Assembly: GCF_000741645.1 (NCBI RefSeq)
Contig: NZ_JGZD01000009.1
Coordinates: 620,001 to 684,000, forward strand
Source: Bifidobacterium minimum
GTDB taxonomy: Bacteria; Actinomycetota; Actinomycetes; Actinomycetales; Bifidobacteriaceae
Reading direction: 5' to 3'
DNA: 64,000 nt
The translations under genes and the position numbers were made by a program. Positions 1 to 64,000 of this stretch are shown here, one piece after another. The notes under the pieces are model-generated. The model was not told the DNA's origin and did not search any database. It was given only the letters and a program-made list of their open reading frames with translations. Positions within the stretch are counted from its first letter, which is position 1. Every line of letters starts with the position of its first letter.

Positions 1-490
1 TCTCCACGCGGGACGCGACGAGGGCATAATCCTCCGGATCCGTGATGACGGCGACGCTCGCACTGTTCTTGGCCGCACCTCTGACCATGGAGGGGCCTCC
101 GATGTCGATCTTCTCGATGCACGAGGCCTCGTCGGCCCCTGAGATGACGGTCTGTTCGAAGGGATAGAGATTGACGACGACCAGATCGAAGGGCTTGATG
201 CCCAGCTCCCGCAGCTGCCCCACATGGTCGGGATTGGTCATATCCGCGAGGATTCCCGCGTGGATATGGGGATCAAGCGTTTTGACGCGTCCTCCCAGAC
301 TCTCGGGGAAGCCCGTGACGGTGCTGACGTCGATGACGTCGACCCCGTAGTCGCGCAGCGCCTTGGCGGTGGATCCCGTGGACACGACCTCGACCGACGC
401 CTTGATGAACGCCCGGGCGAGGACGTCCAGACCGTTCTTGTGGTAGACGGACACCAACGCCCGTTTGATTGGTCGGTTAGTTGCTGCCAT
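1..490 (-). CDS. purH: Bifunctional AICAR transformylase/IMP cyclohydrolase, N-terminal part (runs off the window)
   Basis: The last two steps of de novo IMP synthesis. Only the first ~163 residues lie in the window, corresponding to the MGS-like IMP cyclohydrolase domain. Family landmarks seen: the start [27 protein letters not shown] near residue 40, [16 protein letters not shown] near residue 70, VVVNLYPFE near residue 100 and [17 protein letters not shown] near residue 125. The ATG at 490 overlaps the 3' end of the upstream DUF6350 gene by 14 bases, so the two are translated from one mRNA. The gene is cut by the left edge, not broken. Identification is very secure. Confidence 0.96.
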
Positions 491-1838
491 CGTTCTCCTC
501 CTTGGTTGGTGGTTGTGAGCTGACGATTCGTGGTCCGTCCCCCGGGGAGTCCTTCGTGGAGCCCTCCGGGAAGTCCTTCGGCGTGGCCTTCAGACGGGTG
601 CGGATGGTGGCGTGGAGCCATTTCGTCGCGAAAACGGCGCAGAAGACGATGAGGACCAGCGTCCACGCGGCCAGCATCCCCCATGCGGCCGAACGCGTCA
701 CTGCGCGGGTGGCCTGCGCGACGTTCACTCCGACGTGGGCGAGACGATCCGTTCCCAGGGCTCCGTTCGATAGGGCGAACAGAGCGCTGAATGCCGCCGA
801 GAGCACGGCCACTGCGACGAGCATCGACGCCGCGGGGGTGAGGAACGAGAGAAGGGAGGTCAGGAAGACGTGCGGATCTTCCGTTCGGACAGGACGTAGA
901 CGATAGGCTCGGGACGACAGCAGCATCGCCAACATGGCGGCGAAGCCGATCGCCACGGGAACGAGAAGGAGCGTGGTGCGCAATGCGTCGTTGCCCACCG
1001 CGTCGGGAAGGATCCCCAGAAGCGGGATAGGGGGAAGGTCGGTGGCACTTCCGGACCACAAGGTGAACGTCGCGTCCGAACCGATCGAGAAACCGGATCC
1101 GCACATCCAGGACAATCCCCACAGCCATATATTGGGCAGCCATATAAGCGTGCAGAGCGTGGTGAGAATGCGTGATCCGGTTTTCATGCCCAGCATGTCG
1201 AACAACGCCGCCATGCCGGAATGGTTGCGTATGGCCCATATGGTCGTCACGATGATTCCCGCCGCGAGGGAGGATGCCAGAACGACGGCTACGATCTGAA
1301 TTCCGACGCGTCCGACGCGTCCGACGGCGGATGGTATCCGTTCGTGAGCCGCCCTGATCAGGTCGGCGAGTACCGGGGGCTTTCTTCCCAGCGATCCGAG
1401 AACATACGCCAGGGAGAACAGCGCGGCGGCTTTCGCGATAATCGTCCACGTCGGATCCATAAGGGTGACGGTGACGCCCTGAGTGAATATCCATGACAAT
1501 CCGGACCAGGTGAGCACTCCTGAAAGATATCCGAGGGGTGATCCCGCCAACTGCATGGTCAGGGCCGCGATCAGCGCCACGAGAAGAACCGTGAGCAGAA
1601 GCGGTATGAGGGTCACGGTCACGGATCCCCATGTGATGCCGATCCCCTGGCTCTGCAGAACCACCGCCTCCATAAGAGGGATCGCGGATTGGGATACGCT
1701 TTCCTCGCCCTCCTCCATGGAGATGACAAGAAGCGTCAACGCGAGGAACAGCCCCACGGCCAGAGCGTACAGCGCAAGGGCGCACGCGGACACCACGATG
1801 CCCATGAGCAAGCGTCGGAGGCAGGATCGTGGAGTCAT
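477..1838 (-). CDS. DUF6350 family multi-pass membrane protein
   Basis: A 453-residue membrane protein of unknown function. About ten hydrophobic segments are visible, beginning with one near residues 12-38, and the C-terminus is charged and soluble. It matches the actinobacterial DUF6350 family, which commonly lies just before purH. The ATG at 1838 overlaps the sucD stop as ATGA and the 3' end overlaps purH by 14 bases, so it is inside a sucC-sucD-DUF6350-purH operon. It contains a 9-bp tandem repeat (1302-1326, unit TCCGACGCG) giving the loop sequence GRVGRVG. No catalytic motif is visible and I infer no activity. Confidence 0.85.
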
Positions 1839-2767
1839 TGGCGCCGGATTGCCTTGTCCTGAATAAGCGAACGCATGATGGCCGCGGCCTGCGCGGGAGT
1901 GGATCCCACCGGAATCCCGCACGATTCCAATGCCGTCTTCTTGTCCTGCGCCGTTCCCTTTCCCTGGGATACGATCGCTCCCGCGTGCCCCATCTGGCGT
2001 CCCTCGGGAGCCGTGAATCCGGCGATGTAGGCGACCACGGGTTTGTCCATGTTCCTCCGGGCCCACTCGGCGGCCTCCTGCTCGGCGGCTCCGCCTATCT
2101 CTCCGATCATCATCACGGCCTTGGTGTCGGGGTCGGCGTTGAACTGCTCAAGGGCCTCCTGAAGCGTCGTGCCGACGATGGGATCCCCTCCCGCGCCCAG
2201 GCATGCGGTGAATCCGATGTCCGAAAGCTCTCCCATCAGCTGGTATGTCAGGGTTCCCGATTTGGAGACAAGGCCCAGGGGACCGCGGCCCACGATTCCA
2301 TCGGGTATGATGCCGAGATTCACGCCCCGACCCGTGGGGGATGCGGGCAGGGTGATCAGTCCCGGGCAGTTCGGCCCCACGATCCGCGATCCGCGTCGCA
2401 GGGCGAGCTCCACGGCGTAGGCGGTGTCGGCCACGGGAATGCCCTCCGTGATCACCACGATAAGCGACATGCCCGCTTCGATCGCCTCGACCATCGCGTC
2501 CTTCGCGAAACGCGGGGGAACGAAGATCACGCTCGCGCGGGCCCCCGTTGCCTTCCGAGCCTGCGCGCAGTCGGCAAAGACGGGGATGCGGACGTCCGGT
2601 CCTCCGTCGACGCCGGGAAAGTCGATAAGCGATCCGGCTTTGCGTGGATTGACCCCGCCGACGATGCGCGTTCCCGCCCGAAGCATGCGGGCGGTATGGA
2701 CCATGCCCTGATGACCCGTCATCCCCTGGACGATCACCGGAGATCCGTCGTCAATGAAAACACTCAC
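1835..2767 (-). CDS. sucD: Succinyl-CoA synthetase (ADP-forming), alpha subunit
   Basis: Catalyses succinyl-CoA + ADP + Pi to succinate + ATP + CoA together with SucC. The 310-residue protein has the N-terminal CoA-binding Rossmann fold (VQGMTGHQGMVHTARML near residue 14), the conserved VGPNCPGLI near residue 130 and the active-site phosphohistidine loop MGHAGAIVSQGKGTA near residue 258. The start is GTG at 2767, overlapping the sucC stop as GTGA; its own stop overlaps the DUF6350 ATG as ATGA. All visible active-site elements are intact. Confidence 0.96.
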   Translation of the reverse strand: MSVFIDDGSPVIVQGMTGHQGMVHTARMLRAGTRIVGGVNPRKAGSLIDFPGVDGGPDVRIPVFADCAQARKATGARASVIFVPPRFAKDAMVEAIEAGMSLIVVITEGIPVADTAYAVELALRRGSRIVGPNCPGLITLPASPTGRGVNLGIIPDGIVGRGPLGLVSKSGTLTYQLMGELSDIGFTACLGAGGDPIVGTTLQEALEQFNADPDTKAVMMIGEIGGAAEQEAAEWARRNMDKPVVAYIAGFTAPEGRQMGHAGAIVSQGKGTAQDKKTALESCGIPVGSTPAQAAAIMRSLIQDKAIRRQ

Positions 2768-3957
2768 TTATTGTCCCCTCCCGAAACCGCCATACGCGCC
2801 GCGAGTGCGGCGGCCTCCTCCATGGTCGGACAGACATGTATCGACGGGCGGCCGGCGCTTCCGAGGATGTCCAGTCCCTCGGCCGCCTCGTTGCCGTCGA
2901 ATCGCACGATTATCGGCAGATGCGATCCCAGGGCGTCGATCGCGCTGAGGATCCCTTCGGCCACAAGACGGCAGGAGGTGATGCCGCCATAGATGTTGAT
3001 GAACACCGACGCGACCTGCGGGTCGGACAGGATGATCGACAGGCTGTCCTGCATCACCTTGGCCGAGGCCCCTCCGCCGATGTCGAGGAAATTGGCCGGC
3101 GCGACGCCGCTGCCCTGCGCGTCCCCTGCGCCCGAGACGGCGTCGAGCGAGCTCATAACAAGTCCGGCCCCATTGCCGATGACGCCTACCTGTCCGCGGA
3201 GCCTGACGTAATGCAGGCCCAGTTTCTTCGCCCGCTCCTCGAAGGGGTCGTGACGTGAGGTGTCCTCGAACCGGGACCAGCCGTCATGCCGGAACGCCGC
3301 GTTCCCGTCAAGCGAAATCTTGGCGTCAAGCGCGCACAGCATCTTGGATGATTCGTCATCCGGATCGCCGATTTTCGCGAGGGGATTGATCTCGACCAAT
3401 GTCGCGTCGTTCTCGATGAAGCAGCGCCACATGCGCAGAAGGATGTCGGCGGCCTGATCGACGTCCGCATGGTAGAAGCCGATGCTCCGCGCCATGTCTC
3501 GGGCGGCCGATTCGTCGAAGTCGTCCAGGGCCTCGATATGGAGTCTTTTGACCGACTCGGGATGCTGCCGAGCGACCTCCTCCACCTCGGTTCCGCCATT
3601 CGCCGTGGCGAGGACATCGAAGTCCCGTGACGATCTGTCGACCGAGATGGAGACGTAATACTCGTGGATGATGTTCTTGGCCTCGGCGATGAGGACGCCG
3701 TTGACGTGATGGCCGTGAATCGTCATGGGCAGTATGCGGCGGGACAGCTCGCGGACCTCATCCGCGTCATGGGCGACGACGACGGCACCCGCCTGTCCCC
3801 GATGTCCTATCGTGGCCTGTCCCTTGACCACGCAGGGGAATCCGATGCGGACGGCCGCGGCGACGGCCTCCTCAGGCGTAGTCGCATAGAACCCGCGGGG
3901 AATGGCGATTCCCTGTTCCGCCAGAAGCTCGCGCGCCTGGTACTCATAGAGATCCAT
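2764..3957 (-). CDS. sucC: Succinyl-CoA synthetase (ADP-forming), beta subunit
   Basis: Nucleotide-binding and specificity subunit, 397 residues, normal length. It opens with MDLYEYQARELLAEQGI, the typical ATP-grasp start, has KGQATIGHRGQAGAV near residues 45-60 and the carboxylate-end loops NPLAKI (near 190) and NIYGGI (near 315). The ATG at 3957 is preceded by GGGAGGG with a 10-base gap. It heads sucC-sucD-DUF6350-purH. Bifidobacteria lack a full TCA cycle, so the enzyme probably supplies succinyl-CoA for biosynthesis or closes a partial branch; that role is inference. Confidence 0.96.
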   Translation of the reverse strand: MDLYEYQARELLAEQGIAIPRGFYATTPEEAVAAAVRIGFPCVVKGQATIGHRGQAGAVVVAHDADEVRELSRRILPMTIHGHHVNGVLIAEAKNIIHEYYVSISVDRSSRDFDVLATANGGTEVEEVARQHPESVKRLHIEALDDFDESAARDMARSIGFYHADVDQAADILLRMWRCFIENDATLVEINPLAKIGDPDDESSKMLCALDAKISLDGNAAFRHDGWSRFEDTSRHDPFEERAKKLGLHYVRLRGQVGVIGNGAGLVMSSLDAVSGAGDAQGSGVAPANFLDIGGGASAKVMQDSLSIILSDPQVASVFINIYGGITSCRLVAEGILSAIDALGSHLPIIVRFDGNEAAEGLDILGSAGRPSIHVCPTMEEAAALAARMAVSGGDNK

Positions 3958-3989
3958 CAGAAGAAATCCCTCCCGTTCCGGTTGTGATG

Positions 3990-4571
3990 TCAGGCTGGCA
4001 TGGTCAGCAATGAGCTGGTCGGATGATCACCCAACGCGGCCACGCCATTCAACCCGTTGAGCTCCATGACGAAGCTGAATCCCGACACTTTCCCTCCGCA
4101 TGCGACGATGAGGTCGGCGGCGGCTTTGGCCGTCCCGCCCGTGGCGATGAGGTCGTCGACGACCAGCACCCGTTGTCCCGGACGGATCGCCGAACGTTCG
4201 ATCTCGATTCTCTGCGTTCCGTATTCGAGAGAGTACTCCTCCCCCACGGTCTCGGGAGGAAGCTTTCCTGCCTTTCGGACGGCTATGAAGCCCTTCCCCA
4301 GTCGGGACGCCAATGCCGGGCCGAAGAGAAAGCCGCGCGCCTCAAGACCCGCCACGAGGTCGAAGGAATCGACGGGAACCGGCAGCGCGGCCTCCAGCCC
4401 GTTGATCATGATCCGCAGGCCACGGGGGTCGGCCAGTACGGGCATGAAATCCCTGAACAGGATTCCGGGTTTGGGGAAATCCGGAATGGACCGGATCAGA
4501 GACACCAGATATCGGGCGTCCGCCTGATCGACCTTCTCCAATTTATCGATGCTGATGTCACCGTGAGACAT
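3990..4571 (-). CDS. apt: Adenine phosphoribosyltransferase
   Basis: Salvages adenine: adenine + PRPP to AMP + PPi, cytosolic. The 193-residue protein carries IPDFPKPGILFRDFMP near residue 30, the adenine-loop region EARGFLFGPALASRLG near residue 80, and the PRPP signature VLVVDDLIATGGTAKAA near residue 135. It is about 15-20 residues longer at the N-terminus than many Apt proteins. The ATG at 4571 has GAGGA about 10 bases upstream. It is followed by sucC after 32 bases and preceded by yajC, the place where many actinobacteria also carry secD and secF. Confidence 0.95.
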   Translation of the reverse strand: MSHGDISIDKLEKVDQADARYLVSLIRSIPDFPKPGILFRDFMPVLADPRGLRIMINGLEAALPVPVDSFDLVAGLEARGFLFGPALASRLGKGFIAVRKAGKLPPETVGEEYSLEYGTQRIEIERSAIRPGQRVLVVDDLIATGGTAKAAADLIVACGGKVSGFSFVMELNGLNGVAALGDHPTSSLLTMPA

Positions 4572-4706
4572 TCGTTCTCATCCTCGTGTTCCTTTGTGTG
4601 GTCGCTGAGTGATCGCCGAGCGACCGCGAACTGAGTGGCCGTGATCGGGCCGTCACGCCCGGACCGGACGAGCAATCTCTTGTCGTCCGGTCCGTGAAGC
4701 CGTTCT

Positions 4707-5201
4707 TTATCGGGCGTCCGCCTCGTTCGGGACCGATGCCGAGGACGGGGTCGTGCCGTCCGCCGGATCGGAGTCCGTTCCGGGCGTTCCGGACTCGGCT
4801 GATGATACGGACTCGGCCGACGATGAGGTCGAATCCGATGGGGTGGGTGAGACCTCATCCGATGATTCGCCCGTAGCCTCGGGAAGGGGATTCCCCTGCT
4901 CGTCCACCTCGGAGTCCGGGATGAATGCCGGCCTGGTGTAGGCCTTGTGGATGGCCCTGAAGGTGAATCTCATCAGGGATCCCTCTGAATCCAGGACGAT
5001 CTCCTCGTACTGGGGGTCGACGGACACCACCTTGCCGATCACGCCGCCGATCGTGATGACCTCCTCGCCGGGCTGGAGATTCTTGCGGAAATCCTGTGTT
5101 TCCTTTTGCTGTTTACGCGTCTTCCGCGATGACCACCACATCATGCCTCCGAAGAGCACGATGATTATGACCATGAAGAACAATTGCTGGCCCTGATCCA
5201 C
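4707..5201 (-). CDS. yajC: YajC, preprotein translocase accessory subunit
   Basis: Small single-pass membrane protein of the Sec holotranslocon. Residues 6-24 form one membrane segment, followed by RKTRKQQKE and the conserved core LQPGEEVITIGGVIGKVV near residues 42-60. The C-terminal ~65 residues are an acidic, Ser/Pro/Thr-rich low-complexity tail (EATGESSDEVSPTPSD and onward) not needed for the fold. The start is GTG at 5201 with GAGGAG 8 bases upstream. ruvB lies upstream and apt downstream. Confidence 0.9.
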   Translation of the reverse strand: MDQGQQLFFMVIIIVLFGGMMWWSSRKTRKQQKETQDFRKNLQPGEEVITIGGVIGKVVSVDPQYEEIVLDSEGSLMRFTFRAIHKAYTRPAFIPDSEVDEQGNPLPEATGESSDEVSPTPSDSTSSSAESVSSAESGTPGTDSDPADGTTPSSASVPNEADAR

Positions 5202-5256
5202 TGAAGGAACTCCTCACGCAAGGGATGTCACCGACAACATCCGACGAGCACATACT

Positions 5257-6318
5257 CTAGATGTTCTTGCTGACATCGCCGTCACGTCCAGGGGGCGTGA
5301 TGCCCAGATGCCTCCACGCCTTATCCGTGGCGACACGGCCCTTGGGCGTGCGCACGAGGAACGCCTCGCGGACCAGATAGGGCTCGCACACGGTTTCGAC
5401 GGTCTCCGACTCCTCCCCCACCATGGCGGACAGGTTGTTGAGCCCGACGGGTCCGCCGTTGAAATTGCGCACGATGGCCCTGAGGACGGCGATGTCCAGA
5501 CGGTCGAGCCCCTCGGAATCGATCTGGTAGAGGGACAGCGCGTCATGAACCGCATCGGGGCCGACAGTCGACAGATCATGCACGGTGGCCCAGTCGCGCA
5601 CCCTGCGGAGAAGGCGATTGGCGATTCGCGGGGTACCGCGGGAACGGAGCGAGAGTTCCCGCGCCGCATCCGGCGCCAGACGCATGCCCAGCACGTCGGA
5701 CGAGCGCTCGATCAGCCGTTCGAGCTCCTCATGCGGGTAGAAGTCCAGATGCGCAGTGAATCCGAAACGCGCTCGAAGGGGCGAAGGGAGCATGCCCTCC
5801 CGGGTCGTGGCTCCGATAACGGTGAACCGCGGCAGCGTCAGGGGGATGGAGGATGCGCCGGGCCCCTTGCCGACCATCACATCGACGCGGAAGTCCTCCA
5901 TGGCGATGTACAGGAGCTCCTCCGCGGCCCGTGGAAGGCGATGGATCTCGTCGATGAACAGAACCTCCCCCGTCTCCAATGAGCTGAGAATGGACGCGAG
6001 GTCGCCGGCGTGCTGGATCGCCGGCCCGGAGGTCACCCGTATGGGGACTTCGAGCTCATTGGCGACGATCATGGCGAGGGTCGTCTTTCCCAATCCGGGA
6101 GGGCCTGCGAGGAGGATATGGTCCGGCGGCACGTCGCGTTTGCGCGCCGCATCCAGGAACAGCTGCAGCTGCGCCTTGAGTCGCGGCTGCCCGATGAACC
6201 CCTCAAGATGGTGGGGTCTCAGCTCCTCGTCGCTGACGGGCTCGTTGTCCAGCGGAGACGAGGACACCATGCGGAGGGATTCCTCTGCGGCGCCGGAGTT
6301 GTCGTGGCCGTTCGTCAT
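5257..6318 (-). CDS. ruvB: Holliday junction branch migration ATPase RuvB
   Basis: Hexameric AAA+ motor that drives branch migration with RuvA. The 353-residue protein has [11 protein letters not shown] near 34, Walker [10 protein letters not shown] near 71, Walker [10 protein letters not shown] near 120, sensor [12 protein letters not shown] near 174, and the arginine-finger region SPLRARFGF near 185; the C-terminal winged helix ends normally. It starts three bases after the ruvA stop, so the two are co-translated from the LexA-controlled ruvA promoter. All motifs are intact. Confidence 0.98.
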
Positions 6319-6321
6319 GAT

Positions 6322-6945
6322 CTATCGTCCTCTGTCCATTGACGCCAAGGCGAGTCGCAGCAGTCGGGGGATGTCCTCCGCGCCGGGGGCGCCGTCATGC
6401 GGGTCTCCGTCGGTTTCGCAGACGCGACGGGCCGCGGCGGTGGAATCCTGCTCGCTCCATCCCAGGGACATAAGCCCCTGGATCACGGTGGACATGGGAG
6501 AGCCGTCGGAGTCCATCGTCGCGGGCGTCTTCTCGGCGTCCTCCCGGGAGAGGATTCCACTGAGTTCGAGGATGATCTTCTGCGCGCCCTTCCGGCCCAA
6601 TCCCGGCGCCGTGGACAGTGCGGAGACGTCCCCGTCGACGATGGCCCGCGACAATCCCGTCGCTCCCAACGTAGACAGAAGCGACAGCGCCACCTTGGGG
6701 CCGATCCCGCTGGTTTTCTGGAGCTGGGTGAAAAGCCGTCGCGAGGATTCGTCGATGAATCCGTACAGGGTCATCTGATCCTGACTGGCGCTGAGAACCG
6801 TGTAGATGCGGGCGTGCTGCCCGGCGTGAAGGGAGGAAAGATCGGTGGCCGGCATTCTGACGGTGAAGCCGAGGCCCGAGGACAACATGATAAGCGTCGT
6901 GTCCGTGTCCACCGATTCGACCGTTCCCGACAGCAAGCCAATCAT
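6322..6945 (-). CDS. ruvA: Holliday junction DNA-binding protein RuvA
   Basis: Tetrameric junction-binding partner of RuvB; 207 residues. It starts MIGLLSGTVESVDTDT (the family usually opens MI.L.G.V), has an N-terminal OB fold, helix-hairpin-helix motifs in the middle (TSGIGPKVALSLLS and TAPGLGRKGAQKI) and a C-terminal RuvB-binding domain. The chosen ATG at 6945 has GGAG 5 bases upstream and fits the family start; an in-frame ATG at 6990 would add 15 unsupported residues. A perfect LexA box lies 65 bases upstream. Confidence 0.97.
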   Translation of the reverse strand: MIGLLSGTVESVDTDTTLIMLSSGLGFTVRMPATDLSSLHAGQHARIYTVLSASQDQMTLYGFIDESSRRLFTQLQKTSGIGPKVALSLLSTLGATGLSRAIVDGDVSALSTAPGLGRKGAQKIILELSGILSREDAEKTPATMDSDGSPMSTVIQGLMSLGWSEQDSTAAARRVCETDGDPHDGAPGAEDIPRLLRLALASMDRGR

Positions 6946-7009
6946 ACCGCTCCGTTCCCTTCCGTCGTAGGTGGATGCCCGGTCCGCCATGACATGGAAG
7001 TCTCTTGTT

Positions 7010-7023
7010 CGAACATCTGTTCG
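7010..7023. promoter_or_regulatory. LexA (SOS) box upstream of ruvA
   Basis: The palindrome CGAACATCTGTTCG matches the Gram-positive/actinobacterial LexA operator CGAAC-N4-GTTCG perfectly. It sits between the ruvC stop and the ruvA start, so ruvAB can be induced by DNA damage independently of yebC-ruvC. The second half is followed by overlapping GTTCGAAC-like sequence. No LexA gene is in the window, so the binding claim rests on the known consensus. Confidence 0.85.
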
Positions 7024-7031
7024 ATATGGTA

Positions 7032-7616
7032 CTACATGCCCCGGTCACCGTTGATCCGACGACGCTTCGTCCGCTGGGCCGCAAGCGCCCATTGCCGCTG
7101 GGCCGCGGTGAGATGCTCCTCCCTCTCCCCTCCCTGCAGCGCGCCCGCGGGCCGCAGGGCGTGGCATATGGCGAGGGCCAGAGCGTCGGCCGCGTCGGCG
7201 GGGGTGGGCATCTCATTGAGGTTGAGGAACCGCATGACCATCCGCTCGACCTGGACCTTCTGGGCCTTCCCGTTGCCGGTGATGGCGAGTTTGGCCTCGG
7301 TGGGCGTGTGCAGCGCGACGGGAATCCCCCGCTGCGCCGCGGCCAGCATGGCGAGGCCCGCCGCCTGAGCCGTTCCCAGGACGGTGTTGCGGTTGTCCTG
7401 GGCGAAGACGCGCTCGATGGAGACCGCATCCGGCGCGAAGCGTTCCAGCTTCTCGGACAGACCGTTGTAGATCGCCAGAAGACGCAGATCCTGGGATATA
7501 TGCGGATCGGATCGGACGACATCCACGTGGATAAAGGAAAGCCGGCGGGAACCGCCGGCCTCCACGACGCCGACCCCGCAGCGGGTGAGGCCCGGGTCGA
7601 CGCCAAGAATGATCAC
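7032..7616 (-). CDS. ruvC: Crossover junction endodeoxyribonuclease RuvC
   Basis: Resolves Holliday junctions by symmetric cleavage. With the GTG start at 7616 the protein begins (M)[17 protein letters not shown], so the first catalytic Asp is residue 7 as in the family; the others sit in [14 protein letters not shown] (Glu) and [13 protein letters not shown] (Asp pair). A TTG at 7625 overlapping the yebC stop is also in frame, but the AGGAGG motif is one base from that TTG and 10 bases from the GTG, which favours GTG. The Arg/Lys-rich tail of about 25 residues is unremarkable. Confidence 0.95.
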
Positions 7617-7621
7617 GAGGA

Positions 7622-8380
7622 TCAATCCTCCTGCGCGAGCTGGGCCATCACCTCGTCCGAGGCCGTCCAGTTGCTGTAGATGTTCTGGACGTCGTCGAGA
7701 TCGTCGAGATTGTCGATCAGCCGCGATACCTTCTGCGCATCCTCCAGAGAGAGCTCCACCTCGGTTTTCGGCATCATGACCAGGTCGGCGGAGTCGTAGT
7801 CGATGCCCTCGGCCTGGAGCGCCTTGCGGACCTCGATCATATCCGAGGGATCGGTGACGATCGTGAAGACGTCGTCATCGTCGATGACGTCCTCGGCGCC
7901 GGCCTCGGCCGCCTTCTCGAACAGGTCATCGTAGTCGAGGCCCTCCGAGGGGACGACGATCTGCCCCTTGCGCTCGAAGTTGAAGCTCACGGAGCCGCTT
8001 GTGGCCAGAGACCCGTTGCCCTTGGTCAGCACCGAACGGACCTCGGCCGCCGCCCGGTTGCGGTTGTCTGTGAGGCATTCGATGATGACGCCCACGCCCG
8101 CAGGCGCATAGCCCTCGTAGACGATGTCCTCGTAGTTGGCGGCGCCAGCCTCCTCGCCCGATCCTCGCTTGACCGCCCGCTTGATGTTGTCGGCCGGCAT
8201 CGAGGCCTTCTTGGCCTTGACGATCGCATCGTACAGGGTCGGATTGCCGTCGGGGTCGCCTCCGCCCATGCGCGCCGCGATCTCGATGTTCTTGATCAGC
8301 TTGGCGAACAGCTTGCCACGCTTCGCGTCGATGGCGGCCTTCTTGTGCTTGGTGGTTGCCCACTTCGAATGCCCTGACAT
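7622..8380 (-). CDS. YebC/PmpR family protein (probable transcription or translation factor)
   Basis: A 252-residue YebC/TACO1 family protein. It begins [22 protein letters not shown], the signature start, with [15 protein letters not shown] and [15 protein letters not shown] downstream and an acidic middle domain. Family members act as transcriptional regulators or help ribosomes through difficult stretches. AGGAGC lies just before the ATG. The position immediately before ruvC is conserved across bacteria. Length is standard and the family assignment is secure; the precise role is not known from sequence. Confidence 0.95.
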
Positions 8381-8430
8381 ATTGCTCCTAGCAGGTAGCG
8401 TATACGGAAAACGACACGATTCTAGAGCAT

Positions 8431-9117
8431 TCAGCCGACAAGAGCGTTCGGCGTCGTGCCGTCGTCACGCGGGGGCAGCTGCGAGCGGACCTCGCCGACC
8501 CGCTGGATCACGGTTATCGTTCCCAGAATGGCCAGGACGACCATGGCCAGCGAGAGGATGATGTCCTGTCCCGACAGTCCGGCGATCCCCATCCCGACAA
8601 GGATGATGGTGAGCCTGTCGGATCGCGTCGCCACTCCGCTTTTGGCCTCGCATCCGACCGCTTCCGCCCTCGCCCTCGCGTAGGACGTGACGAACGAGGT
8701 CATGATTGAATACAGCGCTGCAAGAAGGCCGATCCATCCCATGACATCGGACGTCGTCATCGGTGGGGTGGCGGGCGACGCCGACCATGGCGTATGGATG
8801 AGGAAATACACCACCACGCCGGCCAGGACGGCCCAGTCCGCGATGCGATCCAGCGTGGAGTCCAGAAAGGCCCCGAAGGCCGTTCCTCCGGTCGTCATCG
8901 CGGCGACGGAACCATCAAGCGAGTCGAAGATGACGAGCACGGTCATCACAAGGGCCCCGGTGAACAGCCACCCCGATACCCCCGTGGCGATGGCAGCGAT
9001 GATCGTTCCCACGGCACCGATGATGGTGACCGCGTCGGCGCTTAGACCCATGGCCACCATGGCGCGTGCCACCGGTGCGATAAGCCTTTTGAAGGGCCCG
9101 CGAAGTCGTTCAAGCAT
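8431..9117 (-). CDS. CDP-alcohol phosphatidyltransferase, probable phosphatidylinositol-phosphate synthase
   Basis: A 228-residue membrane enzyme expected to join CDP-diacylglycerol to inositol 1-phosphate, giving the precursor of phosphatidylinositol and mannosides. The family signature is D65-x2-D68-G69-x2-A72, then G82-x3-D86-x3-D90, with about six membrane segments. The Arg that normally follows the Ala is Ala73 here. Lying between thrS and yebC is the usual place of the actinobacterial PIP synthase, which is why I prefer that substrate over glycerol phosphate. AGGAAGG precedes the ATG at 9117 by 11 bases. Substrate is inferred, not proven. Confidence 0.78.
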
Positions 9118-9234
9118 AACGACCGTTACCTTCCTGCGTCACGTCTCATGACGACGGCATGACCGCGTTGCACTCGCGAGGGGCCGCGCCAGTCCCGCAT
9201 GCGCAAGCCCCTCACCTTGACCGGTCCGCCCGGA

Positions 9235-11265
9235 CTATCGGGTCGCCTCGGCGAAATCCTCGGCGCTGTTGACCTGGGTCCGAGAGCGGATCACACGCAG
9301 AATCCAGTCCTCGGCCTGATCGGCGGCGACGCCGTTGAGCTGGCTTCCGTCACGGAAACGGAAGCTTACGGCATTGTTGCTGACGTCCTCTTCGCCCGCG
9401 ATGAGGATGAACGGAACCTTGGACTTCGACGCGTTGCGGATCTTCTTGCCGAAACGGTCGTCGGAGGAGTCGAGTTCGCAACGGACCAGATTGTCCTCCA
9501 GCCGCGAGAGGAAGGAACGCAGATGCGGAGCGAACTCGTCGGCGACGGGGATGCCGGTGACCTGCACAGGCGCCAGCCATACCGGGAAAGCTCCCGCATA
9601 GTGCTCGAGCAGGATGGCGAAGAAACGTTCGATGGAGCCGAACAGCGCGCGGTGAATCATGACCGGACGCTGGTGCGAGCCGTCGGCGGCGATGTACTCA
9701 AGGCCGAACCGCTCGGGGAGATTGAAGTCCAGCTGGATCGTCGAGACCTGCCATGTGCGGCCGATGGCGTCGCGAGCCTGCACGGAGATCTTCGGACCAT
9801 AGAATGCCGCGCCGCCGGGATCGTCGACGAGCTCGAGACCGGAATCCCGCGCCACCTCCGCTAGCGTGGTGGTGGCCTCATCCCAGATCTCGTCGGATCC
9901 CACGAACTTGTGGGGATCCTTCGTGGACAGTTCGAGGTAGAAGTCGTTGAGACCGAAATCCTTGAGCAGTCCAAGAACGAAGTTCAGCAGACTGGTCAGC
10001 TCGTCCTTCATCTGTTCCCGCGTGCAATAGATGTGGGAGTCGTCCTGAGTCAACCCCCGGACGCGGGTGAGTCCGTGCACGACGCCCGACTTCTCGTAGC
10101 GGTACACGGTTCCGAACTCGAACAGGCGAAGCGGGAGCTCGCGGTACGACCGTTGGCGCGACCTGAAGATCAGGTTGTGCATCGGGCAGTTCATGGGCTT
10201 GAGATAGTAGTCGAAGCCCTGCTTGGTGACGTTGCCGTTCTCGTCGCGCTCCTCGTCGACCCTCATCGGCGGATACATGTTGTCCTTGTACCACTGGAGA
10301 TGGCCGGATGTCTCGTACAGTCCGCCCTTGGTGATGTGGGGGGTCTGGACGAAGCTGTAGTGGTGCCGGCGGTGCTGCTCCCGGGAGTAGTCCTCCATGG
10401 CGTTGATGACGGCGGCGCCTTTGGGATGGAACACCGCCAGACCCGGACCGATCTCGTCGGGGAAGGAGAAGAGGTCCATCTCCTGTCCAAGCTTGCGGTG
10501 GTCGCGCTTCGCGGCCTCCTCCATCCGGGCCGTGTAGGCCTTGAGCGCGTCCCTGCTGGGCCAGGCGGTCCCGTAGATGCGCTGGAGCATGGGGTTGGCC
10601 TCGCTGCCCCTCCAGTAGGCGGCGGCGGTGCGCTCGAGCTTGAACGCCTTGATGTAGCGGGTGTTGGGCAGGTGCGGTCCTCGGCAGAGGTCCTTCCACA
10701 CGACGGTGCCGTTGCGGTCGACGTTGTCGTACATGCTCAGCTCAGAGGTCGCGACCTCGGTGGACGCCTCGGGGTCCAGAGCCGCTTCCTTGTCGCCGAT
10801 AAGCTCCAGCTTGTAGGGCTGGTCCTTCTCCTCCTCGCGGGCCTCGGCCTCGGTGACCACGCGACGGCGGAACGATTGGGATTCCCTGATGATGCGCTGC
10901 ATGCGCTTCTCGATCTGCTTGAGATCGTCGGGCGTGAAGGGGGTGTCCACGTCGAAGTCGTAGTAGAAGCCGTTTTCGATAACCGGGCCGATGCCGAGTT
11001 TGGCATCGGGACGAATCTCCTGAACCGCCTGGGCCATGACGTGGGTTGCGGAATGACGCATGATCGCGATGCCGTCCTCGCTGTCGAGCGCGATGGGTTC
11101 CAGCGCGTCACCGTCATGCAGGGGCGTGTACAGATCCCGGGGCTCACCGTTGAGCCGTACCGCGATGATGGTCTTGTCGTCCGCGAAAAGCTCGACTCCC
11201 GTGAGATCGGCCGCCACCTCCTTCGCTTCGCCGCTGATGGTTATGGAGATGGTCTGTTCAGCCAT
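9235..11265 (-). CDS. thrS: Threonine-tRNA ligase
   Basis: Charges tRNA-Thr. The 676-residue protein has an N-terminal TGS domain (from [15 protein letters not shown] to about 65), the SAD editing domain with the zinc-ligand pattern [11 protein letters not shown] near 90, the class II catalytic core with [11 protein letters not shown] near 358 and motif 2 [13 protein letters not shown] near 385, motif 3 [11 protein letters not shown] near 550, and a C-terminal anticodon-binding domain. AAAAGGA lies 6 bases before the ATG. I looked upstream for a T-box leader and saw none. Confidence 0.98.
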
Positions 11266-11443
11266 GATCGTCCTTTTCTATCGGGGCCCGCGGTACGAGG
11301 TGCAGGCCTGGACTGAGATTCAACAGCATCACAGTATGAAGGCTTCGGGACATCAGCATCGGGACATCCTCACGCGCGGGTTCGCATACACGCCGTCGCG
11401 CATCGGGACATATGAACGGACGCGCGGTACAGTGCACGATCCA

Positions 11444-11473
11444 AACGACAGAGAACGACAAAGAGCGACAGAG
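11444..11473. repeat. Three 10-bp tandem repeats between tRNA-Val(CAC) and thrS
   Basis: Units AACGACAGAG, AACGACAAAG and AGCGACAGAG follow one another. On the transcribed minus strand this is a pyrimidine-rich run downstream of the tRNA cluster. No hairpin accompanies it, so I do not call it a terminator. Confidence 0.7.
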
Positions 11474-11507
11474 AAAACATGAAGGTTCGAGTGGCGGGAA
11501 GTCCGCG

Positions 11508-11580
11508 TGGGTGATGCAGGAATCGAACCTGCGACCCCTTCCGTGTGAAGGAAGTGCGCTAGCCGCTGCGCCAATCACCC
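11508..11580 (-). tRNA. tRNA-Val (anticodon CAC)
   Basis: A 73-base cloverleaf: the 7-bp acceptor stem GGGTGAT/ATCACCC, anticodon stem CTTCC/GGAAG with loop TTCACAC giving anticodon CAC, a normal T arm with GTTCGATTC, and discriminator A. CCA is not encoded. Last of four tRNAs read on the minus strand. Confidence 0.96.
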
Positions 11581-11627
11581 AGTCAACAGGCTCGCGACCC
11601 CCGCTGGGGGATTCCTCGCGATCCGTG

Positions 11628-11699
11628 TGGGCGATACAAGATTCGAACTTGTGACCCCTTCCGTGTCAGGGAAGTGCGCTACCTCTGCGCCAACCGCCC
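11628..11699 (-). tRNA. tRNA-Val (anticodon GAC)
   Basis: A 72-base cloverleaf: acceptor GGGCGGT/ATCGCCC with one G-U pair, anticodon stem CTTCC/GGAAG with loop CTGACAC giving GAC, T-loop GTTCGAATC, discriminator A, no encoded CCA. It shares its anticodon stem with the neighbouring Val(CAC) gene. Confidence 0.96.
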
Positions 11700-11731
11700 G
11701 GGTCTGGTGATGGTCCTTTCGGGCCTCCACG

Positions 11732-11802
11732 AGGTGGGTACGAGAGTCGAACTCGTCTATACGGCTTTGCAGGCCGCTGCCTAACCGCTTGGCTAACCCA
11801 CC
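11732..11802 (-). tRNA. tRNA-Cys (anticodon GCA)
   Basis: A 71-base cloverleaf: acceptor GGTGGGT/ACCCACC, anticodon loop CTGCAAA giving GCA, T-loop GTTCGACTC and discriminator U73, which is the main identity base for cysteine. CCA is not encoded. Confidence 0.96.
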
Positions 11803-11829
11803 GTAAGGTCGTCAACTCCTCGGACCTCG

Positions 11830-11902
11830 AGCGGACAACGGGACTCGAACCCGCGGTCTCGACCTTGGCAAGGTCGCGCTTTACCAACTAAGCTATGTCC
11901 GC
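11830..11902 (-). tRNA. tRNA-Gly (anticodon GCC)
   Basis: A 73-base cloverleaf: acceptor GCGGACA/TGTCCGC, anticodon stem CGACC/GGTCG with loop TTGCCAA giving GCC, T-loop GTTCGAGTC, discriminator U, no encoded CCA. First gene of the Gly-Cys-Val-Val cluster. Confidence 0.96.
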
Positions 11903-12156
11903 ATGTGCCTCGCTGCTGCCTGAGCACGAGGCACTACTGTAAACGACGGGCGTGGAAGATGCAAATGCGCGTGTCGTGCACGCCCGGATGGTTCGTGCGC
12001 GGCGAGGATGCCGTCGATCCATCGGAAGGAGGGCGGTCCCGCAGACGGGAACCCCACCGCCACGGCCGCATGACAGGAGTCGTCCGGGCATTCACCGTTG
12101 GCTGAAGAAGCGGGGCTTGGCGCCGGTCCGAGGTCTCCCCCGTTACATTGGTGGAT

Positions 12157-12990
12157 ATGGGCTGTACCGAGAGAAGATCCGGAGCGACGTTGATCGTCGC
12201 CTTCGAGGGGTGGAACGACGCGTGCCAGACGGCGACGAACGTCGTCAGAAGGATGGTGGCGCATTACGAGTCCCGTGAGGTGAGGCATATCAGCTGCGAC
12301 GGGTACTACGACTACCAGACCGCACGCCCCATGATGTGCCATGTCACGGGTCGGGCCCGCATCGTATGGCCCCAGACGACCTTCTTCGAGGTGGCGTTGG
12401 ATGACGGATACCGCCTCTACGCGCAGATCGCACCCGAGCCCAACTACCGCTGGATGGAGTACTGCCGGCAGAGCCTGAGGGTCGCGCAGGAGCTTGACGT
12501 CGACCACGTCGTCACACTGGGCGCCATGTTCGCCGAATGCCCCCATACTCGCCCTCTTCCCGTGGACGTGTCGGACTCCACCTGCCAGTGCGACATGGAC
12601 CGTGAATACAACGGCCCGGTGGGGATCACGACGGTGCTTGACGAGATGGCCCGTGGAGAGGGCTTCGACACGTCGAGCATGTGGGTTTCGATTCCGCAAT
12701 ACGTGGGATCCGACGAATGCGCCCAGGGCACGCTGCAGCTGACGCAGGAGCTGTCCTGCGTCGTGGGGCGGGAGCTTGACACGACCGATCTGGACCGGCT
12801 GGCCCATCAGTGGCGGATGCGCGGCGACGTGCTGTCCTCGTCCGATGACGAGCTGGCGGCCTATGTGCGGCGTCTGGAGAACGAGTACGACAGAACCGCC
12901 CGCGCCGCCACACTGGCCGCCCGGAACTCGCCCCAGGCCGAGGAGATGGTCAGGGACGCGGAGAACTATCTCAAAGGTCTGGACCACTGA
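12157..12990 (+). CDS. PAC2 family protein
   Basis: About 277 residues of the PAC2 (proteasome assembly chaperone 2-like) superfamily, widespread in actinobacteria and of unclear function. Seen: LIVAFEGWNDACQTATNVV near the start, HISCDGYYDYQTARP near 47, LYAQIAPEPNYRW near 88, HVVTLGAMFAECPHTRP near 120, an IPQYVG segment near 180 and a charged helical C-terminus. In-frame TTG (12148) and GTG (12151) also exist. I chose ATG because TACATT at 12144-12149 would put transcription start on or beside it; no Shine-Dalgarno fits any of the three. The final codons sit in a 24-base-spaced duplication. Confidence 0.85.
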   Translation: MGCTERRSGATLIVAFEGWNDACQTATNVVRRMVAHYESREVRHISCDGYYDYQTARPMMCHVTGRARIVWPQTTFFEVALDDGYRLYAQIAPEPNYRWMEYCRQSLRVAQELDVDHVVTLGAMFAECPHTRPLPVDVSDSTCQCDMDREYNGPVGITTVLDEMARGEGFDTSSMWVSIPQYVGSDECAQGTLQLTQELSCVVGRELDTTDLDRLAHQWRMRGDVLSSSDDELAAYVRRLENEYDRTARAATLAARNSPQAEEMVRDAENYLKGLDH

Positions 12991-13014
12991 GATACTGAAG
13001 TCCTGGACCACTGA
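12979..13014. repeat. Duplicated gene end after the PAC2 gene
   Basis: CTGGACCACTGA, which encodes the last codons and stop (Leu-Asp-His-stop), recurs exactly 24 bases later at 13003-13014. It looks like a tandem duplication that included the stop codon. The rest of the gap to uppP holds no clear hairpin. Confidence 0.75.
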
Positions 13015-13124
13015 AATCCGGATCGCTGATCTGTTTGCGCCCGCGGAGTGGATCTGCTCGTAGGAGAATGGCCATCCTGAACCGGTGAGGGGCTTCTGGT
13101 CGGAAGTCGGAAGGGAACGTCCGG

Positions 13125-13988
13125 TCAGTCGATGGCGGGAAGGACGCCGGAGATCAGCAGCAGCGCCACCACAATGGCGAGGATGATCCGGTAGATCGCG
13201 AAGGCCTTGTACGAGAAGGTCGAGACGAATTTGAGGAATCCGATGATGACGACGTATCCCACGATGAAGCTCACCACGGTGGCGGCGATGGTCGCGGTCC
13301 ACCCGGGGAACAGCGGATCCGATTTGTAATCGCGAAGGGCCTTTGCCCCCTCCAGGATTCCCGCGCCGAAGACGGCGGGTATGGCCATGAGGAAGCTCAC
13401 CCTCACGGCGGCCTCACGCGTGTATCCCATGGCGCGCCCGAAGGTGATGGTTCCTCCCGAACGCGAGATGCCGGGGATCAGGGCCAGCATCTGGCCGATG
13501 CCGAAAAGGAGCGCCTCCTTCCACGTCATCGAGTTCATGGTTTTGATCTGGCGTGACCGGGCGTCGACGATCCACAGAAGGATGCCGAAAAGAAGCAGAA
13601 CGGTGGCGGTGATCCAGAGATTGCGCAGAGTGGTCTCGATCGCCTTCTGGAACATCAGGCCCGCGATGACGATCGGCATGGTTCCGATGATGATGAACCA
13701 TCCGGTTGACGCGTCCCTGTCACCCGCGCCGAATCGGTGGGCCGTGTCGGCGCCGTTGTCCCCGCGAAGGCACAGAAACCAGTGCGTCAGTATGCGGGCG
13801 ATGTCATGGCGGAAATAGAGAATCACCGCGAGCTCGGTTCCCAGTTGGATGATCGCCGTGAAGGCGGCTCCGGGATCCGAGCCCAGCATCAGATCGCCGA
13901 TGATGCGGATGTGGGCGCTGGACGAGACCGGAATGTATTCCGTCAACGCCTGCACCAGCCCTAGTATTATCGCCTGAAAGAAATTCAT
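13125..13988 (-). CDS. uppP: Undecaprenyl-diphosphatase (BacA/UppP type)
   Basis: Recycles the lipid carrier: undecaprenyl diphosphate to monophosphate, acting at the outer face of the membrane. The 287-residue protein has about eight membrane segments and both family signatures: LTEYIPVSSSAHIRI near residues 16-30 (with the conserved Glu and Ser) and GISRSGGTITFGR near residues 180-192 (Ser and Arg). GAGGG precedes the ATG at 13988. It converges with the PAC2 gene and diverges from the kinase-like gene. Confidence 0.95.
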   Translation of the reverse strand: MNFFQAIILGLVQALTEYIPVSSSAHIRIIGDLMLGSDPGAAFTAIIQLGTELAVILYFRHDIARILTHWFLCLRGDNGADTAHRFGAGDRDASTGWFIIIGTMPIVIAGLMFQKAIETTLRNLWITATVLLLFGILLWIVDARSRQIKTMNSMTWKEALLFGIGQMLALIPGISRSGGTITFGRAMGYTREAAVRVSFLMAIPAVFGAGILEGAKALRDYKSDPLFPGWTATIAATVVSFIVGYVVIIGFLKFVSTFSYKAFAIYRIILAIVVALLLISGVLPAID

Positions 13989-14283
13989 GGTCCCTCTTTT
14001 GCCTCGCTTGGATCATCACATCGCGCGGATGTCCGTCGTGCCCTGTGGGCGGGGGCCCGCACGGCCCGAACAACCATACGCCGTGCACCGGTCATGGTCG
14101 AGACGGAGGCGGGAGCATCCATGTCGTCGGGATGCGGAGATGGTCTGATGACATGGTTCTTGTCGCGCGTCGACCCGACAATGCAACCAGGGATTCAAGT
14201 CGCGCGTCCGAAGGCGTCTTCCCGGTGCCGCGGGCGTCGATGCGAGGATTCGGTCGATGCGAGGATTCAAAGGAGACATGGTC

Positions 14284-15078
14284 ATGGCCACATATCGTAA
14301 GGAGCGGGCCTTCGCCCCGCATGGTTTCTTCGAGTGCGAGGGGCGTGGCCTCAGATGGCTCGCCCAGGCGATGCCGCTCGGAGGGCCCAGGGTCGTCGAG
14401 GTCTACGGATGGGGCCGGGATCATCTGGACATCGAGCGCGTCGACGCCTGCTCCCCCACGCCCAAGGCGGCCTATGATTTCGGCGCTTCGCTGGCTCGGA
14501 TGCATGACATGGGCGCCGATGCCTTCGGTGCTGGTCCGGATGGGTACGACGGAACGTGCTATTTCGGTCCCCTCCAGGACCCCGTCCCCATGGACACGGG
14601 GGCCTGGAAGGACTGCGCCGCCTATCTGGCCGAGGGACGTCTCGAGCCCATGGTGTCCATGGGAGTGGAACGCGGGTCTCTGAATCAGTCCGATGTGGCT
14701 CTGACCCGTCAGGTCATAGCACGGCTGCCGGAGCTGCTGGGGGAAGCCGCCGATGACGTCCCATGCCGTGTCCACGGGGATCTGTGGAGCGGCAACGTTA
14801 TGTGGACGCATGACGACGAGGGGCGGACGGAAGCCGTCCTCATCGATCCGGCGGCACACGGCGGCCACCGTGAGGAGGATCTCGCGATGCTGCATCTTTT
14901 CGGGATGACGTCGCTGGATTCGATTATGCGGGGATACCAGTCCGTCCATCCGCTGGCGTCCGGATGGGAACGGCGCAGAACGCTCTGGCAGCTGTATCCG
15001 ATCGCCGGGCACTGCGTGTTCTTCGGCGGCGGCTACGTCAGCGAATACCGATCCATGTGCCGGTCCCTGCTGGATTAG
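14284..15078 (+). CDS. Fructosamine kinase family protein
   Basis: A 264-residue protein-kinase-like fold enzyme. Fructosamine-3-kinase relatives phosphorylate glycated amines so that the sugar falls off. Seen: a short N-lobe, HDMGADAFG region, the catalytic-loop equivalent VHGDLWSGNVMWT near residue 172 and the metal-binding LIDPAAHGGHREEDLAML near residue 193. The ATG at 14284 is chosen because AGGAG lies 8 bases upstream; earlier in-frame ATGs at 14257 and 14278 are worse placed. The stop codon lies in the first unit of a 9-bp tandem repeat. True substrate is unknown. Confidence 0.88.
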   Translation: MATYRKERAFAPHGFFECEGRGLRWLAQAMPLGGPRVVEVYGWGRDHLDIERVDACSPTPKAAYDFGASLARMHDMGADAFGAGPDGYDGTCYFGPLQDPVPMDTGAWKDCAAYLAEGRLEPMVSMGVERGSLNQSDVALTRQVIARLPELLGEAADDVPCRVHGDLWSGNVMWTHDDEGRTEAVLIDPAAHGGHREEDLAMLHLFGMTSLDSIMRGYQSVHPLASGWERRRTLWQLYPIAGHCVFFGGGYVSEYRSMCRSLLD

Positions 15079-15116
15079 TCGGACTAGCCGGATTAGCAGG
15101 ACTAGTCGGGTTGGCC
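15072..15116. repeat. Five 9-bp tandem repeats containing the kinase-like gene's stop codon
   Basis: Units GGATTAGTC, GGACTAGCC, GGATTAGCA, GGACTAGTC and GGGTTGGCC. The first holds the gene's final Asp codon and TAG. Because the period is nine, the next three units give further in-frame TAG codons, a run of redundant stops. Confidence 0.85.
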
Positions 15117-15265
15117 GCCTGACCGCAGGGGGTCGCGAACGGGCATGCGACGTGCGGCACGCCAACGAATGGGTGCCCGCGCTCGCGATGGGTGCCCGCG
15201 AATGCCCGCCGGGCGAGATGGATGCTCGACGCGGGATTCTCCGGGATCCTCTCTATGGGATTCTC

Positions 15266-16414
15266 TCAGCTCAGGGCGTCCCTGAGCTTGCTGAAGAACC
15301 CCTTGCGGTTCGGCGAGGCCGGCTGCGGTGTCTGGGGGGTTCCCGTGTCGTCCGTGTCGTGGCTTGCGGCGAAGTCCTCGATGAGCCGTCTTTCATGATC
15401 GTCGAGTCTGGTGGGTATCTCCACCGAGACATGGGCGATGAGATCGCCCCGGTCCGATTGCTGGCGGATCTTCGTGACACCCAGTCCCTTGAGGGTGACG
15501 GTGTCGTCGGGCTGGCATCCCGCAGGGACGTCGATTGTGCGGGGGCCGTCGAAGGTGTCGATGTCCACGCCGTGTCCGAGGACCGCCCAGCTCATGGGAA
15601 TCCGCACCCAGCAGTGGAGGTCGTCCCCGTCGCGGGTGAAGCGCCTGTCCTTGGCGATGGTGATGTCGACGTAGAGGTCTCCCGCCGTGCCTCCTCCTTC
15701 TCCCACCTCGCCCTGACCGGCAAGACGCAGACGCGTCTGATCGGAGATCCCGGCGGGGATGGTGATTCCCACGTCGCGGTTCGTCCTGACGCGGCCATGC
15801 CCCTGGCATGCCGGGCATGGGTGCTCGATGATCGTCCCGTAGCCTTCGCACCGGTCGCAGGGCGCGGTCGTCATCATCTGCCCCAGAAGAGTCCGCACCA
15901 CCTTTTGCCGGTATCCCGAGCCGTGGCAGTCCGGACACGTCGTGGGCCGCTCGCCGTTGGTCGTGCCCATGCCCGCGCAGTCGCCGCACAGCCCGTAGGT
16001 CGTTATGGTGACATGGGCCGTTCCTCCGAAAACCGCCGTCTTGAGATCGATGGACGCGTGGGCCAGCGCGTCCCGGCCGGACTGCCGACGCGGCCGGGGT
16101 CCCGAGGATCCACCGGCGAAGGGTCCGGATCCGGAGAAGAACTGGCTGAAGATGTCGCCCATATCCCCCATGCCGAATCCCGAGGCGCCCGCGGACGCGG
16201 AGGGGTCGTTGGGATCCACGCCGGCATCGTACATCCGCCGCCGCTCCGGGTTGGACAGGACCTCGTAGGCGTTGTTTACTTCTTTGAACTTGTCCTCGAA
16301 CTCGGGTCCCGCGATATCCGGATGGTATCGCCTGCTCATCTTGCGATAGGCCTTTTTGATGTCGGCGTCGCTGGCCGATCGGTCTATCCCCAGAACCTCG
16401 TAATAATCTGTCAC
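15266..16414 (-). CDS. dnaJ: DnaJ co-chaperone (type I, zinc-containing)
   Basis: Stimulates DnaK ATP hydrolysis and delivers unfolded clients. The 382-residue protein has the J domain with YHPDIAGPE (HPD) near residue 30, a Gly/Phe-rich linker (GASGFGMGDMGDIF), and a zinc domain with four CxxC motifs: CGDCAGMG, CPDCHGSG, CDRCEGYG and CPACQGHG near residues 146-205, then the C-terminal substrate-binding domains. The start is GTG at 16414 with GAAGGA 7 bases upstream. It follows hrcA, so it is likely under HrcA/CIRCE control; this is the hrcA-linked DnaJ rather than one next to dnaK. Confidence 0.95.
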   Translation of the reverse strand: MTDYYEVLGIDRSASDADIKKAYRKMSRRYHPDIAGPEFEDKFKEVNNAYEVLSNPERRRMYDAGVDPNDPSASAGASGFGMGDMGDIFSQFFSGSGPFAGGSSGPRPRRQSGRDALAHASIDLKTAVFGGTAHVTITTYGLCGDCAGMGTTNGERPTTCPDCHGSGYRQKVVRTLLGQMMTTAPCDRCEGYGTIIEHPCPACQGHGRVRTNRDVGITIPAGISDQTRLRLAGQGEVGEGGGTAGDLYVDITIAKDRRFTRDGDDLHCWVRIPMSWAVLGHGVDIDTFDGPRTIDVPAGCQPDDTVTLKGLGVTKIRQQSDRGDLIAHVSVEIPTRLDDHERRLIEDFAASHDTDDTGTPQTPQPASPNRKGFFSKLRDALS

Positions 16415-16520
16415 AGCCTGTCCTTCGTTCGTGTCATCCGGGTTTCGACCGGTCCCGTCCTATGTGGTGTCCGTATGGGATGTCGTGGCGGTCATATTGT
16501 GCCATGCATACCGGTCAGAG

Positions 16521-17582
16521 CTATTGCGGATGCTCCTGCGGAGTGATCAGCGCGGTGAGATACCTGGCCACGGCCCGCACCGCCGAGATCGTGGTCATGT
16601 AATTCATGTGGGTGGGGCCGATCGATCCGACGAAGGCCAGCGACTGATGATGCGCGCTCGTTTCTCCGTCCTCCCCGTCGTCGGCGGTGCGGCCGTATCC
16701 GCTTGTGACCACCGAGGCGTGGATGAGTCCCGGCGTCCCGGTCTCCGAGCCGATGGCGACCCCTACCCCGGTGTCGGTGTCCTCCTCGCTGAGCGTGTTC
16801 ATAAGACGCATCAGGACGACCTGTTCCTCCAGTGCGTCGAGCAGCGGCGCCAGATCCGAGGCGTTGGGCTGGTGGGCGAGCCGCGAGGTGCCCGCCATAT
16901 AGAGCTCGCCGGCACGCTCGTCGGTGGCGAGATCCTCCAGGGTGCGGCATAATCCATCAGTCAGAGACCCGCTGACGGAGGTCGCCCGCGACCGTATCCT
17001 TTCCGCGGCGTGGGAGAGCGTCAGCCCTGAGGCGACGGCGTTGGACAGCGCGCAGAAGCGGGTCAGCTCGTCATCGCCGGGCATGTCGTCGACGGTCATG
17101 ATGTGCTGGGCCACTCGTCCGCTGTCCGTGATGATCACGGCGAGAAGAGCGTGTGAGGACACCGGGACGATCTCCACGTGACGGAGAGTGGATTTCGACA
17201 ATGCGGGCGACGCGACGACCGCCACCTGGCCGGTGATGTTCGCCAGCAGGCGCGCTGATCGGCGAAGCGTGTCCTGCAGGCTGACGGAGCCGCGGAGGAA
17301 GCTGCTGATGCCGCGGCGCTGCGCCGCCGACAGGGGCATGATCGTGGCCAGCCTGTCCACGAAGTATCGGTACCCCTTCTCCGTGGGCACCCGTCCCGCC
17401 GATGTGTGCGGCTGGACGAGGTAGCCCTCGTCCTCAAGCGCGGCCATGTCATTGCGTATGGTCGCCGAGCTCACTCCCAGATCATGGTGCTTCGCCAGCG
17501 ACGATGAGCCGACGGGCTCCTGCGAGTCGATGTAGTCCTCGACGACGGCACGTAGAACCGTCATCCGGCGTGAATGCGTCAT
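16521..17582 (-). CDS. hrcA: Heat-inducible transcription repressor HrcA
   Basis: Represses class I heat-shock genes by binding CIRCE; GroE assists its folding. The 353-residue protein starts MTHSRRMTVLRAVVEDYI, followed by SQEPVGSSSLAKHHDLGVSS and ATIRNDMAALEDEGYL, the winged helix-turn-helix, and HTSAGRVPTEKGYRYFVD, the family signature. The ATG at 17582 has AGGAGG 5 bases upstream; an ORF start at 17684 lies within the operator region and is rejected. The CIRCE 86 bases upstream indicates autorepression. Confidence 0.97.
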   Translation of the reverse strand: MTHSRRMTVLRAVVEDYIDSQEPVGSSSLAKHHDLGVSSATIRNDMAALEDEGYLVQPHTSAGRVPTEKGYRYFVDRLATIMPLSAAQRRGISSFLRGSVSLQDTLRRSARLLANITGQVAVVASPALSKSTLRHVEIVPVSSHALLAVIITDSGRVAQHIMTVDDMPGDDELTRFCALSNAVASGLTLSHAAERIRSRATSVSGSLTDGLCRTLEDLATDERAGELYMAGTSRLAHQPNASDLAPLLDALEEQVVLMRLMNTLSEEDTDTGVGVAIGSETGTPGLIHASVVTSGYGRTADDGEDGETSAHHQSLAFVGSIGPTHMNYMTTISAVRAVARYLTALITPQEHPQ

Positions 17583-17667
17583 ACGTGCCTCCTCTCCGTC
17601 GGAGGGGAGCCGCCCTCGGCCGGTGGTTCCACAGGACCCGCGGCTCCCTTCGAATACTCCCATAGTA

Positions 17668-17694
17668 TTAGCACTCGATTGCATGGAGTGCTAA
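17668..17694. promoter_or_regulatory. CIRCE operator (HrcA binding site)
   Basis: TTAGCACTC, a 9-base spacer, then GAGTGCTAA: a perfect match to the CIRCE consensus. It lies upstream of hrcA on the minus strand; TACTAT immediately downstream (17662-17667, minus strand) is a likely -10 box, so HrcA would block polymerase. It also sits 242 bases upstream of tkt on the other strand, where an effect is less likely. Confidence 0.97.
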
Positions 17695-17935
17695 GGGTTT
17701 CGTTCTGGGATGAGTCCATGCCCATCCGACGGAGGCGCATTCGCTCCGGGAAAGGGGCCGTGAGGGGTCGTCCGGGAGCCCTCGCACCGCATGGAACGCC
17801 TACCGCGAACACGCCTGACGGCCGCGGCTAAGTCTTCGACGGCGGCTAGCATGAATACGCAATGTGTGGGAGGTCATGGCACGGCAAAAGCCGAACGCGT
17901 GGCGCCCGAGGTATTGGAAGGAAAGTAGATCACCT

Positions 17936-20038
17936 ATGACCGATTTCACCTGGTCTGAATTGGACGAGCGCGCCGTCAAAATGGCGAAGGTGCTCTCAGC
18001 CGACGCCGTTGAGAGGGCCGGTCACGGCCATCCCGGTTCCCCGGTATCGTTGGCTCCCATCGCCTACACCCTGTACCAGCGCTACATCAAGCATGACCCC
18101 AATGACCCGCATTGGGACGGGCGCGACCGTTTCATCCTTTCGGGTGGGCATGCGTCGCTCACGCAGTACGTTCAGCTGTACTTCTCCGGTTATGGGCTGA
18201 CGCTCGACGACCTGAAATACTTCCGTGGCGGCGCCGACACCCGCACTCCGGGACATCCCGAGTACGGCCTCACGCCGGGAATCGAGATGACGACGGGGCC
18301 TCTGGGGCAGGGTCTGGCCTCCGCCGTCGGCTTCGCCTATGGCCAGCGCTTCGAGCGCGGACTTCTCGATCCCGACGCCCCCGAGGGAGCGTCCCCCTTC
18401 GACCACAAGGTGTGGGTCATCTGCGGCGAGGGCGACGTCGAGGAGGGCGTTTCCTCAGAGGCAAGCTCCCTGGCGGGGAACCAGAAGCTCGGCAACCTCA
18501 CGGTCATCTTCGACGCCAACCACATCCAGATCGAGGGCGACACCAAGCTCACCTTCTCCGAGGACATCCTCAAGCGCTATGAGGCCTATGGATGGTACAC
18601 CGACGAGGTCAGCTTCATACAGCCTGACGGCTCCTACAAGGAGGACGTCCAGGCCCTTGCAGCTGCGCTCGACAAGGCCGAGAAGGTCACCGACCGTCCG
18701 AAGTTCATCAAGGTCGACACCCTCATCGCATGGCCGACCCCCGGCAAGACCAACAACGAGGCGTCCCATGGCTCCAAGCTTGGCGCCGAGGCCGTCGCGG
18801 GGCTGAAGAAGATCCTCGGATTCGATCCCGAGGTCGACTTCCCCATCGACGAGGAGGCCCTTGCACATGCGCGCAAGGTCGCCGAACGCGGCCTCGAGGC
18901 CCACAAGGAATGGGACGAGAAGTTCGCCCAGTGGAGGAAGGCCAATCCCGACAAGGCCGCCCTGTACGACCGGCTGAAGGCCGGGGATCTTCCCGAGGGC
19001 TTCGACAAGGCCATCGACGACGTGGAATCCGGATTCGAGTCCGGCTCGAAGGTCGCCACGCGAAAGGCGTCCGGCGTGGTGCTCAACGCCATCGCCGCGG
19101 TGATGCCGGAGCTGTGGGGTGGATCCGCGGATCTTGGCGGCTCCAACAACACCAACATCAAGGGCGCGAAGTCATTCGGCCCCTCCGCGGACGCGACCCG
19201 CACGTGGCCCGAGACCTCGGAGTATGGTCGTCAGCTGCATTTCGGCGTGCGTGAGTTCGCCATGGGCGCGATCACCAACGGCATCATCCTCGGCTCCGAC
19301 ACGCGTCCGTTCAATGGAACCTTCTTCCAGTTCTCGGACTACGAGCGTCCCGCGGTGCGTCTTGCCGCATTGATGCAGATCCCCAACCTCTATGTGTGGA
19401 CCCATGACTCGGTGGCCCTCGGGGAGGACGGTCCGACCCACCAGCCGATCGAGCACCTGACGGCGTTCCGCGCGGTGCCGCAGCTCGAGGTCGTTCGTCC
19501 CGCGGACGAATACGAGACCGCCGAGGCGTATCGTGCGTTCTTCGAGAAGAAGAACACCCTGCCCACGGCGATGATACTGACCCGTCAGGGCGTCCCCGCT
19601 CTCGCCGAAACCGCCGAGAAGGCGCGTGAAGGCGTGCGCAAGGGTGCCTATGTGCTCGTCGACGCCGAGGGAACCCCCGATGTCATCATCATCGCGACCG
19701 GTTCCGAGGTCCAGTGGGCCGTCGAGGCGGCCAGGACGCTGTCGGCCGACGGCGTGAAGGCCCGCGTGGTGTCCATGCCGTCGATGGAGTGGTTCGAGGA
19801 GCAGGACGCGGAGTACAAGGAGGAGGTCCTCCCCCGTTCCGTGAAGGCCCGCGTCTCCGTCGAGGCCGGTCTGGCGATGCCGTGGTACAAGTACATCGGT
19901 GACTACGGCAAGGCCGTGTCGATCGAGCAGTACGGGCTCCAGGGCGATGGCGCGCAGAACATGATCGATCTGGGAATCACGGCCGAGCATGTCGTCGAGG
20001 CTGCCAAGGCCTCCATCGAGGATGCGAAGGCGGCCTGA
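17936..20038 (+). CDS. tkt: Transketolase
   Basis: Thiamine-diphosphate enzyme moving two-carbon units between sugars; with transaldolase it turns fructose 6-phosphate and erythrose 4-phosphate into pentose phosphates for the bifid shunt. The 700-residue protein has the N-terminal signature [19 protein letters not shown] near residue 25, the ThDP motif GEGDVEEGV near 165, the Pyr domain [13 protein letters not shown] near 450 and [16 protein letters not shown] near 490. The ATG at 17936 has GGAAGGAAAG about 11 bases upstream and matches the family start; the earlier ORF start at 17864 adds 24 unlikely residues. Confidence 0.98.
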
Positions 20039-20059
20039 GCCACCCACCATGCCGGAGCA

Positions 20060-20096
20060 GTCCCGTCCCATGCGCCGCGACGTATCGGGACGGGAC
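20060..20096 (+). terminator. Intercistronic hairpin between tkt and tal
   Basis: A perfect 10-bp stem, GTCCCGTCCC with GGGACGGGAC, around a 17-base loop. No T-run follows, so it is not a standard intrinsic terminator. It may protect the tkt 3' end or partly attenuate tal; the function is inference. Confidence 0.55.
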
Positions 20097-20152
20097 GTCC
20101 CGCATAGCAAGATTGTTCCATATCCATGGAAATATAAGGAGAAACAGCAACA

Positions 20153-21256
20153 ATGACAGAAGCAACGCAGCGCACCAGTGATTCAGGCGTCTCCATCTGG
20201 CTGGACGACCTGTCCCGCACCCGCATTGAATCCGGCTCGCTTCAGGACCTCATTGCCAACAAGAACGTCGTTGGCGTCACCACCAATCCCTCCATCTTCC
20301 AGAAGGCCCTGAGCCAGGTCGGACCTTATGACGCCCAGCTCAAGGAGCTCGGCAAGGTCGACGTCGAGACCGCGGTCCGTGAGCTCACCACCACCGATGT
20401 GCGCAACGCCACCGATATCTTCCGTGAAGTCGCCGAGAAAACCGATTTCGTGGATGGCCGCGTCTCCATCGAGGTCGATCCCCGTCTTGCCCACAACACC
20501 GAAGAAACCAAGAAGCAGGCCGTGGAGCTGTGGGAGAAGGTCAACCGCCCCAACGCCATGATCAAGATTCCCGCGACTCTTGAGGGACTTCCCGCCATCA
20601 CCGCGACGCTCTCCAAGGGCATCTCCGTGAACGTCACGCTGATCTTCTCGCTGGAGCGCTACGAGCAGGTTATCGATGCCTTCATCGAGGGAATCGCCCA
20701 GGCTTCCGCCAACGGCCATGACCTCAGCCACATCGGATCGGTCGCCTCCTTCTTCGTGTCTCGCGTGGACACCGCGGTCGACAAGCTGCTTGAAGCCAAT
20801 GGCTCCGATGAGGCCAAGGCGCTTGAGGGCAAGGCCGCGGTGGCCAACGCCCGTCTGGCCTATGAGCTTTTCGAGAAGAAGTTCGCTTCGGATCCCCGCT
20901 GGGCCGCGCTTGAGGCCAAGGGCGCCAAGAAGCAGCGTCCCCTGTGGGCCTCCACCGGCACCAAGAACGCCGCGTACTCGGATTGCAAGTACGTCGACGA
21001 GCTTGTCGCTCCTTTCGTCGTGAACACCATGCCCGAGAAGACCCTCAACGCCCTCGCCGATCACGGCAATGGCGCGCCGTCAATCAAGGGAACCTACGCG
21101 GAGAGCAAGGCCGTCATGGACAAGCTCGCCGAACTCGGCATCAACATCAAGGATGTCACCGACAAGCTTGAGGCCGATGGCGTCGCCGCGTTCATCAAGT
21201 CTTGGGATTCGGTGCTTTCCGACACTCAGGCCGGAATCGATCGCGTCAACGGCTGA
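20153..21256 (+). CDS. tal: Transaldolase (TalA/type 3B style)
   Basis: Moves dihydroxyacetone units via a Schiff-base lysine. The 367-residue protein belongs to the actinobacterial transaldolase class: SIWLDDLSRTRIESGSL near residue 12, TTNPSIFQKAL near 44, the catalytic lysine region MIKIPATLEGLPAI near 141 and VNVTLIFSLERY near 163. AAGGAG lies 9 bases before the ATG. It follows tkt after 114 bases containing a hairpin, so both are probably one unit feeding the bifid shunt. Confidence 0.97.
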   Translation: MTEATQRTSDSGVSIWLDDLSRTRIESGSLQDLIANKNVVGVTTNPSIFQKALSQVGPYDAQLKELGKVDVETAVRELTTTDVRNATDIFREVAEKTDFVDGRVSIEVDPRLAHNTEETKKQAVELWEKVNRPNAMIKIPATLEGLPAITATLSKGISVNVTLIFSLERYEQVIDAFIEGIAQASANGHDLSHIGSVASFFVSRVDTAVDKLLEANGSDEAKALEGKAAVANARLAYELFEKKFASDPRWAALEAKGAKKQRPLWASTGTKNAAYSDCKYVDELVAPFVVNTMPEKTLNALADHGNGAPSIKGTYAESKAVMDKLAELGINIKDVTDKLEADGVAAFIKSWDSVLSDTQAGIDRVNG

Positions 21257-21380
21257 TAGGTCAATGGCCATGGAGGCACTCCGACGTGCGAACCGCCGCA
21301 TGTGACGTCTTACACGAATAACGTCATATGGTGATAACGGAATAGCGTCGAATAACGGAATAACGTTATGGAGCCTCCCG

Positions 21381-21420
21381 TTTGGGGTCCCCACCGCGTG
21401 TAGCACGGTGGGACCCCAAA
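21381..21420. terminator. Strong hairpin between tal and the convergent HAD gene; rest of the 21257-21619 gap
   Basis: TTTGGGGTCCCCACCG pairs with CGGTGGGACCCCAAA, a 15-bp stem with one bulged C and a short loop. It lies 124 bases after tal and 199 bases after the opposing HAD gene, so it can serve both. The AAA/TTT ends give short T-runs on each strand. The remaining ~320 bases of this gap hold AT-rich imperfect repeats of ATAACGGAATA type (21330-21370) and no gene that I can support. Confidence 0.8.
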
Positions 21421-21619
21421 CCATATGGTTCCACGGGCAGTAAGGGCTCACTGGTAGTAAAGGCTCGGGGACGGCACGTGTCAGTGGATCGTACGAGGGC
21501 GTCCGCCGGATTGATGGCCGGTGGCGGACGTCAACGGCTGCGGGAACGCATCAGCCGAGTTCTTCAGTCAGATCCCGTCAACCCGAGCCGCGTCGGTCAA
21601 CCGGGTCGGTCGAACCTGA

Positions 21620-22507
21620 TCAGTCAAACCGGGGGGTGATCCACCAGGCGACGCCGTCGTCGTTGTTGGAAGGACAGACGTCGTCGGCCGCCGTGAGAAC
21701 GGAGGGAGCGGCGTTGGCCACGGCCACGCCGCATCCGGCGGCCCGAAGCATCGCGATATCGATGAGATCGTCTCCGAAGGCCGCCGTATCGTTCTGCTCG
21801 ACGGAGAAATGACGGCAGAGCGTACGGAACGAATCGGCCTTGTTCGCCCGTGGGTTCATCAGCATCCACATCGTGCCTTCGGAGATCCCGACGGAAAAAT
21901 CAGGCGGAATCAACGAGCGTAGGCGGGTGATGTGCCGCTGTTCGGGGAAGATGATGATCTTGTCGGCTGATCCTTCGGGAACGTCCGTGAAGTCCGTGTA
22001 TCGGAAGATCTGAGTCTTCCAGTACACGGACATATCGAAATTCGTGTACCGTACGTCGTTCATCACCAGACCGATCCGCAGGTCGGGAATCTCGTCGAGG
22101 AGCATCCTGCAGACCTCGCATCCCCGCGTCGAGGGAAAGCCCACGCTGATGACGTGTCCGTCGGCGGGCGTCGCCCCCGAGATCAGCAGTTCGCTTGTCG
22201 AATCCCGTGGGCTGAGATCGATCAGCGCCCCGTTGAGATATACGCAGGCGTCGGGCCGGAGCAGCTCGACCAAGGAATATCCCGTGCTGACGGGACGCGC
22301 GGTGGATACGGCGAAGAGAACCCCATGATCCTTCAGCCGACGAACCGCCTCGACGGAATCGCGGGTGATGAATCGTTCCTCGAAGGTGGGAGCGTCATGC
22401 AGAAGGGTGCCGTCCAAATCGGCGACCACCATCCGCGGCGGATTTGCCCCCGCTCGAGAATCCACCGCGGATCGAGGAGCGCATGATGGCTTCCTGGAAC
22501 GAACCAT
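21620..22507 (-). CDS. HAD superfamily hydrolase, Cof type
   Basis: A probable sugar- or nucleotide-phosphate phosphatase. The catalytic motif MVVADLDGTLL lies near residue 26 of the chosen product (Asp nucleophile and acid), motif II Ser/Thr is within FAVSTARP near 66, and motif IV GDDLIDIAML near 245, with a cap domain of type C2 between. The N-terminus is uncertain: ATG at 22507 is chosen, but GTG at 22525 would overlap the secG stop as GTGA and is equally plausible; neither has a Shine-Dalgarno. Substrate unknown. Confidence 0.85.
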   Translation of the reverse strand: MVRSRKPSCAPRSAVDSRAGANPPRMVVADLDGTLLHDAPTFEERFITRDSVEAVRRLKDHGVLFAVSTARPVSTGYSLVELLRPDACVYLNGALIDLSPRDSTSELLISGATPADGHVISVGFPSTRGCEVCRMLLDEIPDLRIGLVMNDVRYTNFDMSVYWKTQIFRYTDFTDVPEGSADKIIIFPEQRHITRLRSLIPPDFSVGISEGTMWMLMNPRANKADSFRTLCRHFSVEQNDTAAFGDDLIDIAMLRAAGCGVAVANAAPSVLTAADDVCPSNNDDGVAWWITPRFD

Positions 22508-22521
22508 GGCGTTCGGAATGG

Positions 22522-22779
22522 TCACACCAGATTGAATTTGGTCATCAGCCCGAGGGCGATGATGATGGCGACCCAGATAAGGGCGATGATTACCGTCCAA
22601 CGATTCAGATTCTTTTCCGCGACGCCTGAGGTGCCGGCGTTCTGCGTCAGACCACCGCCGAACATATCGGAGAGACCGCCACCCTTGCCTTTGTGCATGA
22701 GGATGAGAAGGGTGAGCAGGACGCTGGCGAGCACCAGAACGATCTGCAGAACAAGTTTGACTACTGCGATAGCGGACAC
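22522..22779 (-). CDS. secG: SecG, preprotein translocase subunit
   Basis: The 85-residue SecG of the SecYEG channel: two membrane helices (about residues 5-27 and 62-80) around the cytoplasmic loop HKGKGGGLSDMFGGGL, the family signature. The start is GTG at 22779 with GGAGG 7 bases upstream. It follows tpiA, the usual actinobacterial position at the end of the gap-pgk-tpi-secG group. Confidence 0.95.
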   Translation of the reverse strand: MSAIAVVKLVLQIVLVLASVLLTLLILMHKGKGGGLSDMFGGGLTQNAGTSGVAEKNLNRWTVIIALIWVAIIIALGLMTKFNLV

Positions 22780-22837
22780 GAAGGAACCTCCAACTCGATG
22801 GTACCTGTTAACAATAGCGCAGGATATGGTCCGACTC

Positions 22838-23674
22838 TTACCTGTGGCCCGTACGATGGGTGTATTTCTCGGTGAGGCGGGCTATCGACGTGAACTCGTC
22901 GACGTCCAGAGACGCCCCACCGACGAGAAAGCCGTCGATATCGGGCTGTTCGATGAGCTGGGCGACATCGCGCGACGTGACCGACCCGCCGTAGAGAACC
23001 CGAACCGAGGACGCCACGGTCTCGTCGAAGGTCGACCGGACGTGGTCGCGTATGGCCCGCGCGGCATCCTGGGCGGATTGCGGCGTCGCAACCATTCCCG
23101 TGCCTATGGCCCAAACCGGCTCGTACGCGATGAGCATGTGGGATGTCTGCTCGTCCGAAAGGTCGCGCGTGACGTCGCTGACCTGTCCGACGGCGAAGTC
23201 GAGGGCGATTCCCTGACGACGCTCCTCGAAGCTTTCGCCGACGCAGAGGATCGGATGCATCCCGGCTGCCAGAACCGCGCGGACCTGATCGACGATGTTC
23301 GCGTCATCCTCCGGATGATATTTGCGTCGTTCCGAATGCCCGACCAGAACGTAGGTGCATCCCAGTCGCGCGAGCATATCCGCCGAGATGTCCCCCGTGA
23401 AGGCTCCCTGGGTGGTCACGGACACGGATTGTGCCCCGTACGTGAGGGGCAGCCGATCCGCTTCGACGAGGACCTGGACGCTTCGAAGGGACGTGAAGGA
23501 CGGAAGAAGGGCGATCTCGCAGCGACGGTTGTCGAAATGCACGTCGCGAAGAGTCCACGCGAGTTTCTGTATGAAGTATGTGGCCTCGAGATGATCGAAG
23601 TTCATCTTCCAGTTCCCCACGACTACGGGCATGCGTGTCGGTGGCATCACTCCCCCATCGTCATGGCGCATCAT
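22838..23674 (-). CDS. tpiA: Triose-phosphate isomerase
   Basis: Interconverts dihydroxyacetone phosphate and glyceraldehyde 3-phosphate. The 278-residue protein has NWKMN (catalytic Lys) near residue 21, GHSERR (His) near 112, the catalytic Glu in AYEPVWAIGTGM near 185, and the phosphate-binding YGGSV near 230. The N-terminus is about 10 residues longer than usual, but TAGGAT 6 bases before ATG 23674, with no Shine-Dalgarno, suggests a leaderless mRNA starting at that codon, which supports it over the internal ATGs. Confidence 0.96.
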   Translation of the reverse strand: MMRHDDGGVMPPTRMPVVVGNWKMNFDHLEATYFIQKLAWTLRDVHFDNRRCEIALLPSFTSLRSVQVLVEADRLPLTYGAQSVSVTTQGAFTGDISADMLARLGCTYVLVGHSERRKYHPEDDANIVDQVRAVLAAGMHPILCVGESFEERRQGIALDFAVGQVSDVTRDLSDEQTSHMLIAYEPVWAIGTGMVATPQSAQDAARAIRDHVRSTFDETVASSVRVLYGGSVTSRDVAQLIEQPDIDGFLVGGASLDVDEFTSIARLTEKYTHRTGHR

Positions 23675-23680
23675 TCCACC

Positions 23681-23686
23681 ATCCTA
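23681..23686 (-). promoter_or_regulatory. Probable -10 box of a leaderless tpiA mRNA
   Basis: TAGGAT on the minus strand ends six bases before the tpiA ATG, so transcription would begin at or next to the start codon. No good -35 hexamer is visible. Confidence 0.45.
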
Positions 23687-23806
23687 TCCGGCGTCACGGA
23701 TGCCCGATCGACTTCGTGACGGCACCGACCCACCCTACGTCGGAAAGGACACGGTACCCGACGCCGCCGTCGATGGAGCCGTGCCCTTTCCGCGGGAAGT
23801 CGTCGC

Positions 23807-25012
23807 TCAGTTCAGAACCTCGAGACCCGGAAGGGTCTTGCCCTCGAGGAACTCAAGGGAGGCGCCGCCACCGGTGGAGATATGTGAGAAGCCGTCCTCG
23901 GGGAAGCCCAGATTACGGACCGCCGATGCGGAGTCGCCGCCGCCGACGATCGTGAAGGCACCCTTCGCCGTGGCATCGACAAGGGCCTGGGCGACGGCCC
24001 GGGTTCCCTCGGCGAACTGTGGGACCTCGAACACGCCCATGGGGCCGTTCCACACCACGGTTTTGGAATCCACGATCGCATCATGGAAAAGCCTGGCGGA
24101 CTCCGGACCGATGTCCAGCCCCATCCTGTCCTCGGGAATCGCGTCCGCGGGAACCACCTGCGGATCGATGGGGGTGTCGCCCGCGGGGAATCCCGCGTTC
24201 ACGACGATGTCGGTGGGAAGGATCAACTCGACTCCGCGCTGCTTCGCGGTGTCGATATAGCCCTTGACCTTCTCCAGCTGGTCCTCCTCCAGAAGGGAGG
24301 ATCCCACCGCGTATCCCTTGGCCTTGAGGAAGGTGAAGACCATGCCGCCGCCGATGACCAGACGGTTCGCCTTGTCCAGCAGATTCTCGATGACGCCCAG
24401 CTTGTCCGACACCTTCGAGCCGCCCAAGACGACGGTCAGAGGACGCTCGGGATTCACCGTCGCGTGCGACAGCGCCTTGACCTCCTTCTCGACCAGAAGG
24501 CCCGCGGCCGAGGGGAGGTCGGCGGCGACGTCGTAGTTCGATCCCTGGGCGCGGTGCACGACGCCGAATCCATCGGACACGAAGACGTCGCCAAGGGCGG
24601 CGATCCTCTTCGCGTACGCTGCGCGCTCCTGCGCGTCCTTGCTGGTCTCCTCGGGGTTGAAGCGAACGTTCTGCAGAAGGACCACATCGCCATCCGACAT
24701 GGCCGACACCTTCGCCTTGGCGTCATCGCCATAGGTGTCCGCGGCGAGCGGAACGGCCACGCCAAGCAGCTCCCCCAGACGGGCGGCCACCGGTGCGAGC
24801 GAGAGCTCGGGAACGACCTTGCCCTTCGGACGACCGAGATGGGCCATAAGAATCACCTTGGCCCCCTCATCGCGCAGCGCGTTGATGGTGGGCAGAGCGG
24901 CCTTGATGCGTCCGTCGTCCGTGATGGTCGCACCATCGAGAGGGACGTTGAAATCGGCGCGAACCAGAACGCGCTTCCCCTTGAGATCTCCAAGATCCTT
25001 GAGTGTCTTCAT
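23807..25012 (-). CDS. pgk: Phosphoglycerate kinase
   Basis: ATP-forming glycolytic step from 1,3-bisphosphoglycerate. The 401-residue protein starts [22 protein letters not shown] with the signature [10 protein letters not shown], substrate-binding HLGRPKG near 60, VLLQNVRF near 110, the hinge [14 protein letters not shown] near 205 and the nucleotide-binding GGGDSAS near 360. AAAGGA precedes the ATG by 11 bases. gap, commonly just upstream in actinobacteria, is absent here; whiA is the upstream neighbour. Confidence 0.98.
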
Positions 25013-25149
25013 GACTATGACTATCCTTTCCTACACCGTGTCGGACACATCGTGGCCAGCCACGGGAAGAGCATGGCGCACGATCACACGCCACTAGCGA
25101 TGATACAGGCATCGACGAACAACAAGGGCCCTCGCGAAGACCGAACGGG

Positions 25150-26097
25150 TCAATCCCTGCTCTGGCTTTTCGACACCTTGTCGGCGAGCTGGAGAAGCCT
25201 TCTGATGCGGCCGGCTATGGCGTCCTTGGTGATGGGCGGAGTGGCTTTTCGGCCCAGCTCCTCAAGGCTCGCCTCGGGATGATCGAGTCGGAGCTGGCCC
25301 GCCGCCCGAAGGTTGTCGGGAACGTCGTCGCCGAGGACCTCGAACGCATGGTTGACCTTGGAGATGGCCTCGGCCGCGGCCTTGGCGCTTCGCCTCATAT
25401 TGGCGTCATCGAAATTCGCCAGTCGGTTCGTCTTGGTCCGCGGTTCGGCGTCGGATCTCTTTCCCGTCCATTCGCGCGCGGACCGAGGTGCTCCCATAAG
25501 GTTGAGCATGCGCTCGATGGCATCGGGATCCCGCATGGTGACGCGCTCCGAGCTGCGGACCTGACGAATCTTGGCCGAGGTGATCCCCAGACGCCGCGCG
25601 GCATCCTCCAGGGCGAGTGCGGCCTCCCGCGAGGGACAGACGACCTCAAGGAACCCGGCCTCCCCAGGTTCGGATATGAATCCCCGGGCAAGGAAGGCGC
25701 CTCTCCATGCGGCCTTCACCTGCGCGATGTTCCCGGTGATGATCTCCGAGGGAAGACCCTTGACCAGATGCATGCGCCGGTCGAGCAGGCCGGCCTGCAG
25801 CGCCAGGGCGGTCGCGCCGCGCTCCACCAGAACGTCATATCGGCGGACCTGACCCATGGGCGTGGAGCGCATGACCTGCGTGACGATGGCCTGACGGTGG
25901 AAATGCGTGGATATGGTCCGCTGCAGCCACCGTGAGGCGTCGATGGAATCCAGCTGAGCGCGCACCACCGCCTGGTTGTTCACGGGCCTGAGCCCCCCGC
26001 CAAAGCGCATCATCGCGGCCGCCTGCGCCATAACAGCCACGGGGAGGTCGTTGTCTATCGCGGCGAGTTCGCTTTTGACATCATCAAGTAGTGCCAA
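25150..26097 (-). CDS. whiA: WhiA, DNA-binding sporulation/cell-division regulator homologue
   Basis: A 315-residue protein with the LAGLIDADG-like homing endonuclease fold at the N-terminus and a helix-turn-helix at the C-terminus ([20 protein letters not shown] near residue 280). In Streptomyces WhiA controls sporulation septation, and non-sporulating Gram-positives use it in division. AGGAGG lies 6 bases before TTG at 26097, giving (M)[15 protein letters not shown], the normal start; the ORF extension to 26196 is unsupported. rapZ lies upstream after 144 bases, with no yvcK between them. Confidence 0.94.
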
Positions 26098-26241
26098 GAG
26101 CACCCTCCTGTTTCCATGCTTCCCTGAATCGGATGACCGGGTGTTCCCGTTCATGCCACGGCATTCTGTGATACCGAAGGTTGTGGACAACTCCATCGTC
26201 GTCGTCCATCCTCACGGCCGTCTTCGTTGGTCGTCATCATC

Positions 26242-27303
26242 TTAACCGTGGTCGCGTCGACGCAGCTCCCGAGCCGATACGGTGACGGACAATCCCTGAG
26301 ACCGCAGTCGTGACGCCAGCGCCTCGCCGATGGCCACCGACCGGTGCTGGCCCCCGGTGCAGCCCACGGCTATCGTGACGAAGTGCTTGTCCTCGCGCGA
26401 ATATCCGTCGATGGCCACCAGAATCGTCCGCTCGTACGCGTCCAGAAACTCCGTGGCGCCCTGGCTCGACAGAACATAATCCCTCACCGGGCCGTCCCTG
26501 CCGGTCAGATCCCGCAGCGCGGGAACCCAGAAGGGGTTGGGGAGGAAGCGCACATCGGCCACGAAATCGGCGTCGAGCGGGATTCCGTATTTGAATCCGA
26601 AGCTGAAGATGTGGACCGCGACCGTGGACGGGCCCGATCCCAGCATGGCCTCGTAGAGTTTGGTCGAGAGCTGGTGGATGCTCAGGGCGGACGTATCGAT
26701 GACGGTGTCGGCATGCTTCTTGAGACTCGTCAGCAGCTCGCGCTCCTCACGGATGCCGTCGATCAGCCGGTTGCCGTGCTGGAGCGGATGCGGTCGCCGG
26801 ACGGATTCGTAACGCTTGATGAGGACGGCGTCCGAGGCGTCGAGGAAAAGGATTCTGGTCTTGACATCCAGATCGTCCAGATGGCTGAGCACGGCTGACA
26901 GATCGTTGAAGTAGCTGCGCGACCGAACGTCGATTACGGCGGCGAGGCGATGGACCTTGGATCCGGAGGATGTCATCATGTCGACGAGCGGGATCAGGAG
27001 CTTCGGAGGAAGATTGTCCACCACATACCAGCCCATATCCTCGACGCAATTCGCGGCGCGCGAGCGCCCCGCCCCGCTCATGCCCGTGATGAGGAGGACC
27101 TCGAATCCCTTGTCATCGGCGTTGCGGTCGGCATCGGCAGCGTGATCGTGGTCGGCATCGTGCAGGAGCCCATTCGATTGGTGCGCTCCGGCGGACGGGG
27201 AAACCGGCGATGCGGGGACGCTGCCGGAGGGGACGCTGCCGGCGGAAAGGGCCGCGGGCAGCGCGGGTCCTCCGGATGGTGACATAGTGTTCCGATCCTT
27301 CAT
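26242..27303 (-). CDS. rapZ: RNase adapter/nucleotide-binding protein RapZ (YvcJ)
   Basis: P-loop protein; in E. coli it controls glmS sRNA decay and amino-sugar synthesis. The 353-residue product has a poorly conserved N-terminal extension of about 65 residues (Ser/Pro, then a His/Asp-rich stretch), Walker A LLITGMSGAGRSRAANC near 72, DNLPPKLL near 96, and the C-terminal domain with FGFKYGIP near 246 and VGCTGGQHRSVAI near 325. The ATG at 27303 overlaps the aroE stop as ATGA. A 15-bp duplication (27214-27243) lies in the extension. Confidence 0.93.
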   Translation of the reverse strand: MKDRNTMSPSGGPALPAALSAGSVPSGSVPASPVSPSAGAHQSNGLLHDADHDHAADADRNADDKGFEVLLITGMSGAGRSRAANCVEDMGWYVVDNLPPKLLIPLVDMMTSSGSKVHRLAAVIDVRSRSYFNDLSAVLSHLDDLDVKTRILFLDASDAVLIKRYESVRRPHPLQHGNRLIDGIREERELLTSLKKHADTVIDTSALSIHQLSTKLYEAMLGSGPSTVAVHIFSFGFKYGIPLDADFVADVRFLPNPFWVPALRDLTGRDGPVRDYVLSSQGATEFLDAYERTILVAIDGYSREDKHFVTIAVGCTGGQHRSVAIGEALASRLRSQGLSVTVSARELRRRDHG

Positions 27304-28340
27304 GAGCTTCTTCCCCTGTCGTCGGATCTGTCGTCGGATACGGTCGTCCGACCGTCCATCGCCGATTCCCGTCCGTTCAGCACCGCGTTCCTCAGCGCCC
27401 TGTCCATCACCTCGCCGATTCGATCCATTCCGAACGAGTCGATTCTGGCCAGACCGTCCGCCGTCGATCCCACCATAAGACGCACCTGCGCCACAGCCTG
27501 ATGCACGAGCATATGCTCGCCGCCGATGGGTGTGCCGCCGTGCCTGTCCCATTCCCGCAGGAGCAGACTCGGCATGGGGTCGTATGCCACGTCGAGAAGC
27601 GTGCCGTCAAGACGGGGAGCCCTGTCCCGCAGGCTCAGGGCCAGGGAATCGGCCGCGTGCGCGGGGAGGGTGCTGATCACGATCTCGGAGTCCACGAGGC
27701 GGTCAAGGACTGCGGGGACGTCATCCAGGGATATGGCGTCAAACGCGTGGATGGAGGGAAGCGCGTCGCAGAGGTCCAGGATGGCGGTGTTCCGTCCCGG
27801 ATGGCGGGCGATGACGACGATCCGGCCATGGTCCGTGAGCTCGGAGCAGGCCGCCACGGCCGACAGCGCGGTGTTCCCGTTGCCGATGATGGCGATTCGC
27901 GTCGGATCCGCGTCGGATGGCAGGCGGAGCCGTCCGGAGGTCTCCCGGCCTCCGGACGAGGAAGCGTCCCGGCCGCCGCATGGAGCGTTGAGAATCGCCT
28001 GACGGATGCCTTCGACGTCCGTGTTGTACAGCCGGGGGCGGTTCCGTCCCGAGGAGTCGAGGATGGCGGTGTTCGCGACGGCCAGCCGCGTCGACCATTC
28101 ATCCATGCACTCACCCAATGGGATCACCGTCCGCTTCAGCGGCATCGTCAGACTCAGTCCCGTCCACGTGGAATCCAGCGACCGAAGGAACCCGGCGAGA
28201 TCGTCCTCGCCGACCTCCGCCCAGGTGTAGAGCCAATCGTCAAGTCCAAGGGCGTGATAGGCGGCGTTGTGAAGCACTGGTGACAGCGAATGGGAAATCG
28301 GTCGCCCCAAAACCGCGCATCGATGATCGACTCCCGTCAT
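27300..28340 (-). CDS. aroE: Shikimate dehydrogenase
   Basis: Reduces 3-dehydroshikimate to shikimate with NADPH in aromatic amino acid synthesis. The 346-residue protein begins with the substrate-binding motif VLGRPISHSLSPVLHNAAY near residue 10, has LTMPLKRTVIP near 65 (Lys), NTDVEGIRQAIL near 106 and the nucleotide-binding IIGNGNTALSAVAA near 150. It is about 60 residues longer than usual because of a Ser/Gly-rich insertion near 122-142 and a charged tail. Start and stop overlap uvrC and rapZ as ATGA. Confidence 0.92.
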   Translation of the reverse strand: MTGVDHRCAVLGRPISHSLSPVLHNAAYHALGLDDWLYTWAEVGEDDLAGFLRSLDSTWTGLSLTMPLKRTVIPLGECMDEWSTRLAVANTAILDSSGRNRPRLYNTDVEGIRQAILNAPCGGRDASSSGGRETSGRLRLPSDADPTRIAIIGNGNTALSAVAACSELTDHGRIVVIARHPGRNTAILDLCDALPSIHAFDAISLDDVPAVLDRLVDSEIVISTLPAHAADSLALSLRDRAPRLDGTLLDVAYDPMPSLLLREWDRHGGTPIGGEHMLVHQAVAQVRLMVGSTADGLARIDSFGMDRIGEVMDRALRNAVLNGRESAMDGRTTVSDDRSDDRGRSS

Positions 28341-30634
28341 GTCGCCTCCCTCGTTTCCTCCATCGTAGAGCCTTCCCTGGTCGATGGTGCCTTTCCGGCG
28401 GATACCGCTCCTCCGATCGTCTTCTCTCCGATCGTCTTCTCCGCGATCGTCTTCTTCCTGACCGACGGCGTGCCGTCCCCATCCGGACCCGATGCGGCGA
28501 GGGCCTGATGAATCGCCTCCGCACGCGACCGTCCGATTCCGTCGACGGCCAACAGCTCCTCGACGGAGGCCGCCCGGATCGCGCGCACCGATCCGAAGGC
28601 CTTCAGAAGACGCCGCTGCATGCCCGGTCCGATCCCGTCGATCCCGTCAAGCGCGGATCGGAGGGATCCCCGGCGCCGGACGTTCCGATGATAGGTGATG
28701 GCGAAACGGTGCGACTCGTCACGCAGACGCTGGAGAAGATACAGTCCCTGCGACTGGCGTGGGAGGATCAGCGGATAGTCCTCGTCGGGAAGCCATACCT
28801 CCTCGAGGCGCTTGGACAATCCGCAGACGGCCACGTCGTCGACGCCGCGGTCGTGGATCGCCTGCGCGGCGGCCCGTGCCTGCGGGCGCGCGCCGTCCAC
28901 CACGACGAGATTGGGCTTGTACGCGAAGCGATGCCGTTGCGCCGACGCCACGCCATCGGTGCTCTCGCCGGTATCCCCCGCGACGTTGCCATGGCGGAAG
29001 CGGCGCGACAGCGTCTCGTACAGCGCGTCGAGGTCGTCCAGACGTCCCTCCCCGTTCCTTCCGTGGATCTCGAACCGGCGGTACAGGGACGGCTTGGCGA
29101 TGGCGTCCTCGAAAACGACCATCGAGGCCACCTGATATGAGCCGTCGGTGGCGTTCGAGATGTCGTAGCATTCGATGCGCAGCGGGGCGTGGTCGAGGTT
29201 CAGTGCGGCTGCGACCTGGTTCATCGCCTCCGTGCGCGCACCCAGATCGCTGATCCTGCTCAGTTTGCTCCGTTGGAGCGCCTGCCCGGCGTTCTCATGG
29301 GCACGGTCCATCAGAGCCTTCTTGTCCCCGCGGCTCGCCACGCGCACGGTGACCGATCCGTGCCGCAGGTCTGACAGCCACGCCTCCAATTCGCCCGTCC
29401 TTGACGGCTGTATCGGGACGATGACCTCACGGGGTATGGGGGAAATGGGGGCCATCAGATCGGCGCGTCCCGTCTGCCCCTGTATCTGGTTGCGCTCGCG
29501 AGTGGCCTTGGCCCGCTCGACGCCGTCCACGGCCGTGGCCTTCTGCGTCGCCGCCACGGCGTCGCGTCTTTCGGTGACCAGAATCGACGAATCGGGATTC
29601 CTCGCGTCATCGGCGGAGATGTCCGTATAGACCTGCCAGAGCATGTCGTGCATCAGATCCTCGTCGCTGATGTCCTCGACGCGTTCCACGCTCCAGTTGC
29701 GTTCCCCGCGGATCGTTCCGGCGCGGACGAAGAACGCGTGGACCGAGGCCTCCAGCTCGTCGGATGCGAAGCCGAATACGTCGGCGTCGACGTCGCTGTC
29801 GAAGGTGACGGCGTTCTTCTCGATCACCGTGCGGAGCATCGTGATCTCGTCCCGGAGCCGCGCGGCGCGTTCGAAGTCGAGATCGGCGCTCGCCCGTTCC
29901 ATCTCGTGGGCGAGCTGGGCGAGATAGCCGTGGCTGAGGTTTCCGTTGAGCACGCCGACCAGCGTGGCCACCATGGCCCTATGGTCGGCGGGATCGATCC
30001 GGGACACGCAGGGCGCCGAGCATTTCCCGATGGACGCCAGAAGGCATGGTCGGCCGGAGGCCCGTGCGCGCCGGAACACCGAATCCGAACACGTGCGCAC
30101 CGGGTAGGCCCGCAGAAGGGCATCGAGGCTTCTGCGCAATTCCCACACCTTGGCGTACGGGCCGAAATAGCGTGTGCCGCGCCGCTTCCTGCTTCTGGTG
30201 ATCCACACCCGGGGAACGGGCTCCTCGATCGATGCCGCGAGGTATGGGTAGGTCTTGTCGTCACGGAACACCACGTTGAAGCGCGGATCGAACTCCTTGA
30301 TCCACGTGTACTCCAACGTCAGGGCCTCAAGCTCGGTGCCCACCACCGTCCATTCCAGCGATCTTGCGGTCAGCACCATGGTCTGCGTCCGGGGATGCAG
30401 CTGGGACAGCGGCTGGAAATAGTTCGTCAGCCGCTGGCGCAGGCTTTTCGCCTTGCCCACGTAGATGACCCGGCCCTCACCGTCACGCCATTTGTACACG
30501 CCGGGCCGGGCGGGGATGTCGCCGGTTCTGGGGCGGAAAAGGTCGCGTGAGTCGCCCAGAAGCGGCGCCCCGTTGGCGTTGGTGCCGGTGGTCCTCCACG
30601 CGGGGCTCGGGGTCGGGTCGGGTGGATTCGTCAT
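28337..30634 (-). CDS. uvrC: Excinuclease ABC subunit C
   Basis: Makes both incisions in nucleotide excision repair. The 765-residue protein has the GIY-YIG domain ([18 protein letters not shown] near 45-62), the Cys-rich region [17 protein letters not shown] near 200, the UVR domain [14 protein letters not shown] near 263, the RNase H-like nuclease domain with ECYDISN near 490 and [13 protein letters not shown] near 575, and tandem helix-hairpin-helix motifs near 660-715. The last ~40 residues are low complexity, encoded by a 15-bp tandem repeat. The ATG overlaps the uvrA stop as ATGA. Confidence 0.97.
28412..28456. repeat. Three 15-bp tandem repeats in the uvrC 3' end
   Basis: Units TCCGATCGTCTTCTC twice and a third with three changes. 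They encode a repeated Glu-Lys-Thr-Ile-Gly type motif in the C-terminal tail after the helix-hairpin-helix domain. Confidence 0.85.
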
Positions 30635-33600
30635 CGGGCGGTCGCCTTGCCGGTCCGGTGACGGACGGCCTGATGCGCGCCCGTTCTCCGTCCCTTCCCG
30701 GAATCGGATGCTACGGAAACGGACTTCTCCAGAAGCGGCCTGAGGAACCGTCCCGTCCAGCTGTTATCGCATCGCGCCACCTGTTCCGGGGTTCCTTCGG
30801 CGACGACGGTCCCTCCTCCGTCCCCGCCCTCCGGACCGAGGTCGATCAGCCAATCGGCGGATTTGACGACATCGAGGTTGTGCTCGATCACGATGACGGT
30901 GTTGCCCTTGTCGACAAGGCTTTGGAGGACGAGAAGGAGTTTGCGCACATCCTCGAAATGAAGACCCGTGGTGGGCTCATCGAGAATGTACACGGTTTTC
31001 CCCGTCGACCGGCGCTGCAGCTCCGTGGCGAGTTTGACGCGCTGCGATTCACCGCCGGAGAGGGTGGTCGCAGGCTGCCCCAGCCTGATGTAGCCCAGCC
31101 CCACGCGGACCAGGGTGTCGAGATAGCGTGAGATCGAGGGATAGGACTTGAAGAAGCCGGCCGCCTCCTCGATGGGCATGTCCAGCACGTCCGCGACGGT
31201 CTTCCCGTTGTACGTGACCTCCAGCGTCTCCCGGTTGTACCGCTTCCCGTGACAGGCCTCGCATTCGACATACACGTCCGGCAGGAAGTTCATCTCGATT
31301 TTGATGGTCCCGTCGCCATGGCAGCTTTCGCAACGGCCTCCCTTGACGTTGAACGAGAACCTACCGGGTCCGTATCCGCGGACCTGCGCCTCGGGCGTCT
31401 TGGCGAAAAGCGTTCTGATCTTGTCCCATACGCCGGTGTAGGTCGCGGGATTGGAGCGCGGCGTGCGGCCGATGGGGTTCTGGTTGACGTGGATCACCTT
31501 GTCGCATTGGTCCACGCCCTCGACGCGCGTGTGCTTGCCGGGCACGATGCGGGCCCCGTTGAGCCTGTCGGCGAGAACCGGATAGAGGATGGTGTTCACC
31601 AGAGTCGACTTGCCCGATCCGGAGACCCCCGTCACGCATGTGAAGACGCCGAGGGGGACGTCGACCGTGATGTCCTGCAGGTTGTTCTCCCGCGCGCCGA
31701 TCACCCGCAGCCGGGATTTCGCATGGACCCGGCGCCTGCGGTCGGGCACCTCGATGGCCCGACGTCCCGCGAGATAGTCGCCCGTAATCGACCGTGACGC
31801 CTCGGATATGTGCGCGGGAGGGCCGGAATATATGACTTCTCCGCCATGCTCCCCCGCCCCGGGGCCTATGTCGACCAGCCAGTCGGCCTTTTCGATGGTC
31901 TCCTGATCGTGCTCGACCACGATCAGGGTGTTCCCCAGGTCGCGTAGACGGTGAAGCGTCGCTATCAGGCGTTCGTTGTCGCGTTGGTGCAGTCCGATGG
32001 AGGGCTCGTCCAGCACGTACATCACCCCCACCAGTCCCGATCCGATCTGCGTGGCCAGCCGGATGCGCTGGGCCTCTCCGCCGGAGAGCGTCTTCGCCGC
32101 GCGGGATAGCGTGAGATAGCTGAGTCCCACGTCGTTGAGGAACCCCAGACGGGCTCGGATCTCCTTGAGGACCTCCCCGGCGATGGTGGCGGCGGCGCCC
32201 TCAAGCCGCAGTCCGTTCACCCATGACAGGCTTTTGCGGATCGGCATGTCGCACACGTCGGCGATGGATCTTTCGCCGACGGTGACGGCGAGGACCTCGG
32301 GACGCAGACGGCGGCCGCCGCAGGTCTGGCAGGGGACCTCGCGCATGTACGACTCGTAGTACTGCTTCATCTGGTCCGAGTCCGTCTCGTCGTGGCGACG
32401 CATCAGGGTGCGCACCACCCCTTCGAATCCGGTCGAGTACTCCCTCAGCCGCCCCCATCGGTTGCGGTAGGAGACCTTGACGGTGAAATCGTGGCCGTAC
32501 ATGATCGCCTGACGGACCTCGGCGGGAAGATCCTCCCAGGGGGTGTCGAGATCGAAGTCCATGTCGGAGGCCAGACCCTCAAGCACATGCCTGTAGTACT
32601 CCCCTGTTCCCTTGCCGATCCCCCAGGGTTCGATGGCGCCGTCGTTGAGGCTTTTCGAAGGATCGGGTATGACGAGCTCGGGGTCGATCTCGAGCTTGTA
32701 CCCGATGCCGGTGCACTCCGGGCAGGCGCCGTATGGAGCGTTGAAGGAGAAGGTCCGAGGCTCGATCTCGTCGAGTTCGAGAGGATGCCCGTTGGGGCAG
32801 GAGCGGTGCTCGGAAAAGGGGCGCCTCCGATCGGCGTCCTTTGGATCGAGGTCGACGAGGTCGGCGACCATCAGACCCGAGGACAGGCGCAGGGCCGTCT
32901 CCACCGAATCCGTGAGCCTCTGCCGGATGCCCTCGCGGATCACCAGCCTGTCGACCACGACCTCGATCGTGTGTTTGCGCTGCTTGGTCAGGGTGATGTC
33001 ATCCGCGAGTTCGCGCATCTTCCCGTCGATGATGGCGCGGGCGTACCCGTCGCCGCGCAGCTGGTCGAGAAGATCGGCGAACTCCCCCTTGCGTCCGCGG
33101 ACCACGGGTGCGAGGATCTGGAACCGGGTCCCCTCTTTCATGGTCAGCAGTTCGTCGACCATCTGCTCCGGGCTTTGCGCGGCGATGAGGGCTCCGCATT
33201 CCGGGCAGTGGGGAATTCCAGTCCGCGCGAAGAGCAGACGCAGGTAGTCGTATATCTCGGTGATCGTCCCGACCGTCGAGCGTGGATTGCGGTTCGTCGT
33301 CTTCTGGTCGATGGACACGGCGGGACTGAGGCCCTCGATCAGATCGACGGCGGGCTTGTCCATCTGCCCGAGGAACTGTCGCGCGTAGGCGCTCAGGGAC
33401 TCGACGTACCGACGCTGTCCCTCGGCGAAAAGGGTGTCGAACGCCAGGGAGGACTTTCCCGATCCCGACAATCCCGTGAACACCACCATGCGGTTGCGGG
33501 GAATGGCGAGATCGACGTTTTTGAGATTGTGCTCGCGCGCGCCCTGGATGATGATCTTCCGATCGTGGTCGATATGGGAGAGATCCGCCACGAGGGTCCC

Positions 33601-33792
33601 GTTGCTGCTGTTGAAGGCCATGGAGGGCATGTCGTCGCCCGTGCCTCCGGGGAGCCCGTGTTCCGAGGTCGCGGCATGGGTGGGATGCGTGGCCGTGGGA
33701 GCCGTCTGTGTGGGAGTCGTCTGTGTGGTCGCCGTCTGTGTGGTCATGTGGCTGTCTGTTGTTCCTTGGTCAGCTGTTCCGCGCGTGGTCAT
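30631..33792 (-). CDS. uvrA: Excinuclease ABC subunit A
   Basis: Damage-recognition ATPase of excision repair. With ATG 33792 it has 1053 residues. The conserved protein starts only near residue 80 ([18 protein letters not shown]), then Walker [10 protein letters not shown], zinc modules ([16 protein letters not shown] with ACPECTG, and CESCHGDG with CEACHGKR), signature [14 protein letters not shown] near 565, second Walker [12 protein letters not shown] near 720 and [14 protein letters not shown] near 910. The first ~80 residues are a Thr-rich low-complexity extension. ATG 33792 is preferred because GGGGAG lies 7 bases upstream; ATG 33822 would sit 8 bases from the LexA box. Confidence 0.96.
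33701..33745. repeat. Three 15-bp tandem repeats in the uvrA 5' end
   Basis: Units GCCGTCTGTGTGGGA, GTCGTCTGTGTGGTC and GCCGTCTGTGTGGTC. On the coding strand they give the Thr/Gln-rich repeat in the N-terminal extension, keeping the frame. Confidence 0.85.
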
Positions 33793-33830
33793 GGGCATGC
33801 TCCCCAGACTATCGCACATCATGAATTATT

Positions 33831-33844
33831 CGAACACCTGTTCG
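33831..33844. promoter_or_regulatory. LexA (SOS) box of the uvrA-uvrC-aroE-rapZ operon
   Basis: CGAACACCTGTTCG, a perfect CGAAC-N4-GTTCG operator. On the minus strand TGTTCG within it is 17 bases from GATAGT (33806-33811), a possible -35/-10 pair, which would put the box over the -35. The downstream genes overlap as ATGA, so aroE and rapZ should respond with uvrAC. The divergent ABC-F gene begins 161 bases away on the other strand. Confidence 0.85.
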
Positions 33845-34004
33845 ACGTCAGGGAACGGATGGGGATGATTGGCGGGGGTCGCTATGATGGTCCGTTGGTC
33901 TGCCAATGCGCGGTGATGGACATGAGGCGCGGTGCGTGGCGGGGAGAACGACGTGAACGGCGCGGGCATGGAACGCGATGGCGATGAGGAACGGTGGTTG
34001 ACGG

Positions 34005-35606
34005 ATGGCGATTGAGGGCAAGGGGCTGGAGATCCGCATCGGGGCGCGGACGCTTCTGCATCCCACGGATTTCCATGTGTCCGCGGGCGACAAAATCGGT
34101 CTGGTGGGGCGCAACGGGGCGGGCAAGACCACCCTGACCCGGGTCGTTACCGGGGATATGCTTCCATCGGCCGGATCCGTGAGGGTGTCGGGGAAACTGG
34201 GCTACCTCCCGCAGGACACGCATGCCTCCGACCCCCGGCAGACGGCTCTTGACCGCATGATGAGCGCCCGCGACATCGCCTCCATCATCACTCGCCTGCG
34301 CAAGGCCGAGACCGGCATGTCCGATCCCGATCCCGACGTCATGACCGCGGCCATGGGGCGTTACGACAGGGCGATGCAGGATTTCGAGAAGGCCGGAGGC
34401 TATGCGGCCCAGTCGGAGGCCATAGCGATGGCCACCAGTCTGGGGCTCCCCCAGGAGGTGATGCAGCGGGCGCTGGGCACGTTGTCGGGTGGCCAGCGCC
34501 GCCGCGTGGAGCTCGCGCGGATCCTGTTCTCGGACGCGGACACTCTGATACTCGACGAGCCGACCAACCATTTGGACGCCGACTCCATCGAATGGCTGCG
34601 AGGATATCTCAGACGCTTCAACGGCGGTTTTCTGGTCATCTCCCACTCGACCGAGCTTCTTGACGAGGTCGTCAACAAGATCTGGCATCTCGATGCGCAG
34701 CGCGGTCAGATCGACATGTATTCATTGGGGTGGAAGGCCTATCTGCATCAAAGGGTCGTCGACGAGGAACGGCGCCGCCGCGAGCGCGAGGTGGCCGAGA
34801 AGAAGGCCGACCGGCTGATGCGTCAGGGCATCAGACTGCATGCGAAGGCCACGAAGGCCGTGGCCGCCCAGAACATGATCCGCCGTGCGCAGCGTCTGCT
34901 CGACGGCACCAGCGAGGCCGAGCGCGGGGAGAAGGTCGCCGACATCCGGTTCCCTGAGCCCGCGCCCTGCGGGAAGACCCCGATCATGGCCACCGACCTG
35001 TCGAAGGCCTATGGGTCGACGATCGTCTTCGCGGGCATCAATCTGGCGATCGACAAGGGATCGCGCGTCGTCATCCTCGGCGAGAACGGCGCGGGAAAGA
35101 CGACGACGCTGCGGATACTCGCAGGAGAGGAGGACCCCGACACCGGCGAGGTCGTGTATGGCCACGGATGCAAAATAGGGTATTTCGCACAGGAGCACGA
35201 CACCCTGGATCTTGACTCCACCGTTCTGGAGAATCTGGCGCATGTGGCCCCCGATCTCGATGACACCCACGTGCGGTCGATACTCGGCAGCTTCCTGTTC
35301 TCCGGCGACGACGCCCTCAAGCCCGCGCGGGTCCTCTCCGGAGGCGAGAAGACGCGTCTGGCGCTCGCCACGCTGGTGACGTCGCGCGCGAACGTGCTTC
35401 TGCTTGACGAGCCGACCAACAATCTCGATCCGGCGTCGCGTGACGAGATTCTCAAGGCCATTTCGAAGTACGAGGGCGCGATCGTTCTGGTCACGCACGA
35501 CGAGGGGGCCGTCGAGGCGCTGAATCCCGAGCGGGTCCTGCTCATGCCCGACGGTGATGAGGATCTGTGGAACGACGAGTACCTCGATCTGGTTGCCGAG
35601 GAATAG
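34005..35606 (+). CDS. ABC-F family ATPase (ribosome-associated)
   Basis: Soluble tandem ATPase with no membrane domain, 533 residues; ABC-F proteins act on the ribosome in translation or antibiotic protection. First cassette: GRNGAGKTTLTRVV near 38, LSGGQRRRVELARIL near 160, DEPTNHLD near 186. The linker near 245-300 is charged and helical. Second cassette: GENGAGKTTTLRIL near 358, LSGGEKTRLALATL near 445, DEPTNNLDP near 471. The linker looks ordinary for housekeeping ABC-F proteins and nothing suggests a drug-resistance type. Start has only a weak upstream AGGAA. Confidence 0.93.
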   Translation: MAIEGKGLEIRIGARTLLHPTDFHVSAGDKIGLVGRNGAGKTTLTRVVTGDMLPSAGSVRVSGKLGYLPQDTHASDPRQTALDRMMSARDIASIITRLRKAETGMSDPDPDVMTAAMGRYDRAMQDFEKAGGYAAQSEAIAMATSLGLPQEVMQRALGTLSGGQRRRVELARILFSDADTLILDEPTNHLDADSIEWLRGYLRRFNGGFLVISHSTELLDEVVNKIWHLDAQRGQIDMYSLGWKAYLHQRVVDEERRRREREVAEKKADRLMRQGIRLHAKATKAVAAQNMIRRAQRLLDGTSEAERGEKVADIRFPEPAPCGKTPIMATDLSKAYGSTIVFAGINLAIDKGSRVVILGENGAGKTTTLRILAGEEDPDTGEVVYGHGCKIGYFAQEHDTLDLDSTVLENLAHVAPDLDDTHVRSILGSFLFSGDDALKPARVLSGGEKTRLALATLVTSRANVLLLDEPTNNLDPASRDEILKAISKYEGAIVLVTHDEGAVEALNPERVLLMPDGDEDLWNDEYLDLVAEE

Positions 35607-35700
35607 AACGGTGAGGCACTGCCGTTTCTGACGGGTTCTTCTGACGGTTTTTCCTGACGGGTCGACGACGACGGGTTGAGACGGCATGGTGGCGCCGGCA

Positions 35701-35742
35701 TGGTGAAGACGACGTGGTGAAGACGACGTGGTGAAGACGACG
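35701..35742. repeat. Three perfect 14-bp tandem repeats in the ABC-F/nnr gap
   Basis: Unit TGGTGAAGACGACG, three exact copies, in the 291-base gap 35607-35897. More degenerate GACGGGTT-type repeats precede them (35627-35680). No gene or hairpin terminator is visible in the gap; a promoter for nnr must lie here but I cannot place it. Confidence 0.9.
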
Positions 35743-35897
35743 TGGTGGCCGTGTTGGCGGCGTCGTGGGAGCCGCGTCGCGGGAACGGCACGGCATCACG
35801 CCGCATATCCGCATCCATGGGGAGACGTCTCGGGTTGCGCGTCGATCCGAAGGCTATGACAATCGAAGACGGATGATCCGACGGCGGAAGGTGCGGC

Positions 35898-37889
35898 ATG
35901 AGGGATGACATGGCGATGAGTGGCCTGCGCGGCATGCGTGCGGATAATGGGACGAGCGACGATGATCCCAGGACAAGGATGCTGCGCACGATGGCGTTCA
36001 CGTCATCCGACGTCCGTGCTGCGGAGAGGCCCCTGCTCGACCGTTCGGTTCCGTTGATGAGGATGGCCTCGCGGGCGCTCGCGGATGTCTGCCGATCCGT
36101 CGTCAACGCGCGCGGCTCCGAGGTTGAGCGGTCCTCCATCGTCATCCTCGCGGGTGCCGGGAACAACGGTGGGGACGGGTTGTACGCCGGTTCTCTTCTG
36201 GCCCGGTCCGGCGCCGGCGTCACGGTGCTGGCCGTGGGGACGGCGCTGCATGACGCGGCCGCACGGTCGTTGATGAGGGCTGGCGGTCGTGTTCTCGTCG
36301 TGGATCCGCGCTGCCGGATCCCCGGCTTCGATACCGGCTTCGATGATGCCGAACTCCGCCTCAGGCTCACGGCATCGGCCGATCTTCTTCTCCATGCGGA
36401 TGTGGTGATGGACGCGATGACGGGCATCGGATCGAAGGGCGCGCTGACGGGCACGGCATCCGTCATGGCGGATCTCCTCGCCGAAATCCTCCATGACGGT
36501 CGGAGATGCGCCGACGGCAATGACGACAATGACGGCAATGGAGAAGGGGCCCATGACAGGCCCACGGTCGTCGCCGTGGACGTTCCCTCGGGGCTCGGCG
36601 TCGATTCGGGGACGGTTCCCGGTGCGAGCATAACGGCCGATGTCACGGTGACGTTCGGGGCCCTGAAGCCGTGTCTCGTCGTTCCCCCGGTCTGCTATCG
36701 ACGCGGCGGGCTTGTGGTGGTGGATCTGGGTCTCGATCTGGATCCCGGCAGGGCCGTCGTCCGCAGGATGGACGCGTCATGCGCGTCGTCGCGTCTTGTC
36801 GTCCCCGGGGCCGGCGACATGAAATACTCGCGTGGCGTCGTCGGGCTGATCACCGGTTCCCAGCGCTATCCGGGGGCCGGCGTGCTGTCCGTGTCCGCGG
36901 CGGCCCGGTCGGGGTGCGGAATGGTGCGGTATCTGGGTCCACGCCGAGCGCAGGATCTGGTGCTGCAGGCCATGCCGGAGGTCGTTGTCGGCAAGGGGCA
37001 CGTTCAGGCGTGGACGGTCGGATGCGGAGTGGATCCCGATGACCATGATGACGATTCTCCGGCATCGGCGGTCGGGGCGCTTCTTCGCCACTATCAGACG
37101 GATGACGGCGGCTCCGTGTCGACGACGGGGGTAGAGCCGATGCCACCAGTTTCGATGCCGCCCGTGTGCGTGGACGCGGGCGCATTGGATCTTCTTCCGG
37201 ACCATGTTCTCCCGCAGGTCGTCATCACCCCCCATGCCGGTGAGCTTGCCCGCCTGCTGACCCGCATGGGCCATCCGCGAACGGTGGACGCCGTTCTGGA
37301 CGATCCGTGGGGGAACGCCGTTCTGGTCCATCGGATCACCGGCGCGACGGTTCTGCTCAAAGGCGCCATGACCCTGGTGGTGGGCGACGATGGACAGGGG
37401 GATGGTTTACATCCGGATGGAGCGCATCCGGATGGAGCGCGCACGATGGTGTCGGGGGCGGGGCCCGCGTGGCTGTCGACGGCGGGATCCGGCGACGTTC
37501 TGGCGGGTCTTATCGGATCCCTTCTCGCCCAGTGGCGGGCCTCCCGTGAGAGCGCCGACGACGCTACGGCCGAGGAACGGTCATCCGCGGGCAAGGATCG
37601 GGGCTGTCCCGCCGTCACCGAGATCGCGGCGGCGGGCGCCTACATCCACGGTCTTTCGGGACGGATGGCAAGCGGATGCGATGTATGCGCCGACGCCGAA
37701 CCGCTTATCATGCGCGTGGCTCCCGTGGGGGGCGTCACCCGGGACTCCTCCACGTCCTCCGATCGGGTGCCTTGGAACCGGGCCCGATCCATCGGCCATC
37801 CCATCGTGGCGTCCGACCTGATCGAGCAATTGCAGTTCGTCCTCGCGTCGCTTCTGCGCCGCCATGAGGACGATGACGCGAGACGATGA
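35898..37889 (+). CDS. nnr: Bifunctional NAD(P)HX epimerase / ADP-dependent NAD(P)HX dehydratase
   Basis: Repairs hydrated NADH and NADPH. The 663-residue fusion has the YjeF_N epimerase domain (RAAERPLLDRSVPLMRMASRAL near 40; VILAGAGNNGGDGLYAGSLL near 80; VDVPSGLGVDSGT near 222) and the YjeF_C ribokinase-like dehydratase (VVGLITGSQRYPGAGVLS near 315; VITPHAGELARLL near 440; LSTAGSGDVLAGLIGSLLAQ near 527). Acidic and His/Gly-rich linkers interrupt both domains, including a 15-bp duplication at 37410-37439. GGAAGG precedes ATG 35898. The stop overlaps an in-frame ATG of the next gene. Confidence 0.93.
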   Translation: MRDDMAMSGLRGMRADNGTSDDDPRTRMLRTMAFTSSDVRAAERPLLDRSVPLMRMASRALADVCRSVVNARGSEVERSSIVILAGAGNNGGDGLYAGSLLARSGAGVTVLAVGTALHDAAARSLMRAGGRVLVVDPRCRIPGFDTGFDDAELRLRLTASADLLLHADVVMDAMTGIGSKGALTGTASVMADLLAEILHDGRRCADGNDDNDGNGEGAHDRPTVVAVDVPSGLGVDSGTVPGASITADVTVTFGALKPCLVVPPVCYRRGGLVVVDLGLDLDPGRAVVRRMDASCASSRLVVPGAGDMKYSRGVVGLITGSQRYPGAGVLSVSAAARSGCGMVRYLGPRRAQDLVLQAMPEVVVGKGHVQAWTVGCGVDPDDHDDDSPASAVGALLRHYQTDDGGSVSTTGVEPMPPVSMPPVCVDAGALDLLPDHVLPQVVITPHAGELARLLTRMGHPRTVDAVLDDPWGNAVLVHRITGATVLLKGAMTLVVGDDGQGDGLHPDGAHPDGARTMVSGAGPAWLSTAGSGDVLAGLIGSLLAQWRASRESADDATAEERSSAGKDRGCPAVTEIAAAGAYIHGLSGRMASGCDVCADAEPLIMRVAPVGGVTRDSSTSSDRVPWNRARSIGHPIVASDLIEQLQFVLASLLRRHEDDDARR

Positions 37890-38011
37890 CGCGATATGGC
37901 GGTCATGCCGGTAGGATGGACGCCGCCCGTGATTCCTTCCCGCCGCGTCATCCGCTGTTCCCATTCGTCATGTCATCCACCATCGCCACGTCATACGGAG
38001 GTCTTTTCCAC

Positions 38012-38767
38012 ATGATCGACACCGCGTTGATCGACACCACGTCCGCCGCCGACACTACGTCCGTCGCCGACACCACGTCCGCCACGGCATCGGCATCCGT
38101 GCCCGGGTCCACGATGGCATATCCGGAATCGCGCGTGACGCCGTCCTCCCCGCCCACGGACGTCGTCTTCGATTTCTGCGGGGTTCTTCTCGATTGGAGA
38201 TGCGACGCGTGTCTGCGCGGACACTGGCCGGACGATCTGGTCGATCGGATATGCGCCGACGACGATCCGTACGGCTTCTTCGAGTATGAGGGACGCATGG
38301 ACCAGGGGCAGGACTACGCGCGGGTTCTGAAGGACTACGAAACCGAATTCGGCGCCGATATGGCGCGGGTATTCGCGTACTACATCGAGCATTACGCCGA
38401 CTCGTTGCCCCGCCTGATACCGGGCATGGAGCAGCTGCTGCGGGATCTGCGCGAGCGGGGCATCGGCGTGTGGGGACTGACCAACTGGGCCAGGGAGACG
38501 TTCCCCGTCGCCTTCGAGAAGTTCCCCGTGCTCGCGGAGCTGCTGCGGGGGACCGTCGTGTCCGGCCGTGAGCGCGTGTACAAACCCCAGCGGGCCATCT
38601 ACGATCTGACTGTCTCGCGGTTCCGTCTCGACCCGGCCCGCTGCCTGTTCCTCGACGACACTCCCCGCAACGTCGAGGGAGCCCGTGCCTGCGGGATGAT
38701 GGCATGCGTATTCACCGACGCGTCGGCGGCCCGTCGTGAGATGCGTCTGCTGGGCGTCGACGTGTGA
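38012..38767 (+). CDS. HAD family hydrolase (haloacid dehalogenase/epoxide hydrolase-like subgroup)
   Basis: A phosphatase-type HAD enzyme, 251 residues from ATG 38012. Motif I is VFDFCGVLLDW near 51 (Asp nucleophile; the second Asp of the usual DxD is Cys, as in some subfamilies), motif II GLTNWARETFP near 153, the Lys motif VYKPQRAIYDL near 187 and motif IV CLFLDDTPRNVEGARA near 206. GGAGG lies 10 bases before ATG 38012; an ATG at 37886 overlapping the nnr stop is the alternative start. The N-terminus holds three DTTSxA repeats. Substrate unknown. Confidence 0.85.
   Translation: MIDTALIDTTSAADTTSVADTTSATASASVPGSTMAYPESRVTPSSPPTDVVFDFCGVLLDWRCDACLRGHWPDDLVDRICADDDPYGFFEYEGRMDQGQDYARVLKDYETEFGADMARVFAYYIEHYADSLPRLIPGMEQLLRDLRERGIGVWGLTNWARETFPVAFEKFPVLAELLRGTVVSGRERVYKPQRAIYDLTVSRFRLDPARCLFLDDTPRNVEGARACGMMACVFTDASAARREMRLLGVDV
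38033..38086. repeat. Three 18-bp tandem repeats at the HAD gene 5' end
   Basis: Each unit encodes Asp-Thr-Thr-Ser-(Ala/Val)-(Ala/Thr), giving a flexible acidic/Thr-rich N-terminal arm before the catalytic domain. The frame is preserved. Confidence 0.85.
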
Positions 38768-38866
38768 GGCGTCGCCCGTGGATGTCGGCGAGCGGGGACG
38801 CCGCCGGCGGGACGGGGACCCCGATGGTGGAATGGACGTTTCGCTGCGGGCGTCGCGCATATAGCC

Positions 38867-38872
38867 TAATCT
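38867..38872 (+). promoter_or_regulatory. Probable -10 box of a leaderless lysR mRNA
   Basis: TAATCT ends six bases before the LysR ATG and there is no Shine-Dalgarno, so the mRNA probably begins at the start codon. The -35 region is poor. Confidence 0.5.
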
Positions 38873-38878
38873 TGGCCT

Positions 38879-39802
38879 ATGACATTGCTGCAGCTCAAAT
38901 ACATCGTGAAGATCGTGGAATGCGGATCCATGAACGAGGCGTCGCATGAGTTGTACATATCCCAGCCCGCGTTGAGCTCATCCGTCAAGGAATTGGAGAA
39001 CGAGCTCGGAATCGAGATATTCACGCGGTCCTCCCAGGGCATCACGCTGACGGTCGATGGCGCGGAGTTCATGTCCTATGCCAGGCAGGTTCTTGATCAG
39101 GCCGCGCTTCTGGAGGATCGGTACAAGAGCTCCCGTCCCCGCAAGCAGCTGTGCAGCGTGTCCACGCAGCACTACATGTTCGCCGTCGAAGCGTTCGTCG
39201 AGATGATCGGCTCCACCCATTCGGACGAGTACGAGTTCACCATCCGCGAGACGAGGACGCAGGACATCATCTCCCAGGTGGCGTCCATGCTTTCGGAGAT
39301 CGGCATCATCTACCTCTCCGATTTCAATAAGGATGTGCTGGGCAAGCTTCTCCGGGAGAAGCATCTGGAGTTCCACCCACTGTTCAGGGCGGGTCTGCAT
39401 GTGTTCATCTCACGCGACAATCCCCTTGCCGGCCGTCGTCAGGTGACGATGGACGATCTGCGGCCCTATCCGTTCATCAAATACGAGCAGGGCGAGAAGG
39501 GCAGCTTCTACTTCGCGGAGGAGGCCGTGTGGCCGGAGTACTCCCCCAAGCAGATCACCGTCACCGACAGGGCGACGATCCTCAACTTCATCATCGGGCT
39601 CAACGGCTACACGGTCTGCACGGGCATAGACAACGGCGACCTCAACAACGAGAAGATCGTCACCGTGCCCCTGCAGTCCGACGAGACGATGCTCGTGGGA
39701 TGGATCAGCCATGAACGTTCACGCCTGTCCTCCTCGGCGCAGATGTACGTGGAGAAGCTCCGCGAGGTTCTGACGGCCCATGGGTATGATCTGATCGACT
39801 GA
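38879..39802 (+). CDS. LysR family transcriptional regulator
   Basis: A 307-residue regulator. The N-terminal winged helix-turn-helix is clear: MTLLQLKYIVKIVECGSMNEAS, then LYISQPALSSSVKELENELG and FTRSSQGITLT. The effector domain runs from about residue 90, with IKYEQGEKGSFYF near 200 and a final GWISHERSRLSS. It stands alone between a HAD gene and the convergent pyrE with only 27 bases between stops. Target genes and ligand cannot be read from the sequence. Confidence 0.92.
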   Translation: MTLLQLKYIVKIVECGSMNEASHELYISQPALSSSVKELENELGIEIFTRSSQGITLTVDGAEFMSYARQVLDQAALLEDRYKSSRPRKQLCSVSTQHYMFAVEAFVEMIGSTHSDEYEFTIRETRTQDIISQVASMLSEIGIIYLSDFNKDVLGKLLREKHLEFHPLFRAGLHVFISRDNPLAGRRQVTMDDLRPYPFIKYEQGEKGSFYFAEEAVWPEYSPKQITVTDRATILNFIIGLNGYTVCTGIDNGDLNNEKIVTVPLQSDETMLVGWISHERSRLSSSAQMYVEKLREVLTAHGYDLID

Positions 39803-39829
39803 CGGGTCGACGTTCAGCTTCTTCCGACG

Positions 39830-40573
39830 TCATCGCCCCTCGGCGCCGTATCGGGAAAGATACTCGTCCGCGCGTCGGATCAGATTCTCACCGACCACGG
39901 GATTCCCCCGGGAGTCGGTTATCGAGGCCGCCGCCGCGAAAAGCTCGCGGACGTTGGCGATGGGCAGCACGGGGAATCCGAACTCGTCCTCGACACTGCG
40001 CACCGCGGACCGTCCCGATTCGTCCGCACGTTCCATGCGGTCGACGGACAGCACAAGGCCGGCGATCCTCACGTCGGCCGCGGCCCTGAGCTTGGGGATG
40101 ACCTCTCGCACCGCCGTTCCCGCGGTCATCACGTCATCGACGAGGAGGACGTTCATGCCGTCGCGCAGCGGCATGCCGACGAAGTCGCCGCCGTCCCCGT
40201 GGTCCTTGCGCTCCTTGCGGTCGAAGGTGTATCCCACGCCGTGCAGGGGTCCGTTCAGGGCCATCGCCGTCGACACCGCCAGGGGGATGCCCTTGTACGC
40301 CGGTCCGAAGATCGTGTCGATGTCCCCATGTATCTCGCCGGATTCCCGCGCGGCCAGCACGCGCTGGGCATAGAACTCGCCGAGTCGCGCGACGAGGGAG
40401 CCGGTGTCGAATGCCCCGGCGTTGATGAAGTACGGCGAGCGGCGTCCCGACTTCAGCGTGAAGTCGCCGAACCGCAACGCCCCCGCGTCAAGAAGGAAAC
40501 GGGTGAAGCGCGCATGCGCCGTTTCCGCGCTGCCATAGTCGTTCGCAGCCGTGGTCGTGGTCGTATCGGTCAT
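39830..40573 (-). CDS. pyrE: Orotate phosphoribosyltransferase
   Basis: Orotate + PRPP to orotidine 5'-phosphate. The 247-residue protein has [22 protein letters not shown] split across residues 26-47 with [23 protein letters not shown] near 91, [10 protein letters not shown] near 117 and the PRPP signature [16 protein letters not shown] near 143. The first ~15 residues are a poly-Thr, poorly conserved stretch. The ATG at 40573 overlaps the pyrD stop as ATGA. Last gene of the pyr operon. Confidence 0.96.
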
Positions 40574-41532
40574 CTCCAGGTTCCTCCATTCGCCAGTCGA
40601 CGCGCCAGTTCGGGCCGTGAGTCGAGCAGATCGTCGAGTTCGCGCGCCACCCTCAGCGGCGCAGTGGGATCGTACAGGGCAGCCGCCCCCACCTCCACGG
40701 CATTGGCGCCTGCATACAGATACTCCAGAGCCTTCTCCCCCGAATCGATTCCGCCTATGCCGATCAGCGGGATCGTGGGAAGCGCCTGACGCACGCGCCA
40801 GACGAATCCCAGGGCGATGGGGAATATGCAGGGGCCTGACACGCCTCCGGTACGGTTCGCCAGAATGGGCTCGCCCGTTCGAATGTCGATTCGCATGCCG
40901 ACGATGGTGTTGATCAGGCTCAGCGCGTCCGCCCCCGAATCGACGGCCGCCCTGGCGATGGGAACGATGTCGGTCACGTTCGGGGAGAGCTTGACGGTCA
41001 TCGGCTTGTCGGTGAGCCCGCGGAGCCGGACGATCAGACGTCCCAGCGCCACGGCATCGCTTCCCACGCTCATCCCGCCGTGACTGACGTTGGGGCAGCT
41101 CACGTTGATCTCCAGCATGTCCGCGGGAGAATCGTTCATCTTCGCGACGACCTCGGCGTAGTCGTCATCGCTGTGTCCCGCCACGTTGGTCACCACCGTG
41201 GCCCCCAGCTCCTTGAGCTTGGGCAGTTCGTCCACAAGATAATGGTCCACGCCGGGGTTCTGCAGACCGACGGAATTAACCGTTCCCGCTGGCGTCTCGG
41301 CGGTACGGGGAGACGGATTCCCCTCCCATGGAACGGGCGAGACCCCTTTGGTGCTGATGGCGCCCATCTGGCTCACGTCGTAGAACCATCGGCAGGCGGC
41401 CAGCTGGAACGTTCCCGACGCCGTCCCCACCGGGTTCTTCCACGGGACGCCCGCCACGATGGTGGGATGCCTCCACTGATGCGGTTCCAGAACATTCATC
41501 GATCGATCCGATTCCCGATCGTGCCCCCTCAT
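40570..41532 (-). CDS. pyrD: Dihydroorotate dehydrogenase, class 1B catalytic subunit
   Basis: FMN enzyme oxidising dihydroorotate; class 1B uses PyrK to pass electrons to NAD. Seen in the 320-residue protein: [13 protein letters not shown] near 31, [18 protein letters not shown] near 58, catalytic-loop [12 protein letters not shown] near 138 (Cys) and the FMN phosphate site [17 protein letters not shown] near 268. The ATG at 41532 is chosen for its GGAAGGAG 7 bases upstream; extension to 41613 would add a low-complexity stretch. Preceded by pyrK, as the class predicts. Confidence 0.94.
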
Positions 41533-41671
41533 GCCACGGCTCCTTCCGTCGTCGTCCATGTCGTCTCTCATGCCGTTCGTCCCGTTCGTTCTGTTCGTCC
41601 CGTCGTCCGCCACGTTGCCTTCCTCACCGTCCGCCTCCTATGCCATCTATGCCGTCGAGGTGGCCCCCCAT

Positions 41672-42499
41672 TCAGGCCTCGATCCCCCACCCGAGCTGCT
41701 CGGTGGTGAAAACCGGGCCATCCGAACACACCTTGAGACGCCCCTGTGCCGTGTCGACGGTGCACACCACGCATGTGCCATAGCCGCAGCCCATTCTGGA
41801 CTCCAGACTGAACTGGGCCGCTATGGAATGCCGTCTTGCCCAGGCGGCGACGGCCTTCATCATCGGCGTGGGGCCGCAGGACAGGATTACGGGCGGCAGC
41901 CCGTCATCGTCGAGGGAATCCTCAAGCCGGTCGAGCAAAGTGATGACGTTTCCCTCCGCGTTGGTGATGCTGGTGGCGCGTCCGACGAACGGGGAGACTA
42001 TGGGATCGGCGAAGCGCGCGTCGCGATAGCCGAACACCGAGGTGACGCTCACGTCGTCGCGGCCGCTGAGATGCTGGGCCGCATAGATCAGCGGCGGGAC
42101 TCCCAGCCCTCCGCCCACAAGAAGATAATGGGCGCCTGCGCGCAGGTCATAGGATTTCCCGAGCGGCCCCATCACGTCGATCCCGTCTCCGGCGCGCAGA
42201 TGGGAGAATTCCTCGGTCCCCTTCCCCACGACCGCGTATATGACCGACACCTCGTCTCCATCGGTGGAGCACACGCCCAGAGGTCGGGGCATCAGACGGA
42301 GGGGATTGGACGAGTAGAGGGTGACGAACTGCGCGGGCTTCGCGTGCCGAGCGATGTAGTCGTCGCGGAAGGTCAGCCGGTAGACGCCCTGCGTGAGGCG
42401 TTCGGAGGAGACGACCTCGGCATGCCGGCGTCCGGGGAACCGTCCGGCGTCCGTGGCACGGCTGGTGACGTCGTATGCACTGGCGGTTGTGTGTGGCAT
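41672..42499 (-). CDS. pyrK: Dihydroorotate dehydrogenase electron transfer subunit
   Basis: Binds FAD and a [2Fe-2S] cluster and links PyrD to NAD. The 275-residue protein has an FAD-binding barrel (RLMPRPLGVCS near 69), the NAD-binding HYLLVGGGLGVPPLIYA near 123, and a C-terminal cluster with the Cys pattern MGCGYGTCVVCTV plus a final Cys in LKVCSDGP. AGAGGA lies about 10 bases before ATG 42499. All four cluster cysteines are present. Confidence 0.94.
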   Translation of the reverse strand: MPHTTASAYDVTSRATDAGRFPGRRHAEVVSSERLTQGVYRLTFRDDYIARHAKPAQFVTLYSSNPLRLMPRPLGVCSTDGDEVSVIYAVVGKGTEEFSHLRAGDGIDVMGPLGKSYDLRAGAHYLLVGGGLGVPPLIYAAQHLSGRDDVSVTSVFGYRDARFADPIVSPFVGRATSITNAEGNVITLLDRLEDSLDDDGLPPVILSCGPTPMMKAVAAWARRHSIAAQFSLESRMGCGYGTCVVCTVDTAQGRLKVCSDGPVFTTEQLGWGIEA

Positions 42500-42569
42500 G
42501 GTTCGATGGTCCTCTCCCTAGATTTCGTGGTGTCTGCTGCGTGTCGTCGTCCGCGTCATTCGACCATCG

Positions 42570-43535
42570 TCATGCGAGCGCGGCCCTGATCTCGTCCCGC
42601 ATCGAGATGGCCGCTTCGCGGGCGCAGCGGGATACGACGGCGAGGATCTCCTCCACGCCCATGGACGGGTCGAGCGTCTGCCCGTGCCGCCACGCTCCGA
42701 TGATCCCCCGGGATGAGTTGACGATCGCCCCCGATCCCCGATCATCGAACATGGGGGCGATGTCATGGGCCGTGCCGCCCTGGGCGCCGTATCCCGGCAC
42801 AAGGAAGAACGTGTGGGGCATGCGGCGGCGCAGGCGGGCGCCTTCGTCGCTGTGCGTGGCGCCGACGACGGCGCCCAGACGCGAGTATCCGTGATCCCCT
42901 ATGGTGTCGCTCCCCCAGTCGGACACGAGGTCGGCGACGTGTTCGTACAGACGATGTCCGTCCTGGAGAAGGCATTCCTGGACGTCGTCGCTGGAGGGGT
43001 TCGACGTGCGCACCAGAGCGAATGCGTCCTTGTCGTGGTCGCGTGCGGCCGTGACGAAGGGGATGATGCCGTCCGATCCCAGATAGGGATTGACGGTCAC
43101 CGCATCCTCATGCCACACGTCGATGGCGTCGCCGCCCGGACTGACGGGCAGCCCGGACAGATGCGCGGCGTACGCCTGGGCCGTGGATCCGATGTCCCCG
43201 CGTTTGACGTCACCGATGACGTACAACCCTCTGCTCCTCGCATAGCCGCAGGTCATGGCGTAGGCATCGAGACCCGCGGGACCCAGAGCCTCGTACATGG
43301 CGATCTGCGGCTTGACCGCGGGAACCACGTCCGCGATCGCGTCGATGATGGCCCGGTTGAACTCCATGTATGCCACGGCCAGTCTTTCGGTCGGAAGCTC
43401 CGACGCGTCGACCTCCCGGGCGACCTCCGGCTCAAGCGCCGTGACAAGGCAGTCGGGAACGACGTGGGGTGTGGGGTCGAGTCCGACCACGCTCGGGTTG
43501 TCCGCGGCCTCTATCGCGTCGATAAGACGATCCAT
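42570..43535 (-). CDS. pyrF: Orotidine 5'-phosphate decarboxylase (type 2)
   Basis: Final step to UMP. The 321-residue protein belongs to the longer type 2 subfamily, with SVVGLDPTPHVVPD near 14, VKPQIAMYEALGPAG near 73 and the catalytic VIGDVKRGDIGSTAQAY near 104 (Asp-Lys-Asp array), then LVPGYGAQGG near 240. The upstream gap to pyrC is 86 bases of tandem repeat. Part of the pyrBICFKDE cluster. Confidence 0.95.
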   Translation of the reverse strand: MDRLIDAIEAADNPSVVGLDPTPHVVPDCLVTALEPEVAREVDASELPTERLAVAYMEFNRAIIDAIADVVPAVKPQIAMYEALGPAGLDAYAMTCGYARSRGLYVIGDVKRGDIGSTAQAYAAHLSGLPVSPGGDAIDVWHEDAVTVNPYLGSDGIIPFVTAARDHDKDAFALVRTSNPSSDDVQECLLQDGHRLYEHVADLVSDWGSDTIGDHGYSRLGAVVGATHSDEGARLRRRMPHTFFLVPGYGAQGGTAHDIAPMFDDRGSGAIVNSSRGIIGAWRHGQTLDPSMGVEEILAVVSRCAREAAISMRDEIRAALA

Positions 43536-43566
43536 GTGCTGCCGTTTCCTCTCTTGGTGTCGTTCT

Positions 43567-43624
43567 GGCGGTGTCGTGCCGGCGGTGTCGTGCCGGGTGG
43601 TTCGGGGTCAGTCGTTCGGGGTCA
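43567..43624. repeat. 14-bp period repeats between pyrC and pyrF, reaching the pyrC stop
   Basis: Two exact copies of GGCGGTGTCGTGCC (43567-43594), then two copies of GTTCGGGGTCA with 14-base spacing (43600-43610 and 43614-43624). The last three bases of the second copy form the pyrC stop codon. Confidence 0.85.
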
Positions 43625-45064
43625 ATGGGTGAGCGCGCAGTACACCAGACGCGATCCGATGATGGTGGCCATCGCCCGTCCGGTGACGGTCCATCCGTCG
43701 AAGGGGGTGTTGCGGGCTCTGGACCGGAAGCGTGCGGCATCGATGGTCCAGGGGTGCGAGACGTCCAGAATCGTGAGATCAACGGCCTCGGGATGCTCGA
43801 CGTGGGAGAGGTCGAGCACGCGATGCGTGGCGCAGGGACTTGAGGTGGTGAGCAGCGCCGCCACATCGGTGGACGCATGACCCATCAGATGATTGGGTGC
43901 GAGGGACATGAGCTCGATCAGCCGCGCGTCGTCGATGTATCCTCCCCCGACGAGCACCGTGCGGCAGACTCCATAGGCGGTCTCCAGCCCGATCACCCCG
44001 TTGGGCGCGTCGAGCATGCCCCCGCCCTTCTGCTCCACGGTGTGCGGCGCATGGTCGGTGGCGATCATGTCCACCGTCCCATCGGCGACGGCGGCGATGG
44101 TTGCCTGACGGTCCGCGGCCGATCTGAGGGGAGGGTTCATCTTGGCCAATGGGCCGTATTTCTCCACGTCCTCATCGCACAGGGCCAGATAGTGTGGTGC
44201 GGTCTCGCAGGTTATGGGAACGCCCTGGGACTTGGCCTCGCGGATGAGGTCGAAGGATCTCGCCGTGCTCACGTGCTGAAGATGGATATGGGCTCCGGTG
44301 CGCCGGGCCGCGTCGATGTCGCGTTCGATGATGGACGTCTCTGTCTCGGGGGGTATCCCCTCGAATCCCAGCCGTCGACTGACCTCGCCGTCGGTCATGA
44401 CGCCGGAGTCATGATGCTCGCAATGATCCGATATGGGGATCCCCGCGGCCAGGGCATTCGCCATCGTCGCGTCGAGGAGGGCGTCCGGAACCGTCGCCCC
44501 ATCGTCGCTGATCGCCCTGATGGGATGATCGAGCGCGGCCGCGCCGTCCCGTGCGTCCCGCGTGGCGGAAGAGGGCGGGACCAGATACCGCGACCAGTCG
44601 GAAAGCCGTGTCGGCTCCCTCCCCTGGCGTCCCAGGGACGCGCACACGGTCAGGTCGTAGCGCACGGGAAGAGGATGATGGGTCCTCTCGTAGGTTTCGA
44701 GGTAATCCAGCACGGTGTCGCACCCCTGGCTGCGCACCTCGTCAGCGCCGGTCATGCCGTCTCGGACGGTGGTGCCATCCGCCGCGGGGAGGGTGTTGGG
44801 CATGACCAGGACACGGGTGTATCCGCCGGCGGCCGCGGCGCGGGCCCCAGTCTCCATCGTCTCCTTGTCGGTCTGTCCGGGATCGCGGAAATGCACGTGG
44901 GGATCGGCGAGTCCGGGAGCCACCGTGAGATCCGAGGCGTCGATCACCGAGTCCCGGCCCATGGGGGTGTCGAGCATCGCGCGCTCGGCGTCCACGCCGG
45001 GCAGAACGAGGTCGATGCGCTCGCCGGTGTTCCACACGCGGATGTCCGTCAGAGTTATGCCCAT
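43622..45064 (-). CDS. pyrC: Dihydroorotase (type I)
   Basis: Closes carbamoyl aspartate to dihydroorotate. The 480-residue amidohydrolase has LADPHVHFRDPGQTDKET near 53 (metal His pair), PNTLPAADGTT near 89, HCEHHDSGVM near 212 and IATDHAPHTVEQ near 331 (Asp and His). ATG 45064 starts MGITLTDIRVW, two bases after the pyrI stop; the 36-residue ORF extension runs into pyrI and is rejected. It is longer than the usual ~430 residues, with an insertion near 165-190. Confidence 0.94.
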   Translation of the reverse strand: MGITLTDIRVWNTGERIDLVLPGVDAERAMLDTPMGRDSVIDASDLTVAPGLADPHVHFRDPGQTDKETMETGARAAAAGGYTRVLVMPNTLPAADGTTVRDGMTGADEVRSQGCDTVLDYLETYERTHHPLPVRYDLTVCASLGRQGREPTRLSDWSRYLVPPSSATRDARDGAAALDHPIRAISDDGATVPDALLDATMANALAAGIPISDHCEHHDSGVMTDGEVSRRLGFEGIPPETETSIIERDIDAARRTGAHIHLQHVSTARSFDLIREAKSQGVPITCETAPHYLALCDEDVEKYGPLAKMNPPLRSAADRQATIAAVADGTVDMIATDHAPHTVEQKGGGMLDAPNGVIGLETAYGVCRTVLVGGGYIDDARLIELMSLAPNHLMGHASTDVAALLTTSSPCATHRVLDLSHVEHPEAVDLTILDVSHPWTIDAARFRSRARNTPFDGWTVTGRAMATIIGSRLVYCALTH

Positions 45065-45066
45065 GG

Positions 45067-45486
45067 TCAGAGCTTCGCCTCCTCGTCGCAGTAGTCGCAC
45101 CGGTACTCCTGACGTTCGGAGTGCGCCAGATGGAAGCGCTGATGGATTCCGGGCTCCGTCGTCGTCACGCATCGGGGATTCACGCAGGTGATCACGTCGA
45201 CGACGTGCTCGGGAGACTTCGGCTTGGATTTGCGCACGATTCTGCCTCCGCGCACGATGTCGACCGTCGCCTGACGCGCCACGAAGCCCAGCACGTCCAG
45301 ATCGATGTCCGCGTCATCCTCGATTTTGATGATGTCCTTGCTTCCGAAGCGGCGGCTGGACGCGTTCATGATCAGAGCCAGACGCGTGGTCGAGGGATTG
45401 ATGCGCAGATACCGCAGAACCGTCAGTGCCGTTCCCGCCGGCACGTGGTCGATGATCACGCCATCGCGGATGCTGGTGACCTCCAT
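45067..45486 (-). CDS. pyrI: Aspartate carbamoyltransferase regulatory subunit
   Basis: Confers nucleotide feedback on PyrB. The 139-residue protein has the N-terminal nucleotide-binding domain (GTALTVLRYLRI near 18) and a C-terminal zinc domain with four Cys: CVNPRC near 101 and CDYC near 131, the usual C-x4-C and C-x2-C pattern. The ATG overlaps the pyrB stop by one base (TGATG), so the two are coupled. Its presence implies a regulated holoenzyme as in enterics. Confidence 0.95.
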   Translation of the reverse strand: MEVTSIRDGVIIDHVPAGTALTVLRYLRINPSTTRLALIMNASSRRFGSKDIIKIEDDADIDLDVLGFVARQATVDIVRGGRIVRKSKPKSPEHVVDVITCVNPRCVTTTEPGIHQRFHLAHSERQEYRCDYCDEEAKL

Positions 45487-46511
45487 CAGATTCCCACCTT
45501 TCCCGACAGTGGACGCGCGGGTTCGTACCCGGCGAGATCGTCGCCCACCACCATGCTCTCCAACGCCATGCGCACGAGCATGCCGTTGCGCACCTGATCG
45601 AAGTACGCCGCGCGTGGATCGGAGTCGACCTCGACGGCTATCTCGTTGACGCGGGGAAGGGGATGGAGCACGGCCATGTCCGGCTTCGACATCGCGAGCT
45701 TCGCCTCGTCGAGGATGTAGGTGTCGCGCAGGCGCAGGTAGTCGTCCTCGTTGAAGAAGCGCTCCTTCTGGACCCTCGTCATGTAGAGGACGTCGAGATC
45801 GCCGATAACCGCCGTGAGATCCCGCACCTCCGTGTATGAGCATGAGGGCGTCGCGTCGATGCGGTCGAGAACGTACTGGGGCGTCGTGAGCTCCTCCGGG
45901 CTGATGAGGACGAAGTGCACGTCTCCGAACCGGCACAGCGTCTCGATGAGGGAGTGCACCGTGCGACCGAAGGTCAGATCGCCGCATAGGCCGACGGTGA
46001 GGTCGGTGATCCTTCCGAAGCGGGACCGCAGCGTCGCGAGATCCGCCAGAGTCTGGGTGGGATGCATGTGTCCGCCGTCCCCGGCGTTGATGACCGGAAC
46101 CCGTGACGCCTCGGCGGCCACCAGGGCCGCCCCCTCCTTGGGGTGTCTGATCGCCACCACGTCGGCGTAGTTCGACACCGTCTTGAGGGTGTCGCTGATG
46201 GACTCGCCCTTGGTCACCGAGGCCAGCTGGGCGCCGGCGAAGCCGATGACCTTCCCTCCCAGACGAAGCATCGCGGTTTCGAAGCTCAGGCGCGTGCGGG
46301 TGCTGGGCTCGTAGAACAGCGTCGCCAGGACACGGCCATCGCATGTGTGGGACACCTCGGCGCGGTGGGCGTCGATGTATCCCGCCCTGTCAAGGATGTC
46401 CTGGATGTCAGTGGTGGACATGTCGTCGAGCGTGACGATGCTATGCCCTTCCAGAGAGCTTGTGGAACGGGGTGTCACGCGAGGGGACTCGCTAGGGATT
46501 TCAGCGGACAT
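45486..46511 (-). CDS. pyrB: Aspartate carbamoyltransferase catalytic subunit
   Basis: First committed pyrimidine step: aspartate + carbamoyl phosphate. The 341-residue protein has the carbamoyl-phosphate loop FYEPSTRTRLSFETAM near 67, SVTKGESISDT near 97 and HPLPRVNEIAVEVD near 284. AAAGG precedes the ATG. It heads pyrB-I-C-F-K-D-E. The 74-base upstream gap shows no attenuator or PyrR-like hairpin that I can recognise; feo genes read into it from upstream. Confidence 0.97.
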   Translation of the reverse strand: MSAEIPSESPRVTPRSTSSLEGHSIVTLDDMSTTDIQDILDRAGYIDAHRAEVSHTCDGRVLATLFYEPSTRTRLSFETAMLRLGGKVIGFAGAQLASVTKGESISDTLKTVSNYADVVAIRHPKEGAALVAAEASRVPVINAGDGGHMHPTQTLADLATLRSRFGRITDLTVGLCGDLTFGRTVHSLIETLCRFGDVHFVLISPEELTTPQYVLDRIDATPSCSYTEVRDLTAVIGDLDVLYMTRVQKERFFNEDDYLRLRDTYILDEAKLAMSKPDMAVLHPLPRVNEIAVEVDSDPRAAYFDQVRNGMLVRMALESMVVGDDLAGYEPARPLSGKVGI

Positions 46512-46585
46512 TGCGCACCTTTCCGAATAAGGTGGCCGTTGCGTTGCGACCTAGCCAACTTTAGGCCGATACGATGACAACGCAG

Positions 46586-47002
46586 TCAGCTCGCGCGGCG
46601 CAGCGACGAGACGGCCTTCCGCAGCAGCGCGAGGACGGATCGGAACCACCGGCGCGTGACGTCCGAGGACCGGGATGACGGAGGGCTCAGAGGACATCCC
46701 GCGCATATGAGCGACCCCGGGTCGGGCGAGCAGGATCCCCATGAGCATGGAGCCGATGCGTCATCCGTGGTCGGCGGCGTCGGCGATCGTCCCGTGTCGG
46801 CCGTATGCCGCGCGACCATCGCCACGAAGTCGCGTGGCAGACCGAGCCGGCGGGCGCAGGCGTCGATTCCGAAGCCGGAGGACAGCATCCGCGCTATCGC
46901 GTCGACGACGGAACCGTCAGCCGTAGGCCGCGTCGCCGATGTGTGCCGGAAGCCCCTCCTTCTCGACGTCGATTTCATCACGCCATCTCCCGTTCCCGTC
47001 AT
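46586..47002 (-). CDS. FeoC-like four-cysteine helix-turn-helix protein
   Basis: A 138-residue protein I do not find a name for. Residues about 31-63 read as a helix-turn-helix (SVVDAIARMLSSGFGIDACA then RRLGLPRDFVAMVARH). Residues 86-103 hold four Cys spaced C-x4-C-x8-C-x2-C followed by Pro, resembling the Fe-S or zinc tail of E. coli FeoC (C-x4-C-x2-C-x5-C). A basic helix ends the protein. The ATG at 47002 overlaps the feoB stop as ATGA; ATG 46978 with GGGAG 8 bases upstream is the alternative start. Position as third gene after feoA-feoB supports a FeoC role. The function is inferred. Confidence 0.65.
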   Translation of the reverse strand: MTGTGDGVMKSTSRRRGFRHTSATRPTADGSVVDAIARMLSSGFGIDACARRLGLPRDFVAMVARHTADTGRSPTPPTTDDASAPCSWGSCSPDPGSLICAGCPLSPPSSRSSDVTRRWFRSVLALLRKAVSSLRRAS

Positions 47003-49035
47003 AGCACCAGACGGAGGAGCTGGAAGGCGGCCATCGCGAGAGCGTAGGCGACGACGAGACCCAGAACGACGGTGGCGCCCATGACGCGCGTTCCGAACTG
47101 TCGTCTCAGTTCGGCCACCGTGGCCAGACAGGGCGTGTACGCCAGGACGAACAGGAGGAATGCGATGGCCGTCGCGCGTCCATGGCCGTCGGATGAGGCG
47201 TCGAACGACCGTCTGATGGACTCGCCCAGGGTTCCCCCGCTCTGATCGGTCTGCGACGAGGAGTCGTCCTCGTCGATGTTGTAGGACTGCGACATCGAGC
47301 CCACGACGACCTCCTTCGCGACGAATCCGGTGATCAGCGCGGCCGAGGCGTGCCAGTCGTCGAATCCCGCGGGGGCGAATACGGGGGCCACGGCGTCGGC
47401 GACCGTGCCATAGAGGGAATCGTGCACGTCCTCGACGTCCCCGAAGGACCCGGCGCCTGCCGTGGCGGGAATGCCCTGCAGAAGCCACATGAGGACGATC
47501 ACCGTCACGATGATGCCGCTCGCCCCACGGATGAAGCCCCATAGGCGCGTTCCGACGGATCGCAGCGTCGTGACGGCTTTGGGCATCTGATAGGAGGGCA
47601 GGCTCATGGCGAAGGGCTCGGGACGCAGCCCGTGGAACACCGTGTGCCGGAGCGCCACCCCCACGAGGAGGATGAGAAGTATGGACGCCACGTACATGAG
47701 GAAGATGACCAGACCCGCGTTCCGTTGGAAGAAGGCGTATGCGAGGACCATATACACCGAGAGGCGGGCCGAGCAGGACGTGAACGGTATGAGCATCCCG
47801 ACGAGGATCCTCTGCCGCGAGTCCTCGAGGGACCGGGTGGCCGCCAGGGCGGGGAGGTTGCATCCGAATCCCACGACGATGGGGAGGAACGCCTTGCCGT
47901 CCAGTCCCAGAGCCCGCATGGCCCTGTCCATGACGAAGGCCGCCCTGGCGAGATAGCCGGAATCCTCGAGTATGGAGAGAAGAAGGAACATGATGCCCAT
48001 CGGCGGGATGAACGTCGCCACCGATATCACCCCATCGAGGACGCCGTCGACGATAAGCGAGTGCGGCCATCCGGACAGAGCCTGAGGTCCGCCCAGCGAG
48101 AACAGGCCTTCCACCCCGGCGGTGAGCCAGGCCCGCAGCGTCACGTCGATCCAGTCCTGGATGGGACCGGCCACGGTGGTCGTCGCCTCGAAAACGATGT
48201 ACATCACGACGAGAAAGGCGGGAATGCCGAACCAGGGGCTCAGCAGAAGCGCGTCGATGCGGTCGGATGCGGTGACGCGAGGCGGTCGTGTCGATGATGT
48301 ACGCGAGAGTATGCCCGCGACCCAATCGAATCGTCGGTCGGCGTTCGACCGTACCCATGAGGACAGTCCCTCCTCGGAGGGGACGTGGCCGTCGGCCTGC
48401 GTGACGGAACTCCTTGCCAGCCCCCGCTCGATGGCGTCCTCCAGCTCGGGCAGGCCCGCACCGGTGCGTCCATCCACCTCCACGACGTCGACGCCCCCCA
48501 GAGCCTTCGACAGTGCGGACGGATCGATTCCGCATGACCGGCGGCGCGCCAGATCGTTCATGGTGAGGGCCACGACCAGAGGGACTCCGATCTCGCGCAC
48601 CATGGACAGCAGATACAGCGATCGCGACATGCTTGTCGCATCGAGGACGGCGACCATGAGGTCCGGGCGCGGCGCGCCGTCGAGTCCCAGAACCGCCTTC
48701 GACGTGACCTTCTCGTCGGGCGACATCGGAAGCAGTGAGTATGTGCCGGGGGTGTCGATGACGTTCCAGTGTCCGTCATGGCGGGCGAGCGTGCCGTATT
48801 CGAGAAGAACGGTGGTCCCGGGCGCGTTCATCACTCGCGCGTGCATGCCGAGCATGGCGTTGAACAGTGATGATTTACCCACGTTGGGATTGCCTACGAG
48901 GACGATCCGCCTTTCCGCCGCATGGCCGTTCCGTGCGGGGGCATCGTCCCGGCGGGCGGATGGGGAGCCTGCGGACTGCGACGGAGGCTCGACGGCGGAT
49001 GGCCGTGACTCGCAATAGGGGCATTCTCTGGACAT
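46999..49035 (-). CDS. feoB: Ferrous iron transporter FeoB
   Basis: Fe2+ permease with a cytoplasmic G domain, 678 residues. It begins MSRECPYCESR, a Cys pair, then G1 VGNPNVGKSS near 47-56, G3 DTPG at 94-97, and a G4 region reading TMND (158-161) where NxxD is usual. The membrane part carries both Gate motifs, with GCNLPALAATRSLEDSRQR near 390, PFTSCSARL near 412 and KEVVVG and TPCLATVAEL near 590-645. Its stop overlaps the FeoC-like gene and feoA lies 5 bases upstream. Confidence 0.95.
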   Translation of the reverse strand: MSRECPYCESRPSAVEPPSQSAGSPSARRDDAPARNGHAAERRIVLVGNPNVGKSSLFNAMLGMHARVMNAPGTTVLLEYGTLARHDGHWNVIDTPGTYSLLPMSPDEKVTSKAVLGLDGAPRPDLMVAVLDATSMSRSLYLLSMVREIGVPLVVALTMNDLARRRSCGIDPSALSKALGGVDVVEVDGRTGAGLPELEDAIERGLARSSVTQADGHVPSEEGLSSWVRSNADRRFDWVAGILSRTSSTRPPRVTASDRIDALLLSPWFGIPAFLVVMYIVFEATTTVAGPIQDWIDVTLRAWLTAGVEGLFSLGGPQALSGWPHSLIVDGVLDGVISVATFIPPMGIMFLLLSILEDSGYLARAAFVMDRAMRALGLDGKAFLPIVVGFGCNLPALAATRSLEDSRQRILVGMLIPFTSCSARLSVYMVLAYAFFQRNAGLVIFLMYVASILLILLVGVALRHTVFHGLRPEPFAMSLPSYQMPKAVTTLRSVGTRLWGFIRGASGIIVTVIVLMWLLQGIPATAGAGSFGDVEDVHDSLYGTVADAVAPVFAPAGFDDWHASAALITGFVAKEVVVGSMSQSYNIDEDDSSSQTDQSGGTLGESIRRSFDASSDGHGRATAIAFLLFVLAYTPCLATVAELRRQFGTRVMGATVVLGLVVAYALAMAAFQLLRLVL

Positions 49036-49040
49036 GTCGC

Positions 49041-49307
49041 TCAGATTCGGGCCGCGCCGCGGACGATGATGGTGCGGGCGGTGGCCGAATCCAGCGCGAT
49101 CCGCTCGGAGCCTCTGGCCAGCACGCGTCCCCCGAACGCGCAGCGCTGGATGACGCGCACATGCTGACCGGGACGCAGACCCAGTTCCGATAGCCTGAAC
49201 CGGTGGCCGTCGTCAAGACGCACCGAGTCGATGACATGGTCCTCGTGAAGCGGGCAGGAGGATACGCTCATGGTCGTCATGGGATGAGGCGATGCGATAT
49301 TTATCAC
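49041..49307 (-). CDS. feoA: FeoA, iron transport accessory protein
   Basis: Small SH3-like protein that assists FeoB. The product has HRFRLSELGLRPGQHVRVIQ and a final IALDSATARTIIV strand, the FeoA core. The start is unsettled: GTG 49307 gives 88 residues, while ATG 49280 gives 79. No Shine-Dalgarno fits either. A good promoter places transcription start at about 49308-49310, so GTG 49307 would be leaderless; I list that longest form. Confidence 0.88.
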   Translation of the reverse strand: MINIASPHPMTTMSVSSCPLHEDHVIDSVRLDDGHRFRLSELGLRPGQHVRVIQRCAFGGRVLARGSERIALDSATARTIIVRGAARI

Positions 49308-49315
49308 AAAAAATC

Positions 49316-49344
49316 ATTATGCGAGTGATTGACCGTAAAAACAA
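49316..49344 (-). promoter_or_regulatory. Promoter of feoA-feoB
   Basis: On the minus strand TTGTTT (49339-49344) is 17 bases from CATAAT (49316-49321), the best -35/-10 pair I saw in the window. It lies in a strikingly AT-rich patch beside the poly-A/T run 49309-49314. No DtxR/IdeR-type palindrome is evident. The rest of the 249-base gap to glnE holds a direct repeat CTTTCCATGTTTT and CACCGTCCGTCCG copies. Confidence 0.6.
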
Positions 49345-49556
49345 GACTTGCTTTCCATGTTTTCCGGACTTTCCATGTTTTTAGGACGGAGAATCGTCCG
49401 CTTTCGCAGAATCCGCGCAACGATGACGGTATCGGCGGCGGTATCGGCGACGGGGTCGCCGGCGTGACGGTATCGTCCGATGCAGGCGTTCGTCCATCAT
49501 GTCACCGTCCGTCCGATGCCGGCATCCGTCCGCCGCGTCACCATTAGCCCGTCACG

Positions 49557-52500
49557 TCACCGTCCGTCCGCCGCATAGAAAAGACGTTTGGTGACATCGC
49601 GGCATCGGCGCATCGCCGACATGACGTCATTGTCGAACTGTTGTCCGTGATGGGGTGGGTATCCCATGCATACGGCCACGCCCGCCAGCGAGTAGCGGTC
49701 GTCGGGAAGGATGTCCGCCTGCGTCGCCCTGCCGGTCCACAGATAATTGGCGTTTCTCGCCGCGGTGCACAGTCTCCACGCGTTCGCCAGAATGTCGGCG
49801 TCGGATCCGTCGACGAGCCCGAGATCGGTCAGGGCGTGCAATGCCGTGAGCGTCGATCCCGTGCGCAGCGTGGGCTCGTGCCCCGCATGGAGGAGCTGGA
49901 GGAGCTGCACGGTCCATTCGACGTCCGAAAGCCCGCCCAGTCCCAGCTTGAGATGCCGGTCGCGCCGGACCCCGCGTGGAAGGCGCTCCCCCTCCATCCG
50001 CGCCTTGAGCCTGCGGATCTCGGCGATGCCCTCATCGTGGGGCGCCTCGCGGGGAAAGCGCAGCGGATCGGCCACGTTCTCGAGGAACTCGCGGGAAAGG
50101 TCGCGGTCGCCTCCGGCATGCCGTGCCCTGATCAGGGCCTGATGCTCCCATATGCTCGACCATGACGAGTAGTATTCGGCGCATGACGCCAGGGATCTGA
50201 CCACAGGACCGTTCCGCCCCTCCGGACGCAGCGAGAGGTCGAGATCGATTTTCGGCTCGGTTGTTGCGGATCCCTGCAGTATGGTCCGCAGATCATCGGC
50301 CACCGTGCGGGCGTATCGGGCCGCGTCGGCGTCGTCCACTCCGGCGGCCGGACGGTAGATGATGATTGCGTCCGCGTCGGAACTGAAATTGAGTTCCCTC
50401 CCGCCATAGCGGCCCATGCCGATGACGCTAACGGAGGCGAGATCGACTCCCGTGGGACGGGACGCGCTTCTGGACGCCCATATCAAGGCGGAGTCGATGA
50501 TGGAATCCGTCACGTCGGTCAGCGCGGTGAGGCAGTCCTCGTCGCTCATCACGCCGCCTATCCATGCCAGTCCTATGCGTTCGATCTCGCGTCGGCGCAT
50601 CATGCGAAGAGACAGGGCGACGTCGGCCGGGTCGTCGGGAGATCGGTCGATCGCCGCGTGGCACTGAACGTCGAGGCTTTCGCGGGATCGGGGTCTGAGA
50701 AGGCTGTCGCTGCCCAGCCACGTGATGGATTCGGCGGACTTGTTGAGCGCGTCGCCCAGAAAACGGGAGTCGGCCAGAATATGGCACAGCCGCTGGGCTG
50801 CCGACGGCGAATCCCTGAGAAAGCCGAGATATTCGTCCTCCGACCCGAAGTGCTCCGCCAGACGGCGCCAGTTGAGAAGCCCCATGTCGGGGTTCTGACC
50901 CTGTCCAAGCCATTCAAGGACCGCGGGAAGAAGGATGCGGTTGATCTTCGCGGCCCGGGACAGGCCCATGGTCAGCGCGTCCATATGCCTCATGGCGGCG
51001 GCGGGATCCTCGAATCCGATGGACCGCAGCCTGTCGTGGGCGGCGTCCTCGCTCAGGGCGAAGGCATCGGAGTCGGTCTGCGCGCTGATGGGCAGCATGG
51101 GGCGGTAGTAGATCTCCATGTGCAGGTGGCGCACCTCGCGGCGCGTATGGTCGAATCGTTCGAGCAGGTGCTCGGGAAGAAGGCCCAGAGCCCGTGACAG
51201 CCTCCGCAGATCGTCGTTGTGGTTGAGCTGGTCATCGGTCACGTTGCGCTTGCGGTCGAGTCCACCGCGGTTGCCCGGTCCCAGATCGGGGAAGAGGTGG
51301 GTGCGTTTGAGCATCCACATCTGCTGACGATGCTCGAGAACGCGTTCGAAACGATAGTCGTCGGACAGCTGTCGCGCCTGGCGCCGGGACACATAGCCCC
51401 CTTCGGCGAGGGCTCCGAGCGCGGACATGGTGTCGGGCACGCGGAGCGACTCGTCGGCCCTGCCGTGGACCAACTGGAGCATCTGGACGGTGAACTCCAC
51501 GTCGCGCAGTCCTCCCCTGCCCAGTTTGATCTCGCGGTCCTTGAGATCGTCGGGAATCAGATTCTCGACGCGCCTGCGCATGGCCTGGCAGTCGTTGACG
51601 AAGTTCGGCCGCATGGACGCCGACCAGACCAGCGGCCGCGTGCGCTCGACATAGCCATCTCCCAGAGCCCGGTCCCCGGCCACGCAACGCGCCTTGAGCA
51701 ATGCCTGGAATTCCCAGCTGTCGGCCCATTTCCGGTAGTAGTCAAGGTGCGAGTCGAGCCGGCGCACGAGCGGGCCGTCCTTGCCTTCGGGGCGCAGGGC
51801 CGTGTCGATCTGCCATAGCGCGGGCTCGTCGACTCCGGGGATGATGGATTGGCACACCCGCTGCAGCGTCAGGGCGATTCTGGCTCCCGTACGCAGAACG
51901 CGCTGGATGTCCGCGTCGTCGTCGTGCGTGGGTTCCACCACATAGATCAGATCCACGTCCGAGACGTAGTTGAGCTCACGTGCGCCGAGCTTTCCCATCC
52001 CGATGACGGCGAAGCGGCACAGGGATGATTCGTCCGTGACGTGGCGGGCGATGGCGAGCGCGGCGTCCAGCGTCGCGTCGGCCAGATCGGAGAGGTCGTG
52101 GCTGATGAGGGGCTGAACGGCAGCCGGATCGTCGCTGAGAAGGTCTTGTGCCATGATGGCGGCCAGCTGACGGTGGTATTCGGCGCGCAGCCGTTGCGTG
52201 GCCGGACCCAGATCACACCGTGACACCGGGGCCTGCGATGCGGGATCGGCGTCGACGGAATCCATGAGGGCGCGTCGGCGTGATTCCCCATCCGACCGCG
52301 AGGACGGGGATGACGGGGATGACGGGGATGACGGGGATGACGGGGAGGGATCGCGTGATGCCTCGAGGCAGGAGCGGACGAGTTCGGGACGGGTCGCCAT
52401 CAGCGTCCCCATGGCGACGCTCGCCCCTAGAACGCGGAACAGTCCCTCGATCTCCGACGCGGACGCATCCGTCAGGCAGGAGTTCGTCCGCGGTGATTCC

Positions 52501-52697
52501 ATCATGGCCGTGAACCGGTCGAGGGCCATGTCGGGGTCGCATGTCCGGGACAGGACCCTGAGCAGTCCCGGGAGCGTGAGGTGGCCGTCGGCGCGGTCGC
52601 ACAGGTGACGGAGGGCGTCCTGCGCGTCGCCGGGATGACGGAATCCGGCTCGGAGGAGGTCCCTGGTGCCGATCGACGGCGATGATGGGTCTGGCAT
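49557..52697 (-). CDS. glnE: Glutamine synthetase adenylyltransferase/deadenylylase
   Basis: Adjusts glutamine synthetase activity by adding or removing AMP. The 1046-residue protein has two nucleotidyltransferase cores: FAVIGMGKLGARELNYVSDVDLIYV split near 229-253 (G-x-S/N...DxD) and VSVIGMGRYGGRELNFSSDADAIII near 755-780, and the LGRGGLRDVEFTVQ and LGLGGLSDVEWTVQ motifs near 402 and 926. A Ser-Pro-Ser repeat of about 15 residues lies near 118-132. There is no Shine-Dalgarno; TAGATT ends 6 bases before the ATG, suggesting a leaderless mRNA. Confidence 0.96.
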   Translation of the reverse strand: MPDPSSPSIGTRDLLRAGFRHPGDAQDALRHLCDRADGHLTLPGLLRVLSRTCDPDMALDRFTAMMESPRTNSCLTDASASEIEGLFRVLGASVAMGTLMATRPELVRSCLEASRDPSPSSPSSPSSPSSPSSRSDGESRRRALMDSVDADPASQAPVSRCDLGPATQRLRAEYHRQLAAIMAQDLLSDDPAAVQPLISHDLSDLADATLDAALAIARHVTDESSLCRFAVIGMGKLGARELNYVSDVDLIYVVEPTHDDDADIQRVLRTGARIALTLQRVCQSIIPGVDEPALWQIDTALRPEGKDGPLVRRLDSHLDYYRKWADSWEFQALLKARCVAGDRALGDGYVERTRPLVWSASMRPNFVNDCQAMRRRVENLIPDDLKDREIKLGRGGLRDVEFTVQMLQLVHGRADESLRVPDTMSALGALAEGGYVSRRQARQLSDDYRFERVLEHRQQMWMLKRTHLFPDLGPGNRGGLDRKRNVTDDQLNHNDDLRRLSRALGLLPEHLLERFDHTRREVRHLHMEIYYRPMLPISAQTDSDAFALSEDAAHDRLRSIGFEDPAAAMRHMDALTMGLSRAAKINRILLPAVLEWLGQGQNPDMGLLNWRRLAEHFGSEDEYLGFLRDSPSAAQRLCHILADSRFLGDALNKSAESITWLGSDSLLRPRSRESLDVQCHAAIDRSPDDPADVALSLRMMRRREIERIGLAWIGGVMSDEDCLTALTDVTDSIIDSALIWASRSASRPTGVDLASVSVIGMGRYGGRELNFSSDADAIIIYRPAAGVDDADAARYARTVADDLRTILQGSATTEPKIDLDLSLRPEGRNGPVVRSLASCAEYYSSWSSIWEHQALIRARHAGGDRDLSREFLENVADPLRFPREAPHDEGIAEIRRLKARMEGERLPRGVRRDRHLKLGLGGLSDVEWTVQLLQLLHAGHEPTLRTGSTLTALHALTDLGLVDGSDADILANAWRLCTAARNANYLWTGRATQADILPDDRYSLAGVAVCMGYPPHHGQQFDNDVMSAMRRCRDVTKRLFYAADGR
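52300..52344. repeat. Five 9-bp tandem repeats in glnE
   Basis: Unit GATGACGGG, four exact copies and one degenerate copy, encoding Ser-Pro-Ser on the minus strand in a linker ahead of the first catalytic domain. The repeat is in frame and likely to vary in copy number between strains. Confidence 0.9.
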
Positions 52698-52703
52698 GAT
52701 TAC

Positions 52704-52709
52704 AATCTA
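52704..52709 (-). promoter_or_regulatory. Probable -10 box of a leaderless glnE mRNA
   Basis: TAGATT on the minus strand ends six bases before the glnE ATG; no ribosome binding site intervenes. The -35 position shows no consensus. Confidence 0.5.
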
Positions 52710-52809
52710 GCGCGCGCAGGAGGCATGTCGGCCCATGCGTCCGTATGGATCACGGCCATGCCGCCATGTCCGTGGGATACGTGTTATCGCCGTGGATCGT
52801 GATCGCGGG

Positions 52810-53106
52810 TTATGGCCGTGACGACGGCCCGTCGTCGACGTCTCCACGATCAGCGCCGGATGGGTCGGATACTGATCCGGATGCTGATGCGTCGGATGGG
52901 TCGGACGCCGTGGAACGGATCATCCGGAACCCGCAGTATCCCGTGTAGGCGACGACGATGGCGAGGCATAGGGAGAAGATCGCCGTCGGCCAGGTGAGAA
53001 GCGATCCGTCGGCGTGGGCCTGCGTCAGGGATTGGACGAGCCAGATCAGGCTTGCCAATGAGGTGAGTGCGTAGAGTCTGCCGTGGGCGTGGTCCGAGAG
53101 TTTCAT
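52810..53106 (-). CDS. Small two-helix membrane protein, unknown function
   Basis: A 98-residue protein beginning MKLSDHAHGRLYALTSLASL. Two membrane helices are visible, about residues 11-28 and 39-60, followed by an Asp/Ser-rich C-terminal tail of about 35 residues that is probably disordered. AGAAGG lies 6 bases before ATG 53106. It sits between glnE and the sugar transporter. I do not recognise a family. Confidence 0.65.
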   Translation of the reverse strand: MKLSDHAHGRLYALTSLASLIWLVQSLTQAHADGSLLTWPTAIFSLCLAIVVAYTGYCGFRMIRSTASDPSDASASGSVSDPSGADRGDVDDGPSSRP

Positions 53107-53131
53107 GGGATGCCTTCTCATGTGATGGTGC

Positions 53132-53190
53132 GTGCGGTGTGCGGTGTGCGGTGTGCAAGGTGCAGTGCGGGGTGCGGTGCGGTGTTGCGT
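53132..53190. repeat. 7-bp GTGCGGT tandem repeats downstream of the permease gene
   Basis: Three exact GTGCGGT copies and a fourth GTGCAAG, then degenerate GTGCGG units to about 53190. The period of seven would break any frame, and the stretch is noncoding. Confidence 0.85.
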
Positions 53191-53274
53191 GATCGGACCG
53201 CGGTGCGGTGCGGGTGCGCCGCGTCGGCCACCCATGATGTTCGTGGGCGGCCGACGCGGCAGGACGGTCCGGGG

Positions 53275-54144
53275 TCAGCTCTTCTTGCGCTTGGACATGA
53301 TGTCCACGGCGACCGCGAGGAGGAGGACGAGCCCCTTGATGGTTTTGACGATCGCGGTGTCGACGCCCATGATGGACAGACCCTGGTTGATCACGCCCAT
53401 GACGAAGGCGCCGACGATGGCCCCCGGGATGGTTCCGATTCCACCGGTGACAGCCGTTCCGCCGATGAAGCAGGCGGCGATGGCGTCCATCTCGAACTCC
53501 ATGCCGGCCTGAGCGGTGGCCGAGGCCAGACGGGACAGCATGCACACGGCGGCGACCGCGGAGAGGAAGCCCATATGGATGAACAGGGTGAAGTCCACCC
53601 TGCGCGTGTTGATTCCGGAGAGGATGGCCGCCTTCCTGTTGCCGCCCACGGCATAGACGTGGCGTCCGAACACCGTGCGCGTGAGGATGAAGTTGTAGAT
53701 GAGGACAAGCACGGCCACGATCACCAGCATGATCGGGATCCCGCCCTGGTCGGCATTGCCGGATGAGGCCAGAAGATACGTGACGAAGAGGATGACGGCC
53801 GCGGCGATGGCGATGGCCAGCATCCAGTTGACGCCCTGACGTTCCATCAGCAGCGCGCACACGCCGCCGATGAAGGCCACCAGCGAGCCCACCGACAGGT
53901 CGATATGCGTGGCGATGATCACCATCACCATGCCGATGGCCAGGATGATCACGTACGCGTTCTGCTGAATGAGCGAGACGAAGCTGTTCGGCTTGAGCAG
54001 AACCCCCTTCGTCAGAATCTCGAACGCCACCACGATCACCAGCAGGGCGCCCACGATCCCGTATTGTCTGGCGTTGTTCGCCACCGCGCCGAGAACGCTG
54101 GTGGTTTTCCTCTCCACGTGGCTGGTTGTTATTGCAGCACTCAT
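53275..54144 (-). pseudogene. Sugar ABC transporter permease (GguB/XylH type) with internal deletion
   Basis: Reads as an open 289-residue frame, but the family is about 390-400 residues. Residues 1-111 match the N-terminal half (GMVMVIIATHIDLSVGSLVA near 71-90) and residues from about 117 jump to the late part (RTVFGRHVYAVGGN near 156, FIGGTAVTGGIGT near 230). About 100 residues with several membrane helices are missing near 53790-53815, without a frame break. It overlaps the ATPase gene as ATGA. Export or folding is doubtful, so I call it a probable pseudogene; the frame itself is certain. Confidence 0.7.
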
Positions 54145-55697
54145 GATGCCACCACTTCCTTTTCCTTCGTCATGCCCTTCATCAGGTACTCCTGGGTGAA
54201 TCCTTTTCTGTCGACGTCGTCGGTGACGACTCCCTGGCTGACCGTGTAGATGCGGTCGCAGATGCCGATGAGCTCGGGAAGCTCGGAGGAGATGACGATG
54301 ACGGCCTTCCCCTGGTCGGCCAGATGGTCGATGATCTCGTAGATCTCGTACTTCGCCCCCACGTCGATGCCTCGTGTCGGCTCGTCGAGGATCAGGACGT
54401 CGGGATCGGAGAGAACCCACTTCGCGAGGACGACCTTCTGCTGGTTTCCTCCGGACAGCGTCGATACGCCGACGTCGATGTCACGGCATTTGATGTTGAA
54501 CCCCGTTCGGAACCGCTCGACCTCCTTGCGCTCGATGTTGTCGTCCATGACCCCGTTCCTGCTCATCCGCTTGAGAGCGGCCATGGACGCGTTCTCCCGG
54601 ATGTTCTGGAGAAGATTGAGACCGTACCCCTTGCGGTCCTCGGTGGCGTACGCGAGTCCGGCGTCGATCGCCGACTGGACGGTCGGCAGGCTGACCTTCC
54701 TCCCCTTGACGTAGACCTCTCCGCTGATGGAGGACCCGTAGGAACGGCCGAAGACGCTCATGGACATCTCGGTCCTTCCCGCGCCCATCAATCCCGCCAG
54801 TCCGACGATCTCGCCGGAACGCACGGATATGTTGGCATGGTCCACGATGATCCGTCCGGGGTCGAGGGGATGGTACACCGTCCAGTCCTTGATGCGCAGG
54901 TACTCCTCGCCGGGGGTATTCGGCGTGTGCTCGGGATACAGGTTCGTGAGCTCCCGCCCCACCATCTTGCGGATGAGCTCATCCTGATCGAGCGGGGTCT
55001 CCTTCGTGATGTACATCTCCCCCACGGTTGATCCGTCGCGGATGATCGTCACGTTGTCGGCGATCGCCGCCACCTCGTTGAGCTTGTGCGTGATGATGAT
55101 GCTGGTCACCCCCTGGTCGTCGCGCAGATGGCGGACGAGGTCGAGAAGATGGGCCGAATCCTCGTCGTTGAGGGCCGCGGTGGGCTCGTCGAGGATGAGG
55201 AGCTTCACGTTCTTCGACAGGGCCTTCGCGATCTCCACGAGCTGCTGCTTGCCCACTCCCAGATCCATGACCCTGGTGTCGGGATCCTCGGGGAGGCCGA
55301 CCCTGTCGAGGAGCTTCATGGCCTCCGCTCGGGTCTGGTTCCAGTCGATGACGCCGTGCGAGCTTCTTTCGTTGCCGATGAAGATGTTCTCGGCGACGGA
55401 GAGGAACGGGCTCAGCGCAAGCTCCTGGTGGATGATCACGATGCCGTCCATCTCGGAGTCGGCGATCGTGCGATAGCGGCATTCCTTCCCGTTGAATGTG
55501 ATCGTCCCCGAATAGGTCCCAAACGGATAGACTCCTGACAGGACGTTCATCAGCGTCGATTTTCCGGCGCCGTTCTCCCCGCAGATGGCGTGGATCTCGG
55601 CCTTCTCCACCGATAGATTGACATCGCTCAGGGCCTTGACCGGCCCGAATGTCTTGGTGATGTTCTCCATCGTCAATATGACGTTATTGTCTGACAT
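54141..55697 (-). CDS. Multiple-sugar ABC transporter ATPase (GguA/MmsA type)
   Basis: Two fused ATPase domains, 518 residues, normal length. First: CGENGAGKSTLMNVLSG near 41, DLGVGKQQLVEIAKAL near 147, LILDEPTAALND near 171. Second: GLAGLMGAGRTEMSM near 305, STLSGGNQQKVVLAKWV near 418 and LILDEPTRGIDVGAKYEI near 441. AGGAGTG precedes ATG 55697 by about 8 bases. Its partner permease is shortened and its binding protein is reduced to a C-terminal remnant, so it is probably an orphan on the way to loss. Confidence 0.93.
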   Translation of the reverse strand: MSDNNVILTMENITKTFGPVKALSDVNLSVEKAEIHAICGENGAGKSTLMNVLSGVYPFGTYSGTITFNGKECRYRTIADSEMDGIVIIHQELALSPFLSVAENIFIGNERSSHGVIDWNQTRAEAMKLLDRVGLPEDPDTRVMDLGVGKQQLVEIAKALSKNVKLLILDEPTAALNDEDSAHLLDLVRHLRDDQGVTSIIITHKLNEVAAIADNVTIIRDGSTVGEMYITKETPLDQDELIRKMVGRELTNLYPEHTPNTPGEEYLRIKDWTVYHPLDPGRIIVDHANISVRSGEIVGLAGLMGAGRTEMSMSVFGRSYGSSISGEVYVKGRKVSLPTVQSAIDAGLAYATEDRKGYGLNLLQNIRENASMAALKRMSRNGVMDDNIERKEVERFRTGFNIKCRDIDVGVSTLSGGNQQKVVLAKWVLSDPDVLILDEPTRGIDVGAKYEIYEIIDHLADQGKAVIVISSELPELIGICDRIYTVSQGVVTDDVDRKGFTQEYLMKGMTKEKEVVAS

Positions 55698-55767
55698 ATC
55701 ATCACTCCTGTTGGGTATCGCCAGACCGGGGCGGAACCGGATGTCGCCGCCCCGCCCCGGATCGGCG

Positions 55768-56134
55768 TTACTTGGCATCCGTCCCCTCGGTGAGCTTGTC
55801 GAAGCGGTCCTGGGTGATGTACTTGGCGGTCACCAGGTCGGAGAGGTTGTCCTTGGTGATGCTCTGGGGATCGAGCAGCTTCGACGGCACGTCGATGGTG
55901 TTGTTGTTGAACTTGCCGTTGAGTCCGCTCACCGTCTTGCCTTCGGCGATCTCCACGATCATCTCGTAGACGGCGTCGGCGAGTTCGTTGACGTTCTTGA
56001 AGACGGTCTGCCCCTGCATTCCCTTGGCGATGTTCGCTACGGCGATCTCCATCGCGTCCTGTCCGGTGATGTACGGCCATGTGGAGCTTCCCGGAACCAT
56101 GTCCGGACGCTTCGATTGGATGGCGTTGATGACC
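55768..56134 (-). pseudogene. Remnant of a ChvE-type sugar-binding protein gene (C-terminal third)
   Basis: About 115 residues matching the end of a multiple-sugar-binding lipoprotein: WPYITGQDAMEIAVANIA, TVFKNVNELADAVYEMIVE and SITKDNLSDLVTAKYITQ up to the stop at 55768. Nothing upstream resembles the signal peptide, lipobox or N-terminal lobe; the match ends at a 12-bp tandem repeat (56135-56170) beyond which a different gene lies on the other strand. Lacks a start and promoter. It precedes the transporter ATPase as binding-protein genes usually do. Confidence 0.88.
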
Positions 56135-56170
56135 CGCAACGTCACCCGCAACGTCACCCGCAACGTCAGG
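56135..56170. repeat. Three 12-bp tandem repeats at the deletion boundary
   Basis: Unit CGCAACGTCACC, two exact copies and one with two changes at its end. They separate the binding-protein remnant from the frameshifted plus-strand gene. Confidence 0.9.
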
Positions 56171-56176
56171 AGAACA

Positions 56177-56520
56177 ATGACCATCGCCATACTCGTGGCC
56201 TCCACCGTGGTGTTCTTCGTCCTAGGGACGGTTATGGGGGTTCTGCCCATGAGACAGAACGACATGACCGACAGACAGGTGCGATTTCAGCAGGTGGGCG
56301 GCATCATGCAGTCGGACTCATTCTCGTGCTGATGGCCGCGCAGCAGGACGCGGCGTCCTGGGCGGCCATCGGAGCCATGATCCTCGGCGTGGTCGTGGGA
56401 AGGATACCCCCTGTGAACAAGGCGATTCTGGTGCGCTTCCCGGATCTGCGCCCGCGCAGGACGAACGGTGCGAAAGCCCATGGCGCGAATCATGGAGCAA
56501 AGGGCTCCAAGCGCCCGTGA
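56177..56520 (+). pseudogene. Frameshifted small membrane-protein gene
   Basis: ATG 56177 follows AGGAG and reads MTIAILVASTVVFFVLGTVMG, then MRQNDMTDRQVRFQQVGGIM before a premature stop at 56330-56332. Adding one G at about 56313 (ATCATG-GCAGTC) continues the protein as AVGLILVLMAAQQDAASWAA, IGAMILGVVVGRIPPVNKAI and a basic tail to TGA 56520, about 113 residues with three hydrophobic segments. The hydrophobicity and Gly/Pro pattern continue smoothly across the repair, so a one-base loss (or a sequencing error) explains it. Function unknown. Confidence 0.75.
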
Positions 56521-56598
56521 TGCGACCCGCCTGGGGCCAAGCCGATCCACGTCGCACTAATCCACGCCGTAGGCCAATCCGGCGACCATGACCTCCCG

Positions 56599-56624
56599 CC
56601 ATGGTCACCCACCATGGTCACCCG
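56599..56624. repeat. Two 13-bp tandem repeats downstream of metF
   Basis: CCATGGTCACCCA is followed by CCATGGTCACCCG. Further along the same gap, TCTCCAATCGG-type copies (56670-56725) run up to and into the metF stop. The 198-base gap 56521-56718 holds no gene that I can support. Confidence 0.75.
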
Positions 56625-56718
56625 GCGACGGATTGGCCATCGGACGGACGGCGAATCCCCTCAGACCCCATCTTCAATCGGTCTCCAATCGGATTCCGTC
56701 TCCAATCGGACCTCGGTC

Positions 56719-57567
56719 TCAGTCGGAGGCGAAAAGACCCGATACGTTCCGCCAGATCCGACGGGTCGTGGAGGGTCGGTTCATCGTATACAGATGGATG
56801 CCCGCCACGCCGTTGGCGATCAGATCGGCGATCTGCTCCGACGCGTAGACGATGCCCGCGCTTCTGAGGCAGTCGGGCGCGTCCCCCCATCTGTCCAGAA
56901 GCGCCTCGACCTTTGGCGGGATATGCGAGCCCCCACGCGACGCCATGCTTCTGACGGACTTCTCGCTGATGATCGGCATGATGCCCGCGCAGATCGGCAC
57001 GGTGATGCCATGTGCGGCGCATACGTCCATGAAACGGTAGAAATCCTCGTTGTCGTAGAACAGCTGGGTGATCAGCTGGCTGACTCCCGCCGAGACCTTG
57101 ATCGCGAGATTTGACACATCCTCCTCCAGGGATGGGGAATCGGCGTGCCCTTCGGGGTAGCATGCGCCGACCAGCGTCATATCGGGACGGCGCCTGTGGA
57201 TGTAGGCAGCCAGATCGCTGGCGTGAGGGAAGACCCCCGTCGGCGTGTGGCTTTCCACGGGATCCCCGCGAAGGGCCAGGATGGCGTTCACCCCGGCCTC
57301 GTCGAACGCCGTCAGCGTCTCGTCCACGCTGGCCTCATCCGCATACAACGAGGTCAGATGCGCCACGACGGGAATATGGTATTCATGCGCTATCGTCGAC
57401 GCGATCCGTGCGGTGGCCGACCTGTCCGCCTGCGATCCATGCCCGTAGGTCACCGAGATGAAATCGGGGCTGAGCCCCTCAAGGCCGTCCAGCGTGTCGT
57501 AGATCGTCCTGACGGGACCGTTGCGCCGGGGTGGGAAGACCTCGAGCGAAAAACCCGGAGCATGCAT
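56719..57567 (-). CDS. metF: 5,10-methylenetetrahydrofolate reductase
   Basis: Makes 5-methyl-THF for methionine synthesis. The 282-residue flavoprotein has SLEVFPPRRNGP near 7, DFISVTYGHGSQA near 34, LTSLYADEASV near 69, ALRGDPVE near 96 and the flavin-site QLFYDNEDFYRF near 166 with GIMPI near 193. ATG 57567 overlaps the metE stop by one base (TGATG), placing it directly with the enzyme that uses its product. Confidence 0.95.
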   Translation of the reverse strand: MHAPGFSLEVFPPRRNGPVRTIYDTLDGLEGLSPDFISVTYGHGSQADRSATARIASTIAHEYHIPVVAHLTSLYADEASVDETLTAFDEAGVNAILALRGDPVESHTPTGVFPHASDLAAYIHRRRPDMTLVGACYPEGHADSPSLEEDVSNLAIKVSAGVSQLITQLFYDNEDFYRFMDVCAAHGITVPICAGIMPIISEKSVRSMASRGGSHIPPKVEALLDRWGDAPDCLRSAGIVYASEQIADLIANGVAGIHLYTMNRPSTTRRIWRNVSGLFASD

Positions 57568-59873
57568 CAGCGTTCCAGTTCGGCCCGGATGGCGCGCGCG
57601 GCCTCGACCATGTTCTCGAGGCTCGGCCACGTCTCGGCGTCGCCACGGGTTTTGAGTCCGCAGTCGGGATTGATCCACACCTTGTCGGCGTCGATCTTCG
57701 CCAGAATCTCCCTGATGCGTCGCGTGATCTCCTCGACGCCGGGGATGCGGGGGGAATGGATGTCGTAGACGCCGGGACCCGCCTCGGTTTCGAAATGCGC
57801 GTCATGGATGGCGTCAAGGACGACGAGATCACCGCGCGACGCCTCGAAGGAGATGACGTCCGCGTCCATATCGTCGATGTCCTTGATGATGTCGTTGAAC
57901 TCCGAATAGCACATATGCGTGTGGATCTGTGTGGTCGGCTTGACGCCGGAATGAACCAGCCGGAAGGCCGGCACCGCCCAGTCCAGATATTGCGTGTGCC
58001 AGTCGCTTCTACGCAGGGGAAGCTTCTCGCGAAGCGCCGCCTCGTCGATCTGGATGATTCTGATCCCGGCCTTTTCGAGGTCGAGGACCTCGTCGCGTAT
58101 CGCCAGAGCCAGCTGACGCGTCTGAAGCTCATGGGAGACGTCCTCGCGGGGCCAGGACCAGTTGAGTATGGTGACCGGACCGGTGAGCATGCCCTTGACG
58201 ATGGAAGACGTGCGGCTTTGGGCGTAGGCGCTCCACTTGACCGTGATGGGCCTTGCGCGGGACACGTCCGACCAGACGATGGGAGGCTTCACGCAGCGCG
58301 TCCCATAGGACTGGACCCAGGCGTTGCGGGTGAACAGGAATCCATGAAGGTTCTGTCCGAAATACTCGACCATGTCGTTGCGCTCGAACTCGCCGTGGAC
58401 GAGAACGTCCAGACCGATGGATTCCTGCCGGGCGATGACGTCGTCGATCTTGCCCCGGATGAAATCGTCATACGCCGCCTGATCTATCTCTCCCTTGCGC
58501 AGTCTTGCACGTTCCGCGCGGACCTCTCGCGTCTGCGGGAAGGACCCGATGGTCGTCGTCGGCAGAAGAGGCAGTCCCAGCTCCTCGCGCTGAAGCCTCT
58601 GCCGTTCGCTTCTGTCCGGGAGCCTGACCAGATCGTCGTCGGTCAGATCGGCGAGGCGGCGGGCCACCGCGGGATCCGCCGCGACGCGGCTTCCGTCGAA
58701 CAACGACTGGTTGTCATGAAGAACAGACGATCCGCGACGCGCGTCATCGGAGGCATCGACGAGATCGGCGATCTGACGCAGCTCGACGAGCTTCTCCTGG
58801 GCGAACGCGAAATGGCGGAGCACATCCTCCCCCAAGGCGTCCTCGCCCTGCGTCGTGTAGGGGACGTGCAGCAGGGAGCATGCGGTGGACACCGCGACGT
58901 GATCGGTCACCGTGCGCAGCGCGTCGATCAGGCCCAGACTGTCGGCGTAGTTGTTTCGCCAGATGTTGCGGCCATTGACCACTCCGGCGACGATGGTGGT
59001 GGTCTGCGGGACGCCGTGACGCTCGATCGCGGTGAGGTTCCCCTCCCGTCCTTCGACGAAGTCAAGTCCGATGCCGTCGAATCCGAGCAGCGCCAGCTTC
59101 TCGTAGATATCCCCCACATGGCCGAAATAGGTGTTGAGGAGGACCTTGACGCCCGCGTGGGGGGTTCCGAGAATCGTCGTGTACAGGGCGGTGACCAGTG
59201 ATTCGTCGCCCTTCTCCTTGTCCAGCGAGAGATAGGGCTCATCGAACTGAACCCACGACGCCCCGAGCTCCGCGAACCGCTGGAGCACGGATGCGTAGAC
59301 GCCCGACACGGCGTTGATCAGCCCCCGGTCGATGGACAGCTCCTCGGCCTGCGGGGTCCGCGCGAGCTTGAGGAAGGTATAGGGACCGATGAGGACGGGC
59401 TTGGTGAGGATCCCCAGCGCCCTGGCCTCCTGGAACTCGTCGAACTGCTTCGTCGACGCCAGATGGATGTCCGTGGAGTAATCGATTTCGGGAACGATGT
59501 AGTGGTAGTTCGTCGTGAACCACTTCTTCATGGGCAGGGCGGTGACGTCCCCGCGTTCGCCCTGGTATCCGCGGGCTATGGCGAAAAGGGTGTCCTCGGG
59601 ATCATCGAACGACAACGACCGGTACCGCTGCGGAACGGCATTGAGCATGATGGCGGTGTCGAGCATCTGGTCGTAGTAGCTGAAGTCGTTGCTGGGTATG
59701 AGGTCGATGCCCTGCCGGGACTGGAGCTTCCAGTGGCGCGCGCGAAGATCGGCCGCGGTGCTTCTGACCTCCTGAAGGGAGAGGTTCCCCTTCCAGTATC
59801 CTTCGATGGCTTTTTTGAGTTCTCTGTCGCGACCGATGCGGGGAAAACCGGATACGGAAGTAAGAACGGGCAT
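57567..59873 (-). CDS. metE: Cobalamin-independent methionine synthase
   Basis: Transfers the methyl group of 5-methyl-THF (polyglutamate) to homocysteine, zinc-dependent. The 768-residue protein has both barrels: N-terminal [20 protein letters not shown] near 8-27 and C-terminal [12 protein letters not shown] near 442, [16 protein letters not shown] near 490, HTHMCYSEF near 654 (His and Cys zinc ligands) and NPDCGLKTR near 735 (Cys). GAAGGAAG precedes the ATG. No SAM riboswitch or T-box was visible in the AT-rich 117-base leader region upstream. Confidence 0.97.
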
Positions 59874-59990
59874 GACGCTTCCTTCAATCGATATTCTTGG
59901 GTAACGGCTATAAGGTTAGCAATAAAAGCCGAAGACCGTCATTAGATGCATTGTGATGTCGTTATAGGATGGGTTTATAGCGGGTTTTGG

Positions 59991-60548
59991 TCAGCGCAGA
60001 TCCTTCGGGCGGATAACCGCCTCCAGTCGGGCGCCATGCGTCTGCCATCGGTCGAATGGCCCGTCCGCGGTCAGGATCGCGACGCTTCCGACCGACATCC
60101 CCAATCCCAGAAGCCCCTCCGAGGCCGGATCCGAGTCCTGCGAGGACAGCCATTGCGAGGCCACCGAAACCGTGGGCTCGTGCGCCAGAAGAAGCAGGAT
60201 CCTCGTGTCGTCGGATGTGTGCGACAATTCGTCGACGACGGCCTGGATCCCCCCGTCGTACAGGTGCTTGCGGTAGTCCACACGGGGATGGTCGCCGAAC
60301 ACGCCCAGCATGCGGTCCAGTGTCTGGCGGGCCCGCACGGCTCCGGAGCAGGCGATGCGGTCGGGCATCAGTCCCATGTCCACAAGCCCCCTGGCCATGC
60401 GCTTGGCCTGCTTGCGTCCCTTGTCCGTGAGGGCGCGTTCCGAGTCCGGTTCGTTCCCGCCGGGCTCGGCCTTCGCATGCCGCATCACGATCAGCACATG
60501 GCCACGCGTTTTGCATCGCCTGGCCACCGAGGATATGTCAACGCCCAT
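59991..60548 (-). CDS. SixA-like histidine phosphatase
   Basis: A 185-residue histidine phosphatase superfamily protein. The RHG-type motif is VMRHAKAEPG near residue 21 (Arg-His), with a second-half His in LLLAHEPTVS near 121 and CSGAVRARQTLDRML near 66. SixA dephosphorylates phosphohistidine in phosphorelays, but the sequence does not prove that substrate. ATG 60548 overlaps the 3' end of trmI by 11 bases; GGGAAGGG lies about 10 bases upstream. Confidence 0.85.
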   Translation of the reverse strand: MGVDISSVARRCKTRGHVLIVMRHAKAEPGGNEPDSERALTDKGRKQAKRMARGLVDMGLMPDRIACSGAVRARQTLDRMLGVFGDHPRVDYRKHLYDGGIQAVVDELSHTSDDTRILLLLAHEPTVSVASQWLSSQDSDPASEGLLGLGMSVGSVAILTADGPFDRWQTHGARLEAVIRPKDLR

Positions 60549-61758
60549 CGCGCGTCGTCCCTTCCCTGTCGGCCGTCGCAGCGGCGTCACCGGCGGGATC
60601 GTTCGTCCCGGACGCCAGATACGCGGTCTGTCTGTCAAGATCGCGCAGAACCTTGCGAAGTTTGCGGTCGGAGATGTCGCGAAGCTCGAGTTCCTCCAGA
60701 CGGCTTCGACGTTCCGCGGGGCTGAGCGAGTCGATGTCCCGACTGGTGTCCTTGGCGGCCCGCGCATGGCGGCGAAGCGCGGCCGACCCCGGGGCCATGG
60801 ACCGGGACATGATGAGGAATCCCGTATGACCGATCATCTCGTGTTCGGGTCTGACGGCCAGCCCCTCGGCCTTCCATCCCCGCTCGATGGTCTCCCCGAT
60901 CTCCGGCTCCGTCCAATGATCGGAGCCGCGAAGGGATTCGGCCATGCGCGACATCTGCGACGTGGTGGTCACATAGGCGACGAGGACGCCCCCCGGAGCC
61001 ATGACTCGCCAGGCGTGCTCCAGACGGTTCCATGGATCGAGCATGTCGAGGACGACGCGGTCGAAATGATGCTCGGGCATGGCCGCCGTCGCGGAATCGA
61101 AATCGGAGACGCGGACCTCCCACCATGGCGGCTCGTGTCCCATGAACAGCGTGACGTTGGACCTGGCCACATTGGCGAACTCCGAACGCATCTCGACGCT
61201 GACCAGTTCCCCGGAGGCCCCCACCGCCTGGACCAGGGCCAGACTCATCGCGCCGGACCCCGCGCCCGACTCCAGAACGCGCATCCCCGGACGGATGTCG
61301 CCGATGGCGAGCACCTGGGCGATGTCCTTCGGATACATGATCTGCGCGCCGCGTGGCATGGACAGGACGTAGTCGACAAGACGGGGACGCATGACCATAT
61401 AGGGCCATCCGCCGATGGAACGGGAGCCCTTCCACGGCTTGGGGGCATCAGGGGATGCGTCCAAGCCGGCCTTCGCGGCGTCCGGTGCGGCGTCCGGTGT
61501 GGCGTCCGGCGTCTGATTCGGACGCGGGCCGCTGACGGAGATGACGACGACTCCGGGATCCCGACCGATGATGTCGTCATGCCGGATGAAACCGTGGTCG
61601 GTCTGGCTCGCGGCCCCGCGCACGAGCTGCTCGGTGTATCTGCGCCCACGCCTGTCGGTGAGCTGCACCTTCTCGCCCGCCCGGAACGGACCGCGCACCG
61701 TCGGGATCGACGACCATCCCGGGCCATGCTCCACGTGAATTCCCTTCGTCTCACTCAC
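60538..61758 (-). CDS. trmI: tRNA (adenine-58-N1) methyltransferase TrmI
   Basis: SAM-dependent enzyme forming m1A58 in the T-loop of tRNA. The 406-residue protein has an N-terminal barrel (GPFRAGEKVQLTD near 23), the fold segment MYPKDIAQVLAIGDIRPG near 140, SAM motif I VLESGAGSGAMSLAL near 161, motif II VSVEMRSEFA near 186 and motif IV VVLDMLDPWN near 233. A PDA-rich linker near 85-105 comes from a 12-bp repeat. The C-terminal ~100 residues are charged and helical. Confidence 0.92.
   Translation of the reverse strand: MSETKGIHVEHGPGWSSIPTVRGPFRAGEKVQLTDRRGRRYTEQLVRGAASQTDHGFIRHDDIIGRDPGVVVISVSGPRPNQTPDATPDAAPDAAKAGLDASPDAPKPWKGSRSIGGWPYMVMRPRLVDYVLSMPRGAQIMYPKDIAQVLAIGDIRPGMRVLESGAGSGAMSLALVQAVGASGELVSVEMRSEFANVARSNVTLFMGHEPPWWEVRVSDFDSATAAMPEHHFDRVVLDMLDPWNRLEHAWRVMAPGGVLVAYVTTTSQMSRMAESLRGSDHWTEPEIGETIERGWKAEGLAVRPEHEMIGHTGFLIMSRSMAPGSAALRRHARAAKDTSRDIDSLSPAERRSRLEELELRDISDRKLRKVLRDLDRQTAYLASGTNDPAGDAAATADREGTTRDGR
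61475..61510. repeat. Three 12-bp tandem repeats in trmI
   Basis: Unit GCGGCGTCCGGT, with small changes in the third copy, encoding Thr/Ala-Pro-Asp-Ala on the minus strand in the linker between the N-terminal barrel and the catalytic domain. Confidence 0.85.
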
Positions 61759-62641
61759 TGGCGTACGCCGCCCATCGGCCGTTGGTGCTCACGACGGTCA
61801 GCGGCAGACCGAAGACCCTCGACAGCCTTTGCGAGGTCAGACCCTCGTTCAGAGAGCCGGCATAGACTATCGTGCCGGGCGCGGGATCGGCCTCCAGAGA
61901 CGATTCCCTAGCGTCACCACCTGCGTCGGCGTCGGCGTCATCGTCGTCCCTGCCCGCGTCGTCCCTGCCCATAATCGCGATATGGTCGAATCCCCGGGGT
62001 ATCTCCTCCAGCCGGTGGGTGACGAGGACCACGGCCCGCGATCCCCCGTCCATGCCGATCCGAGAAAGGGCCTGAAGCGCGATCTCGCGGCCACCGAGGT
62101 CAAGGCCCGTGGTCGGCTCATCCAGAATCAGCAGATCCGGATCGGCCATCAGCGCCCGACAGACGAGGACGCGCGTCCTCTCCCCCTCGGACAGACGGAA
62201 GAGACGCTTGCCCTCCACATAGGAGACTCCGAATCTTGACAGAAGCGTCCGTGCCTTCGCCACGTCATCCGGAGTGAACGTCTCCCGCCAGCGTCCGGTA
62301 GTCGCCGTGAGGGCGGTGAGGACGACGTCAAGCGGATCCTCATCCGGAGGGAATGACCGGGACAACTCCGCGGAGCTCAGGCCTATCCGATGGCGATAGG
62401 AGAACACGTCGACCTTGCCGAGGGCGTTGCCCAGTATGGAGACGGTCCCCTCGGTGGGATGAAGGCGGGTTGCCATCATACGGACGATGGTGGATTTCCC
62501 TATCCCGTTGGGCCCGAAGAGGATCCACTTCTCCCCCGGCATCACCGTCAGATCGACGTCCCGGATGATGGTCCTCCCCTGACGTCGCAGGCTCACACCA
62601 CGAATCTCCACCGCGGCGGCGGAGCGCATATCGGACGGCAT
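61751..62641 (-). CDS. Stand-alone ABC ATPase (ModF/YlmA-like)
   Basis: A 296-residue ATP-binding protein without a partner permease nearby. Walker A is LFGPNGIGKSTIV near residue 42, signature RLSEGERTRVLVCRAL near 149, Walker [16 protein letters not shown] near 170, and the switch His in VLVTHRLEE near 205. An acidic Asp-rich insertion lies near 228-243. Its end overlaps the trmI start by 8 bases and it begins one base after the preceding stop, so it belongs to a run 63074 to 59991. The role is unclear. Confidence 0.85.
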   Translation of the reverse strand: MPSDMRSAAAVEIRGVSLRRQGRTIIRDVDLTVMPGEKWILFGPNGIGKSTIVRMMATRLHPTEGTVSILGNALGKVDVFSYRHRIGLSSAELSRSFPPDEDPLDVVLTALTATTGRWRETFTPDDVAKARTLLSRFGVSYVEGKRLFRLSEGERTRVLVCRALMADPDLLILDEPTTGLDLGGREIALQALSRIGMDGGSRAVVLVTHRLEEIPRGFDHIAIMGRDDAGRDDDDADADAGGDARESSLEADPAPGTIVYAGSLNEGLTSQRLSRVFGLPLTVVSTNGRWAAYASE

Positions 62642-62642
62642 A

Positions 62643-63074
62643 TCAGACGGCCGTTCCGTTGTCGTCCAGCCGCGGGTTCGAGGAGGGATCCCTCGATACG
62701 AAGAACAGGGAGAGGATGCCTATGGCGAAGGCCACGGCCACGACGATGAGGAGCCACAGGGGATGCGAGGGAAGCCACATGGCCACGAGGAACGCGACGG
62801 CGGACAGGGCGATAAGCGACCAGCACACCACGCGCGCCCACCATGCAGCCGACCTGTGGCTGGCGGTCGGAGGTTCGTCCTCCCATTGTTCCGAGTCCGA
62901 GGCCGAAGGGACCCATGGACCTGCGGATCCCTCGGCAAGACGCCGTGAGCGCTCCTGAAGATCGTATTCGTTGACGCGTCCGGATCCACGTGGCGCGACC
63001 GGTGCGGACGATCGAGGCGATCCACTGCGGCGTTCCCGACGGGCCCGGGCTCGTCGTTCCTCACGATTGGGCAT
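62643..63074 (-). CDS. Two-helix membrane protein with basic N-terminus, unknown function
   Basis: A 143-residue protein starting MPNREERRARARRERRSGS, a strongly basic stretch of about 35 residues, then an acidic linker and two membrane helices at about residues 82-102 and 106-126. GGAGGAG lies 5 bases before ATG 63074. It precedes the ABC ATPase by one base, so they are co-transcribed, but nothing shows that it is that ATPase's permease. Confidence 0.75.
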   Translation of the reverse strand: MPNREERRARARRERRSGSPRSSAPVAPRGSGRVNEYDLQERSRRLAEGSAGPWVPSASDSEQWEDEPPTASHRSAAWWARVVCWSLIALSAVAFLVAMWLPSHPLWLLIVVAVAFAIGILSLFFVSRDPSSNPRLDDNGTAV

Positions 63075-63145
63075 AACACTCCTCCTTCATTGGACGAGAA
63101 CCATCCTAGGATGGACAGGCGGATGGCGTGGGCACCCGCCTGTCG

Positions 63146-64000
63146 TCATCGCGGAAGCATCATCGGACGCTGCGTGGGGACAATCGGTGAGGGGAGCTCG
63201 GTGGAGCCCGTCAGGAAGCGGTCCACCGCGGCGGCGCAGCTGCGGCCCTCGGAGATCGCCCAGACGACCAGGCTCTGGCCCCGGCCCGCGTCGCCGCAGG
63301 CGAAGACGCCGTCCTGAGAGGTCGTGAAACCCTTGTCGCGGGAGATGTTGCCCCTCTGATCGAGCTCGACGGGAAGCTGATCGAGAAGCGTTGCGGTGTC
63401 CGGATGGAGGAATCCAACGGAGATCAGGACCAGATCCGCCGGTATCACCCTCTCCGTCCCCGGCTGACGAGTGAAGGGACCATTCTCACCGGGCGCGACG
63501 TTGGCTATCCTCAGTCCGGTGACATGGCCGTTCCCGTCGGCGAGGAATCCCTCGGCCCTGGTCGACGGCTCGACGTTCACCCGATCGTCGTCGCCGTCGT
63601 TGCCGACGAAGCGTACGGAATCGGTGTCATAGACGTAGGTGCCGCCCTCCTCCATCGACGAGGTCTTCTGATACGTCCGGGCGTAGGTCGGCCACGGCTG
63701 GCCGTCCGGACGTTCATTGGGCTCCTTCGACATGATCTGGAGCACGGTGACGTCCTTGGCTCCTTGCCGCAGGGATGTCCCGAGGCAGTCCGATCCTGTG
63801 TCCCCGCCGCCGATGATGACCACGTGCTTGTCCTTGGCGGTGATGTCCTTCTCTGGCGTGACGCCGTAGACGCGTCGCGTCGCATCCGGCAGGAAGTCCA
63901 TGGCGAAATGAATGCCCTTGAGCTCGCGTCCGGGAATCGACATGTCCCGCGGGACGGTCGATCCGATCGCCACCACGACGGCGTCGTATCTGGAGCGGAG
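63146..64000 (-). CDS. gltD: Glutamate synthase small subunit, C-terminal part (runs off the window)
   Basis: FAD/NADPH subunit that supplies electrons to GltB for glutamate formation. About 284 residues are in the window: VVAIGSTVPRDMSIPGREL near the edge, HFAMDFLPDATRR, the NADPH-binding VVIIGGGDTGSDCLGTSLRQ, and the C-terminal FAD signature GVFACGDAGRGQSLVVWAI, then a normal C-terminus. The 5' half is cut off by the right edge. With glnE in the same window, it shows an intact GS-GOGAT nitrogen route. Confidence 0.95.
   Translation of the reverse strand, partial: LRSRYDAVVVAIGSTVPRDMSIPGRELKGIHFAMDFLPDATRRVYGVTPEKDITAKDKHVVIIGGGDTGSDCLGTSLRQGAKDVTVLQIMSKEPNERPDGQPWPTYARTYQKTSSMEEGGTYVYDTDSVRFVGNDGDDDRVNVEPSTRAEGFLADGNGHVTGLRIANVAPGENGPFTRQPGTERVIPADLVLISVGFLHPDTATLLDQLPVELDQRGNISRDKGFTTSQDGVFACGDAGRGQSLVVWAISEGRSCAAAVDRFLTGSTELPSPIVPTQRPMMLPR

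Follow-up and report, generated by a model that had tools for sequence, protein, structure and literature searches.

A FeoC-like gene follows feoB in Bifidobacterium minimum and in many related bacteria

Main

The third gene of the feo operon in the window (that is, the whole stretch of 64,000 nucleotides of Bifidobacterium minimum DNA analysed here) encodes a protein that resembles FeoC in gene position, size, helix–turn–helix (HTH) domain and cysteines, although it fails the Pfam score for FeoC and departs from it in cysteine order. We consider it fairly probable that the protein is a divergent FeoC, probably binding an iron–sulphur (Fe–S) cluster, that controls FeoB. In a survey based on Pfam models, 95% of 5,365 Feo systems comprised FeoA and FeoB only, and FeoC was found mostly in Gammaproteobacteria (PMC8749426); the word bifidobacteri* is absent from the main text of that survey, and a term search for feo found no occurrence of the word in a study of iron limitation in Bifidobacterium breve (PMC5449479). 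Among the papers listed in searches of the open-licence PMC literature, none had a title or abstract start on FeoC in bifidobacteria or on this family.

The feo locus of the window

On the minus strand, feoA, feoB and the feoC-like gene adjoin one another in that order (window 46586–49307; Table 1), and the initial annotation, which had described the third gene as completing a feoABC-type operon and as coupled to feoB through ATGA, holds on both counts. The cysteines of the motif (residues 86, 91, 100 and 103; C-x4-C-x8-C-x2-C-P) follow an HTH that lies N-terminal to them, which is the arrangement given in that annotation; a fifth cysteine (residue 49) lies inside the HTH and is not conserved, and Met9 is an alternative start. 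Because a first search recovered orthologues in 9 of 38 other genomes (10 of 39 including its own), with FeoB adjoining the gene in 10/10 loci, we take the reading frame to be more than a chance one.

Table 1 Features of the feo locus in window coordinates
Feature	Position	Strand	Basis
feoC-like gene, 138 codons and stop	46586–47002	−	open frame; orthologues in genus
feoB, ferrous iron transport protein B, 678 aa	46999–49035	−	TIGR00437 467.5 bits (cut-off 315.65); PF02421, PF07670, PF07664
feoA, 88 aa, GTG start	49041–49307	−	PF04023 43.3 bits (cut-off 23)
ATGA, overlap of feoC-like start and feoB stop	46999–47002	−	sequence
GFRHT, residues 17–21, short N-terminal motif GFRxT	46940–46954	−	loose pattern in genus
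Predicted three-helix HTH, residues 32–70 (helices 32–41, 46–53, 57–70)	46793–46909	−	AlphaFold2
C-x4-C-x8-C-x2-C-P, residues 86–104, putative Fe–S or metal site	46691–46747	−	cysteine conservation
Predicted C-terminal basic helix, residues 113–137	46592–46666	−	AlphaFold2; tail charge

Directly downstream of the feoC-like gene and in the same direction, beginning 74 bases past its stop, is a putative pyrimidine biosynthesis cluster (pyrB, pyrI, pyrC, pyrF, pyrK, pyrD and pyrE; window 39830–46511, identified by eye). Upstream of feoA, AAAACATGGAAAG occurs twice without mismatch at a spacing of 18 bases (window 49369–49381 and 49351–49363, minus strand), with no further copy within the window at one mismatch or fewer; the two copies are followed by the inverted repeat CAAGTCTTG (window 49342–49350). 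L081 and L049 have this inverted repeat before feoA as well, and other loci have looser forms of it. These repeats are possibly an operator or part of the promoter. A DtxR-type operator upstream of feoA was rejected as a candidate, as scans of 45 loci and the window (which repeats L082) with a DtxR consensus gave no excess over shuffles.

Retention and loss together with feoB

When a ten-row profile was searched against 112 Bifidobacterium genomes, the window's own included, matches were obtained in 50. FeoB exceeds the NCBIfam cut-off in 46 of the 112, and in a 47th (G006) its halves were matched in separate frames; the feoC-like gene is present in all 47 (complete in every one but G114, where a contig end removes its start), although these co-occurrences, coming from related genomes, are not independent events. 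All 22 loci recovered from named genomes belong to Bifidobacterium or Bifidobacteriaceae. The other 65 genus genomes yielded one intact feoC-like gene, two remnants and, in 62 cases, no match. The intact gene (L041, in G044) stands beside a broken feoB, and only the cysteine end (CxPDPxSLVCxGCP) is left in the remnants (L042 in G053 and L043 in G070); these three are decaying feo loci. Across the genus, the feoC-like gene is kept and lost together with feoB.

Wherever its position could be judged (46 of the 47 FeoB genomes, G114 being at a contig end), the gene lies directly downstream of feoB. Among the 45 genus loci in which the junction could be judged, start and stop overlap by four bases in 32, the start falls 0 to 9 bases past feoB in nine, and in four the frame has no start codon until 190 bases on. 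In G089 (L049/L247) the two genes share one frame, but we rejected this as a natural FeoB–FeoC fusion, because a frameshift, which may be a sequencing error or a real lesion, removes the last FeoB helix and lets the frame run into the feoC-like gene. The presence of such a gene after feoB extends to all 46 judged loci of the genus, but is not confined to bifidobacteria and is found order-wide (see below).

Loss of the cysteines in orthologues, named in the initial annotation as a refuting result, was not seen: all four are kept in 48/48 genus proteins, among them the start-truncated G114 protein. The spacing is C-x(3-7)-C-x8-C-x2-C-P in every one of the 48, with a first gap of x4 in 22, x7 in 15, x5 in 9 and x3 in 2, and seven of the nine invariant columns among 46 aligned genus proteins fall within the cysteine region. 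Outside this region, GFRxT and its variants (a loose motif pattern) occur in 39/48 genus proteins, where shuffling the residues gave 2.2 on average, and may be a docking motif for some partner; the L078 protein (G112) carries GFRxT three times. The tail past CP has a net charge of +1 to +9 in the 48 proteins.

Relationship to FeoC

Database models alone leave the relationship hidden. The window protein has no match up to E 10 in Pfam or NCBIfam (including FeoB_associated, PF12669; an HTH is predicted instead), a search of its own genome with the FeoC model PF09012 gave no hits, and none of 46 genus proteins (alignment A2, 46 of the 48) reached the PF09012 gathering score, the best value being E 0.018, in one of the 46. 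The best PHROGs match, at E 0.2, was to an HTH protein; three FeoC chains of the PDB were among ten profile-search hits, but at E 0.29–0.32 they ranked under unrelated HTHs.

In profile–profile comparison, alignment by hhalign of A2 with 13 FeoC proteins (A3, consisting of E. coli FeoC and 12 of the 16 FeoB-adjoining loci among 30 PF09012 loci) gave a probability of 95.2 and an E value of 2.6e-8 over 65 columns, and pairs the HTH, and also the final C-x2-CP with the C-x2-CP of FeoC. Three loci that represent the actinomycete type (L101, L107 and L111) were omitted from A3, as was L096, which nearly duplicates L092; L100 is a fragment without FeoB, and the frames of L106, L116 and L120 fall outside the set. 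As these hhalign figures are pairwise values, controls were run against A2: a six-row DeoR-type set scored 3.5, a three-row MarR/DtxR-type set 3.7 and the best of 60 column shuffles 2.2, in contrast to 89.3–96.3 for five random six-row FeoC subsets. The control rows are weak hits of PF09012 itself away from FeoB and are therefore hard negatives, although the sets are small (6 and 3 rows) and their family labels were given by eye, the second comprising two MarR-like proteins and one DtxR-like protein. Taken alone, the HTH part scored 89.1 with FeoC and 4.4 and 6.8 with the DeoR-type and MarR/DtxR-type sets, whereas the cysteine region alone was weak (probability 11.2 with FeoC).

This specificity has a limit. 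With 23 of 41 typed order-level proteins (A4) the DeoR set scores 93.2 and the MarR set 82.7, and with A3 they score 95.8 and 93.0, so that the link between A4 and FeoC is less specific. It is the bifidobacterial profile that carries the specificity, since FeoC itself matches the DeoR set at 95.8. At the level of sequence profiles, then, the relationship of the genus proteins to FeoC exceeds that to two small winged-HTH control sets. Intermediates point the same way: the G262 and G530 proteins match both the genus profile (E 1.5e-5 and 9.1e-4) and PF09012 (25.2 and 26.0 bits; cut-off 21), which is the top Pfam match for each. A 57-row order-level profile without Bifidobacterium rows (A7, that is, 57 of 58 proteins, one duplicate being omitted) recovers the gene of the window with an E value of 3e-14, and the five strongest matches of this profile from outside the order (G320, G415, G235, G158 and G180) are PF09012 FeoC genes beside FeoB. 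The kinship with FeoC proposed in the initial annotation is thus upheld by the controlled profile comparison and the intermediates, but not by the PF09012 gathering score.

Compared with FeoC as known from E. coli, Klebsiella and Salmonella (PF09012), the window gene likewise comes third, after feoB, and its start overlaps that gene (the overlap is one base in E. coli K-12 and four, ATGA, in the window); it likewise encodes a small HTH protein with four cysteines that include a C-x2-C-P pair and with profile similarity. It differs in that the genus proteins score under the PF09012 cut-off, in an additional N-terminal GFRxT segment, a basic C-terminal helix and the lack of a predicted wing, and in cysteine order: C-x4-C-x2-C-x5-C in E. 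coli FeoC, with the fourth cysteine after the pair, versus C-x4-C-x8-C-x2-CP in the window, with that cysteine before it.

Predicted structure

Two AlphaFold2 models, the first of the window protein with 21 named relatives (22 rows) and the second built on 19 rows, had pTM values of 0.38 and 0.44 and contain no metal. The first places the HTH helices at residues 32–41, 46–53 and 57–70 (pLDDT block means 92–96 for residues 31–70), and the second has the same HTH; the cysteine region was modelled at low confidence in both, and helix 113–137 has block means of 70 (residues 111–120), 93 and 89. Neither model contains wing strands, although their alignments are shallow (22 and 19 rows). Of the winged helix, whose absence from a structure prediction the initial annotation had named as refuting, the three-helix core is confidently predicted and the wing is not seen, which goes half-way towards that refutation. 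Foldseek and VIA-align returned generic HTH proteins, with no FeoC among the best 50 matches of each; the closest structural matches to the predicted HTH are DNA-binding domains such as that of DeoR.

The slot after feoB across the order

Searched across the order, the genus profile finds relatives in 57/396 genomes and 20 of 109 genera, and FeoB lies just upstream in 38 of the 39 places read outside Bifidobacterium (19/19 and 19/20), the exception resembling ribosomal protein S5. The 57-row order-level profile has matches in 117/396 genomes, but the weaker places are short HTH stretches and were given no weight. FeoB itself is present in 90 of the 396 genomes, 11 of them Bifidobacterium, and 80 of the 81 FeoB loci in the other 79 genomes were surveyed for the gene that follows (G035, whose FeoB is truncated at the end of a contig, was left out; so was G723, which the genus profile matches although the FeoB list lacks it).

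A FeoC-like gene comes next after feoB in 58 of these 80 loci (iterated profile, E < 1e-4). As the iterated profile was trained partly on the scored set, its E values are flattering, and the conservative count is the 54 of the 58 that reach E 1e-3 or better with the bifidobacterial profile by itself. The four-base overlap with feoB recurs in 53 of the 58, one (G661) has no clear HTH by eye, and PF09012 matches 7 of 57 order-level proteins with E values of up to 3.6e-4, a level close to its gathering score. Their cysteines follow the bifidobacterial order (C-x2..8-C..C-x2-C) in 40 and the E. coli order (C-x4-C-x2-C..C) in 13 of the 58, while five fit neither, three of which look like the E. coli order except that the first gap is wider; both orders are found within one family (f8). 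The C-x2-C pair falls in one column block of the alignment, and the simplest reading of this would be that the pair and a first cysteine are old, whereas the position of the fourth ligand varies between lineages, some having it behind the pair and others ahead of it; this reading depends on the alignment of short, divergent sequences.

The same slot holds a NifU-like protein in 11/80 loci (L215, L216, L218, L228, L231, L232, L236, L237, L238, L239 and L244), PF01106 being above its cut-off in all 11, and a PF12669-type cysteine-rich membrane protein in 6/80, of which five are above the cut-off and G823 is just below. The NifU-like partners share the gene slot and a CxxC motif tied to Fe–S biology with the FeoC-like proteins, but are 178–223 aa long, end in a NifU-like domain and have no FeoC-like match; FeoB of these loci carries a different C-terminal tail. 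Searching the open-licence PMC literature, we found no paper on the FeoB/NifU-like pairing by title among the matches listed. The FeoB_associated proteins (PF12669) likewise combine this slot with a cysteine cluster, but are short membrane proteins without an HTH and follow other FeoB loci of the order. No such gene follows feoB in 3/80 loci (G655 and the second loci of G789 and G668), and in G033 (1/80) the contig edge leaves too little DNA after feoB. At L233 (G534), the reading frame after feoB has an N terminus like that of the NifU-type partner by eye and a four-cysteine end, GCSSQACAPSGCTGCP; it has no Pfam match up to E 0.1 and looks like a cysteine-module swap.

Proposed function and alternatives

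Several properties of known FeoC proteins inform our reading. In Salmonella, FeoC protects FeoB from FtsH, and oxygen damage to the Fe–S cluster of FeoC hastens its removal by Lon (PMC10710835, which also cites, by title, work on FeoC binding to FeoB and on a [4Fe-4S] cluster in Klebsiella FeoC). In E. coli, FeoC assembles a [4Fe-4S] cluster, and replacing its two central cysteines (C61S/C64S) produces a phenotype like that of a deletion (PMC8749426); in the alignment of A2 with A3, C61 and C64 align with the shared C-x2-C pair. By analogy, we infer an Fe–S-bearing FeoB partner that tunes FeoB to oxygen or iron; the iron or oxygen sensor suggested in the initial annotation is likewise a candidate role. 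The third gene would yield a small cytoplasmic protein produced in step with FeoB, its three-helix domain would dock not on DNA but on FeoB, in the way that FeoC docks on the G domain of FeoB, and its four cysteines would bind an Fe–S cluster, most likely [4Fe-4S], in place of that of FeoC; the state of this cluster, set by oxygen or iron, may then determine whether the protein protects or activates FeoB. As Vibrio FeoC is functional without cysteines (PMC8749426), a purely structural role is also possible.

Four other explanations have to be weighed against this. The four cysteines may form a structural zinc site in a FeoB assembly factor without redox sensing, which we regard as unlikely. 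Zinc ribbons typically hold C-x2..4-C / C-x2-C arrangements such as those found here, and AlphaFold cannot tell metals apart; against zinc stand the ferrous-iron context of the operon and the G740 relative from the order, whose C-x2-C-x7-C-x2-CP weakly matches the Fe–S protein CIAPIN1/anamorsin (PF05093; E 0.0058), although this hit is below the cut-off, the proteins are otherwise unrelated and convergence is likely. The [4Fe-4S] cluster formed by E. coli FeoC argues in the same direction (PMC8749426). It is rather improbable that the protein is a convergent combination of an HTH and cysteines that is not homologous to FeoC. The fold is short and generic, the cysteine order differs and Pfam is negative, and Gomez-Garzon et al. 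allow that cysteine motifs beside feoB could be convergent (PMC8749426), yet the HTH part is specifically FeoC-like against two winged-HTH controls, and the same gene position is occupied by a series of intermediates, among them proteins spaced like FeoC.

We give little credence to an Fe–S-dependent, DNA-binding transcription factor for the feo operon, a role that has been proposed for FeoC itself (PMC8749426). Such a factor would fit the confidently predicted HTH core and its closest structural matches, DNA-binding domains such as DeoR, but simple scans found no operator common to all loci upstream of feoA, and the putative recognition helix (consensus start LPxDF) is slightly acidic, with a mean net charge of −1.2 across 46 proteins. 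As HTH charge ranges widely among both the DeoR controls (−5 to +2) and FeoC (−4 to +5), this last point does not decide. Equally hard to favour is a protein that hands over iron or Fe–S, passing Fe2+ from FeoB to cluster assembly: the NifU-like (11/80) and PF12669-type (6/80) proteins in the same slot of the order speak for it, but the HTH domain and the resemblance to FeoC would need a separate explanation, and we know of no iron or Fe–S hand-over activity of FeoC. On balance, we favour a divergent FeoC that acts on FeoB.

A bolder extension, which we put forward tentatively and think somewhat doubtful, is that actinomycete FeoB is generally paired with a dedicated Fe–S or cysteine module from a fixed third gene slot, exchangeable between FeoC-like, NifU-like and cysteine-rich membrane partners, that among the FeoC-like proteins the fourth ligand moved repeatedly across a fixed C-x2-C pair and so gave differently tuned sensors of iron or oxygen, and that the rarity of FeoC is a detection artefact, FeoC being ancestral and near-standard in many Feo systems.

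Implications

Pfam's FeoC model recognises 7/57 order-level and 0/46 genus FeoC-like genes, although 58/80 and 46/46 loci, respectively, have one. A FeoC-like partner therefore goes unrecognised by the standard database model here and in many related bacteria, and the published figure of 95% of Feo systems lacking FeoC may be too high. If these proteins are FeoC, a better profile would allow a direct test of whether FeoC is ancestral or was acquired. For bifidobacteria, most of which are anaerobes of the gut, the protein is a concrete candidate for regulating the uptake of ferrous iron.
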